This document shows positions 1 to 64,000 of a stretch of DNA of 64,000 bases, one piece after another. The stretch is taken from positions 1,426,001 to 1,490,000 of the forward strand of contig JAGTXK010000055.1 in assembly GCA_019096195.1 (NCBI GenBank), written 5' to 3'. This DNA is from Boletus sp. NGJ (Eukaryota > Basidiomycota > Agaricomycetes > Boletales > Boletaceae). The notes under the pieces are model-generated. The model did not search any database. It had not been told where the DNA came from and worked only from the letters and a program-made list of their open reading frames with translations. The translations under genes were made by a program, and so were the position numbers. The first letter of the stretch is position 1; each line of letters starts with the position of its first letter.

Positions 1-2228
1 CCAAGACAGTCCCGGGCATGAGGCTAGCAGCAAGTGCCTCGGCATCCTCCGGGGTGTGTTTGTATTTGAATGTATCGAGAGCACCTGATGTAGCCGGGGG
101 AAGAGGCTTTGCACCTTTGGCAGCGGCAGCAGGGACTACTTTCTTCATCGTAGATGCAGCAGTTACGGGAGCGCTAGACTTGGGGGACCTGTCAGCAGAC
201 GCATCGTCATTGGCTTGCGCCCCTTTCTTCGCCTGAAATACGCGACTACGTTAGCGTCGAGTATTTGCAGTACCGCAAAGACAGACCAGAAGTTTCGAAG
301 GTGGCTTTCCTACAGGTTTTTTTGGGGGTTCGTCCTGTCGGTGTACATCCTCGGCGGCTGGGGACGGTATCGGTGAATCAGAAGTTGCCTGAGCTGGTAC
401 CTTCACAAGAGGCTTTTTCTTAGGTGGCGGCTTCGAAGGCCCTCCAGACCCAGCCTTGCACTTCACGGCAGCCTTGTCATAGGCTTCCTTGACCTTTGCC
501 TTCCGCACATCTGCCAACCCATCCACGAGAGCGTTAAGCGGACGTTCCCCAACCATCTTCATCAAGGTCCCTAAACATACAGCAGCCTCATTGCGAGCAC
601 CTTCGAAACTATCTTCAAGGAGGACGGCGAGAGGATCTGTCAGTGATTTAATCTGCCCTGGTAGGACTGGACTTGTCGAAGTCGCAAGACAACGCGCAAG
701 GAACTTCAGAGTCCCCTCCTTGACTTGAGGATTTTTGTTTCCTAGCGCTGGAAGCAAGTCTGGTATTATGTCGGGTAGAGATGTCTGCAGAGTCACGATT
801 ACGGACGGATATCATCTAGAAAACACTTAGAATACTCACGGTCGTGAAAACGGCATCTAGAGCAGCTCCTATAGCATCTGTAACATTGGCTTTTCTCTCC
901 TTCAAGCGTTCCAACATGTGGGGGACCACCGCCTCCCTAAGTCTTCCAAACGGATTCGTCATTCCCTTGGCAAGTCCTTCCATAACGTTGGCGGCTACCA
1001 TGACGCAATTAATGTTCGCATCCTTATGTATACAAGCGGCCAGAGACTTTGCGAGCTCCGCCAGCTCTGGTGCATCCTGAATGCGGGGAGTGGCATTGAC
1101 GAGCGTGTGCAGGTCATCTAGTACCTCTTTACGCTCTTTCCATTTCGAGGATGCGAGATTGACATGCAGATTCGATGGAAACTTGGCCACGATGTCGACG
1201 GGTTCTGCGAGGCTGCGTGGATCAGGAATATCTATTTCTGTAAAAACAGGATAAGTGGCTAGTAAAAGACATGATGGAATTGCTTACCCTCCGCTGCTCC
1301 AGTATCCGCGGCATCCCCACTGACGCCAGCGTCTGCATTGGCTTCAACTTCCCGTTGATGCTCCCTCGTCAATCGTTCGGCCTTGTGTGCCCCCTTCCCC
1401 TTTCCCTCTTTCTCCATGCCTTCAAATGCCTCCTGCAGCTCTTTGACCTGCACAGGCTTGAGCTCGGTTAACCATGGGTCAATTGCCGGTCCAATATACT
1501 GATATAACGTATGGGCGAGTTGTGTGCCTTCAGCGCGGACATTCTTATCCGCGTGAGCAAAAATCTTGGGTAATACTTTTAGGACTGGGGTGGGTGGCGT
1601 CACCTGTGTCCCGAACATTCTGTTTGTAGTTGAGTGGTTGGCGCACGAGGGAATAATATCTGTCAACTCCTCACCGAAGAACCTCCCTAAGCGCGAAAAT
1701 ACTGGCTGCAACTGCCTTTGGCTGCTTTGCCGCGAGACCAGGGATTATATCCGCCTGCCAGGGAGTGAACATGATCAGAATGATTATTCCAAAGGTGACT
1801 GACCGAGAGTCGATCGCACGCACCACCACCCCTGCACCAGAGTTCTCCACCTCGACATATTGCAGAATGAGTTCTATTGCCTGATTCTTTGTCCCTGCCC
1901 TAGCAGAACCAAGACACTTGTCAACCAAGGCGGGAACCACCGCGTCTCTGGTTTTGGCAGCGGTCTCGCCTGCGAACTTGACGAATGCTACGAGACATTC
2001 TACGCCCTTCTCTTGTGCCACTGCGTTGGAATCGGTCGCTATCTTCTTGAGGAGATCGGGGTTGGATATGTATGGCTTGAACGCAGGGTCTGAATCAGAC
2101 GCAGTTGTTTGGAAGGTCTTGATGAGAGACTCATAGCCGTTTACACGAGCTTTCCAGTTTTTGTGGGCGAGCCTTTCAGAAATGGGCAGTGATGAAAAGT
2201 CTTCTTCCTGAGGGGGGGGCCCGTCCAT
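1..2228 (-). CDS. STU2: XMAP215/Stu2 (Alp14/Dis1) microtubule polymerase, C-terminus cut off by window edge
   Basis: TOG-domain protein that binds tubulin and speeds plus-end growth of microtubules at spindle poles and kinetochores. The start is the ATG at 2228 (MDGPPPQEEDF), chosen because TOG1 begins just after it with HKNWKARVNGYE. TOG1 continues over several exons (VLKVLPKIFAHADKNVRAE, LKPVQVKELQEAFE). TOG2 starts near 1165 with SSKWKERKEVLDDL and runs to about 480. A Lys/Pro/Ser-rich linker follows (SKPPPKKKPLVKVPA), and near base 60 YKHTPEDAEALAASL looks like the start of a further TOG-like block. At least five short introns are visible, for example between 1740 and 1815. The gene leaves the window at base 1, so the coiled coil and C-terminus are not seen. 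The family assignment is firm. The choice of the STU2 name among Stu2/Alp14/Dis1 is convention. Confidence 0.93.
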
Positions 2229-2362
2229 GCCCAAGGAATGACTTGTTGCAAGTTTGAAAGCAATTGTCCGACAAACTTGCACTTGAACGATTGTGCTCGA
2301 TAACCCAGACGCGTAATTATGTAATCGAAATAAACTAAGCACGTGATCCCACTGACACTCCA

Positions 2363-5254
2363 CTACCGCGCGGCCAAGGACAGACCGACATCCGTCACAA
2401 GATCCCAAACTTGCTGTGTCTCCCCATCCAGAGTGCACTCCCCGAAACTCCGCGTCGTCGAGACAGAGATGGAATACCGCTCAAGGACAGCTTCTTCGTC
2501 TACTTTCATCCCAAGGTTGTGGAATACCACCATCAGCAACCATTGAACGTCCGATGTTGCTTCAAACAATGAGAGCCGCGCGTAGTCCGCTTCCGCCATG
2601 AGGAGGTGGGGTAGAGCTTCGCGAAGCCCTGCTTCTATGTGCCAAAAAACGTTCCCACTGAAGCTGTCGTTGGGAGTCGAATGCACGCATACCTTTCGAA
2701 TCTGAAGAGGCGATGATACATCTTGCCAACGTGTGGCAAACAAACGCACGGTGTTCCAGTTCGTGACCAGTCAGAACCTGTCGCATAATCAAGTTCACTG
2801 TAATCGAAGGGTGACCTGCATCTTACTTGAGGTAATATCCCCTCCAGCAGGTGTTGGCAGTGCTTAGTCATCCCAAACTCCAGGCCAATGTCCGCGAGGA
2901 GGATGATCCCGAGTCTGTACAAGGGAAATCTACCTTGAAACTCAGCATGCCACAGCGATTGGAGCAGCGGTTGGATCGCTGTGACAGCCTGTCCCCGTCG
3001 CTGTCAAAAAAAAAAAAGGAAATAAACAACACTTCCACGCTTCAAAGGTTCTTGCGTACACGGGCATGCATCACCTCATGTAATTCACTACTGATAGGAG
3101 GAAGCGGAGCCACGCTGTCATCAAAGAAATACTCTTTTGAAACAAATGTCGAAGACGTCGGCTGGCGGGGCAATAAAAAGTCACGGAAGAACCTGCGCTG
3201 ATTCCTGTGCATATATATGAAATAAGCCCAATGTATCATTCGAAATCAAGGACCCACTCACCTCCGACTGCTCCTCAAAGCCAATATATGCCAGATCATG
3301 ATCGCCCACTCTTGATATTGATCAAGTGAAAGACCCCGCCATGTCTCCGGATGAAGGAGCAACGCCAAAGCAATTTGATACGACCCAGACCGAGCTAGCT
3401 GTTCGAGAACAGATGAAATAGGATCAAGACCAGTGTTGCATTATCCCACGACATTAGCTGACCCTGTAAGCCCGATTAAGTGTGACATTGAGATGATTAC
3501 GGTCGTTGTCCCCTCTCTTGGCGAATGCCAGGACGAACGATTCTTCTACTGCCGCGAGATCATAGCATCCTGGAGATTCGTCTAGGAAAGCTGGTGAAAT
3601 GGTAGTCGTTCAACAAGACATACCTAATGTACTCCATAAAACAGCCTGCATCGCGTGTTGTCCGAGCATCTCTCGTTCGCAAGACGCCGCTTTCTTGTGG
3701 TCAACCCAGTGATCGTCTAGTCCGAGGGCTTGTGCGATTTTCTCAAAACAGAGTGTCAAAGGCTGGCCCTACAGCCGACATCGATCAGTTGACCGGTCAA
3801 ATACATTGTTAGTCGCGTAGAAAACGTACACTCTGTGGCTGCAGGAGCTTTGCAACATCAAAAAGGACCTCGGAGGGATTTAAGTCCGGTTGGATTTCAT
3901 TCAGTAGAGGCATGTCGTTGGTAGATAAATCCGGAGGCAAGCGATGCAGCATGCTGTTTTCAGAACCGATGAGCGATCAATACCTGCCAGAGACGGAGTC
4001 AACCGAACCAACCTGATGCAGTGTTGCAACGTGACACGATCCCCACTAGTGCGTGCAACTGCGATCGCCTCTTGTAAAAGCTGAGATATGCATGTTCAGT
4101 CAAGGAAGCGGTTCTCGAGATGGTGGCGAACCTTGCGGGCTGCAGGATATTCCTTGCGTACATGATGCATACGCACGAGGTTGAGGAGTGCGTGTTGTCG
4201 TATTCCTCTACGAACAATTCACGACTGCAAGATGGCACGGAAGGAAATCGGTACGCACGAATCATTATGATCATGGAAGCGTTGTTCAAAGTATCTTCGT
4301 AAATTTTCGGGTCCAATGACATCATCGCCGGTCGAGCGACCTTTCTCCCAGCTGGGAAGACGTTCATAAATCGCTGACAGGGACTGCCTGGTACGAAATC
4401 CTACAGTTCCCATGGTTCTGAGCGAGCAGATGATTTCAAATCGGAGTTGGTTTTAAAAATCCAGATGTCGCCTGTGAGAGGATCCTTTTCCACAGGACTG
4501 TAACCAGCTTGATGTTCTCCTGTACACCAAGCTTGGTAGTCCCTTTGTAATTGCATGACCCCATAAAATGAGAGCTTGATGAAGCTGACGAAACAGCGAC
4601 GACAAAAGTATCCAAAGATCGAGCGGCGCGCCTGATTGACCCTTGAGTTAGTGGGTGCTATGGAGTCAACGTGACAGGCGTACGAGGACATTAGGCTAGC
4701 ACCGAACGATTCTCAGTGAGACAGTCGAGAAAGAGTCAAGTCATGTATGTACCTCGTCGTCAGCCTTTTCCACGAATATGGCAGGGGTACCTGGAAGGCA
4801 ACTAGGTCACTGGTGGGCTTAGTCTGTGTGTGCGACGAACTGTGGAAAAAGTTGGTCAACTGATCTGCGCTCGTGAGTTGGCTTGGCTTGGGGTTTTTTT
4901 GATTAGATGAGTGGAAATACGAGACAGATCGGTCTTACCACTGCCTCGAGAGCCATAAGGAGGTTCTGGACATTGGGGGAGTCGATGTCCGGTGTAGATC
5001 GTAGCATAGATAGGATCTCTTGATGGGTTCTTGGTTGCACGACCTGATGGAGTGAGACGACTTGCGAGGAAATAGGAAACCTGCCCACCTCGGAAACTTC
5101 GAAGAGCAAGAAGCGATATATAAACAAGACGAAGCTTGGGTGGGAGGTTGTTATGGAACTCTTTGAAGACGAGAAGAAAGATGGCGATGAGATCGATGTG
5201 GTGTGGACGAAGGACATGATGGACGGGTGGAGGAGTCCCTGGCTTGTACTCCAT
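2363..5254 (-). CDS. APC5: Anaphase-promoting complex subunit 5
   Basis: APC5 is a TPR scaffold subunit of the APC/C ubiquitin ligase that drives the metaphase-anaphase transition. The start is the ATG at 5254 (MEYKPGTPPPVHHVL), followed by an N-terminal helical block (RPHHIDLIAIFLLVFKEF) and VVQPRTHQEILSMLRSTPD. A middle exon reads FVSFIKLSFYGVMQLQRDYQ. The C-terminal TPR part contains RLGIILLADIGLEFGMTK, close to the wording of this region in other APC5 proteins, and ends at the stop 2363-2365. It has many small exons, and several joins between 2800 and 4400 are not resolved here. In exon 1 the good reading shifts frame at a TATATA run near 5116-5122, which may be an indel. It is divergent from NOC3 with about 100 bases between the start codons. 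Confidence 0.82.
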
Positions 5255-5356
5255 CGTCACGTCGCAGTGCCAGAGCGAGCGAGCGAGCGAGCCGAGGACC
5301 GACCCAACACGGTTACACGGATGGGAAATACCTTCCTCTTTCACGTCATCTCATCC
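5255..5356. promoter_or_regulatory. Short shared promoter between APC5 and NOC3
   Basis: Only 102 bases separate the two divergent start codons, so both transcripts must be driven from here or from inside the opposite gene. It contains a perfect GAGC tetranucleotide repeat at about 5274-5291. No TATA box is obvious. That the gap works as a bidirectional promoter is inference from layout. Confidence 0.5.
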
Positions 5357-8130
5357 ATGGGTCCCAAATCAAAGAAAAGAGCTGCACCAGCAGTCCCAGC
5401 GGTAAATGCAGTCTTGCGTTCATTCAGAGACCATCGTTCACCTCTATCACCAGCGTCCAGCGAAAAAGCAAAAGGTGACACCAGGCCAGCCGTCCAAGCA
5501 TGGTCTCGCAAAGACCGACCGGAGTAAGCCAAAGGGAAAAGAGAAAGCGTTCGAGAGAGATTACATCGCCATCCCTGGACCCACTCCCGACGATAACGTC
5601 CACGGTGACGGTCTTTCCGAGGACGATGAGGCCTTGTTGGACGAGTTTGGCGACACCGTCAACTTCCTTGCCGCGCTGGACCACCAAGGCATAGCAAGGT
5701 ATTCCATCCCTCTAAACACAGTCGAGCCCCTACAACGATTTATTCAGAAGTAAAAAGGAGATCGAACGCCTCCACCGACTCCACAAGCCCGTCCGCAAGT
5801 CCACAGTCGACGATCTACCTTCCGTTGACGTCCACGACGAGGACTCGGAATCTTGGGGTACTGACATCGAGGATTCGGACGTAGAGTCCGAAGAACAAAC
5901 CCCATCCCCGGCCGAGTTAGACTCTGATGCCGAGATGCCATATGAGCGTATCCCACGACTGCACAAAGTCCCAGAGCCAGAGACGCGTCGAAACATACCT
6001 GGTCTGCCAATCAAGCTTTCTGATGGCCGGATACAAGCTTCCGCAAAGGTAACCGTAGCGCCAGCTCAGATCGATGACGACGAAGATACGGAAAGTGCTT
6101 TCCGACCTCACTCGCCGCCGGCAGTGCCTTTGACAGTGGAGGACGTAGCGACTGGTGCTCGCTTTGGCCGACCCGCTGTCGTAGACGTGATTGGGAACGG
6201 CTCACGCAAAGCTAGGATTCAAGGCGCAAAAGACCAAATAGCCAGCCTTTGTCAAGACATAATCGCCGACCCGGAAAACAGTGTCCGTTTGCCCTAATCG
6301 ATGTTTCCGTTGCCTTTGTCTCATTCGTCATCTCAGCTAGGTCTACTCCGTCGCTTGCATACCTTTTCTCTCGAGACAATCACGACCCAGTCGCGTTCGG
6401 AACCAGTGAAAAACGATCCTGCAATACGCAAGCTAGCCATCCTTTCACAACTCGCGGTGTTCAAAGACATCATTCCTGGATATCGGATACGAACTCTGAC
6501 GGACAAGGAAAAGGCAGAAAAGGTCAGTCAGGTGGTTGCCCGAACGCGTGAATGGGAGCAAGGCCTCGTACTCGTGTACCAGTCGTATCTCCGTGCTCTC
6601 GAAGCCGAACTCAAAGGTAGGCATCCCTTTGCGTCGCCCCGTGTTCCTATTTTGAGCATCCTCCAAGTTAAGAGCGACCTCGCCGATGTCGCCCTCAAAT
6701 GCATGTGCACGCTTGCTACAGATGTCACACATTTCAACTTCCGGGGAAACCTTATGGCATGCATTGTGGCTCGATTGAGTAAGAAAACATGGGATGAGGT
6801 AAGTTTCTCCTGAACTCGAGAGTCTAGATTGACGTGATCTCCAGCCGTCCGATCTGTGTTTGAATACTCTGATCAACATCTTCCGAAACGATCTCACTGG
6901 CGTACCTTCTCTTGAAGCCGTACAATTGTTGAACCGAATGGTCAAAGAAAGGCATTTCAATGTGCACCCAGATGTTCTCACATGTCTTTTGTATCTGCGC
7001 CTCAAGAGCGAGCTGGGCGTGCGAGCTTCCGATTCCAGGGTCGACAAAGAAGAGAAGACCGAAATGAACACCAAGGGAAAAACGGCGGGTCGCAGGAACA
7101 AAGGTAAATCGATAGAGCGGCCCTATCTGAGCAAGAGGGCCAAGAAAGCTGTCAAAGAAAAGAAGGTGATTGAGCGTGAGGTACGGGAGGCAGAAGCAGA
7201 GGTGGACAAAGAAGAGCGAGCTAGGACGGTGAGTGATGGAAGAGACGTACTTCTTCGAATACCTGACTAGTGTGGCAAAGCATACGGAAACCCTGAAGCT
7301 TCTTTTCGTGTTGTACTTCCGAATACTCAAGAACCCTCATCGGACACCCCTTTTGCCGGCTGCCCTGAGGGGTCTATCCAAATACGCGCATCTCGTCAAC
7401 ATCGACTTCTTCCAGGACCTAATGCAGGTTCTCAAGAATCTAATTATGCGAGAGTCTGACGTGATCGACTCGGACGGAAAGGAATCACGCAGTTGGCACC
7501 AGAACACAGATATACAGCATCGCTTGTTGTGCATTGTGACGGCGTTCGAACTCTTATCCGGACAAGGTCTGTTTCTCTTGGCACTTTGTCGTGAAACACA
7601 TTGACGTGCTATTCTCGTTGTCAATCGTAGGCGAAGCCTTGAATATCGACCTCTGTGATTTTGTCAATCATCTCTACTCGATCATACTGCCCATCAGTGA
7701 GCTGCTACAGATTGACGACTTGCCGTCTACCACAGGGTCCCGAACAACTCAGCAGCCGACCATCCCGGACATGTTGTTTCGGGCGCTCACAATTGTGTTC
7801 TCTCCGCGAACCGCGGGCAGCGCTTTGCCCTGGCGGTCTGCGGCATTTGCTAAACGACTTTTGATTGCTTCGTTGAATTGGTCACCTGCTGTGGCGCTCC
7901 GCGCGCTGGATTTCGTTGGGAGCTTGGTCATGAAGGAACCCAAGCTTGAAACGTTACTATCCACCGACGATCGTCAAGTGGATGGAGTGTACCTGCCAGA
8001 AGTAGAAGATCCCCAGCTTAGCCTTTCGTTTGGAACATGCTTCTTTGAATTGTTGCAATTACAACAACGCCACTATGATTCTCGAATACGAGAATCGGCC
8101 CGTAGGCTCTCTAGTTATACCAGGACGTGA
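5357..8130 (+). CDS. NOC3: Nucleolar complex protein 3 (Noc3/Fad24)
   Basis: Noc3 pairs with Noc2 to move pre-60S particles from nucleolus to nucleoplasm and in yeast also helps load the MCM helicase. The start is the ATG at 5357 ([15 protein letters not shown]), followed by an intron at once and a basic, then acidic, N-terminal region ([18 protein letters not shown]). Family hallmarks follow: [26 protein letters not shown], the block [20 protein letters not shown], and the CBF/Noc-type helical repeats ([28 protein letters not shown]). A lysine-rich loop ([14 protein letters not shown]) sits before the C-terminal repeats. The end is TAG at 8128-8130 after [11 protein letters not shown]. At least six short introns are present. 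Nothing seems missing. Confidence 0.93.
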
Positions 8131-8367
8131 CGGTAATTAGACGTACTATGGGTCCACAGTGACGTTAGAGAATATCTACAGTACTTCACGTTGGAGGATA
8201 CGAAAACAAAGCGTGATCGATGAAGACGAAGATTAAATTGTGTACTAAAAAAAAGCCCAAATGTGGAGAAAAACAACAGTTCAAGGAAGACAATATCCAA
8301 AGTAAAAAGAAAAGATACAAGCGTCCAATGGGGGCGAATATCCGAGTAATGAGGACGGTCATGAGGG

Positions 8368-10106
8368 TCATGAAAGCAAAGAAGGCATCATGAACGCCGC
8401 CGAGTACGACGACGTGCCTGACAGGGAGGTATCCGCGTTGATAGATGACAAAGCATAGGATAAGGAGGGCTGAGTAGGGAGGTTGGAGCGCGGTATGCAT
8501 TGCCCTGGCATATGGGTATAGGTGGGCAAAAGGGAGTCGGCGTGATAAGCGGACTGTGGACTTGGTGTCCTTTCCGGGCGGCCATGGTATTTTTGGATGC
8601 CGATGAGCTTCGCAGCAGGCATGCTTTCACACTGCCCTCTATCCAGATCGTAAAAGATGACTGCAAGGACCTCTTCGTTTACAATAATTTTTTGCACAAT
8701 ACAAGTCGGCGAGGCTATGATGGGCACGTGGTGAACATGAGGGTGTGCAGATGGTTACGAAAAGGATTACTCACTGGAGTCAAGCCACCGACTGCGACTC
8801 AACGGTGAGTCAGGGAGAAGCAGTGTAATGCTCTCCAACTGATCGTTCCCGGTTGAGTCCGCAGTCATCATAGTACAATGGTTACCCTCTCGAGAGGTGC
8901 ACTGGCCGCGTACGAAAACGGCAGTGGAACACCTCACTGTGGCACAAGGCCGCATGGTGCATGTGAGGGAGGCTTGGAAGCCGTGTAGTGCTGGAAAGCA
9001 TGGTACGTCAATCGGTGGGAGATGTAGCTTGATTCTCAGGACTAGTGCTGGGGAAGGGTGGACGGACGGCTGTGTAGAGGATATAAGAGCGTCCACAGGA
9101 AGCGTCAGGGTCGGCATGCCCTCTGCCCAGAGGGAAAACCTGATGAATGCGGTGGGACATGGGGGGGGTTCAGCGGAGAAGAGGGAAGAGTTGGTGAATA
9201 GGAGGGGGGAATCGGAGAGGCTGGGCTGGTTGGAGGGCTCGGGGGAATAGTGTGAGGTGAATTCGAACGATTGATCGATGGCGGTGTAGAGGGTGCTCGG
9301 ACAGGATTGAGTTGCCGAGGGCCGCCCGAGGTCGCAAGTCCAGTAGGATGAGAGGGGGGAGAGTCGGCGAGGATCTGTGCGATGACAGTCGGACGCAGAT
9401 AGCGACCGAACACGACGTGAGTCGTCGTCGATTCGGGACGGACGGATGCCGTGCAGATGTGGGAGGGTGAGTTCCGAGGTGGAACTCACGGTGGGGCTGG
9501 ACCCGGAACAGAGGGACCGGGGCGGGCATGTCGAAGTAGCCGAGCCGCCAGAGCGATCGGATGCCGGTGAGTGATCATCGAAAAGGCCTGCGGGAGTGAG
9601 GAGATGGGCGTCGGGGGAGTCTTCGGCCTTGACGGTGGGGAGGGCGGTTTCGAGGAAGAGCTCCTCGCCACCTGCGACGAGATGGTATTCTGAGAGAGGG
9701 GCTGAGGGGAGGAGGGGGTGGGTGGGGGTGGGGGTGAGACATACCTGGTTCGCCCTTCCACATGTTTCTGAGGACCTGGATGTGGCTCGCGACTTGTTTC
9801 TTTGAACGGTCGACGCCGTGCTTCTGGAGATAGTCGACGAGGAACTGGTTTCTCCAGCGACTGCGACCACGGGAGTAGGTTGCCCAGGGAGATTCCCAGT
9901 ACTCGCGAAGGCCTAGAGAAAAGGGTGAGGAAGGGGGGTTGTGGGTAGAGGGAGGAGGACGGGCCTTGTACGAATATGCGCTCGATGTCCTCGGGCCAGA
10001 CCTCGCTGGAGCCGTCCTTGAGGAGCTTCCTGTGCTTGCGCTGTGGGGTGAGGGACTTTGTGGAGGCGTCGGTGTCGTAGGGTTGGTTTAGTCGTGAGGG
10101 ACGCAT
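8368..10106 (-). CDS. TEA/ATTS-domain transcription factor (AbaA/Tec1/TEAD class), first of two
   Basis: The TEA domain is a DNA-binding fold used in fungal development (AbaA, Tec1). The start is the ATG at 10106 (MRPSRLNQPYDTD). The first part of the domain (EVWPEDIERIFVQG) lies in exon 1. The next exon gives REYWESPWATYSRGRSRWR and the recognition helix RSKKQVASHIQVLRNMW. The following exon reads EYHLVAGGEELFLE. The rest is Ser/Pro-rich with a folded-looking stretch (WAEGMPTLTLPVDAL), and the last exon contains VQKIIVNEEVLAVIFYDLD and ends at 8368-8370. The intron between IFVQG and LREYW (9913-9964) would start with GC rather than GT. A TEA domain is clear, but the exact regulatory role is unknown. 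It is divergent from VPS23. Confidence 0.85.
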
Positions 10107-10493
10107 TGTGAGGGAGAGGACGAGGAATGGGGGGAGAGGAGGAGGAGGAGGAGGAGGGTTATATATATGTGAGACAGGAGAGACGAGGAGGCGAAGGCTA
10201 AAGATCCGGTTTGGCATCAAGGACCCGCTGGTTCGGACACGTCTAATTGAAAATGCCCTGGCATTGGCGAGATGCCGATCGGGATGTTCGTGAGAATTTG
10301 TGCAGCACCCAATCATCACGTCACATCCCGTCACAAAATAGAGTTCGTGCCACGCGGAAATGGAAAGTGGCAGGTGGGACAGATCTAAGCGCGGCACCCC
10401 TCCGTTCGGGGTCCCCAAGCGCTCCGGCCCGGATTCAGTCGCCGCCCGAACTCGACGGCCATGGGACGGGGCACGACGGGGACGAGCGCACCA
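10107..10493. promoter_or_regulatory. Divergent intergenic region, TEA factor / VPS23, with purine repeat and TATA-like run
   Basis: The 387 bases hold a GGA trinucleotide repeat at about 10135-10158 followed directly by an alternating TATATATA run at 10159-10167. Read on the minus strand, this gives a TATA-like element about 55 bases upstream of the TEA-factor ATG, followed by a CCT-repeat pyrimidine tract. That arrangement fits a fungal core promoter. The VPS23 side shows no clear element. Confidence 0.45.
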
Positions 10494-12290
10494 ATGGCAG
10501 AGACACGCCAATGGCTGCGACAGAGCGCGGCGTCGTACGAGGACAGGGAGCGGGTCTGTGCGGACGTCGAGGTCGTGCTCGGCGGGTTCCCTGCGCTGCG
10601 GCCGAGGTCGGACGTGTACAGTGAGCGGTAGTCTCGCCGGTCGATCCGATTCACGACTGATCATCGCACCCGCAGCGTACGACGACGGCCGTGCCCAGCT
10701 CCTCCTCTGCATACACGGTCTCCTCCCCATCTCATTCAGAGGCTCGTCCTACAACATCCCAATCGCAATCTGGCTCACAAAAGACTACCCTCGACACCCC
10801 CCAATCGTCTATGTCGTACCCACCACCGACATGCTCGTACGTCCCAGCAAGCACATCGATCTCAGCGGAAGATGCACCATACAGTACATCCGCGATTGGC
10901 ACAAAAAGCCCGAAGTGAGTCCCTCCTCTCCGTCCCAGCCTTCCCACTTACCTTGTCCGAGCCCTGCAACATCGCCGCCCTCCTCCAAGCGATGCAAGCC
11001 CTCTTCTCCCGTCTCCCCCCCCTTTACGCCAAATCAAAGTCCTCTAGTCCCCATCCAGCCCCACAGCCCCTCCCCTCCCCTCCCTCCGACTCCCCTTCCC
11101 AGCCCTTGTCACTTGCACAATCTCGTCACGATGATCGCCCCGCATTGCCACCGAAACCCATCCCATCCCAACGCCCTACCGCTGCCCCCCTCGGTTATAC
11201 ACAAGTATGCCCATTTTACTCTAAAACACCCCCTTGATCACGATCGCACTCACAGACTGACTTGTACAATCGGCCTCCGCCGCCTCTGCCCCAGCAACCT
11301 CGTGCAGATATCCGTCCACCCCAATATCACCCATCAATACTTCCTCCGCAGCGCTTGTATTCTAGCGACGGAAATACCGTGCGATCAACCATCGAACAGT
11401 CTAGAGAATCATCCTCTCCCACCAGTCCTAATTACCGCACATCAATAACTCCGAACGCCCTTTCATCCGTGCCCTCCCCAAATCCATCAAGTCCGTCGGC
11501 TCATGTACCGCCCCCGGTTCCAGCCCTCCCTTTGTCTCATTCGACCCAGCCTCAACCCCAAGCTCCCCCTCAACCGGTCGTGCAACCTGTCCCCCGTCCG
11601 AACCTGCTCGATGACGAATCCCCTGACCCACAGCCTCCCTCGGATCGAGCACCGCCACGCCCTCCAAATCCAGAACTGCTCCAATTGCATGCCCACGTTC
11701 ATGACAAGATACGATCAGAGCTCTCCTCCCTCTCCCAGCTTATCCTCTTGGAAGCCGATCGCCTCCGTGCTCAACAGGCGGACCTTCTTGCCGGCGAACC
11801 TGCCATCCGTGATGAAATGGCACGACTCGAAGCCGTGAGAGATGTTTGCCGTAACGTCGCAGCAAGGCTGCGGAGCACTGTCGAACATGTCGAACGGAAC
11901 CTCGCCGACTTGCGCCGAAAGGGCGATCCGGAAGTAGATGAATTAGTTTGTTCCACGAGCATAGTCCACAACCAGCAAGCATCTCTTCCACCAATCTGCC
12001 CTCCGGTCACCGCTCACCCTATTCGTGTCCAGGTTGATCAATTTGGTCGCGGAAGACAATGCGATCGAAGATACTATCTACCATTTACATAGGGCCTTGA
12101 ACACTGGCCGCATCGATCTAGAACGTTTTTTGAGGGTGAGCGTTATTCTTCCATTGGTCACATGTTTCTCATATCCCATTCCGTCGCTCAGACGACCCGC
12201 GTGCTCGCGGAAGAACAATTCATGAAAAGGGCGCTCATCGACAAGATTCAGATGGGCATTCCGATGGGAACGAACCTGCCCTATGCCTAG
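10494..12290 (+). CDS. VPS23: ESCRT-I subunit Vps23/Tsg101
   Basis: Vps23 binds ubiquitinated cargo and starts ESCRT sorting at endosomes. The start is the ATG at 10494 (MAETRQWLRQSAASYEDR). Intron 1 is 10621-10675. The UEV domain is complete (DGRAQLLLCIHGLLPISF, YNIPIAIWLTKDYP, PPIVYVVPT, HIDLSGRCTIQYI). Intron 2, about 10915-10961, joins KPE to PCNIAALLQAMQALFS. A long Pro/Ser-rich linker follows to about residue 330, then a coiled coil (LSQLILLEADRLRAQQADLL, VERNLADLRRKG). Last comes the C-terminal steadiness box (AEDNAIEDTIYHLHRAL, ALIDKIQMGIPMG), ending at TAG 12288-12290. This is the standard family layout. A UEV domain without catalytic cysteine is normal for Tsg101. Confidence 0.94.
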
Positions 12291-12344
12291 TCACATTCGG
12301 GGTAGCATCCAAACACGACAAGATCCAGATGCCTAGACTGGATC

Positions 12345-12750
12345 TTATGGGGTGCTCGGCGACGTAGTTGCCATTTGCGCAATGTTCTGGACCACGCTGA
12401 TTGAACCTCGAGCTCTATCTAGGGTTGTCCCCCTCCCAAGTAGTGATGTTGGCGGCGCTATGCTGCGGTTTGAAAGACCTCCTTGTGATTGATTGGTGGC
12501 TGCAATTTGTTCCTGAGAGAGTACGCCATCCCGTCAGCAGACAGGCAGTGCCTCTGGCAATTGTTCCATGTCCGGATCCGGATCTTCCAACAAGGTTCCG
12601 AGGTTCCGAGTGGGAAACGACCATACGGCGTATCAGTTCATCGATCCACTTTCATTACTTTTTCACGACCGGGAGAAGTTCACTATACTTACAAAACAGC
12701 AAACATGAATGTTTCCAAGCGCGACAGAATGCCAAACTTGGCTATCCCAG
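12345..12750 (-). CDS. Possible small gene, two exons, unknown
   Basis: On the minus strand a consensus donor (GTAAGT at 12692) and a strong acceptor with branch site (CTGAC then CTCTCAG, ending at 12513) define an intron of 180 bases. The downstream exon is open for about 55 codons (starts EQIAATNQSQGGLSNRSI, ends ATTSPSTP) with a stop at 12345-12347, just past the convergent VPS23 stop. The upstream exon seems to begin after an acceptor at 12751. I found no convincing start codon and recognise no family. It could instead be 3' UTR or alternative terminal exons of the neighbouring Src1/Heh1 gene. Confidence 0.3.
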
Positions 12751-12821
12751 CTACAATGGGTCAAGGGGTTCCTGTCAGTCGTAATAAATGGAGGCCGACG
12801 CCTTCGCACCAGCAAAGTAAA

Positions 12822-15555
12822 TCAGGCGACGTGGTCTTGACCCTTTTCCGTCTCTGTTTGTACCCTCTTCCGATACTCTGGTCCACTTCCCGTCGTTCCT
12901 ACCCACCTCCACACGCGGTGTTCATCGCCACCTTGTACTTCTTCCAAATTGACCCTGACGTTCGCGTTACCCTCCACAACGCGTTCCACCTGCTCCCATA
13001 GCCTTTTCCTGATGGATATTGAGTGTTGCTCTTGGAGAATGAGATCACGGAGCTGAAGAGAGGACAAATATGGGTGGGGTGCCGTCACGGGATCCGTATG
13101 GTGTGCAAGCTCCTGGTTACGCAACGTATCAAGAGCAATTAAAACTAGTTCCGCAACACGTTTGTTCTCTATTTGACGTTGGGCGCGGGACCGTCGGAAA
13201 GCATAGAGCATGCATGTGCTTGCAAACAGGGCTGAATGGCAACGTCAGCAACTGAGTAACGAGCATAATGTAATATTGTTACTGAAAACAGTCGTTCGCC
13301 ATCGTAACCACACCTCTCGGAATTTCACGGTGAGCTTGCAATTCAGAGTTAAATTGGCAGTCCTGTGGGCCAGATAACGATGTCCACTGAAGCAAATTTG
13401 GTCATGTGACAATCGGGATCAGATACTTTGTGATCGCCAACTCACGACATGTCCTCCCCAAATACAACACTACCCCACTCAACAAGTTGTTGCATCGCTT
13501 CGTTAAAGGTGTCGTCAAAAGTTTCCAGAAGGTGCGGCTGCCGAGCCAAAAATATCATTCACCGTGCATCGGACACAAACTCGACATACCGCAGTTTTCT
13601 TTTTCATCGTCTCTCGCAAGATTTCCATCTCCAAACCCCATTTTCTAGCTTCACCTCCTTCACTATCCGATATCGTCACCTGGCCTTCCTCACCGCCGGC
13701 ACATACTCTCCTCCCATGTTCCTGGCCAAGAAGGGCTTCGATCGCCTTCCCCAAAGCGCCAATATTCCTTTTTCGTTTCGGATCTTCAATACAATGAGGC
13801 GAGAACGCAACAGGGCCCAATCCGGGTAACCCATCGGCCACCTCAGAAATGAAGGTCCAGACTAAATCAAAAGGAGCAGATGGAGCGGCCCCGAAAGGTG
13901 ACAACAAAGCGAGAATGGGGTGCGGACGTAGTAAGTACCCACTATTGCACGTTACCGTGTCCTGACTGCACGATGCATATTCTGGGCAAGGTGTGCATGT
14001 TGATGGGTGTGGTAAGGAGATCAACGAAAGTAGTGGGCACGGTGTTCCATCTTTGGCGGTGATTGCATCAAAGAGCTCCGATGGTATATCCATGAAGGAC
14101 CGGTTGGCTCGAATGCATGGTTCTATTGCAGAAATATGAGCCTGGAATTCCTGCAAAGCTCGACTGCTATTCGACCCCGCGTCACAAAACCCAATGGACG
14201 CAGATTGTCTCTTGTAGTTGATGACAATGCTTGAGAAAACAAGGAAGCAAATCGCATACAGTAATGTCAGTAGATAAGACAATTTCGCGCGAGGTTCATG
14301 ATGGTTAACGATGGCACTTGAGATGTGCTGAGAGGCCGATGTCACCTGCTCATCGAGTTCGAGATTCTTCGATTCCGCCCTCCGGAACGCTTACTAGCGG
14401 CGCTGTAGAGTCAAAATCGTGACCCGCAACGCCCGGATCCGCGTCTGAAATGCGAGGATGCGGTAGCTTTTCCGGTGTCAGAGATAGGGTAGGATGATGA
14501 CCCTGTGGAACGATTGTCGTTCTCTTTCCGGGCGGCGACCATACGGGTGGCTGGCGTGGGATGTCCAATGGGAGTTGTGGCTCAAACTTGGACTGGGGCG
14601 GTGACCGTTGAGATGACTGGAGGAAAGATGGTGGTTTGATCGGAGATGTTGGAGGCGAATGGTGGGGAGGTGCTGACATAGAATGGCGAGACTTTCTGTG
14701 GGTAGAACTCTTGCGAGTCGTCCTGCGTACGGGGGATGGTCGGGCCGGCGACGGGGATTCAACACCAGACTGGAAAATGTTGTTGTCTTCCCATCCACTA
14801 TCGTCTGCCAACTATGGGTGGCGAGATTAATTCCGTGAGTTAGACCACACTAAAGTCATGGAACATACTGATATTCGGCGTGTTTGAGGGTTATCCTGAA
14901 ACTTGTGAGTCCGTATCCCTCAACGAAGAACAGAACCGAATAATCATCACCTCTTGCCTTCCCTTGGCTTTCCGAGCCGGTGGTTCTTCCTCTTCTGGCT
15001 CACTTTCTTCAACAAGGGTGGGTACATTAGGACGAGTTTTTGTACTTGGGATCCTGCCCAAGTCCGGTTGAGCGGATGAACGACGGCGCTTGGGCTAAAT
15101 ATGAGCGTTAGTACGGAAAGGAGGGAGAGAATCATCGTTATGCCGACCGGTTCTGGTCTTTGCGGGAGTTCGTCGTCCTCTGGGGCGCGAGAGAGTCTTC
15201 GCGAGGACCGCCTAATTACCTGGACTATGATGAGCCAAAACCATCAGAAACAGAAATTCGCCACCTTTGTATCTGCATTGAGTGGTCGGCCGGTCAGGCC
15301 ATCTGTAATGCCATCGTCACTGGCAAGACTATTCTCCCTCTTCAGCCTCTCTTTCCGAAGTTTTGTGACCTTTGGTCTTATTTCGTCAAGGAACAGCTGC
15401 ACAAGTTTCGCTTTTGTGTAGGGACTAGGATAACGGATCTGGTGGTGAGTGAGGACTCCTAGTAGCTGGGAAACAGTCAATATGTTTGGATCAAAGTCAT
15501 TGTCGAGATAGTCTCCCTGGCTGATGATTTGCGTTGCGGTCAAAGACCTCGACAT
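12822..15555 (-). CDS. SRC1: Inner nuclear membrane LEM-like protein Src1/Heh1 (Lem2/Man1 family)
   Basis: The family spans the inner nuclear membrane twice and tethers chromatin (rDNA and subtelomeres in yeasts). The start is the ATG at 15555 (MSRSLTATQIISQGDY); an in-frame ATG at 15594 is also possible. The HeH/LEM-type fold is at the N-terminus (ILTVSQLLGVLTHHQIRYP, YTKAKLVQLFLDEI). A basic Ser/Pro-rich nucleoplasmic region follows (14350-15100, KSSTHRKSRHSM). The first membrane segment is near 14270 (YLLTLLYAICFLVFSSIVI). The Cys-containing lumenal loop follows (STCTPCPEYASCSQDTVTC), then a second hydrophobic stretch, then the MSC domain (RQIENKRVAELVLIALDTL, HRVWRWVG). The stop is drawn at 12822. 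A short intron near 12780-12840 could give a slightly different C-terminus. Confidence 0.82.
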
Positions 15556-15595
15556 CGTGGCCAACGTCGAGGAAGGTCCAAGAGCGGCACGCACG

Positions 15596-16466
15596 CAATG
15601 GGGGCCACCTGCCGCACACCACGATCACGTGCAGAGGCTACCTCCTATCCACTTATGTAATCGTAGCGGTGGCCCACCAATCAAAATGATTGGAAAGTGT
15701 TACGGACAGAACATATATTCAAGTAACTGGTATCTGCTTCATGAAGCTGACCCCCATCTTGCCTGAAAACTTGTTTGGTTCGGATGTCGTCCTGGTGTCG
15801 ATGAGTTCTAGTGTCCGCCTAGGTGGTCTGACCAATGAGAATTGTGTGATAGCAGACGCCACTTTTTTCCACTTTTGACCTTTGCAGTAAGTGAGCAGAC
15901 TGTGGCCCAATCAAAAGTCTCGAAAATGAAATTGTCGAGCGTGGTCATGAAGCTCAATTGGATAGGAGAACTCACATGGTAACTACCACCGGTTCAATGA
16001 AACAGACAAAGATTGCCAACCGTGGTCACTTGGTGTCGTGTTCACACGGGAGAACAGACTGAGACTCTCAGAGATCTGGCCCCAATCTGCATAAACAGTT
16101 CATACGTTGATGACATACCGAGTTTGCTTTCTCACGGCGTTAAACGAGGTTGATTAATCCAAATGCTCGTTTGCAAAGTCCTCCACTGTCGTGGGAGTCG
16201 GGGATATGTTCTGATAATTTAGCCTTGGACTTGAAAACGAAACTTCGTGACATCAGCATACAAGATGCGCCGGATCTCACAACCGTGTTTATTGTTAGCA
16301 CTAAAGTGGTGCTGATCTTCTGACCATCTCTTGCTGATCCGTCCGACACATTGTCATGAGCTCGGCATAGCACTCGTCCGGAGGGCGACAAATGTGTACA
16401 TTTTACATGACCTACTGATCCTACGAGACAAATACATGGTTCACGAACCCGTGGTCTATGTGCATT
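15596..16466. other. Intergenic region, no confident gene
   Basis: These 870 bases lie between the 5' end of SRC1 and the 3' end of the SQR gene, both on the minus strand. Small minus-strand open stretches occur at 16140-16400, with one ending FANEHLD and a continuous 83-codon frame beside it. No frame has both a good start and coherent splicing. It probably holds SRC1 promoter and SQR 3' UTR. Confidence 0.4.
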
Positions 16467-18240
16467 TCACGGTGCAAACTTCGGTCGGAATAGCCCCGAC
16501 GGTCCGAACCAGGTTCCACCGAGCTGACGAATGGAATGTATCAGAGTCGGATCTGCAAAAAGCAATCGTGGGTTTTACCATCATATTCCAGTATACCCAC
16601 GGGAATAAGTCCTGGAAAATGCGTGAACACCTCGGTCGTGCTAGTCTCCGCGGAGATCTATTGGTACGCACCCTCTTCAAATGGTAGAAGAGTCTGGTTG
16701 CCAACTGATCAATATCACACCCAGATCAACCAGAAATCAGATAGGCTAACCTTCGTGGCTGTTTCTGGTCACCGAAGAAACTCGAAAACGTCTCCTTCGG
16801 CTCTAAACCATACTTGAACTCGGCTAACATTAGTTCACCATATCCTGTAAGGAGCTGCAACAGAGGTCAGAACGACGACACCCAACCCAGTCAAATGATG
16901 CGGACCGGACAGCTCGTATAGCCGTCATATCTGGCATTGCTAAGACTCCCCCTGTCCATCACAGAAAACAGATTCTCCGCGAGGACAGGGACCTGCGACG
17001 TAATAGCCGCCGCTGTCTTGCTAGTCGGTAAAGAAGAACAATCTCCTACAGCAAAGATGTTGCTGAAGTCAGGCTTTGCATGTTGGAGTGTCGTAGGATT
17101 GACTTCCACCCATCCTGTAGCGTCAGCAACCGGAGAATTCTTTATGAAATCCATGGGTCCCATAGGTGGCGTCGCGTGTAGGAGTGAATATTCTCGGTCA
17201 ACAGTCGTACCATCGGCCTTTTTGAAGGTCGCCTTGCGGTTTGCCACATCGACTGCAACGAGATTGTGCCCGAATTCACTGCCAATTCCCCTTTCAAGTC
17301 GTAGGGCCTCCAGCGCATCCGAGTATTTCTTCACGCTGAACATTGACGGCATTCCCGTTATAAATGAGACGTTGATGTCGTTTCCCCTGCCAGACTTTCT
17401 ATATCGATCCCAAGCCAACCACATGATCTTCTGAGGACCTAAGAGTCACTTTAGTAACGAACATCACTCCTCAAAAATCTTGTTACCTCCAGCACATTTA
17501 ACAACACCCGCCGGTTGCGTGAATATTGCATTCCCATGTTGCAAAGCATCAATGTTTGCCCAAGTCTTCTCACATGTATCAAACGAGTAAATGGATGATA
17601 CGCCAGAGGCAGGATCGATAAGAGCCTGAGAGAACCCTGTGATAGCATCCCAGTTCGTCTTCAAACCAGCGGCAATTACTAGCGCTTCATATGTTATCGA
17701 GCGACCTGCTGAAGTTGTCACGGACGACGTCGTGGGAGAGAACGTGGCCACGTTTTCTCCGATATGTGCAATATGAGGCGGGATTAGTGAGGCAAGGGGG
17801 CGTCTGAACTCATGTTTAGAACCGAGCCCTGCGCCAACAAGGGTCCTTGGAACATTGAGTAGATCGCTGCAGGAAAGAGAATGAGCTTACCAACCAGGCT
17901 AAGTCGAAAGAGAAAAGTAAATTGGTGAGCTTAGACAACGAAAGCCGGTCCAACGCATCTTACTTGGTAATAGTGGAACTCAGCCTCATCAAGAACCACA
18001 ATATCACCGTGGTTGAGAGGTTTATCTGCCGCCAAAAAACGGTTGTAGATTTGATTTGCTACAGATAATCCTCCAGAACCTAGATATCTCAAATGGTATA
18101 TCCAATGATGGGTGATCTGAAAGGGACCTACCTCCACCAATGACGACGACCTTGAACTTGTCCTTGGTAGCTGTACTCACGAATCGGACATGTCGAGCTG
18201 CGCGGCACGAGAGACGAGTAAGCGTATGGGCACTAAACAT
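16467..18240 (-). CDS. SQR: Mitochondrial sulfide:quinone oxidoreductase
   Basis: SQR is an FAD enzyme of the inner mitochondrial membrane that oxidises H2S and passes electrons to ubiquinone (fission yeast Hmt2). The start is the ATG at 18240 and gives an Arg-rich, acid-free presequence (MFSAHTLTRLSCRAARHVRF). The Rossmann FAD motif VVVIGGGSGGLSV is formed by splicing the first intron. Later parts include YEALVIAAGLKTNWD, the cysteine block GVVKCAGGPQKIMWLA, NIFAVGDCSSLPTSKTAAA, and the second conserved cysteine in YDGYTSCP. After further introns come GYGELMLAEFKYGLEP, DLFPWVYWNMM and the last exon LGGTWFGPSGLF, ending with TGA at 16467-16469. Both expected cysteines are present, so it looks active. 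The assignment is strong. Confidence 0.93.
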
Positions 18241-19125
18241 CTGTGGTTGTGAGAGCAGAGGAAACGAGGGCAAGATAAGTTATATGATTGTGTCCCTCTC
18301 CCACGATCTGTTGGCATCGCAAGCATGGCGAAATCATCTGCGCATAAGTACCTGTCGAACATGCGGGTACAGACGCACCTGAGATATTTCAACAGTTTGT
18401 CGTTCCTTGCCAAGTTTGTGACAACGGCTACGTCGGAAGTCCCCCATTGTCGTTGGCTGCCCAGGGTCTCCAGGTTCAGGGAGACCCTTCTCCTCGCCCA
18501 AGCACCTGATTCCATGAAAAACATGAACACTGCTCGGGCCGCGGCCTTAGAAGCAATGTCTAGCGAGTCATCCATCACTGCATTGGCCGCCATTGATTAA
18601 ATCCTCGGACAGCTGGCGGCCATGCGTCGAGGTGTTGATCTTGTTCGGATGGAGGTTACTGCAGCAACTGTGCTCGATCTGATTGAATGGACGGATGGTT
18701 TAGTGTTACAGCATAGTAGCCGGAAACAACTAATATATCTGATTGATTGATGACATCTAGCAATGCTGAATTGTTCTCTTGTTTCCATTCTCGCATGAAC
18801 AACATTCGTAGATAGCATTTAGTCCTAACTAGTACAGACTAGCTAACGTGATCCAACTTGAATTTGAATCAGTGTAACTGTTTCACCTCTCTCCAAAGCT
18901 CTGAACCATGAGTGTCGAAGCCACGTGTAACCGCTAGTGTATGTATCCAGTACTAGAGTTGTAACTACCAAGTGGTTATGTACACTTGTAAGTGTACTGC
19001 CAGCTGTGGGCATTCCAAAGCAGCTACCACAACCATCATCAAGCGTCGGAATCGTCCCGTTGCACCGTACAATATACTCATCTGCTTAATCTTGGCGCCT
19101 TAACGAACCATTTGCTGGGACGAGA
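18241..19125. other. Divergent intergenic region SQR / AP-1 beta, no confident gene
   Basis: The 885 bases upstream of two divergent genes contain overlapping open frames on both strands at 18325-18600, such as a minus frame starting MAANAVMDDSLDIASKAA and a plus frame ending SSITALAAID. A further plus frame at about 18623-18748 reads MRRGVDLVRMEVTAATVL. None matches a family I know, and they may be 5' UTR or an uncharacterised short gene. The stretch 18750-19125 holds nothing I can name. Confidence 0.35.
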
Positions 19126-21822
19126 ATGGCCACTCAACCAGGACAAGACGCCAAGTTCTTCCAACGTGGAAAGATCGAGGTACTACATCAGGTTAATTGG
19201 CGTGCCATGATCACCATAGAACTGCTTTTTTTTTTTGCTTTTGCCCAGGAATTCCGCGCTGAGCTCCAAGCTGCAGAAGCAAAGGACAAGAAATTCCAGA
19301 AACGAAGAACGGTTCTCAAGAAGATTGTTGCCAACATAACTATGGGCAACGACAGTACGTGACTCGTTCAATGCACGCCTATCGTCTTCAAACGTGTTCA
19401 TTAACTAGTGTCGCCACTCTTTCATGACGTTGTCCAGTGTATCGGGACCCCTCTGCTTGAGATAAAAAAGAGTAAGTACAATGCCTAGCATCGATTCTAC
19501 TGGAATGTCATTTGTATTGTAGTGGTTTACCTATACCTGGTCAGCTACGGTCGATCCAAAGCAGAACAAATACAAATCGTCATTCCGAGCTTTCTACAGG
19601 TATACCTTTGTATGTTTTTGTCGAACCCAGGCCCACATTTCGTTCCCAGGATTGCAACGATCGCAATCCCCTTATCCGGGCACTCGCCATACGGACGATG
19701 GCGTACATACCCATTCCCGTAGTAACGGAAGCGCTCAGTGAACAACTACGACATTGTATCAAGGATCGGGATCCTTATGTACGCAAGACGGCTGCAATCT
19801 GCGTCGCGAAACTTTACGCTGCCGATCCCAGGAAAGCAGAACGGGCAGGATTCGTTGAAATGCTGAGAGATATGATGCTCGATACCAATGCCACAGTTAT
19901 CGCAAACGCCGTAGCAGCACTCTCGGAGATTGGAGACCGCCAGGATGGTGTCATTTTCCGCCTGAACCTGCCCATAGCGAACAAGCTAATCGCCGCTATG
20001 GCTGAAAGCTCAGAGTAAGTCCGTTCGTACCGTATTATGGGTCTCGCTAATCTGGGATCAAGGTGGGGGCAGATATACATTCTGGATTCTCTTCTACGAT
20101 ACGTCCCGGAACAGCACGCCGACGCGGAAATGATGGCAGAAAGGGTGATTGTACAACTACAACACGCGAACTCAGCTGTGGTTTTGACCACCATCAAAGT
20201 TCTCTTGTATCTCATGAATTACATGGAGAATCGAAGACTCATTGACCACATCTGCAAGAAGATGGGTCCGCCATTGGGTAATACGGTGGCTCTTTCCAAG
20301 GTCGATAGGACTGATTCTGGCCCCCTTAGTTACACTCCTGTCTTCCGGCCCAGAAGTTCAATACGTTGCACTTCGCAACATTTTGCTCATCATCCAACGG
20401 AGACCTACTGTCCTGAAAAATGACGTTAAAGTCTTCTTTTGCAAGTACAACGATCCAATATATGTTAAATTGGCAAAACTGGAAATTATGTACCGACTTG
20501 GGCGTGAAGAGAATGCAAGAGAAGTATTGGCGGAGCTCGAGGAGTAGGTGTCCCAATCATTTCCAGGGGTAAATATTTAAGCGCGAAGTATAGGTACGCG
20601 TCAGAGGTAGACGTCGACTTTGTCCGCAAAGCTGTACGGTCGATAGGTCGGTTGGCCATCAAGGTCGAGGCAGCAGCGGATATATGTATCGAATCTCTTC
20701 TTTCGCTGATCGACACTAAAGTCTCGTATGTCGTTCAAGAGGCCGTGATTGTGACCAAAGATATTTTCAGGCGTTACCCGGGCAGATACGAGGGCATCAT
20801 CCAGAATCTCTGTGAGAACCTCGACGCCCTGGAGGAGCCTGAGGCCAAAGCAGCTATGGTGTGGATACTGGGCCAATTTTCAGACCGGATCGATAACGCC
20901 GATGAACTTCTGGATGACCTAGTGTACAAATTCCTGGAAGAGACCGTCGAGGTACGTGGTTGATTTCAACGACGCCGTATTAATATGGTTAAACAATTAT
21001 AGGTCCAACTGGCGCTTCTGACTGCCGTAGTCAAGCTCTTTATTTACAAATCCTCTTCGGAAACCGCAAAGGCGCTGGTTCACAAGGTGCTGAAGTGGGC
21101 CACCGAAGAAGTAGACAATCCCGACCTGCGGGATCGAGGATTCATGTACTGGAGAATGCTTGCGATGAACCCGGCAGTGGCCGGTGAAATTGTCCTTGCA
21201 GAGAAGCCTCCTATAACAACGGATTCAGATCGAATGGATCGCGGTGCACTCGACCAGTTGCTACTGCACACAGGTACACTTGGTAGCATCTATCACAAAA
21301 ACCCAGAGGTCAGTACTCGCGCATAGATCGTTTACTGGTGTCTGACGTATAACGCAGACTTTTATTCGAAATGCAGCTGGAAGAGCATTGGTGGACAGCC
21401 CCGCACTTAATGCCAACTCCAGAGCAGTTATCGTCCCCCTCACACGCCCCCATCTTCCAACCACCACCATTGCTGTCGCTGGCCCTGGCCCTATTGAACC
21501 ACATACCCGTCATCAGCCTACTGATGCTTCTCCCGATGCGCCGAAATTAGAGCCCAATGTGCCATCGCAAAGGGCTAACCTGCTGGCAAACGATAACCTA
21601 CCAACGGCGGAAGGCCGCAACAGTGCTGGTGATAGTCTTGGGGATGAAGACGCGGATGCTGGTATTGATGGGGACGATGACGACGATGACATCGGTAATA
21701 ATCCTGTCGCGGATCCATACGCAAACCTAGATGGTGCGTTTGGGGGGTATCTGGCGGACCAGCCTCAGCCCATGGTCGGGCGCCAGAAGGGTAACAATGA
21801 CTTGGATGACCTAATGTTTTAA
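19126..21822 (+). CDS. APL2: AP-1 complex beta subunit (beta-adaptin)
   Basis: Large subunit of the clathrin adaptor that works between trans-Golgi and endosomes. The start is the ATG at 19126 ([18 protein letters not shown]). The alpha-solenoid trunk is complete across many exons ([94 protein letters not shown]-like block [15 protein letters not shown]). The tail is a Pro/Ala/Asp-rich hinge with a run of aspartates near 21680 and ends NDLDDLMF with TAA at 21820-21822. There is no C-terminal appendage (ear) domain, as in yeast Apl2. The trunk resembles beta1/beta2 adaptins most, and AP-1 is the usual fungal assignment. Confidence 0.92.
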
Positions 21823-22104
21823 TCGAATCTTCTCGACATGATTCTTCCTGTTCTATTAGAAGGGCACGGGCCTGTATGCTAGCGTTCTCCTAACAATAAC
21901 TTTCGGTCTTGTCTGTGTGGCATATGGGACACAGGTAGATTTGTCAGTGTGTAGAGGTTGAGCCGAGTCCAATGTGAGATAACACATCGAGTGAAGATGA
22001 GATTATTTGGTAGGCAGCAATGCTAGAAGGGACGTCGCTCCCTTGGTCGACCAAACTGGTACCTTCACAAAGGGGACATTCCAAGTCGATGGGTAACGTC
22101 AGGG

Positions 22105-23170
22105 TTAGCTGAGCATTTGATGAATTTTGTCTGCAACAGCTGCGAGGGCATTCTTGGGTCGTAGAGAATTGTAGTGCTAGAACTACAGATCGGAACCGGA
22201 AAGGCTGGATTTTGCAGAACCACCTACCTCGCCTAGACCATACATCCGACGATGGAAACTGATGCGAACAATCTTGGCAGTCCGCGAAAGGATATCGGGC
22301 AAACTTCCGTCGGGGGTATGGGTCACCACAGACGGTGTACCGGCCTGTATGACCTGGATTGGTACATTGTATGCCCGACTAAGTGCCAGGATCTCCGGCT
22401 CGCCACCCCATGCAGCAGTATCTCTAATAGTCAAACAATATTGTTCAAATTGCCGTGCATCCATGAGGCCGTTATTCTCGGTTGCCCCAACACCGTCTTC
22501 ACCGGAGATTGACGGTAGGAAAGGAAGGAAGTCATCAGGATGCTGTGAGAGATAACTAGATGCTGTGACACGGAGTGTTGCATAATTTGCTTCGTTCGGT
22601 GGCAAGATATTAAGGAGAGCGAGCTGATCAGCAATCGCGGAGAACAGACAGTGACCGTCTGGATTTATCTGGGACACGCAAACCTTGCACTTTGAGCGGA
22701 AAGAAGAGTAGCGTAAGGTACCAACCTCGTGAATTTGCACGGCGAGCTCATCGCACGTCCGTTTTATCGACGATGCTTCCTGCTTTATCTCCCGATCAAC
22801 TAGCGCATCCATGTCAGGATTTGAAGGTGCCAAGTTCTGAGCTAATGCAGCCGCCTTTCGTGCCTACACGAGTCTTGAAGTGAACGCGGTCTTGCGTAAC
22901 ATTCCACGTTCCACTCACCTGTCTCGCAAGATGCCGCACCTTGGAGTTCTGCTTCTTGGAAGCAGATTGAACCATTTCCTCGACCTTGTTCACGGGAGTA
23001 TTCTGTGGTTCTGTGACTGATTCTAGTTGGGTTTGTTTATCCCTCGAGTCGAGCTCGGCAAGTAGATCGTCCATCAACTCGTCATCAGGTAAAGGCAATT
23101 GTGAAGGAAAGGTGTCTGTTGGTGTGGCCGATGTAGATTTCTTTGTCTTGTTTCGCTTTGAGATTGGCAT
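22105..23170 (-). CDS. OTU2: OTU-domain deubiquitinase, OTUD6/Otu2 type
   Basis: A cysteine protease that removes ubiquitin; OTUD6/Otu2 acts on 40S ribosomal proteins in yeast and animals. The start is the ATG at 23170 (MPISKRNKTKKSTSATP). An N-terminal charged coiled-coil region (KKQNSKVRHLARQ then ARKAAALAQNLAP) precedes the OTU fold. The Asp/Cys catalytic block INPDGHCLFSAIADQLALL is intact. It is followed by YATLRVTASSYLSQHPDDF, YCLTIRDTAAWGGEPEIL and the histidine block VRISFHRRMYGLGE. The last intron (about 22152-22198) joins GLGE to HYNSLRPKNALAAVADK, giving the family's usual C-terminus and a TAA at 22105-22107. All triad positions are present. Confidence 0.92.
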
Positions 23171-23540
23171 TTTTTCGGGGAAGAACTAGCGTTCTCCCTT
23201 TGCAATGCCAGTGGATGTGAGCGAGGAGTCTTGTGGCTATGCAAGTACTGCAGTACCGTGACCTTGCCTACTATGGTGCCATTTGTAAAGATTCGATACT
23301 AATTCCTTCCAACTTGTCTGTATACTGGAGATTTAGCACATGGACGCAGGTAGCCTGGACAGCTGAGCTTGCTGCAAGCAACGTTTCTCGTTGACAAGTC
23401 GAAGTACTGAGGATTAGGCGTACAGCCACTGCCGATCATGCACGCTGATTATTCGCGTGACCACTGGCAGCCTTGGACGCGAACATCGCTGTCCCGCTAA
23501 TTCATCAGCATAGTCTGACTCACATACACCTCTTCGATAT
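23171..23540. promoter_or_regulatory. Shared 370-base upstream region of OTU2 and the Rap1GDS-like gene
   Basis: The two genes start outward from this gap. I see no repeat, no long open frame and no strong TATA box. Its regulatory role is inferred only from the head-to-head layout. Confidence 0.4.
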
Positions 23541-26320
23541 ATGGACAACGCGCCGATAACCTCGACCTGCACTGAAAGTGCATCCAAATTGAGCTCACTT
23601 TTGATCGACCTTTCATACAACCCCAGCGAGGAATCGTGGCTCAACGTCCAGCTCATTTGTAGACATCTCGCAAACTTGCTGCGCATTAGAAATGGAACAG
23701 GTCGGTAGCACATCTTGTCATATTGAAATGTTGTTATCGGCCTCATCCCAACAGAGGACAATCATACAACTCTAGGAGAAAGCTCCTTGCCACAAGATCT
23801 CACCTCTCTTCTCTCCAAAGCGCTCGATGGATCAGCTGTTCCAAATGATACCCGCGCCACCGCTGTACTCGAGATCCTTCGCGTCAGCGCCAACCTCTGC
23901 GTTGAACATGGTGGGCACGACTGATTCTTCAAAAACATGTGCCACATTCAGTTTATTTCGCTCAGACCAAAATAGAGGACAGTTGTTAGAGGCTGGTTTT
24001 CCGCAGGCAACTGTATCGCTACTTGAAGGTTATGCAGATCAGCTACCGACTCAACCACAAGTCAACCCTTTACCACTATCCATCTCTCACCTGCAGGTCA
24101 TCAAGACTGCCATCGGTTTTCTTCTAAATTCATCTCTCGGCTATGGTGTGTTTACATGATTCACCGACGCGATGCACACTGATTTCAGTTCGTCCATAGA
24201 ACCAGTCAAGTTCCGACTCACAGCTCTCGAAGTCGCCATGACACTTGTACGCTTATCGTCTGCGATATACCCCGCCGGTGCCTGGATGAGAGGTCCCACA
24301 AGTCTGTTTCCGGCGGAGTCTTCTGGATTCGATGACATTCCTGAACATATGGCGGAGTCTTGGACTCTTCGCATCGGGCTCTCCAATTGGACTTGGAGGC
24401 TCATCACCGAACTCAGGGATGATGGTCAGTTCGTTCAGCGTACCTTACCGACCCTCGCGTCTGATCGTACCATAGCCCATCCGCTTTTTGAAACCGATGT
24501 CCTCCCTTTCCTTATCCAGCCATTGATCGCTTTCACGCCGCCATTGCTAACTGCCCCACCCCCTCCAGATTTTGCGCAACCATCGCAGCTCAGGACATCT
24601 CTCTTGCACGCTGATTTTGATCTACTCTCAGAAGCATGTTCGAACCTCGAGTCTCTCGCACTAGACGTTGAGGACATCCGATTGTCCCTAGCTCGCGGTT
24701 TTGTATTTCCTGCAGAGCATCAAAACGTCCCATGCCTCTCTGCGATGCTAGACTTTATCGAACAAGGAAGTTATGCACCGCTTTGGTATGTACAACACGA
24801 AGCCAGTCTGGATGATGGCGAGGTTCGGAGCCAAGAAAAGGCTTTCGATGACTGTAAGGCCGCTGTGATCAAAGCAGTGGTTGAAGAATCTGGAGAAGAA
24901 AAAAACACGGATGTGCTTTGTGACGACTCGGAGGAAATATACCCCGGTGGCAGATTCGTTTCTCGCATGGTCAATTGGGTTCGGGCTTTTGTTACTACGG
25001 GCAGCCATGGAAACCTTAGGGATGACTTGGTGATATGCGCGACTCTCGCCCTCGGAAACCTAACGAGAAGAGGTGATCATGTCGCAACGAGATGCCTCTA
25101 CTTAGACGGGTTGCTGATTTGACGCTTGCAGAATCTCAAGCGACCTTGTTACTATCCCCGCCACATAATATCGCTCAAATACTGTCCTCGAAATCTCTGC
25201 TCTCCCCAGCAACGGACCTCAAGTTGAAACATGGGGTCATCGGCCTGCTCAAGCATCTTTCCCAGTCATCCGTTCATTCTGTTTTCAATCGCACAGCTTT
25301 GAGCAATGCTGGAATAATCGAACGTATTGTGGAAAGCGGCGTTTGGGACGACCGAGGTGGTGTCATGGCAGACATCGTGCAAGTCAATGCCATTGGCGTA
25401 GTAAAGCACCTCTGCAACAACAGTAGTAGGTAGTTTGCTTTTCCAACTCTTCCTCTTCCTAACGGTACATCCGACATCAGTCGATAATTCATTCGCCGTC
25501 ATATTGCCCTCGGATAGCGCAGCCGCCCCAGCATCGGGACTCTCGCAGCTTCTTGCCTTGATTAGACGATCCGACACGGTCGCCATTAAAAGCGAAGGTA
25601 CACGCGTCATTGTCAATCTCATTAAATCACTTTGGTCAAGTGATCCCACGGTTGAACAACGGGACGCAGCAGAAAATCAGACGAGACAGCAGAAAAGGGA
25701 ACGCGCAATCCAAGCGCTGGTCACAATACCATGTGTTGACGCCCTTGCTGCGCTCGTCGGTAGAAGTGCAAAGTATCCAATTCTCATCAACGAGGCCATC
25801 GTTGCGTTCAGTCTGCTGAGTACTCATCGGGACGGCAGTAAGTTCATTGGGTCGATAAACATCATCATTGCGCTCACTTATGTTAGGCCAGTTGGTCTTG
25901 CACACCCTTATAACACCCCTCCCAAATGAGACAACCCCAGCCCCAGGTTCTGCAGCGATGTCGACAGTAGCTTCAACCAGCAGCGAGACAGGATCTCCTA
26001 TTATTACTTCTCCTCCTACGCGCCGTCGTGCTCCACCTCAGAGATGTGCTCTCGACCATGTTTTGAATATCCTTCGTCACGGTAGTAGCGACGACGCTTC
26101 CAGCCCCAGACAACCAGAGTTGACCTCATATCCTGTCGAGCTTCGCATCAATATCTGCGCTTTGCTCGGACAACTGGGGAAACGAACAGCTGGAGAGGAA
26201 TTGGAGATGGTCAAGGACAATGCAAGGTCTATCCTGGAGGACCTATCACAACCAAACTTCACTACCAAAGAGAATATGCTAGCAACTGCAGCGAAAAAGA
26301 CCCTTGATATGTGGACATGA
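23541..26320 (+). CDS. Armadillo-repeat protein, Rap1 GTPase-GDP dissociation stimulator-like
   Basis: SmgGDS/Rap1GDS1-like proteins bind prenylated small GTPases and act as chaperones or exchange factors. The start is the ATG at 23541 (MDNAPITSTCTESASKL), with the first intron at about 23701-23755 leading into DNHTTLGESSLPQDLTSLL. The diagnostic segment ILRVSANLCVEHG joins after an intron to NRGQLLEAGFPQATVSLLEG, the wording of ARM repeats in this family. Later helical repeats include LVICATLALGNLTRRGDHV, LKHGVIGLLKHLSQSS and GTRVIVNLIKSLWSS. Near 26000 there is a Ser/Thr/Pro linker. It ends AAKKTLDMWT with TGA at 26318-26320. ARM fold and family are likely. The GTPase partner cannot be told from sequence. 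Confidence 0.8.
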
Positions 26321-26479
26321 GAAAGGTTGTATAAAGGGGGAGACGGATACTGCGTGCATACGACCCTGTAAATGTAGCTAGCGTTCTTGTTGTAGACTGA
26401 TCGGGTTTCATATGACGGGCTACCGGCAAATCAGCTGCCATGCATAATCCGGCTCGAGCTTGCTTACGTCGTCTCATTC

Positions 26480-27758
26480 ATGGGGTCGAGCAAAATTCAC
26501 GTCAATATCTCTCAGGGAATCGCAACCATCACCCTCAATGAACCACAACGACTGAATGCGTTGTCGGCCGAAGGTTTGCGACATGCTCTTACTCGTACAT
26601 AGTTGCTCCAAGGAGTCATATCACAGACTACGACGATTTCGCAAACTCGTTGAGAGAAATTGACAAGCGCGACGATGTTGTAGCTACGGTGTGGCAAGGT
26701 AAGTTGTGCTACCTCTGTTTCAGTAGTCTATTCAGCTGAGGTTGTTTTCTTTAGCTAGCGGAAATTGGTTTTGCGCGTGAGTCGCTGGTGTTGATTACAG
26801 CAATGTCCACTGTCCCGAGCATGTCCTGGCTTCGCAGAGGAACTAATGTAAAGGACTCGACGCCTGTCGAGCCAACAGTCAGGGACCAACTCCGTGCCCG
26901 AGTAATTTCAGCGAACACGGATTGCACACGGGCGGTATATCGCACTCCGTATAATCAAGGGCTCCCGCTCTCATATTGTTCTAGCTTTATACTCACAGGA
27001 AAGTTTTGGTTGCCGCTCTAAACGGGCCTGTGATGGGTAAGCAGCCCTGTGACCGAATCACGTTGAAAGTGTTCCTCATGGACTTACGTAGGTATTGCGG
27101 CTGGTAAGTCAACCTCCCAAATGTCCGTCGGTCAACGAGACGATGTATTTCCAGCGTTCTTGGGGAATTTCGACTTCATCTACGCCCTCCCTGAAGCGTG
27201 GCTGTATGTCGGATTTCCCTTCTTGGGTGCGTCCTAGTCTACAGTACCTACATTTTACACCGACGTTGTTCCAAGGCATCGTGATTGAGGGGGGAGCGAG
27301 CGTCAACTTTATCAACCGAAGTGAGTGTTCTTTGGATACCCCTTGCGGATCCACCAACCATTCACAGTGGGTCTTGCCAAGGCAAATGAAGTGCTCATGT
27401 TCAACAAGAAGAAGAACGCCCAAGAGCTACTCGAATGTGGTTTTGTCAAGTGTGTTAGTCTCTATGCACTCTGGCTGCTCACGATATGACACTTTTAAAT
27501 AGTAAAATATTCCCCTCCCAGCCTGCCGAGTCATTTCATGCGGCAGTTCGGGAACATCTACTTGGCGAGCTTGATGGTCTGGACCATTCATCCGTACTTA
27601 CTATCAAAGCGCTCCTCAGAGCCGGCTTGTCTGAGAAGAACGACCCCGATGCCGTCAACCTTCGGGAAAGCTATGCACAAGCGGAAAGATTTGTCACTGG
27701 AATACCCGCTAGACGTTTCGGGATGATTGCACGCAAGGAAATCAAACATAAACTATAA
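26480..27758 (+). CDS. Enoyl-CoA hydratase/isomerase, peroxisomal delta3-delta2-enoyl-CoA isomerase-like
   Basis: Crotonase-fold enzyme expected to move double bonds of unsaturated fatty acids during peroxisomal beta-oxidation (Eci1/PECI class). The start is the ATG at 26480 (MGSSKIHVNISQGIATITL), followed by EPQRLNALSAE. Later exons carry DFANSLREIDKRDDVVATV, GNWFCA, GTNVKDSTPVEPTVRDQL, VAALNGPVMGIAA, FLGNFDFIYALPEAW, GASVNFINR and GLAKANEVLMFNKKKNA. The C-terminus is IARKEIKHKL. The final His-Lys-Leu is a PTS1-like peroxisomal signal, close to the HRL end of yeast Eci1. The introns are short and one exon near 26760 is small, so joins there are tentative. Isomerase rather than hydratase is inferred from the PTS1 and overall similarity. 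Confidence 0.85.
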
Positions 27759-28017
27759 CACGTTTGTTAAAGTGGTAGCACCTCTTGACTATTCACTTAT
27801 GCTTATCATCAAAGTTTGTTCTCGGCTCGTCGGGGCCCGCGGTGTGCCTGCAAAGTCTCTTACCCACATGTGCTTCTGCGCCAGCGCTCCTTGTCAGTTC
27901 ACACCGGGCAACGCAAGAAGACGCTATGTTTATGCGTGATTGCAAGTTTGCTATCGCGAGGTACAATTCTTACCTCGTTCTATGAGTGACGGGTAGGATT
28001 TTTATCACCAGGAAGAT

Positions 28018-30101
28018 ATGCCCACCATCCCGACGAGCCGGCTCGCAAGCGAAGAGGATCATCACAACCAAGATGCAAACCACACAGACACTCTCCATCG
28101 CGGGCTAGAGAGTCGCCACATATCGATGATTGCCGTGCGTCACTTTTGATAACCAGGCGACTGTATCTTATGCGCTTTAAAGCTGGGAGGCGCCATTGGA
28201 ACGGGACTTATCATGAGTTCTGGGACAGCACTCGTCCAAGGTGGACCTCTTGGGCTGTGTCTTGGATACGTATTCGTGGGCTTTATCTGTTACTTGGTCA
28301 TGATTGCGCTCGGGGAGATGTCAGCCTACCTACCACACAAGAAAGGTTTTGCAGGTTATGCGACGCGCTTTGTGGATCCTGCGTTTGGGTTTGCTGTTGG
28401 CTGGAATTACCTGATAAAATATCTCATTGCCCCGGCCAGCAATATCAATGCTGCTTGCATAGTGATGCAGTATTGGACGCAGTCAGTGCCGCTCGGGGTG
28501 TGGACAGGTTCGTTTTTCTCGCGCGCTCGGACCAATCGATCAGTGATTCTTTGCTCTGCTAGCTGTATATATCACCTGTAGTGAGTGTGTCATCCACCGT
28601 GATGAGGAATTCATTCAAAGGATGGGTTGTGTTTAAAGCTTTACTTGTCAACTTGCTCGGCGTGCGCATCTTCGGGGAACTAGAATTCTGGATGAGCAGC
28701 CTCAAAATCCTCTCACTGGCTGGGTTCATACTTCTGAGCATCGTCATTGATCTTGGTGGAAACCCATTGCATGACCGCATTGGATTTCGATATTGGCGGC
28801 CCCCCAACGGCCCCATGGGTAATTATCTCCAGTCATATGTTCACGACGATCACTTGGCAGTCTTCTTGGGATTTTGGAGCACCCTGACCACCGCGCTTTT
28901 TGCATACATCGGGACGGAGCTCATCGGCGTCACGGTTGGAGAGACGAAGAACCCCCAAAAAAATGTTCCCCGAGCGATAAAGCAGACGTTTATCCGGATA
29001 TTCGTTTTTTACATTGGCACCGTGTTCGCGATCAGCTTGATTGTGCCGAGTACGAGTAAGGTGTGTGGGAACGGAGGAGAACTCGGGCTAGAGCACCTGA
29101 CCACATTTCAAGGCGCTCTTCGTTGCCAATAGTTCCCAGCCTGGCGCAGCGGCGTCTCCGATTATTGTTGGTGAGAAGATCGGGTCCTGTTTCAGTCCCT
29201 GCACGCTGAAGCGCTGATGGATCGCACACTGTATAGGTGTCACGCTGGTCAACATCAGCTCACTCAATAATGTCGTCAACGCGATTATCCTTATCTTTAC
29301 CTTGAGCGGTGCCAGCTCAGATTTATATATCGCATCGCGGACGTTACACGGCCTCGCTTTGGAAGGAAAGGCTCACCACATCTTCGCCAAGGCTAACCGG
29401 ATAGGCGTGCCTTGGACTTGCCTGTTATCGGTTACGGTATTCTGTGGGCTGGCATTCCTCAACGTCAATTCATCTAGTGCTACCGGTGGGAGTATCAGGA
29501 TACTTATCTCTCACCGCGTGACGCTGACCGCATGCGTAGTGTTCGCGTATTTTGTCAATCTGTTGTCTGCCTACGGTGCCTTGACTTGGATGGCTATTAC
29601 ATATACCCACATGTTGGTCCTTGAAACCCATCGATAGTGTTCTGACGCTGATGAAACGCAACAGTCGATTCATGATGGCACTCAAGGCGCAAGGTATCTC
29701 ACGAGATACACTGCCGTACAAGGCACCCTTGCAGCCTTACGGATCCTGGTTCGCATTGATCTCCGCAGGGATCATCACACTCTTTAAAGGCAAGCGATAC
29801 ACAATATGTTGCGCGTGATACCAACCTCGCGCAGGCTTTTATGCATTCATCCCCAGATTCAACGCAAGGTTGTTCGTCACGTGAGTATACCCAACCCGCG
29901 GAGTATGTCACTGAATGATGGACGGGTGGCCGCAGCGCGTACATTCCGATTCCTGCATTCCTCCTTTTGTGGCTCGGCTATAGAGTGTATTGCCGAACGA
30001 GTCTCATACCTCCTGATCAGGTCGACTTAATAAGTGGGAAGATTGACGAAGAACGGCAGCCGGAGAAGGAGGGTGATTTTGCGGGGATGCGGGGGATATG
30101 A
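28018..30101 (+). CDS. Amino-acid permease (YAT/AAT family)
   Basis: Plasma-membrane amino-acid:proton symporter of the fungal YAT family (PF00324). The start is the ATG at 28018 (MPTIPTSRLASEEDHHNQD), giving a hydrophilic cytosolic N-terminus. The first intron (about 28134-28181) joins MIA to the TM1 motif LGGAIGTGLIMSSGTALV. Further membrane segments include GLCLGYVFVGFICYLVMIAL, the YAT-type GEMSAYLP, FAVGWNYLIKYLI, TTALFAYIGTELIGVTVGE with ETKNPQKNVPRAIKQTF, and a late TM pair ending FLLLWLGYRVYCRTSLI. It ends at 30099-30101 after GDFAGMRGI. About eight introns. Substrate specificity cannot be read from the sequence. Confidence 0.9.
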
Positions 30102-30346
30102 AAGCAGCAGGTCAGCAGACCCAATTTGTTCTAGTTCAGACTAGGTTTTGCACGTTCGTGACCACACGACAGGGTACTGAACCAAAACATGATAAGTTAA
30201 TGTAATGTAGTACAACTAGCAAAGTAGAAGACGGTTGCGGAGCTTGTAGTACAGATGCGATTGCCCAGTGTGAGGGGGAGATTACCAACATTAACGATAT
30301 AAAGTGCACGGTAACAGGGATCGAGAGGACTACCAGCGTCACGGGA

Positions 30347-30934
30347 TCACGTTCTAATTCTGGTATTCGCGGCCAAGGTCCTGTCGGACGTGGACGGCTG
30401 GGATTGGCGATTGGCAGTGTGGAGAGCGAGGAGTACGTCGGCGTTGTCGTTGGTGTTGAGTACATCGCGTATAGACTTTTCGGCCAGTATACATGTCTAG
30501 GGCAGCGAGTGAGAAAAGGATGCAAGGACGGTAGGTTTGACTCACTCTGCTATAACCGCCGCGCTGAAGGGGTTGGCGAGAGATGGCGATAGCATTGTGG
30601 ATACTGTCGTAAGCGTACCTCCGCCTGATGAGATGCAATTGTGAGCGAAAGTTGAATGTGACCAAGGAGAATTCACGGACAAGACGCTCTCGAGTTCGCT
30701 GCGGGAACGAGGGATAATGAAGAGGTCTGAGCCAGAGAGGTAGCGGTTGAACGCCTGGTAGGAGGCACATCCCGCGACGAGAGTTTCGTTGAACGAGGGA
30801 TGATCCTGATCCCAAGTGAACCAATTTTCGCTGTGAAGGGGGTGAGAAGGGGTGGGAGGAGCTGCCAAAGGGACATACGTTAGATGGGAGTGGGCGATGG
30901 CCTCTGAGGTGTGGGGAGCGAGGAAACGATCCAT
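30347..30934 (-). CDS. Uncharacterised small protein (about 155 residues)
   Basis: The start is the ATG at 30934 (MDRFLAPHTSEAIAHSHL). A clean intron with donor GTATGT and acceptor TTCACAG joins LT to ENWFTWDQDHPSFNETLVA. The second exon is long and open (SGSDLFIIPRSRSELESVL, SSGGGTLTTVSTMLSPSLA) and ends FSAAVIAE at a GTGAGT donor. The third exon reads SIRDVLNTNDNADVLLALH and ends NTRIRT with TGA at 30347-30349. The phases fit at both introns, which supports a real gene. There is no signal peptide or membrane segment, and I recognise no domain. It is divergent from the pirin gene. Confidence 0.55.
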
Positions 30935-31394
30935 AGGGAGTGGATATGTGCTTGGGGGGAAGGAAGGGCGGAATGAAGGAAAGGCGGTGTGAGCAGGTAT
31001 ATATACGTGGAGTTTAACGTTGCTCGAGTACAGGAAATTTGGGCGTCTTGGAATATTAAATATCAGCGTGATGCTCGCAGAAAAAGAAAACGCACGGATT
31101 GTCCGCATTCAGCGATAAACGTTTTGTCCACCGCCACTTGCCTTTTTCAGCTCGCACGTTCGATGTCCTTGGAGACGGGTTACTCGTACGTTGCTGGGGG
31201 TTGCCGTCGAGAAACCTGTGCAGCTGCTGTGCCCTTCCAACCATCAGCATACGAGTCATCGAAATCACCCCCCCGGTACACAAGACCCATAAAACAGAAT
31301 AGTTATGACAGACTTGGTCACGTGTACAGCGCTGATTCAGCGTCAATGCCAGTGAGGATGAGTACAAGGTCCACACCCTCTTCCTTTCTCCCAA
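30935..31394. promoter_or_regulatory. Divergent intergenic region, unknown gene / pirin
   Basis: 460 bases between outward-facing starts. A TATATATA run at about 30998-31005 lies 65-70 bases upstream of the minus-strand ATG and could be its TATA box. No long supported open frame is present. Confidence 0.4.
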
Positions 31395-32897
31395 ATGGCT
31401 CTTTCTCGAAGCGTGATCAAGAAAGTGTTTGCTGTAGAGACAGCAGAAGTTCGTCCATTTTGTCCTAGTGATCTCCGTCTCCTGATCACTCTCGCAGGGC
31501 GTAGGCGCACTCGTCCGACGCTCCATCGGATCCATGAACCTGCGCAACTTGACTCCTTTCTTGATGTTAGATCACTTCCATGTCTCGAAAGGCGCCGTGA
31601 GCAACGACCCCTCACCTTCCCATATCTATCACTGACTCGCAAGGGGACCCTCCAGGGTTTCCCCGATCACCCCCACAGAGGCCAAGTAACTGTAACATAC
31701 ATGCTTGAAGGGTAAGACACCGCTGCATAACCCACACCGGGGCTTACCCTTTACAAAGGTCGAGTCGTCACGAGGACTCTGAAGGACACGCCGGAACGAT
31801 CGAAACAGGTGGCGTCCAATGGATGTGTGCTGTGCGTAATCCAATCTCGTCATTCTGCCGTCTTCCATATCTATTTACATCGTGCTTCCATAGGGTAAGG
31901 GTATCATGCACGCCGAGATGCCAGTACACGCGCCGGGTGTTCCCGAACCAAGGGGATTTCAACTCTGGGTTGACTTGCCCAAGCAGGTATGATCATACTG
32001 GTCCATGAATCAGGGCCACTCACGCTTTGCTCCTTCGTTGCATACAGTTTAAGATGGTAGTAAGTCACCGGTCGTGGAAAACCGCCCAGTTCATCCTGGA
32101 TTGATAATACTTCCCAGGAGCCTTCTTATCAGGAGTTTGGCCCTGCATCGTGCGTTTGTTGATGAACCTCCTCGCACAAGCTACTGACGTGAAATAGCAT
32201 CCCAGTCGCATATCCAAATGGCACCAAAGGGTCCATCAACATCAAAGTTATTAGTGGGAAAAGTCACGGCGTCGAATCCCCTGTCCGACCACTCGGTGGG
32301 TGCTGGTACTTCCACGTAACAATGAACAAGTCAGGGGATAACATATTCCAGGATATCCGTAGGTCGCCACTCCTTTTCGATGGGAACATGGCTGAGATAG
32401 CTTTCTTAGCCGCTGGTTGGACATCATTTATCTATCGTACGCGGTGCCTTTGCATGGGTGTGTAATCGCTGACTTTGGATAATCAGTCTGGAAAGGGGCC
32501 ATTTCCGTCGGAGATGATGATTCCGTTTATGACATCTTCCACACTCTTGTCCTCTCCAACGAAGGTGGAGAGACTGGAGCAAGAATCACAGCGATCAAAG
32601 ATGACACTGAGTTCATTTTGGTATGTTCTTTCCATCAAACTTGGATGGTTCTGGCGATGAACGCGCGTCAGGCTGCGGCTGAACCTCTCGACCAAACCGT
32701 TTTCCAATACGGCCCATTTGTAATGACATCGCGCGAAGAGATACAAAAGACACTGATGGACTGTAATCATCTACTTGGTCCTTCACGTCGTGGACTTTTG
32801 CTGACACATTCAACTAGATCAAACTGGCAAGAATGGCTTTGAGAAGGCCCATACTTGGAAAAGCAAGATAGGACACGAAACGAGTTCCCTACGATGA
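31395..32897 (+). CDS. Pirin family protein (bicupin)
   Basis: Pirins are iron-binding bicupins, nuclear redox-sensing co-regulators in animals and quercetinase-like in some microbes. The start is the ATG at 31395 (MALSRSVIKKVFAVETAE). The metal-binding cupin follows in several exons: LTPFLMLDHFHVSKGA, FPDHPHRGQVTVTYMLEG (two of the metal histidines), then GKGIMHAEMPVHAPGVPEPR and FQLWVDLPKQ. Between 32000 and 32450 the exons are short and only partly followed. The C-terminal cupin exon reads NEGGETGARITAIKDDTEF and continues GEPLDQTVFQYGPFVM after an intron. A last intron (about 32762-32818) joins to QTGKNGFEKAHTWKSKIG, ending in TGA at 32895-32897. Family is certain, role unknown. Confidence 0.9.
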
Positions 32898-32976
32898 ACG
32901 CTCCACCGGTTGATCGAATCTCTTGCGTATTGCGAGACGGCTCTGACAAATTACAATGTCTTTTTTTTTTGTGTAA

Positions 32977-34379
32977 TCATTCTTGATCCCTTTCGCCTAT
33001 GTGTTTCATCTGTTCCCATATATCTCCTTCATCCTCTTCGGCAGTTGTCTGCAGATTTCCTGCAGCACTTTGATCCCAGACAACCACAGTGGGGACTGTG
33101 GTCATGTATACTTTATCGAGCACGGTACCCTTCTCTTCCTGTTGCATGCCGACCTCGGCAGCAGGCGGGAATGTGCTATGAATGCGGGCAAAGCGATCCA
33201 GAGACATCGAAGCGAGGCATGAAGGCGCTACAGCCAATGAATTTACAGCGCCGGATATTCCTAGGAATATGTTGGCATCAACAAGAGCCTGGAACACCAC
33301 AAAGATGCATACCCTTGTATCCATAGCTGACTCCGCCAGTGCGTAGATCAAGCGCAAAGAGATTTGTTCCTTGATCCGATACGAACACCTCGCTAGTAAT
33401 TGGGGTTATGGGGTTAACAAGTGGATGAAAACACCCTAACTCACTGCTCCGACAATCCCGTTTCGACCGATTTAACACCGCCCACCTTGCCAACGCCTTT
33501 GAAGTTGCTGACAGGTCGCGGCCCAGAACGTGTGTCGTACCTGCGAAGATCGCCATAGCGGGTACCGGCAAGTATCTGGGGTTGACTCGATGAAGTCGAT
33601 AACGATATATATGCGAGACAGGTATTGTGGACTGGTTGACGTAGTCCTAGGTAGTCGTTTGCTACATTCTTGGCACGCCAGACTTCGCCGGGGAACAGGG
33701 CCTCAGCTCTTTTTCGTTTCTTGCTGCTTGGGGAAGCCGCAGAACCGTCCGGTGGTGACTTGAAAGCACGTTCGGTATTCCAAATTGACACTTCGACTTC
33801 GTCACCGCCATAAGCAAAAGTTTCTTGGTTGGGTCCCAGCCGCCAGCCCATAAGTCGCGACGGGAGCGCGCCGAGTTTATGCATCGGGCCAACTTCGTCA
33901 CTTGTAGAAGTCAGTCGAAGTGCTCCATTAGAGGCGCATGAATATACAATACTTTTGAAAAGACATTTTACTGAGCGTGTTCTTGACCAGTTTTTTTTTA
34001 TTTTTTACCACTCACTTTTGTACCGACGCCAGACCGACGAAAGAATGGTCCGCTTTAAACCTCGTCTCCTTCCATTCATGACGTTGCTCCAGGTTACCCT
34101 CGCCAGTCAGTGATGCAAGACGAAGGATACCATCTGCGTGTGCGGAAGCCAACTTGCCTTGAGCATTATTCGTCGCGTTCGACTGCTCGATGTTGGCGAG
34201 GCACGCACCAGAGTCGGACCATTGCTACTGACAGCTAACCTCTGTACCCCTTGCCTGAAACCAGTCGAAGTGCCATCGTGGAGAGTCTTTAACAGTAGCT
34301 TGTTCGTTGGGGACGCGCCTGGGTCGTACGAGATGGATTTTATATTGCCCAGCTCGTCGCCGGTCAGAAATCGAGGCAT
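32977..34379 (-). CDS. NSA1: Ribosome biogenesis WD40 protein Nsa1/WDR74
   Basis: Nsa1 is a seven-blade WD40 protein of early pre-60S particles, recycled by the Rix7 AAA-ATPase. The start is the ATG at 34379 (MPRFLTGDELGNIKSISY), typical of fungal Nsa1. Later exons carry GQVQR-like GVQRLAVSSNGPTLVRA, FAYGGDEVEVSIWNTERAF, a basic loop SSKKRKRAEALFPGEVWRAK, ILAGTRYGDLRRYDTRSG, and LFALDLRTGGVSYGYKG. The C-terminal exon contains FLGISGAVNSLAVAPSCLA and SLDRFARIHSTFP, with an acidic tail ending GERDQE at 32977-32979. It starts 105 bases from the divergent RMD5 start codon. A short in-frame upstream extension (MADSSSRRSV) is possible but less likely. Confidence 0.88.
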
Positions 34380-34484
34380 TACTCTATCGACGTGACGTGA
34401 CAAAGTGTGAACGCTCCGCCGCGACGAGGAGTCAGCCATACAGTAACACTCTCATTAGCCTACAAGATCGATCATCACGACACT
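34380..34484. promoter_or_regulatory. Short shared promoter between NSA1 and RMD5
   Basis: 105 bases separate two divergent start codons. No repeat and no TATA box is evident. The role as a bidirectional promoter is inferred from spacing only. Confidence 0.45.
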
Positions 34485-35916
34485 ATGGACGGACCCACGA
34501 AGGAGCTGGAAAAGCTCAGGGCATCGACAGAGAGCTCGACAAAGGGAAAAATTCCCTCTGTGGAAAGCTCGCTGGACTCTCTGCTCCAGTCCTTGTATGA
34601 AGTCAGGAGCAGAGTCGAGGCCGGCACCGTGACTCAAGACACGTTCGCATTGCTGTCACAGACGATAGACGGTAGGAAGAAGGAGATCGACGAGAAACAA
34701 AAGGAGGTTTACAACGCGATTGCGAGGGTCGGAAAGGCTTTGGACAAGGTATGACTGACTTCGCCCCCTCGCCGGCGCAGAGCGCATGCTCATCCCCTCC
34801 CCAGAAATTCACACAGCCCTTGCCCACTTATGACCCCCTCTTCACATCCCATGCTGCCAAAGAAGCACTCGATCGAACAATTGCATTGCACCTCCTTCGT
34901 ACAGGTCAATTCTCCACAGCAGAGACCTTCATCGAGGTACGTCCACTATGCCCCACTTCAGTGACATACTGGCAAACAAATGTACCCAGGAGTCTGGTGT
35001 CGAAATCGCTTCTGAACTGCATAGTCAGTTCGTGGAGCTTCACCGCATCATGACAGCTCTCCGAAGACAAGATGTCGGCCCTGCGCTTGAGTGAGCACTT
35101 TGCGAGAAAGGTTCCTCACTTGCAAGCTAAAGCGTACTGTCAGGTGGTCCAGGAAGAACCGCTCGTTCCTTCGTTCACGGTCTTCTCCATTGGAATTCTA
35201 CCTTCACCGCTCTCAATACATACGATTACTCCTTTCCTCCGATCCATCCAATCCTACTCCAGCGATATCGTACGCAAATGCGGCTTTGCGAGGCTTCTAT
35301 CCTGAACACGCACTCGAGTTCAAACGCCTCATGACCTGTCTGGCTTACCTTCCCAAGCAGAAACTAGAGCGTTCCCCATATGCAGACCTTGCCTCGCCTT
35401 CGCTTCATACGGACCTTGAACCGCTTTTTGCGAAAGAGTATTGTGCAAGTCTTGGAATGAGTCAACAGGTCCCCCTCCGAGTCGTCGGCGATATTGGGGG
35501 TGGAGGCGCACTGGCAAGGATCGAAAAGGCACGGACTGTGATGAAAGAGAAGAAGAGCGAGTGGAGCCAAAGCGACGAGCTTCCTGTATGCTATTCATCT
35601 GGATGTGACCCTTTGATTATTGACGGTGTTGTCCCATAGATTGAGATACCCCTTGCCCCGGAAAACCGTTATCATTCGATCTTCGCATGTCCTGTCTCAA
35701 AGGACCAGTCCACAGAGCAGAATCCACCAATGATGATGACCTGTGGACACGTTATCACAAAGGACAGCCTACAGAAGCTTAGCAAAGTTAATGGGTTCGT
35801 CCCCTCTTATGTTCTGCCGCCTCTGTGATTGAGACAGAGATATCTGCAGACGTGTCAAATGTCCATACTGTCCAGCGGAGTCAATGCAAGGCAATGCTCT
35901 GCGTGTATATTTCTAG
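34485..35916 (+). CDS. RMD5: GID/CTLH ubiquitin ligase RING subunit Rmd5/Gid2
   Basis: Rmd5 is a catalytic RING-like subunit of the GID (CTLH) E3 ligase, which in yeast degrades gluconeogenic enzymes. The start is the ATG at 34485 ([18 protein letters not shown]), with an N-terminal coiled coil ([20 protein letters not shown]). A LisH-type segment ([18 protein letters not shown]) and CTLH segment ([38 protein letters not shown]) follow, then the CRA region ([19 protein letters not shown]). The C-terminal degenerate RING reads [33 protein letters not shown] and [11 protein letters not shown]. It ends LRVYF with TAG at 35914-35916. Five or six introns. The RING has fewer metal ligands than a canonical one, as is normal for Rmd5. 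Confidence 0.93.
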
Positions 35917-35963
35917 CATAGTCATTCTTAATGTGCACCCATCATGCATTGTGCTTGTACTGT

Positions 35964-36042
35964 AACACCTCAACTCTATTGTACACGCGAGAGCGCGGGA
36001 TCGACCCAGTGAGCCTGATTATGCACCGCTGAGCCAGGTGTC
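35964..36042. other. Inverted repeat with tRNA-promoter-like boxes (weak)
   Basis: Between the RMD5 stop and the next gene, a 6-base perfect inverted repeat (35965-35970 with 36036-36041) closes about 77 bases. On the minus strand the enclosed DNA has an A-box-like TGGCTCAGCGG and a B-box-like GGGTCGATCCC. The spacing is too short for a normal tRNA, no cloverleaf forms, and no gene is claimed. Confidence 0.2.
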
Positions 36043-36053
36043 GATGTGAAAGT

Positions 36054-36703
36054 CTAGGGGGACCAACTTACCATCATTGTTAGAGACTCTTCGCCCCGTT
36101 CATCCGTGGTCCGGACGACCGTGCTCTCGTCAATGCTCGGCGTGTTCACAACCCGACCTAGTCGCTGTAGTGTCGCAGTGTCGATGTGATGCACCTTCGC
36201 GAGGGTCTCTAGTTCAACACTCTCCGTGATAGACTTTCTCGCCTCGAGTAGCTCTGTCAGGGAAGAAGCCAAGAGACGGTTCTTCGCTGACTGCAGGCTC
36301 GCGGCCTCTGCCTCTGACCGTATTCTGGAACGATACATATTCTGCATGTCATTCGCCTGGAAACGTCCTTGAGTGACCCTCCGAGCGAATCAAATTGCGC
36401 ATCCCGGGCTTACGGCTCGGACTGTCTGCATGTGGTGGTCGACTCGCACTGGACCCAGTTGGTTCAGGTTCTCCATAAAGTGTGGATCCTTGGCATCCCT
36501 CTTGATTGCTGTCTGGCGAATGCATTACTCCGGGATAGTAATGAATAGTGCAACTCACCTTTATTCTTACTCTCAAATGCCAATGGTCTTTCGGGTCGTG
36601 GATGTACTGGCTCTGCGGTAGCGGTGGCAGGAACGCGCGAGCCCGCCCAGGATGGTTTCGCCTTTGGTAGTTTCCGGGCTGCTTTAGAAGGGGCGCTCCC
36701 CAT
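36054..36703 (-). CDS. Uncharacterised small protein with N-myristoylation-like start
   Basis: The start is the ATG at 36703. The N-terminus MGSAPSKAARKLPKAK has Gly2, Ser6 and a basic stretch, the pattern of an N-myristoylation signal. Exon 1 runs to LAFESKNK, then further exons give MENLNQLGPVRV-like and NDMQNMYRSRIRSEAEAASL. After that an alpha-helical, charged segment (SAKNRLLASSLTELLEARK, VELETLAKVHHIDTATLQRL) leads to RVVNTPSIDESTVV. The read-through stop is at 36054-36056, but a consensus GTAAGT donor lies just before it, so a small last exon further down is possible. I recognise no family. It looks like a conserved fungal protein of about 160-170 residues that may be membrane-anchored by lipid. 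Confidence 0.6.
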
Positions 36704-37825
36704 GACAAGTCAAATGGGCACAAGGAAGATGCTGCGCGTTTCTCGCCCCCTCACTGACGTTCGTAAGTTAACTTGTTGTATCAACAGAGTCGACGATGGT
36801 TCACTCACACCTTGAACGATAGCCTGACAAGGGTGCTCAATCTAATAACTCGGTTATTCGAGAGTCAACGTTTCAATGTAGTACCCCAAATCGCGCATAC
36901 AGCGCGCACGTGGCAAATATTATGGACTAGACATAACACCGCCCGTCTCTCATGTCTTGGCCTATTTTCTTTCATCATGTCTTTGCCTCTTCATTTACTC
37001 CCTCAAGTCTGTCATCGTCTGCTGGCAGGGGCTCTGGCGAATGCGTAGCCGAGACATCGGGAATCGCTTTCAGTGACACGCGTCTCAAACCCGCTCCTTA
37101 ATGTCGCCCGCTGCGCGCTTTCTTCGCAGCCTCAGTGAGATAGGCACTCGACAGCGACCGCCAACGACGATTAATCCCGCTACTCATGACAGGACATCGA
37201 TGTCACAGAGCTCCTCTCACATTCCACTTGTGCCCCATATATTCGATACCCGACTTCCCTTTGCAAGTAAGGTTCCGTCAGGGGAGAAAAGTCCTGTGGA
37301 GTTCTACTGATGTTGGGTAGTAGTGACATTATTGTGTGGTCATGGGCTAGGCTTTATTGAAGGCCTCAGGGCATGCGCCTAGCATAGAGCGGGCAGCGGG
37401 CAGGTGGGACACGGTGAGGCCAAAGCTGCGATTGATGTTCTCATCTACCCGGGCCTCTGCTGTGCAACCTATGCTTTCTAAGGTGAGTGGCATGAACGTC
37501 TATATCTTACGGCCATGTTTTACAGCCATCCGTTATTTACTTATACACGATCGCAAAAGTCGACCTAGAATGAGGAATAGAAAGTGAGAATAGCAACATT
37601 CCAGCACTGGCCAAGATCCACATCTCTGTCCAGTTTTATGCCAAAAAAAGGAGTGTGAGGGTGCATCAGGGAGAGGGTATCGATGAAAGGAATGGATGTA
37701 AGGGTGTTTGGCGACGACTGGACTATGGTGGGCAGGAGGAGGATAGGTAGACAACAAAAGGAATAACTTCATTGCATGTGCAAACAGAGTAGTGTCGTGA
37801 ACGGATTCGTCGCAGAAGAATCATT
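36704..37825. other. Long gap with one possible small plus-strand gene
   Basis: This 1.1 kb lies upstream of the myristoylation-like gene and downstream of the JSN1-like gene. On the plus strand, 37101-37266 is open (MSPAARFLRSLSEIGTRQ to VPHIFDTRLPFA) and meets a well-formed intron at about 37267-37320 (GTAAGG donor, CTGAT branch, GTAG acceptor). After that the frame reads LLCGHGLGFIEGLRACA to a stop at about 37373. A second intron-like stretch lies at 37481-37524. I see no known domain with confidence, and it could be a small gene or a decayed one. The remaining DNA shows nothing I can name. Confidence 0.3.
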
Positions 37826-40800
37826 TTAATTGAAAGTACCCATGTTAGTCGGTGGCGTCTGCTGGTATACTTGATACATAGCATACGGTGGATAGACCTG
37901 GGGGACGGTCTGCCCACTGTATGCGGCCTGACTCATCCCAAGAATACCACTGGGCTGTGCAACGCCAGAGGATTGCGGACCGTAAGGAATCGTGGAAACG
38001 GGAGTTTGTGCTATTGGAGTTGTAGCAGGTAGGGTTCCGTTACGACGAACGTTTGCGCGGGGACTGTTGATCTCTGGCGACCGAAGAGCAAATGGGTTGA
38101 ATGGGTCCGAGGACGGGGAGAACGCTGATGGGGGGTTCGAAGTGCGAGGTCGGGCAGGCGTGTTACTCTGGCCAAATGTGGGATCAACGTGTAATTGAGG
38201 TGGTCCAGACTGGGGATTCTGACCACCCATTTGCAACGCAGCCATCATAGAGGCCAAACCCTGGTCGTTGGATGGGTATCCGGAAGGGAGACCGGGAACG
38301 CCAAAAGGGTTATGAGATTGGCCCTTTTTACCAGGCGGACCGTTAGTAGTGTATGTTGGTTGGTAATTAGGAATGGGTAGGCCAACTTCCTCGATGAGAC
38401 GACGGTATGCTTGAGTAGCGATCACCTTTAGTTCGATTAACACGCGCTTCGTTGCCTCAATGAAATTCGGTTTGTCGGCAGGGTCAAGGAAAGGACTTGT
38501 CAAAATTTTGTGCACGACGGCAACGCCGTTCACCTGGTCTCCCAAGACATCTGTCAGCACGTGATCTCCATGCGACGAGAACAATGCTTGTACGATTTGA
38601 CGTGATGCCTCGACCTCAATCTTTTGATTGACGATTCGAAGGACAGTAAGCGACGCTAGTTTGTGCGTGCAAAGATGCGAGAGGTGAGGGGTGAACCTTG
38701 GCGCAAGTAAACTGTATCGCGATGGGAACGAAGAAGTGTCCAACAACCACGTCAGCAACAACGCGCCGTTTGGATTGGTGGCAAGGGGGATCGAATTAAG
38801 AATTACGGCGGTAGCGATGCGTCGTTGCTGACTGGTGGTGATGTGAGGACTCTCGAGACATGCCCTCATGCTCCTTGCTCCAAAACGGCCTTGCGCAATT
38901 TCCCACATACGATCGACCATAGCATCGAAGATGAAATCGTTCGCAGGTGCACCAAAGCGCAAGCAGCATCTGATACATCGGTTAGGGATGGATGGAGTAC
39001 AACATTGACGGTGACCTACTGCACAACATAATTCCCGAACTGATCGAGGAGCAGGGGAGGTGCATAAGCCCTCAGGTTTTGCACAATAAGTGCAACTTCC
39101 TCGGGAGTCTGCACGCACTCAATGATCTTCTGCGCAGCCCACGTTCCGTTCTTGTGAATGCCTATCATAGCCAGATGCGGTGTGATTCGTTCCAACATCG
39201 CAAACCTTGGACCTGCAGAGCATTTCTCAAACAGCTTCTGAACAACCTGTATATCGCGTTCAGACAAAATGCATAGAACTGTCCGACATTAGAGGATACC
39301 AACCGTGTTTCCGAGCCAGTCAGAAGCCAAGTCAACAATCTCCCCATCAAGGAAGTCCCCCGCAACCTGATCGGTTTCCTCGACAGACATCGTACCAGAA
39401 TCGAGTCGCTTGCGGAGCTCGCGAAGTTTAGAAGCATCCCATCGCCTGTTGTTTGGTCTCTCAGAGACGAGTGGTATCGTGGTGTAGTACATCGTAGGAG
39501 GCCGGAATTCTAATCAAAGAATGAGAGGGAAGTTGCGCAGGGTGTCTAGATGACTGACCAGAAAGTGCCAGGATATCCGTTTCTGCATCAGTACATCCTG
39601 TGGAGAGCTCCCGCATGATCATCTGCTGTTCCGTCACAGAGGGGGTCCACCCAGCAGGCTTGGAAAGTCCATCAGAAACGTAAGCTATGTTATGCATGCC
39701 CGAGCCGATCATGCTTAGAAGTAAGTTTGAACGGTAGTTCTCGACCGTTCCTCCAAGAACCTGTTGGTCAGCGGGGATCGTCGAAGCACCTTTGACGTTC
39801 CGCAACGCATGGATAGTTGCTCCGACACTCAAGTCACCAATACCTTGCACCGCGACACTGGGGCTGTCATCCTGTGTCCCATTGCCTTCTTGACCATTCT
39901 TGACTGGCACCTTGGCAAACCCAATACGGATGGCCCCAACGTCACTGCCCAACACATCGCGACCATTCAATGCCTTCCTCGCACGAACAGCGTCGTCGAG
40001 GCGTTCAAAGTTGACTACAAAAAGTGTCAATATTTGACGTTCCAAGGGAAAGGAATAACCAACTGAATCCACAATTCTTATGAGTCAGAACACGGGCGGA
40101 TTCAATAGGTCCGTAGGGGCTAAAGACATTCAAAATTGTGGCGGGAGTCGTGGTACTGGGAATGGAGCCAATCCACAATGCGCGGGTAGGAGTGGACTGC
40201 AGCTGAGCGTCCAAGCCTCCTAGGCCAGGGCTAGCACTCTTGCCTATGCTGTTGGGTGAGGTTGCACCAGAATTAGTAATAGTAGTGCCCTTCGCGGGTG
40301 CGACTGGAGCACTATCGGCTTTTCCAAACCCGATTCGTACTGTCTGTCCATTGGGCATGCCAATGTTGCCTCCAAGGCGGTTCAAGACATCTTCTTTTGC
40401 GCGGATAGCATCCGCCTGATCAACAAAGTTAACAAAACCACACTCCTGAAACCAGAGGTAAGCATCGTTGTCAAGAAGCTGGTTTGAGCAAACCTTCTCA
40501 GGCAACAACCTCAAACTCTCGATGGCACCATAGGGGGCAAAAACATGGATGAGCTGTTCGCTGGTCACAGCACTATCAAGGTTACCAATCCACAGTGATC
40601 GAGTAGGTGTCTGAATCTGTGAATTGTTGTTGGCCTCAGATTTCGGTGAGATGGCCCTTCCTTGGGAGTTAGGGGCAACGAGGTAAGCCGAGGCACGGCT
40701 AATGTCACCGTTTGGAAAATGGACAGTAGGCGAAGACGCATTGCGGGGCGCTAACTTAGCATCCGACTTGAGAATACTGGCAGGGCTGGCAAGGCTGCCT

Positions 40801-42014
40801 GTAGCAGGGGCAAGGTCATTCAGGTATGGGGACTGAACCTCGCCTGTCGTAACTCGGCGTTGGAGGGAACGGATGGGATCATCGAGAGTGCCGACGGATA
40901 TGGCACGCGGCCGTGAGGCCAGTGCATTGCCAGGGGAGAGGTGATCAGTCTGCTTGAATCCTTTGGCAACATAAGACGAATGCAAAAGGTTTGCATCGGA
41001 TATGGATCCGTCATACGAACTGAGACGCTGGCGTTCATACAACTGTTGAGTCTCGTAATTTTCAAAAAATTCTTCGTCATCTTCACCACTTGGCGTAGCT
41101 AACAACGAAGTGGCAACAGAAGAACGTGCACGATACGGGTTAGACACTGTACTTGCGCGCAGGCGAGGTGGATTAGCCAAGTTTCCCGCAATCGCCGCTT
41201 GAGCCTGTGTACGTAACTCTGAAATAGTGGCTGCTGGAGGTGGGCGGTGACTGTCATCCAAGCCAAGGTAGTCAAGAGTGTGGACATCAAAATCATCAGC
41301 CGAATCTGCAGAAGTCACTGAGCGCAACTCATCCAGAACAGGAAAGGATGAGCCAGAAGGATTTGTGGATGATAACCAAGACGACGAGAAGATGGAGGGT
41401 CCGAACGGGTTCGTTAGGCCCGAAGATGGCAAGGTCAATGAACCAGATCTAAGGCGACTGTTACGCTCGACGACACCTACGGGTGCACTGGTTGTGGTGG
41501 TAGGAGTTACAGAGGTGGCCGAATGACGAAGACCAGGACGCAGAGGTACGATTAAGCTGGGAGGGGTGTTGGCATTCTGCCGTTGCTGCGTTTGTTCTGC
41601 AAAGGACTCAGTAGAAGGTGTCGTGCTGCTCAAGGTATTGGAAGCAGCAGCAAATCTCTGGGCCGCAAGGTGGACATCGGAAGGGAGAGTACCGGCTCTA
41701 GCTCTCCTAAAGCCAGGAGGATAGGCCGATGCTGGAGCAATATCACTATCGTCCTGGGATGGATCATTGGATGCCAAGTCATTCGGCGGAGACCCGGAAG
41801 GCGCAAGGGCGCGCAGCGCAGGTGGCCTATATCTTCCTAGGCGTTCTTCCGCTTGGATCTCCCGCGCCCTGCGGGTGTCATCATTAACGACGACGAACAA
41901 GCCAAAGAAATACACCCACCTCTTTGCAAAGGCCGCAGAAGGAGCCGGAGGTGGCGTTTTGCCCGAGGAAACTCTTGAATAGGAGCCATTGTTGTCGGAG
42001 GCAGATAAAGACAT
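37826..42014 (-). CDS. JSN1: RRM plus Pumilio RNA-binding protein, Jsn1/Puf1 type
   Basis: Jsn1-type PUF proteins bind 3' UTRs of mRNAs for membrane-associated and mitochondrial proteins. The start is the ATG at 42014 (MSLSASDNNGSYSRVSSG). A long Ser/Pro-rich disordered N-terminus follows, then two RRMs: the first with LWIGNLDSAVTSEQLIHVF and CGFVNFVDQADAIRA, the second with LWIGSIPSTTTPATILNVF and, after an intron, FERLDDAVRARKALNG. The Pumilio array follows (GIHKNGTWAAQKIIECVQT, PLLLDQFGNYVVQ, CLRFGAPANDFIFDAM, ARSMRACLESPHIT, KLASLTVLRIVNQKIEVE, DQVNGVAVVHKILTSPFLD). A disordered Gln/Pro/Asn-rich tail ends MGTFN at 37826-37828. About 1200-1300 residues. Family is firm. Confidence 0.9.
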
Positions 42015-42885
42015 TATAGGACTTGTTTTCGTGTGCAATTAGAGATTACCGTTGGGTTGTGGATGGAGATTAACGGACGCCCGTCCGCTTTTTCATGCAC
42101 TGTGGAATAAAGCAAAACCCAAGCTGAGGGCCAGAAGGTCGGATTTTGGAGGGTCGTGTCTGCGATGCGAAAAGTCGACGGTGGAGAGGTGTCAATGAAT
42201 TAGCTTGCGCTTGGCCGGGAATGAACTACAAAAAAAAGGTAGTAAAAGCAAAGAATATTTGATGGACGATATGTCCACCTAGCAGTACTTTGAGGACCTG
42301 GTGTACTTGGACCAGAGAAATATGGAGTACTAAGTAAGATGGTAGAAATTCGTGGTTGGGAGCAAACCACGGTCAAGAAATCCCCAAGCGACCTTTTCAC
42401 ACTCCGCTAGTGACCTTCTTCGACTATCCGGACTTCCTTTCCCAAGAACAACCGGCCGGACACTGCACAATGTCGGTCCGTCTTATGTCCATTGCCATCG
42501 CACTCGCCCAGAGAGTTGTCTACGCCTGCAGACCGTCGCTGGGACGAAGCTGGAACGAGAACCAAGTTCACTAGCCACCGCTCTCTTAGAAAAGTTGTAA
42601 CATACGGGCATGTATTATACGTACATGCATGTTCTGCGCAAAAGGTCATTAATGGGCTCGGGCGAGCTGACCAGGGCCAAGAAAAAGGGCAAATTGTAAA
42701 GGAGTGCACTGCTCAGAGCCGAGTGGGGATCATAAAATAGTGAAGGTATACGAACGTGACGCCGAAAAATACCAAATACAATTTCTAGCAAGCGAAAACG
42801 TGACCGAGCAACAGGACGAAATTCAACGACGACGAAGGTGTCCCAAGCAAGCGCGAAGCGAAGTCTCAACTAGGCAATGGTCGAA
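42015..42885. other. Intergenic region, JSN1 upstream and winged-helix gene downstream
   Basis: 871 bases. Short open frames on both strands (for example 42352-42600 plus, 42407-42709 minus) overlap each other and show no domain or coherent splicing. It most likely holds the JSN1 promoter and 5' UTR and the 3' UTR of the upstream gene. Confidence 0.4.
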
Positions 42886-45800
42886 TCAGGAGTGTCGAGG
42901 ACCCTTCGTCCTTGGTGGAGCAACGCGAGATCGTGCAGCAACTGCATCGGCAACCCTCCTCGACCGTCGCAATGGTTTCTCTCTCGGAGGAATTGGCTTG
43001 GACGCGGTGTCAGGCTTCCCGGCCGCTCCAGCCTCCTCCTTTTCCCAGTCAGGATGGACACACAGAACACGAAATATCTCTTGTTCTGTAGGACTGAGGG
43101 GCTCTTCTGGCAAAGCAGTGACCTTGGGCGGCTTCGAATCGGACAGAGCGGCTACCGCAAGATTAATGGATGGTGGGAAGGCCAACAATGGTTCTTCAAC
43201 AAGTCCAGCCTCGACAGGAGCTTCCCATACATCATCTTTCGCGGATTTTTCGTGGCCGAGTTGCGATATATGCAATGGATCCCCGGATCTGGACGGAGAG
43301 GGCGAGGCATTAAAGTGTGGCCCAAACTGATTTAGTAACCTCCCTGATGTGCTCTTCTGGTAGAACTCCTGTAGAGCGGTCGGAAAGCGCATGACAAGGT
43401 CATCAGAGAGAAAAATACTCTCTATTCCGTTTGGTAAACCATGGGCATACAAGCGAGCGATACTGAGAGGGGCCCAAATTCCATCGATGGACAAGGAAGG
43501 ATGAGACACGTTAACACACGCGTTAGGAAGGGGCGATGGAGGGGATAACGATAGGTGAGACAGAATCGTACTGAGATTCACAAAATCTGTGTCAATTCGT
43601 CTCAAGAGAAGGGTTGAACCGAGCATAGTCTGGTACACAGGAATGCCTACGAACAAACTTGGATCAACATTTCTGTCGTAAAACCCGGGGCATATACTAC
43701 GTACCTTGAAATTGGGTTGCACAAACGTCAGGGGTGCACGGACGACACGTGCGGACCACCACTACATCTGGGACCACGACTACAGATGAGGAGTGCGATG
43801 GGCGGACCCTTGATTCTACTGTCGCTTCGACCACCGCGCACGCGGCATCTACTTTGTCTTGTTCGAGTTCAACGGACGGTGGAGGAGAGACGAGTTCATC
43901 TGAAGCACGTTGTGGGAGCAAGTCATAATCCGCATGCATTCTCACACCACTAACCCAGCCGTCCTCAAAGTCATGTGGATGCACACTATCTGGGCCAAGC
44001 AACTCAGCATCTTGCCAAGTCAGTGCGCAACCTTCCCTGAGAGTTCCGAATGGGAACGAGGGCGGACAAAGTGATGCGAAAGGGGAAAGGGGGCATTGGA
44101 AAGTGAAAGAACCCACGCCCGATTCAGAAGTGGGGGAGGATGACGCGTGATGGGACAAGGACGTAAATGGGGAGTACGGCGAGACTGAAAACCCAGGTGC
44201 GAACGCTCCAAAGGAGGCGAGACATTCATGCTTGCCCTGTTCCATTTTTACAACGGGTAAATCCTGTTGATCTTCTGGAACACAAGTCCAGCCACTCTCA
44301 AATTCCCAGTCCCAGAGCTCCAGGGCATCAAAATCGAGGTCGTCCGTAATTGGTAGCTTGACGGTGGCTGATGATACGGTGGATGTCGGTGCGCAGTCAA
44401 AGTCTTCCCAGGCATCTAGCATGTCACGAATGTCGGCGGACTCGTGCTTGACCGGCAGAAGGTCATCAGCGGACTCAACCTTGACTTGGAGTGGTGGTGC
44501 TGGTGAGGGGACAGAGAGGGAGGAGGAATCCCAATCGATGTCCGAGTCGAGGTCGAGGTCAAAATCGTCGTGGTCCGAGTCAGGAGGGGGGGATGCGCTC
44601 CAAGGGACGGATGGGGACCGGCGCCTTTCGTCTGTTGTTGCGCGGCGCTGAGCCGACAAGGATGGCGAGTGAGTGCGCTCGTCGCAAGTCGGTGTGTAGC
44701 ACGGCACGGAGATGGACCGGCGCGGATATGGGGGGAGACTCCACGGCGCCTCTGGCGGGTCTGGACGCATGTCGACGTCATCAGCGCCGTCCTCGTCGTC
44801 TTCGGACGAAGAAGTCACGTCATTTGATAGGTCAATCACCTCCCTCGGCTGGGCAGTAGCGGCCGGCGTCGGCTCACACGGCAGAAACGGCCGGAGTCGG
44901 AGCGTGAGTTTCACCTTAGGGGGCCGCTCGTCGCCGCTGCAATCGGTGCTCAGCTCTCCATATCCGCTGTCATTCGCAGGACTCTGACTGTCCCGCCTAG
45001 CGATTGAACTTTCCCGAGACTCAGCAGAATTTCGTCGACAGCCCCGCCTTAGCCTCTTTCTCTTTTCGCCACACTGCGCCTCGTCACTGTTCGCGTGCTT
45101 CTTCGGCCCTGGTTGTAACTCGTCGCCGTGTTGTTCCATGGCTTTCCCTTCCTTGCCATACTCGCAGAGACGTATTCCGGCACGTGCAAACGGACACGAG
45201 ACACCTGCCGCCTTGGAAAGGTACCACACCATCGTACCTCGTCGAAAGTTTGTTAATCGTTCCCTTTCTAGTGCACCTTGGGCAAGCTGGGCAACGCTTT
45301 TGTCGTTGACCCCGACGTCCTTCGAACTGGGCTTGGTCGGGTTGGTTGCCCCACCCATCCTACTGTATAGTGCAGGTACCAGGTCGTCGTCCGCGAGAGA
45401 TCCTGATAAAACATGCCGAAGAAGAAGAGGGTGGTCTTGCTGTGTCTCGCACCGTGCCATATGGTTCCGAATGTAGGTAGTGATAGCCTGAGATGCAGCG
45501 GAGACGCTGACCGGGAGAATGAACACCGATGAGCAACATGAGACAAATGCAAGGCGATGGATGTAAAGCAGGCAGCAAGGCAAGATTCGAGGGCACAAAA
45601 ACTAAATTGGCAAGGGACGGAAGGGGACACGTACTTTTGGCACATTAGACCATATTTGAGGGTCATTTCCGCGAGATCTTTGATCGTCATCGCGCGATTT
45701 TCCTGCAGGGCATCGGCGTGAGAGAGAGCACGTGCGATGTGTAGATGGGGCGAAATGGGGACAAGAACGTACGACTGAGAGAAAGGACCGGCCAATCGCG

Positions 45801-46075
45801 TGGAAGACCTTGTTGGAGACATCTTCCGGGTGGAGCATGACACCTGGGAGGGGAAAGACGGGGAAGCAAGAATCTGGTGTGAGAGGGACGGGATGGTGAG
45901 CGGGCGGGATAGGGACGGGCTTGATCCTGCGGGGCGCAGGATGGGGAGAAGGGGGAGACTGTCTCAAACGTGCGCTTGGCTTGAGGATGGAATTCTTCCG
46001 GATACGAGTGCCATAGTTGTGGTTAGATGAGCTGGTAGTATGGTGGGGTGATGGTTGCTGGATGTGGGGATGCAT
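42886..46075 (-). CDS. GDS1-type winged-helix protein with a KilA-N/APSES-like module
   Basis: Likely DNA-binding regulator. The start is the ATG at 46075 (MHPHIQQPSPHHTTSSSN). The Pro-rich N-terminus leads to the GDS1-type winged helix, split by introns: VSNKVFHAIGRSFLSV, ENRAMTIKDLAEMTLKYGL, AITTYIRNHMARCETQQD and AQGALERERLTNFRRGTMVW. A long acidic/Ser/Pro-rich region follows (43750-45000). An intron at about 43633-43689 joins FQ to GIPVYQTMLGSTLLLRR, then IDTDFVNLSTILSHL and DGIWAPLSIARLYAHGL. This is the pattern of the KilA-N/APSES fold. It ends in a basic tail (EKPLRRSRRVADAVAARSR) at 42886-42888. The GDS1 match is good. The second domain is inferred from motif shape. Confidence 0.78.
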
Positions 46076-46709
46076 TGAGCGACTGGGGTCTCGAAGATGT
46101 GTCAGAGGGACTGGCTTGTCATTACTATTGGCGCTCCCGGAGTTCGGTACGTCCGACCAACAATGGTAGAGAGAGATATAAGGCTTTTAGGAGGATTATA
46201 AGGAGGAGGGTAAAGCAGAGTCGGTGGATGGCGGGATGGTGATGGTGAAAGACAAAGGAAGGAGGGAGGGTAACGAGCCCGACTACGTGACACCCAAAAT
46301 TACTTGAATCCATCAAAAATTCAAAAACAGTTGCTGCGTACGTATGTCACGTAATTGTATCACGTAATCAAACTCACCTCCCCGATCATTTTACAGTTAT
46401 CTACCCCTTCCAAATTTGGTCGGCTCGTGCGCACAAACAGCTCGCATATCTTGGCTGCGTGTCATCGGGCGCGCAAATATTCACAGACACCGGATGCAGT
46501 AGACTCGGGTGCTTTCTTCAACCTGCTATCGTCTCCGCGTAAATCATACAGAGTGGTTGAGAACCGCAGAACGCCATACCGAACCAAAGACGTAGACAAA
46601 ACTATCGGGGAACCCAAGTCTTCATATTACTTGTTCATACGTTTCTTTGACCTCGCCGTAGCACCCGGACTAGTGAAGGTCTGGGTAGAGATACATATGA
46701 CATCGATCT
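46076..46709. other. Intergenic region between winged-helix gene and histone H1
   Basis: 634 bases, with both flanking genes on the minus strand. A plus-strand open frame at 46355-46738 runs antisense into the H1 3' end and has no recognisable domain. The part next to 46076 is probably the promoter of the winged-helix gene. I see nothing else. Confidence 0.4.
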
Positions 46710-47504
46710 TCAAGATGATAGACGACCCACCCTTTTAGCGCCACCTCGCCTTTTGGCAGCTTTCCTTGCTGGTACTTGTCTCCCCGGAGTAGTAGCTACA
46801 CGCGCCTTCTTTGCCATTGAAGTGTACTTTCTGGTCGCAGGTCTGGTTTCCGAAGGCCGTTCTTCCGTGAAAGGGGGTTTTTGGGTCTTGGTAGTGGATA
46901 TGGGAAGCTGTTTCGCTGTCCCCCTAGCTTTCGTTACTGCCGCATGCTTCGTAGAAGATTGCTTATTCTAGGGCAACCGTCAACCAAGGGTAACAGCCAC
47001 AGAGCATACATATTCACCTCCTTGACAATCTCCCCCACTCTTTTAGGGGCCAACTTCACCTTACCCGACGGACCTGCATACGAAACGATGGGAGTTCCGT
47101 GGAGGTAAAGCACAGAAAACTAACCTTTGGGAAGCACAAAGTCACCGCTGTGTGTGCCGTGCGCGATAGCGCGATTGAGTTGGCCTGTAGCAACAGTATT
47201 CATAGAGAGATGGTACTTTGAGTCGACAAACTATAGTCCCTCAGCCGGTAGGGGGAATCGCTGAGCAGGAGGAACTGACCTTCTTGATCGCGGGTCGGGA
47301 GACACCATGCATAGTCCCATCTGGAGTTGTCGTTATGCATTCCTGATAGACCATCCTCAAATGCTCGCATTCGCGCCGGTGATGCTCACATACCGTGATC
47401 ATATCGGTCCAAGGCGGATGTGTAGAATAACGGGACCTGTGCAGCGCATTTCCCGTGGATTTAGAGAATTTTGCAGATGTCTTCCTTACAGCAGAGGGAG
47501 CCAT
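46710..47504 (-). CDS. Linker histone H1
   Basis: Chromatin linker histone. The start is the ATG at 47504 (MAPSAVRKTSAKFSKST). The H15 globular domain is assembled from short exons: HPPWTDMIT, ECITTTPDGTMHGVSRPAI, FVDSKYHLSMNTVATGQ with LNRAIAHGTHSGDFVLP, then KG joined to PSGKVKLAPKRV. The C-terminal tail is Lys/Arg/Ala/Pro-rich (KHAAVTKARGTAKQLP, ATRKYTSMAKKARVATTP, VPARKAAKRRGGAKRVG) and ends at TGA 46710-46712. About 200 residues, the common size in fungi. The intron count (about four) is unusual for a histone in animals but normal in this kind of genome. Confidence 0.9.
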
Positions 47505-47853
47505 GGAGGAGAGACGTAGGTTTAAGGTTAGGGGTATTGGTGTTTGTCACGTGACCATCAGGACTTACTAACCATATTTCATTTCGCTTTGGGTAAAGCG
47601 AAACCATGAAACCGTGTACTTACTGGAGGGTGACGTGGTAATTAACAGCGGAAATCCGGTGCAAAATCGACTGACGCTGTGGTGTGGACCATGTCAGCTG
47701 GTCTCGGAGACGACGAGGTAATATACACGATGCGACGAGTTGTGTGTGGACGGTCTAGGACACTGGTGACAAGAATCAAGCTGAGCTGGATACCCACGGC
47801 AACGACCGGCGTTCTTCCTGGACCAGACTCCCATCTACGAAGAAAACAAAAAA
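47505..47853. promoter_or_regulatory. Divergent region, histone H1 / acyl-CoA-synthetase-like
   Basis: 349 bases between outward starts. No repeat or clear TATA box, and only short unsupported open frames. Promoter role is inferred from layout. Confidence 0.4.
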
Positions 47854-49793
47854 ATGTCAATTGCTGACTACCTTGTCACCAACGACCTGACGGTGCTTCT
47901 GGGCTTTATCGGTGTATCCGTATTTCTTCTTCAGAACTTGTACAAGCCACAACCTCTGGTGCACCCCATCCTTCTTGGAAGACAGAGCGACATCGGCCGC
48001 GTAAGACATCCCGCTGAAAGCGCCATCTATAGAAATCATGGCACTGGGCTTATGGGCAGAGTATGTTACCGCTTCCATTCACCCATGGAACAGTCCTTTC
48101 ATACAATCCTGTAGTTCCCTGTCAGACCTGACAAGGATGTAGACCTAGTCAATGACTTTGTCAAATCTCAATTCGAGTCGCCGAGGACGCTTTGGTCGAC
48201 CAAAGTGAGTGGCCCGAATGTACATGTCTGGAGCACTTGCCTATTTGTGCCATGTAGATTACCAATGCCAGACTTAACGAACGCATCGCTGCCTTCGGTG
48301 CTGGCATTTCCCGGCTCCTCCCTGGAGAGTCCAATGTCCTGCTACTTTTAAACGATAGCCTCGGTTTGTTTGTTTTCTACCCCTACATTCGTCAGCTTGA
48401 CGCGAATATACGCAGAGTTTGTCATCGCTGATCTCGCACTCGCGAAGCACTCCATAGTCTCTATCACCTTGAGTTCACGGAAGCTCCTTTCACGCGTTGT
48501 AGAGGATCACCCCCCGTCTGCCATCATCGTTGGCGCGGATTTCTTGCCTCACCTCCTCGAACATATCTATGACACAAGAGAACATGACCTCAAGATCATC
48601 GTAGTAGGACGAACGGACACCAATCTCCGGCCCAAAGCGGCACGTGAGGTTCAGATTTTGAACTGGGACCAAGTCGAAGCCGAGGGTGCCCAGGTAGTCA
48701 ATGCGGTAGCACCTCCTTCAGCCCGTAAGTCGTTTCTTTGAATTAATTCCGCAACCCACTGACCTTTACTCTAGGCCCCGATGATCCGTTTACCCTTTCT
48801 TTCTTCGAAACACCTTCCGGGGGTCTGCAAGGAGTGCACTTCACTCACTCAAATTTCACGTCTGGTGTTACAGCCATCAGAGCATTGTTTCCTCCCTCCA
48901 TAGCGCTGTCCACCCTCGACACTGTCGTCTCCGGGCACTCCTTGAGCACTCCATTCGGGCGAGCCGTTGCATACACTGCATTGTATGAGTGTACGTGTTT
49001 CGCAACGTGCGACTCGACCCGCATATATTACAATTCCGATATCGAGTCCAATGGTTTGCCGCATAACCTTGATGACATACTTTCTACGCTAAAACTCCCC
49101 ATACCGTCGCCTACGGTATTGTTCGTTCATCATGACCACCTGCAGGATTTATCAACTGCGGTACTCTCCCGTGCGAAGAAGTCATTCATTTATCCCGTTG
49201 TGTGGAGGCACAAATTAGCGGCACTGGCCGAAGGCTTTTTAAGCAAGGAGAGTTTATGGGACCGTGCGGTATTCGATGGTGCTCGTGAATATGTCCTGGG
49301 ACGAATGGCAGGTGCACTGAAGGCTGTTGTTGTCAGCGGGGGTGACTGTTTCCTCGTTATCTTCTTGATGCTAATACTGACACAACGAGATTTTCCAGGA
49401 CCGTTGCCCAACGATGCATTAACGCCTGCGCGGATTGCACTCTCGGTCCCACTTATAAATGCTCATATCCATGGATCGACGAGTGGCCCTATTTTTGCTA
49501 CGCATGCCTTTGATCTCCAGTCTTTGCCTTCAGTAGAGGATGAACCAGCTCACGTCGGCGCCCCAAGTGTGAACGTTGAGATCAAACTTATCGGCGTGGA
49601 CGATGCAGCGATTGAGAGGGGCAACGACCCCAAAGGAGAACTCCTCGTGCGCGGACCGCCAGTTGGGACGCTTTTATCTGGGCCTACAGAGGTTGTGGAT
49701 CAGGTTGAGGATCAGGGCTGGGTCGAGACGGGAAAGACTGCCCGAGTGATGACCAATGGCGCGTTCAAGGTGATTGTAAAGAAGTCACACTAG
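47854..49793 (+). CDS. Acyl-CoA synthetase-like (AMP-binding fold) protein with degenerate motifs
   Basis: The start is the ATG at 47854 (MSIADYLVTNDLTVLLGF), giving an N-terminal membrane anchor (VLLGFIGVSVFLLQNLY), then HPILLGRQSDIGRVRHP and AIYRNHGTG as in fungal long-chain acyl-CoA synthetases. The first half of the fold is recognisable (LLLLNDSLEFVIADLALAKH, HPPSAIIVGADFLPHLLEHI). The ATP loop is eroded (ETPSGGLQGVHFTHSNF, without the usual PKG). The later adenylate motif lacks the usual Thr-Glu (HGSTSGPIF). The Trp-x-x-Thr-Gly-Asp motif reads GWVETGKTARV, without the Asp. It ends IVKKSH at 49791-49793, with little of the C-terminal subdomain. Likely a non-catalytic relative, perhaps lipid-binding at ER or lipid droplets (inference). 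Confidence 0.75.
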
Positions 49794-49941
49794 ACTGTTG
49801 TGCTCGTGTACTGTGCTCGTGTGTATATTTGCTGGCTTAGCTTCGCTCGAATACAGATTGCACCCTCGTCAAGTATGTACTCGTATGTATACAAGCATGC
49901 TTGTAAAAAACCAGTTTCTTGTTTTAGGACGTGCACTGACC

Positions 49942-52900
49942 ATGTCCTGGCCAAGTCATCCACGACAGGCAGCCTTACCAGACGTCCTCTCTCAACTGCA
50001 GAGCCGGATCACCGAATTCCAGACACTGCTCCCGCTCCTGTGCTTACCGCTCGCCAGAGTAAACTTGTTGCCTCCACGATTCAGAAGATTCAATTCGCTG
50101 CCCAGCGAAGATATGACGGTTGACATCGCAAAGGTATTTCCACCAATCCAACGAGCTTTGCTGGAGTCGATACTGCCGACATGGGAAACTGTTTTGGAAG
50201 AGGAGGGCTGTTCTGCCTTGACACTGCAATACTTTTGTCCAGGTGCATTCTCGAACGCTTCTTCTCCTGCTGGCGATGTGGCTTTATGCGCTTATTCGGC
50301 GATACTTTCCCTTCCGCTACACCGACGATGTGTGGACTTGTTACTGAGGCTCGCGAAGGAATATCCCATCGATAGACTCTTTCATGCGGTGTGTAGAACC
50401 CGTGATCCAGCGAGGAGGTCGGTTGCCTGGGGTGATTGCCTTCGGAATATCTTCGCGGTACCCACAAAGGTAGCCAACGCTTTCAAAGGGCAAGGCATTC
50501 CGACTGATCTTGGCCTGCCTGATTATTATAACAACCTAAGTATACGAACTGAACTTCTCCTCCATGCTTTATCCGAGCATGTTATAGCAGGTCAGTATTT
50601 CGTTACAAGGCGTTTTGGCCGTTGAATTCTTACATGTTCTGCAGAGGATTTATCCCTTGTGTCTCAGCTCTTTTCAAAGCTCGTGCACGTCGGGACATTC
50701 CCAAGCTCAGCTCACCCATCCCCTTCGCAGTCCTCATTCTTTCATTCTACATTGCCGTCCCTCCGACGTAGATTCTTGGACAAGGAAAGCAAATCGTACC
50801 AGCAACTCTGGAACCACACAATAGCGTCATTACCCTCTGTGCTGACGCAGCAAGCTATTCTCATGTCCTTGTTTTCATCGCTTACTTCGCTGGAATCAAC
50901 GTTGGGTACGCCCGCTCGTGACAGGGGCATCGTACGTCGGGAGGCAGCCCTTCTGTGCGACGTAGTTGGCGACGTTGGCCCTCACGATGACCTTTGGAAT
51001 AGTTTGATCTCTGTAATCTTGGCTCGAAGTTGGAGTGAAAATCATTCTCGAGTTTTTGTATGCTGGCTGGCGAGTGGTATGCACTCCTCACAAGGTGATC
51101 TCCATAGCCTTACGAGCCTCTCGCGGTGGATTTTGACCCCCTCCACGATTTAGCGCAAGAAGCTTTCCTTTCTCGCCTCGCTGACGAGTGGAGTGCTTCG
51201 GAACACATCAAGTATTCTCTACTTTCTCGACATCAGTGTAGGTCTTCACTCGTGGAACATGTGGCTCATTACATCGACAACATCTTTTTCAGATATCTCC
51301 ACGTTACTCCTCCTCGTCGCAACACATTTTCCACCATCTTCAAATGAAGTGACGTTAGTTGCACTCTCCCCTTCCTTGGTCTCTGCAGTTGGCGCCTATA
51401 TCAATCACCCTGACGCTAGTGTACGCCGATGTGGTATGTTGGTTGCCGAGGTGGTGGCCAACAGGGTCGGCAAAACCTTGAACTTCGACGATTGGGAAGG
51501 TGATGATGATGGTAGGGTTTGGGCTAGACATCTCAGGCAACTATGCTCCCAGAGAGATATCGACTTTGAGCCTTTGTATGAAGATGATGCTACTCAGGGC
51601 AATGATGGAGAGCCCGGCCGTAATCTGACCACGGAAGTAGCGTCGATGACGGCCGCTTGTCAAAGACCTGTCGCGGGAACTGGCATGCTAGCCCAACGCA
51701 TTGCTGATTACGATTCAGATGATTCTTTGACCGGTTACGCTTCTCCACCGTCCTCACGCTCTTCGTCACCGACGCCGTCAGAGCTGCAGGAGATCGAGAA
51801 AGATCCCACGCTTCGCGTCGGTCAAAAGAAGATACCTCGTCCCGTGTATCTAGCCCAGCTGGGTGAGCTCGTCCGGAGCACTGGAGTTGGATCCTCCGAG
51901 GAAGACCAGGAGGCAGACAAGATTGAAATGGCCATCAATATCGGTGAGGAACTGATCCGCAGGAAGCGTGATTATGGAACAGAGCTAAGTAAGTTTAGCT
52001 GGGTTGGTCATACATCAGTCTTCTCACCTCCTGTGCAGCAGAAAATGCTGCCAACCTTGTCTACGGTTTTATATCCCTGAACAATAAATTCGATCTTGAC
52101 GATTTTGACAACAAGAGACAACGCATCGCGATAGCGTTGGTCACATGCTGTCCCAAAATCTCTGCTGAGTACGTTCCTTATTCGTTCCTTATAATCTCTC
52201 TTCTCTGATGAGCCGCAGGTGCATCATTGAGGAGTTTTTCAAAAACCAGTATTCGTCTGACCAGCGTTCAGTGATGCTGAATGCTCTGGCACTCGGAGCC
52301 AGAGAATTAGCATCACTTCCCATCTATTCCCAAGCCTTACAACCGCTTGCGACCCAACGGACCACTTTTCCAAGTAAACTATTGACGCCTGTATTGCATC
52401 AGAAATACTTGGCCACAAGCTCTGCCTATGCTCTCCAGCCTCTTCTTGAGGATATCACCAAAGCAGCTATTGACAAGAGCCAAGAAGTGACAGCTGACAA
52501 GGTGCCTGAGGTCGTTCGGGAAAGACAGCTGCGGATCAGAAAACCCTCGAAAATCACCGAAGTAGTTTCAGCAAGTACCAAAAGCCCGGTTCCCTTGGCC
52601 CAACGTCCACCGGGCGCAGTATCTTTTACGAGCGTCGCTGCTGAGTGGTTCATAATGCCCCTCGTCAATCGGTTCTGGGTCTTCCTTCGGGACGAGCAGA
52701 CACGGGAGGAGCGGACTGCGCAGCGTGACGTCCTATACCAATATCGCGGTGCTGGGACAGGTCTTATCTTGAACTCTCTTATCCTATCGCCGCTTCTGAG
52801 CACCATGGCGATTCTCGTACATGCATCCCAGAACGCGCCGCAATGGCTTGCGCTTATTGCACCAAACACTCTGGAGCTTGCGGTCACTCTAGGATCCAGG

Positions 52901-53251
52901 CAAATTACTAGACCCGTGAGTGAGGATCTGGATGACGAGGACGGTTCGCCAACAGGCAATAAAAGTAAAGAGGCTGCGGTCCTTACATCTGCTCTCAATT
53001 TGGCACTGGTCATTCTGGATGGCTGCCTCGAGCTGGACGGTGGCCATTCGCTCGGCCTGGAGCACACTGCGCTATTGATCGGCACGGGAGAATGGGCCGG
53101 CCAGGTATTCAAGATGGTTCAGAGAGGTATTCAAGTCACAGGGGTAGGTGGGATGCATGAAGTCGAGCTACGAAGGGCCACAGCTGGTGTGCTTCTCAAG
53201 GTTGACCAAATTACTTCGAAATGGCGCCGCTCGATGGTGGATGTAGGTTAG
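49942..53251 (+). CDS. TEL2: Telomere length regulation protein Tel2 (TELO2)
   Basis: Tel2 is part of the TTT co-chaperone (Tel2-Tti1-Tti2) that matures PIKK kinases such as TOR, ATM/Tel1 and ATR/Mec1. The ATG at 49942 (MSWPSHPRQAALPDVLSQ) is taken as start; a TTTTAG just upstream could be the acceptor of an extra upstream exon. The N-terminal solenoid follows (IQRALLESILPTWETVLEEE, DVALCAYSAILSLPLHRR, LLRLAKEYPIDRLFHAV). The middle has VRRCGMLVAEVVANRVGK and an acidic/Ser-rich loop (DSDDSLTGYASPPSSRSSS), then RPVYLAQLGELVRS. The C-terminal TELO2 block reads EEFFKNQYSSDQRSVMLNAL and ALGARELASLPIYSQ. It ends MVDVG with TAG at 53249-53251. About nine introns. Confidence 0.9.
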
Positions 53252-53459
53252 GGGACAAATTCGATACTTAATGTAATCGCCTCGTTTCAGCGGACTGGTG
53301 CTTGGTCTTGACATCAATTTGTGAAAAGCTTTGGGGTCAACTGGTGTGTACATTATATGTGCATTGCAGTAAGTTGCTAACGAGACTACCAGTGGCAAGC
53401 GTGAGAATATTTAGTCTGTTGCGACTCGTTCTTCAGCTACTCTTCCGGTGGCCATACTC

Positions 53460-54467
<1,008 letters not shown>

Positions 54468-54576
54468 ACTTTTTCAATCCATACTATAACTTTTGGGGAC
54501 GGTGGATGCACTCCAGTGTGAAATTGAGATTAATGAAACGTGTGTGGGAGTGGAATAGTAAGTGATAACATGTATG

Positions 54577-56657
54577 TCAATCATCCCCCTCCCCGTCATC
54601 AAATTCGATTGCACCATGACCACCTTCCGCCAGTCTCTCGATTATATATCTGTGCCAGACAAAATAAGATACTGGACCTTACACAATTGTTGTGCACTCA
54701 CTCCACCTCTTCTTTTAGGTCGTCACAGTAGGTATCTGTCCGCATTAAGTAAGATAGCCTGCCCGCTTTGAGGCCCACCCACCAAGCGGTAAATCCTGCG
54801 AGTCATAACCTATTGGTCCGTACTTGTCAATAAGGTACAAGACAATTTCTGGAGTATGCTCACCGAAGGGCATTTCAATTTCGTCCGCGATCCCTTCAAT
54901 GCCCATCAGTGTGAATGCGACTACAGTAACGATTGGGATTGTCCTCCAGCCCAAATCGTTCATGAGAGTGAGAGGCAGAGCAAAAAGGTACAACGTCACA
55001 CATTGTTTGAGGTGAATTCCGTCTACCGATGTATGGTTAGATGAGAACGTGGCGAGACATGATGCAAGAAACAAACAGGACGAAGGAATGGGTGAATTAG
55101 CAATCCGTTCCATACACGTTACCTGATCGACCATAGACTGAACCCTGCCAAGGTGTCTTCAGCATGCAACAAATCAACGGAGGAGAGTTACTCGCAATCC
55201 ACTTATCGCATTGGTCCCTTGGCCATGGAAGTTTGTACAAGCCCAGTAGAGTCAAGCACTAATCTTACCTGCAGGGCCAACTGTCTCCAGTAGACCTTCC
55301 CGTTTGAACCTGAAGATGGCGCTCGTAATTTCATGGGCGATACTAGACGAAAATATGTGAACTGGGCAGGACAGAAGGGCGACAACTTCTTGGAATACAA
55401 ACATTAAAGGAAGCGGCATCGACATATGATCAGCATACGGGTGGAACTCGACAGTTTCATGAGAATCGCTGAGAAGAGGTGTGGTGGAACCAGGAGTGTG
55501 TGCTTGTGGGCCTGTGTTCTTCTTACTGCGTTTCCGCTTCACCCTCTTCGTAGCATCCACGGAACGCCTGTCACCAATGCTAGCATCTGACGAACCTTGC
55601 ATCGCTGCATAAGACAGCACGGAAGGATGGTGGCGATTTATGTTATAACCTAAATCACCGTGTGAAGAGAAATGAGGTGGCAGAACTCCTGCCAGGTCAC
55701 CGTAATCCGCTCCGTCTTCTCCACGAAGGTAGTGCTTTACTGCATAGACAAAGCCAACACAATACCGCAATATCTCAATCTTCTGGCGTTTGACGTCAGC
55801 ATGAGTGAGTCGAGGATTTGGAACTCTGGCTTGGGGGTTGGGCACGCCGTTCTCGGTAGGAGGAAGGGCAACGTGGACCCAGACCATGCGAGAGAGATTG
55901 CGAACCTAAGAGTGTGTCGGTATAGATGATAAATGTAGCACGCAATATCGTACATTGGCTGTGAGGGTCGAAAAAGATTTCCTGCCTTCCCAGTAACGAT
56001 CGTAAGAAGTGCTGTGAGTGGGTTTAACAATGTTCTTCACATGTCGACCAATACACCTCCAACTGTGAGACATACCCATTTCTGGTGCATCCGCATTCAA
56101 TCTTCCATGACAGGCGTGCGAGGAATGTTGTGACTCACCTGAATACCAGAATGAGGCCAACCTTTCGATAAATTCAGTCTACGCAAATGGCATCTGACCA
56201 CAAATGGCGTGCTCACCACAACGGAAAGTAAAGGAACCACTGAATTTGTGAGCTCGATCCTAGTGCCTCGCGACCGTGCATACGCAATAATCACGGAGAA
56301 AACCGTAACTGTGACGACGGGACCGAAAATACGTGGTATTATCTATACATCCACCTTGAACGCGTGAAAATGCGAGGATTGTGAACAACTCAACGCACAC
56401 TGCCTTTCACCCGCAGGACGTCCGGCAACCAGGAGTACTGGAATGATCATTGAGGGCGTTGAACATTGACGACCCACAAACGTGGGCCAAGCAAGAAAAT
56501 AAACTGGCCTTTCGCAGCTGTTGCCTTTTGATTTTTGGCGGCTGCCAACATATCAAAGGATCATCGTCGTCAAGGTTCAAGCCGCTAGCCTCTCGGTGGA
56601 TGGATGCTATACCTTCAGCGAGGCTAAAGCGAGCCTTGCATTTTTGCGAGGTTCCAT
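54577..56657 (-). CDS. Bestrophin-like (UPF0187/RFP-TM) membrane channel protein
   Basis: Fungal member of the bestrophin family, which forms pentameric anion channels. The start is the ATG at 56657 (MEPRKNARLALASLK). Spliced exons then give PPKIKRQQLRKASLFSC, YSWLPDVLRVKGS and the first membrane region IIPRIFGPVVTVTVFSVI. Later exons contain a basic cytosolic loop (KRVKRKRSKKNTGPQAHTP, 55500-55560), a helical segment (VALLSCPVHIFSSSIAHEI), and the conserved LPLTLMNDLGWRTIPIVTV and MGIEGIADEIEMPFG. Four short introns at the 3' end join this to YDSQDLPLDTYCDDLKEEVE and YIIERLAEGGHGAIEFD, ending GEGDD with TGA at 54577-54579. The family is clear from the IEGIADEIE...FG.D..DLPLD signature. Ion selectivity is unknown. 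Confidence 0.85.
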
Positions 56658-56991
56658 TGTTGCTTGCAAAAGCCCAAGGCCCCACTTGTACTGAAGCCTT
56701 CAATGGAGGTGGAGGTGGAGGTGTAGGTGTCAAAGTGTTGAATAATCTTGGCTCTACAGTAATGGCTACGATACAGTCTAAAATTAGGTTCTACACGTGT
56801 ACTAAACACGTCCCATGATACAATTACTACGAGTCTTCGTGAATGCTATGCGAATCAAGCTTTGTAAACCTAGAGTATACTCTAAACAGGACATGCGAGG
56901 ATGGTGGGAAAAACCATAAAACATTGATACAAGGTATTCTTGTCGAGACGTTGGGGCTGAAGGTTGTCGTGAGCGACCGTGAATTGATAAT
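56658..56991. other. Gap upstream of the bestrophin-like gene with a GGAGGT repeat
   Basis: 334 bases between a minus-strand start (56657) and the 3' end of the next minus-strand gene (56992). A short imperfect GGAGGT tandem repeat lies at about 56704-56727, 50-70 bases upstream of the bestrophin ATG, and may be 5' UTR or promoter. Nothing else is seen. Confidence 0.4.
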
Positions 56992-58559
56992 CTAGGGAGG
57001 AAGACTCGGAGCTGGTGTGCGGCCGTCAAAGTGAATGTTGGGGTAAATGTATGAAATCGGGTATACGGGAGTGGGTTTAATCATGAGGGGTGACGTAAGA
57101 TTTTCGAATGATTCTGGTACGGCATGTCCGGGGAAGTTAATCGTACTCTCGTTTGAAACGCTCTCAGACATGGTCGCGGGACTGGTAACCGCATACGAGT
57201 AAGAAATTCCTCTAGGCAGTCGTGGTACTTCGCTTTCAGATGGAGAGTTGTGGGATCCAGGGGAGTTGACCCTCATTTCCGGACATGTGGGATTGTAATC
57301 GGCGTACATGGCCGGGGGGTACCGAAGGCGGACCTCACCAAGGGTGCCTTCTCGAGGGCCAAGAGGAATGTCGGGATTTTGCGGCCACACCCAGTCAGAA
57401 GCGGGATCAACCTCAAGTCGTTGTTTGTCTGGTGGGATCAATTGAAGAGGATGGAACGGTATATGAAATGCTTGTTGGGCCGGGGGGAGCGGAGAATTGC
57501 AAGAAATACCATTCATTAAGTCATCCTGGGAAACCCATTGATGTGTTGATTGGATTCCAGGAGAGTGGACTGGACGAGAAAAGTGCGTTGTTGAACCCGA
57601 CTCCACTTGCCGACCCTGTATAGGAAGCTTCGAAGCAAGACGACGCATTGATATCGAGAACGCGGACGTATTGAATGCTGAGCCGGCCCGAAATCCTCCA
57701 TTCATCGCATCTTTGAACAGTAACGGGTCTTGGAGCTCGGAAAAGTAGTCGCTATCGAAAGGGTGCAGGGTGCCCGTCGGGCATTGTTGTGGGGAATGAA
57801 ACTCCTGAGGGAAAAAAAAGGGAGGTTGATTGTGGAAATCCGTCGACAAATCAAGCGCATTGCATGAACCGCCATTGAGGGATGATGCTTCCGAAGCACA
57901 AGAAAACATAGAGGAGGTATCGGCGCTGGTATCTGCATTCTGGAGACTGACAGTAAGGCCAAAGTCGCTTTTCAGGTGACGCGTGCTAAAAGAAATATTT
58001 GCGAAGATATCTTGAGAGGATATAGCTTGTGGTGCAGAGAAATGCTCCGAGGGAGGCTGAGAGCGTTCCGAGAAGAGGGGACGCACTAAGAAAGAAATTG
58101 AGAGAGGTAATTTGTGACGATTATCATACAAGACAAACTGGCAGGGTTGTCCTTATGGATTTTTTTCAGCCTCTGGAGGTGACTGGAGACTTGCTTCCTG
58201 GAACGATTTTTGCCAGTTTTTTCCAGAATATAGGATTGAATAAGCTGGCAGCGTCCAAATGACTTGGACCGGTTGCCATCCGATAAGTGTTCGTTTTCGT
58301 GCATAGATACCCGGTAGTATTTGAGACGTCGTTTACCCATTGGTGGGTACAGAGCAACAGCTGGTCGTTATTGCAGAACGGTAGATTACTAAACAAAGAA
58401 GAACCGACCTTCCATGAACGCGGCGTGCACGTCCTCGGGCCACACATCCTCGTATCTTGACTGCTTGAGCTTGCCAGTACCTGGGTCTGTGAGCAGGCTC
58501 TTATCTGGGATGTCGTCTGTTGGAACGGCTGGTTTTATGTCTACCTCAGGGGACTCCAT
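56992..58559 (-). CDS. TEA/ATTS-domain transcription factor (AbaA/Tec1/TEAD class), second of two
   Basis: The start is the ATG at 58559 (MESPEVDIKPAVPTDDIP); an in-frame ATG at 58607 is possible. A full, canonical TEA domain is formed by splicing: YEDVWPEDVHAAFMEA, then ALYPPMGKRRLKYY, then FGRCQLIQSYILEKTGK and the recognition helix NRSRKQVSSHLQRLKKIH. The rest is a Ser/Pro/Asn-rich region without further domains (ISFSTRHLKSDFGLTVSLQ, WVWPQNPDIPLGPREGTLG, PRLPRGISYSYAVTSPAT) ending GRTPAPSLPP at 56992-56994. This domain is closer to AbaA/TEAD than the first TEA gene in the window. It probably regulates development or filament formation, by family knowledge only. It starts 233 bases from the divergent axis-like gene. 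Confidence 0.9.
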
Positions 58560-58791
58560 CTTGTATAAGGTAACGCCAGGGGGAGATGAAAGGTCGCTCC
58601 AGTTCACAAATCATGATCCAACAGCCATGATACGCGTTATATCCTTTGGAACTCCGCGTACTGGTCACATGACTAAAATCACCGATCACGTGGTGGGATA
58701 AGCTCGATAATGTGACTTGGACAGCGAATATCACGTCCCAAACATTCATTTCTGCAAGTACACGCACACAGCCCTCAAGGAGCTGTTCGAC

Positions 58792-61700
58792 ATGCTAAGC
58801 GTTCCAGAAGCCATCAGCGCACTCAGAACAGCCTTACACAGAAAAGGCGTCGAAAGCCATGTACATGATGCGTTCAATCACCTTGCATCTTGCTTGATAC
58901 TTTTGGTACGCATACATGAATTATCATGAATCGTGATCCATATCTAACCAACCCCTTTGTGTAGAACTCTTCGTCTCCTTCGGTGCAGATGATACAAAAA
59001 CTTCGCACTCTGCTCCGCCAACCACTTCTTCCGCTATATAATGCCTGCCTTCAGCCAGCATTGCAGCTTTCTTCTTCTGTCCTCTCCACGGTATTAGGAA
59101 AACTTTGTGACGCACACAATGTTGAAGACGAGGGTTTACGCGCAGCATGGGATGCAACTGCAGAGGTCATCTTGTCCGGCGTCCTTGTAAGATAACGGAA
59201 TAGTGGCGCGTACATGGACAACTAACGTGTTCCACAGGATTTCTTAGATCAGAAAAATGGTGGTGTGTATATCCTTCGTGTTTTTGGGCCAACATCGCTC
59301 AGAGGAACAGGCGATGTCGAATCTGATGGTGCAGTATGGGTGGTTTTGTATCGCATCATTTGCGAATTCTTTTTCCTTGATTCCGGTCGAGGACTGCCAG
59401 TATTCAGCATATCGCTCTGCTTATCCGTGAGCGTATTATGCATATATGCGCTGGATTCTTGATCTAAGTGACTCTTCCCAGGCATACAATACGTTGACAG
59501 ACATTGCTGCCAGGCAAATCACTATTCGGGATGCGCTTCGTCACAGTGATGTTTTGGGCGGGTAACATTTAGTTTTTATTGCTGCGTATACTTCAAATCT
59601 AAATGACTCCTTAACAGCGAACGACTTGGGTCTGTTATATCCAGAACAAGAGGCACTATTTACCCACTTTCTAAGATATAAGTCAATGCTCATAGCCTTC
59701 CATACTAGATTACCTGCTCCTCGAGGCACTCTTGATGTTATTTGCTCGACTTCTCCCCCCTATACACAACACTTCCCAAGGAAAGTCGAGAAGGGTCAAG
59801 TTCGTGAAAGAAGTTCTGGGTTCCCCAAAGCTGTTCAAATGCAGTGCAGAACTGGTCGATATAATGCAAAAGACGTCTGGCACGCACTGGGATGATGTTG
59901 CTGCTCAGATCATTGATGCTCTTGCAAGAAGTGACATTACTTAGTCAGTGGATGATTCAGCGAGGCTCCAATACTAATGCATCTATTCCCAGTCCACAAC
60001 CCTTTTCCATCGATGAGATAGACGTCTGTGGACGCGTTTTCCCCCAGCCCCTCGTAACCGACAGGCTGATCATGGATAAACAAGTTTTCCTTGCGAATAT
60101 CGTCGTTGAAAATGCAGGCTTTGTTACCTCTGATCGTTCTCCATCTCACAACCTTTATTGATAGGATGACCTATGCGAGAGCTTGCAAGTGCCATACTCC
60201 CACATCCGCACAATCACGCTTGATAATGCAGAAGAAAATGTCTCAAAAGGAAAAGTATTGATAATGGTCTATTTGACGTCTCCGCCGTTAGTTGCTAATG
60301 TCGACATGGAATCTCCCGGTGGAAGCCACCTCTACGCAAAGTTTCTGTTGCAGAATGATGCTGTGAGCAGGTTTATGGAGGCGTTACGACGACGTGGTGT
60401 GGTAAGGAGATCAATTGCAGGACAAGTTCCCTACTCATTGGTCACAGGGAAAATTGTGCTTTCTGAGTCCGTTGACGAGAGTGCAGAGAAAGCGAAAGAG
60501 TATCTCGATTGGTTCGGGGCTTAAATTCATAGACGACAGCTCTCCAATACCGCCAACTGCGAGTTTTGAGGGTAAAGTCCAACACGTGAACCAAGGTAAA
60601 AATCCAACCCCCGATTTCTTTTTTTTACCGTTGGTGAAACTGTCTCTCTAGTTTACAAAACAGATATCGAAGACTCGACCACGTCTGAGGCCGTCCCGGC
60701 GCCTCATGTTGGAGATGTGGGCTCTTCTCCGACGCCCAATTCAAAGCCTGCGTTCAAGGACGAAGATTCAGGCCCGGAAGTTTCCGAGTTTGGGTTGACC
60801 GAAGACGTCCCCACCACTCTCAGAAGCACCAGACTGATCCCGCCTACCAATAAATCGTCAAAGCCCATCCAGAATTTTACATTGCCCTTCTCTCCCGGGA
60901 ATTCGACCGGAGCAATACAATTATTTGGCGATGGCGATGAACTCTCAGAAATTTCCGAATTCGAACCCGATCACGAGATGGCTACCAAGCTAGCGGCAAC
61001 CGGAGTATCTACATCTTGCAATCACGAATTGAAACCGACACAACACAAGATCGATCGTATGCATATGATTGAAAGTTCCAGTACCACCTCTGCTACGGGA
61101 ATCAAGAAATCCTCCGAGTCCGTCTCGAAAACCGGAGACTGTACAAAAGGAGTCGCTCAAAAATCACCTGAAACTGGGATACCGCTATTGACCCCAGATT
61201 CCCCGATATTTGGCTCGTCATCTAGCACCCAGATCAATGTTTCGCCAAAGGCACTGTCGAACATAGATACTCTTCTTATCACGGCGGGCAATGAAGTCAA
61301 CGACGGTCTGTCTGTCGTTTCCCAGGAGTTTGTTGGCACAGAAAGGTTGAAGGAACTGGCTGTTGATGAATGCGGGCCCTGTGACACGGAACTTATCATC
61401 GCCTCGGCAAGGAAACCCCCAGCAGGTTTTAGTTCAGCAAAAGACGAACCCGGACAGCACGCCAGGCGCTTTACCTCATCCTCCGGTGTTAACCAGAAAG
61501 GATATTCCCGCATCGAGATCACGAAGGACACGAGCGTCCCGCCCAAGATTGCTGGAAGCCGTCGAAAGAGGGAGACTATCAAATCTTCAAGCAAAGCCAT
61601 CAGCGAAGTTGATGATGAACCCACGCCTCCCCGCAAGAAGAGTCGCGATGATAGACTTGGGATAAAGGAGGATAAGGTCAAGTCTGACAAGACTTCGCTA

Positions 61701-63689
61701 GCTGCCACTTTCATTTCTAAGGCGGAGAGACACTCAAAGACGGTTAAAGGAGCCCCTTCTGGTGTTGACCCGATGAAAGTCGATTTTGACGAACTCCGAG
61801 AAGTCAAGTCAACCTGCCAAGAGACTCGCAGATCATCGAGGATCAGAAAGAGGCAGACGGTGGCAACAAGCGGAGCTCGGGCCAACGGCATGCGTAACAA
61901 GACTCAGAGATGGAAGCCAGCAGACGGTCAGTCGACTTGTGGTATGGAACGTGAGGAATTAAACACCGCTCCGCTACAAGGCACCAGCATCAAGCTCAGT
62001 CACGGTACACCGTCAATCCTCGGTTCACGCCCCATACCAATTCTGACTAGGGAGTCCCCTTTTCCGAATAATAGTAATGTAGTGAGTAATGCCACTTTCA
62101 CAATCTTACACGATATCGAATTGGATTATTCGCTACTCCATAGCCTTTAGTGGAGCTGAGTGCTGATAATATCACTTCTGAGGCGAGTCTACCTCGAGAA
62201 ATGCCGAAGGTCAGCTTTTTGGGTTCGCATCTGACATTAGGAAATTATTGTTCGTAGGCCAGCAACAACCTCCCTTGCAAACCGAGCCAATCAGCCAATC
62301 AGCCACAGAGAGACCTTGACTTCGGTCAACAAGACTTTTTAGATGCTTTGCAGCTTACAGAGGAGCAATACGGTGTCAAACCCGAAGAGACCATAGACGA
62401 TGGACACCTTGGGTCTGACCTACGTACCGTAGACAACGATGTTAGCCAGGTTCAGGGAGTCGTTGAACACTCGGTCTCCTTGAAAAAGAGCGAGGATTCC
62501 GTGGAGGTAATTAGCCTGGCTTTACTGCAGCAGACTGGATTCTTATCGCTAACCAGCTATCGCGACCGGTCGTGGAATCGACACCTCGAACAGAAACTGC
62601 CACCATTGATCTCACCATCGACAATTCTCCGGCTCGAGAGGAGAGTGAGCTACACAAGGCGTCTGTTGATCCTGTGCGTTCAGAGGCAAACATTCAAACG
62701 AAGTTCAGGACTTCCGACTGCATCGCTGTGGAAGAACCTGCCTCTGTCCCATCCCCGCGACATATACGCCGAAGCGTTACCTTTGCATCTCCTATTGAGT
62801 ACGTGCTGGACAAGAAGGTCAAATCCAAGATGCAAGTCAGTTCATCGAGGTCAGTCTTGTGTTCTTTCCTTACAGGAACAAGACACCGACGTGTAGACCC
62901 CCTCCCCCTGTTAACGCCTGAGAAGTCGTCGATCTCCCTCACCCTCCAAGAGCAATATCATCTCTCCCCTCAGGATACCGACAGGAACTGTGAACATGAG
63001 CCGCGAATCACCTGATCAAATCAGCCCACGGGCTACATTACAAAACCTGAAGTCATCACAGGGTAACCATTTTTCTTATGGTATGATACGACAATAACCC
63101 GAGCCGCAGCCGATATCAAAGCCTCAGTGCACAGTCAAACCCGTGATGTGGTTGGGATTCAAGATATCGTGGAGGTGAGTGTTTTTATAGCCTCTCATTC
63201 ACCTGCTTAGACACAAATCTCACAGATACTCAATGAAATTCAAGCTGTACCTGGGCAGCCATTTGCATTGTACTTTGGCATGACTGATCTGATTCCCAGG
63301 TGATTATCAAAGGTATCTCTGATAAATTCAGGAACATCAAAAGAGACGTCCAGCATGGTCGAGATGAACTTATCCAGCAAGTCCTCGATGAGATACAGTG
63401 CATGGTCGTCGAGAAGTAAGATCCTCGCCCTTTTTCAGCAAACACCTTGACAATCATTCTTTGTAGTGCAAAATACTTCAATGAGCTGGTGCGCCTCGAG
63501 GAAGATTACTATAAGAATGGCAAAGCTATCACCTACTGCTGGGAAGAGCTCATCGACTGCAACGACGATATCGCTGTACAGTTCCAAAATGCTTTGAAGG
63601 AACACGATCAGAGTGTATCCGCGAGGACGTTTCCGAAGTCCCTCCTGCCCCTGCAACCGGTCTTTCTTTGCCGTCGCGCGAATGCTTGA
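58792..63689 (+). CDS. Large protein resembling SYCP2/Red1-type meiotic chromosome-axis cores
   Basis: The start is tentative at ATG 58792 (MLSVPEAISALRTALHRKG); the open frame extends upstream. Residues 1-300 look alpha-helical (SVQMIQKLRTLLRQPLLPLY, VLSTVLGKLCDAHNVEDEG, VWVVLYRIICEFFFLD). A beta-rich PH-like module follows: DRLIMDKQVFLANIVVENAG, LQVPYSHIRTITLDNAEEN, KVLIMVYLTSPPLVANVD, ending with helix DAVSRFMEALRRRGV. A basic patch (RKRKSISIGSG) and about 800 disordered Ser/Thr/Lys-rich residues come next. The C-terminus is a coiled coil (IKGISDKFRNIKRDVQHGRD, YFNELVRLEEDYYKNGKAIT) to 63687-63689. ARM-like plus Spt16M-like domain, long linker and terminal coiled coil is the SYCP2/Red1/ASY3 plan. 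I infer that family, not more. Confidence 0.55.
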
Positions 63690-64000
63690 TAATCAGCAAT
63701 CGAACCACCTCGTCAGCGTGTGAGCCGGACGGATGTCGCTGACCCTAGTAACTTACATTGTGTGCTACGGTAGTGCGAGAGAATTTGACAAAGTTGCTTT
63801 GCGATTCGAACATCAGGACAGACTCGGCGCGATAGGGCAGTAAGGTTGGTAGATGCGGCCAATGGCATCATTCCTCGGAATCCACATGCGCACACTCGGT
63901 CATACGACCTTTGCTAGTACCTTGTACCGACGGCAACTTGTACGATCCCTTCAAATAATACACACATCCCCACGACTAGCCGCATTCAGGACTTGCCGTT
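63690..64000. other. Window end, no supported gene
   Basis: 311 bases. A minus-strand open frame at 63713-63895 meets a GTAAGT donor near 63760 and could be part of a gene entering from the right, but there is no recognisable domain. A last exon of the preceding gene could also extend here. Confidence 0.3.

Follow-up and report, generated by a model that had tools for sequence, protein, structure and literature searches.

The window analysed here is a stretch of 64,000 nucleotides (bases 1426001-1490000 of contig C22) from the genome of Boletus sp. NGJ (32.8 Mb, 141 contigs). Segment 58792-63689 of the window holds a real, single gene on the forward strand. The gene model, built by hand from the splice signals of that strand, contains 18 exons and 17 introns, starts with the ATG at 58792, ends with a TGA whose last base is 63689 and encodes a protein of 1329 amino acids. 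All 17 introns of the model are 42-73 nt long. The limits are exactly those proposed in an earlier note, which had read the segment as a candidate meiotic chromosome-axis core. The exons are as follows.

58792-58905, 58965-59186, 59238-59426, 59482-59561, 59618-59633, 59696-59943, forward strand: exons 1-6
59993-60122, 60165-60401, 60448-60595, 60652-62081, 62144-62209, 62258-62506, forward strand: exons 7-12
62557-62849, 62923-63062, 63110-63174, 63226-63246, 63300-63415, 63467-63689, forward strand: exons 13-18

Codon usage was scored as log-odds, for which 10 further long ORFs from the window, taken to be coding (3831 codons), served as the training set. The frame of the model ranks first of three in 17 of the 18 exons, the exception being the 16-nt exon 5, and exon 10 alone is an open frame of 516 codons. 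From the codon scores, the N-terminal part, the middle and the coil are most likely pieces of a single gene. The least certain splice sites are around exons 3, 5 and 14. An in-frame intron at 59263-59334 within exon 3 was considered and rejected, since the codons of this stretch have a coding-like score (0.090). The segment could in principle contain two genes, one for the N-terminal part and another for the coil, since several splice sites are weak (GTTATA, GTTACC and the acceptor at 62922 among them) and the model was derived from the DNA alone, but a single codon-usage-consistent frame crosses 17 introns without a stop, which makes two genes very improbable. A genome search with the N-terminal 412 residues returned five matches, all at the locus itself; no second copy of the N-terminal part was found with this query.

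Upstream of the gene, an ACGCGT promoter element is present at 58632. It is uninformative, because the window contains 14 copies against 12.5 expected. A sigma-70 promoter scan is meaningless for a fungus. DUF6533, which we take to be a family typical of Agaricomycetes, gave nineteen exon-level matches; together with the densely spaced short introns, these are in line with a basidiomycete.

The 1329-aa protein can be divided into the following parts.

58792-59943, forward strand: helix-like hydrophobic N-terminal part, aa 1-289 (sequence pattern; putative ARM-like fold)
59993-60401, forward strand: alternating-hydrophobic PH-like (Spt16M-like) module, aa 290-412 (strands assigned by eye; presumed fold)
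60478-60498, forward strand: basic patch RVQRKRK, aa 423-429 (sequence)
60490-60534, forward strand: candidate HORMA-binding closure motif KRKSISIGSGLKFID, aa 427-441 (match to the putative tail of the organism's own Hop1)
60652-63062, forward strand: disordered-looking Ser/Thr/Lys-rich linker, aa 462-1187 (composition)
62605-62622, forward strand: IDLTID, aa 1060-1065 (sequence), which we take to be of the SUMO-interaction-like motif class
63110-63632, forward strand: coiled-coil candidate, within aa 1188-1310 (proline-free, best heptad windows)

The PH-like module appears, from the sequence pattern, to be closed by a helix. Ser, Thr and Lys account for 29% of the linker, versus 16% of aa 1-412, and the linker carries SP/TP sites and a few SQ/TQ sites. 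Residues 1177-1310 (134 aa) are the longest proline-free stretch of the protein and contain its best heptad windows. When the coil segment is shuffled, 48 of 1000 permutations reach the heptad score, which is therefore slightly out of the ordinary and weak alone. A long linker and a C-terminal coil candidate, as expected of an axis core, are present as judged by composition, the proline-free end and the heptad windows. No Pfam family was found in the C-terminal 874 residues. At the level of sequence, the order of parts described earlier stands; the ARM fold of aa 1-289 and the PH barrel of aa 290-412 were not confirmed.

The pattern of the N-terminal 412 residues is compatible with an ARM part followed by a PH part. 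No ARM family matched aa 1-289 in Pfam or PDB at E up to 10. Pfam yields a single match for the protein, to PF25359 (Metazoan RdRP associated PH-like domain), which does not pass the family's cut-off, with E of 0.12, 0.037 and 0.013 for queries of 461, 206 and 121 aa, respectively. The structure prediction suggested earlier for the N-terminal residues was run on the PH-like part alone and yielded no usable fold: an AlphaFold model of the PH-like exons, with the 42-nt intron read through and without relatives, has a pLDDT of 32.

When the 121-aa segment was compared with PDB by phmmer, ribonuclease inhibitor (E 0.001) and NLRP14 (E 0.002) were retrieved, as if the PH-like stretch were a short LRR and the protein a leucine-rich-repeat protein. 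The signal fades with longer queries. Specifically, the best E value of the 206-aa query is 0.053, with no single domain better than 5.8 and a score summed over the repeats of the target, and the 461-aa query has no PDB match by phmmer at all. One relaxed LRR motif occurs in the segment, as it does in 686 of 2000 shuffles, while the strict motif is absent from the protein; tandem LRR units are absent, and Pfam names no LRR family. We therefore rejected the LRR identity, whose probability is close to nil.

Direct comparisons with SYCP2 and Red1 gave no match. In Pfam, no SYCP2/Red1 likeness was found for the N-terminal part, the linker plus coil, the PH-like part or the coil (E up to 10), while the positive control, mouse SYCP2, responded with 9.9e-69 and 1.5e-45. 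No axis-core match was obtained from PDB by phmmer. Against mouse SYCP2 (5iwz), 56 to 236 of 300 shuffles scored as high as the protein in five set-ups. The profile-profile search proposed in the earlier note likewise came out negative, with an hhalign Prob of 0.3. The C-terminal coil has no similarity to a known axis coil in Pfam or PDB; its best PDB hits, designed TIM barrels (E 0.024), were judged to be chance. In an exon-by-exon search of the genome with the SYCP2_SLD, SYCP2_ARLD, Red1 and Cor1 models, no axis-core match was obtained, a result without a working control: across 14 control genomes three of the searches were silent, and Cor1 responded below cut-off in one archaeon.

In the accessible part of PMC8131943, SYCP2-type proteins are defined by significant similarity of the last ARM repeats and the PH domain to known members, and earlier BLAST searches are described as having failed outside Metazoa, so that iterative profile hopping through intermediates was needed. 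Because the family required such hopping, the absence of a direct match to SYCP2/Red1 is not decisive. In the direct comparisons (Pfam, PDB, hhalign and shuffles), the protein has no match of this kind.

A HORMA gene of the kind that the earlier note proposed to look for is present in the same genome. A Hop1-type HORMA gene lies on the same contig, about 420 kb from the 1329-aa gene, and its HORMA domain is matched with E 1.5e-11 exon-wise and 5.8e-46 after splicing by hand. The co-occurrence with a meiotic HORMA protein that is expected of an axis core is thus observed. About 2 kb downstream of the HORMA domain, on the same strand, is an open frame ending in ...NSKRKAEGDSNKTTKRLKVSIGTAVDLCD followed by a stop. 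We read this tail, KRLKVSIGTAVDLCD, as the Hop1 C-terminus, which would be joined to the HORMA gene over several introns. Between the HORMA domain and the tail frame is a Cys/His-rich sequence, in which Pfam names no domain; it is as expected for the PHD part that opisthokont Hop1 is described to have (PMC10907721, excerpt). As to other meiotic genes, Mnd1 is present in the genome, a Rad21/Rec8-type kleisin N-domain is found at two places, and a Spo11-type domain appears only below threshold (E 0.017).

In SYCP2 and Red1, a HORMA-binding closure motif comes immediately after the ordered N-terminal domain; that of SYCP2 is similar to the C-termini of HORMADs (PMC6349405, excerpt). In mouse, loss of the exon encoding SYCP2 residues 395-419 removes HORMAD2 from axes (PMC13396342, excerpt). 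From the position and letters of these motifs, one would expect the C-terminus of the organism's Hop1 to have a counterpart in the candidate just after aa 412. The earlier note had placed such a motif at 60440-60660. Consistent with this expectation, the Hop1 tail fits the 1329-aa protein best at aa 427-441 (KRKSISIGSGLKFID; 60490-60534), with a score of 31 against 24 for the next place. The alignment is gapless, with the common letters KR...SIG......D. The closure motif of an axis core is thus matched here as a sequence likeness between aa 427-441 and the Hop1 tail.

The significance of the match depends on how its place is counted. With tails of 16, 18, 20, 24 and 29 aa, the score is reached by 3, 11, 18, 27 and 52 of 5000 shuffles of aa 413-480, and by 31, 57, 93, 217 and 418 of 2000 shuffles of the whole protein, respectively. 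Of 1752 further segments of 68 aa, taken from the six frames of the window, 3 reach it, two of them overlapping and from the same ORF. Taking the place as predicted, we regard the evidence as good; otherwise it is modest. In the genome, the 26-aa Hop1 tail used as a query matched only itself. The SYCP2 closure motif has no match in aa 413-480: a resemblance noticed by eye was rejected, as 3173 of 5000 shuffles are as good.

A basic run with SIG behind it could simply be the usual surroundings of a nuclear-localisation signal. In a second reading, the protein is an unrelated fast-evolving nuclear protein that resembles the Hop1 tail by chance, both having a basic stretch. The modest whole-protein shuffles (93/2000 for the last 20 aa, 418/2000 for the last 29 aa) and the lack of any homologue found point in this direction, as do other ORF segments of the window that score 33 to 40 against the tail, among them 20508-20960 with 33, above the 31 of aa 427-441. 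On the other hand, the match is the best in the protein, it falls in the stretch named beforehand, where 3-52 of 5000 shuffles do as well, and all parts stand in the expected order. We consider chance likeness improbable.

The evidence from architecture would also fit a nuclear scaffold with ARM-like, PH-like and coil parts that binds Hop1, Rev7 or Mad2 without being an axis core, such as a recombination accessory or a mitotic factor. In favour of this, the genome has other weak HORMA places, on C21 (E 0.0015, with three stops inside) and C130 (E 0.013). However, a motif located after the N-terminal part and before the linker and coil reproduces the order of SYCP2/Red1 (PMC6349405, excerpt), and the Pfam Red1, SYCP2 and Cor1 models, although without a working control, reveal no other axis-core candidate. 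A scaffold of this kind has a small but appreciable probability.

We therefore conclude that the gene most likely encodes a meiotic chromosome-axis core of the Red1/SYCP2 type, with a probability of about two in three. For this reading, which was that of the earlier note, the single frame over 18 exons, the candidate motif in its place, the Hop1 gene, the published precedents, the lack of a second copy found for the N-terminal part, and the presence of Mnd1 and the Rad21/Rec8-type kleisin places count in favour. The lack of a SYCP2/Red1 match and of a usable fold, the weaker motif match over the whole protein and the inferred link of the tail to the HORMA gene count against. The sequence itself provides the gene, its order of parts, a HORMA gene of the Hop1 type on the contig and the motif common to the two proteins. 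From these we infer that the protein would adopt the ARM-like and PH-like folds, bind Hop1, oligomerise and be expressed in meiosis.

The axis-core reading suggests the following mechanism. The C-terminal coil would oligomerise and form filaments along cohesin-bound chromosome bases, while the long linker would keep the N-terminal part mobile. The HORMA domain of Hop1 would close round the motif at aa 427-441 and thereby load Hop1 on the axis, where it would promote break formation and partner choice. Because the Hop1 tail carries a like motif, Hop1 might also close on its own tail or on that of another Hop1 molecule, in which case the tail and the motif at aa 427-441 would compete.

The proposed axis core resembles mammalian SYCP2 (SYCP2_ARLD and SYCP2_SLD; PDB 5iwz) in length class and in the order of its parts, namely a closure motif right after the ordered N-terminal part, then a long linker and a C-terminal coil. 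It differs in having no detectable sequence similarity to SYCP2 and in the letters of the closure motif. Similarly, budding yeast Red1 has an ordered N-terminal part, an adjoining Hop1-binding motif, a disordered linker and a C-terminal coil (PMC6349405, excerpt), whereas its Pfam model (PF07964) matches neither the protein, at E up to 10, nor the genome, in a search to which no control genome responded. Red1 of Sordaria macrospora is likewise an axis core that has a coil at its C-terminus and is encoded by a single-copy fungal gene, but has 839 aa and a predicted Hop1-binding motif at aa 1-30 (PMC12758814, excerpt). Sordaria Hop1 is reported to have no clear closure motif (PMC11244814, excerpt), unlike the present pair, in which both proteins carry candidate motifs. 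The present pair would therefore be closer to the yeast and animal arrangement. The brown alga Ectocarpus offers a further parallel, as its RED1 and HOP1 have in common a lineage-specific closure motif and the axis protein has the order ARM, PH, coil; its motif, (K/R)C(S/G)LA(K/R), is a different one and occurs in several copies in the axis protein (PMC12678776, excerpt).

These comparisons lead to a tentative proposal, for which the odds are slightly short of even: basidiomycetes may keep an ancestral axis core of the animal type (ARM, PH, closure motif, linker and coil), unlike Sordaria, and Hop1 and the axis core may share a matched lineage-specific motif of the SIG type, so that Hop1 closing on itself and Hop1 binding to the axis would be rivals for a single HORMA site. 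If this holds, Dikarya retained an order of parts like that of animals.

Mushrooms, Coprinopsis among them, are a classic system for studying meiosis, with a synchronous prophase. Coprinopsis hop1, spo11, rec8 and dmc1 are meiotically expressed (PMC2944786, excerpt). Among the open-licence papers listed, no description of a basidiomycete or mushroom axis core was found; the paper retrieved for SYCP2/Red1 together with basidiomycetes, PMC4132317, is a general survey as far as its accessible part goes, and another deals with animal germ cells. Fungal SYCP2-3 genes have already been reported, in a wide variety of fungi and with none in Ustilaginomycotina (PMC8131943, in its accessible part), and we do not claim priority. 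With a named candidate and a precise putative Hop1-binding site, axis assembly in basidiomycetes becomes directly testable.

On the contig of the candidate axis gene (C22 of the Boletus genome, G000) lies a Hop1-type gene that contains a HORMA domain, a Cys/His-rich middle and, as its probable C-terminus, a basic SIG tail:
G000:C22:1060588-1063984, (-) strand, Hop1-type gene (locus L011)
Weak HORMA matches on two other contigs, at C21:178733-179077 (E 0.0015, three internal stops) and C130:62500-62640 (E 0.013), may be further HORMA genes.

Axis proteins are known to be under SUMO regulation, and the Ser/Thr/Lys-rich linker of the candidate axis protein contains a SUMO-interaction-like stretch in its sequence:
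window 62605-62622, (+) strand, IDLTID

The divergent neighbour of the candidate axis gene encodes a transcription factor domain of the TEA/ATTS family (PF01285), which its hand-joined sequence matches at E 5.1e-24:
window 58166-58572 plus ORF 56992-58152, (-) strand, TEA/ATTS domain gene
Another TEA-like domain, SSEVWPEDIERIFVQG ... KKQVASHIQVLRN, was spotted by eye among ORFs at window 9486-10748 (-). Window 51154-52077 (+) matches the Telomere length regulation protein (Tel2) family (PF10193, E 1.8e-06).
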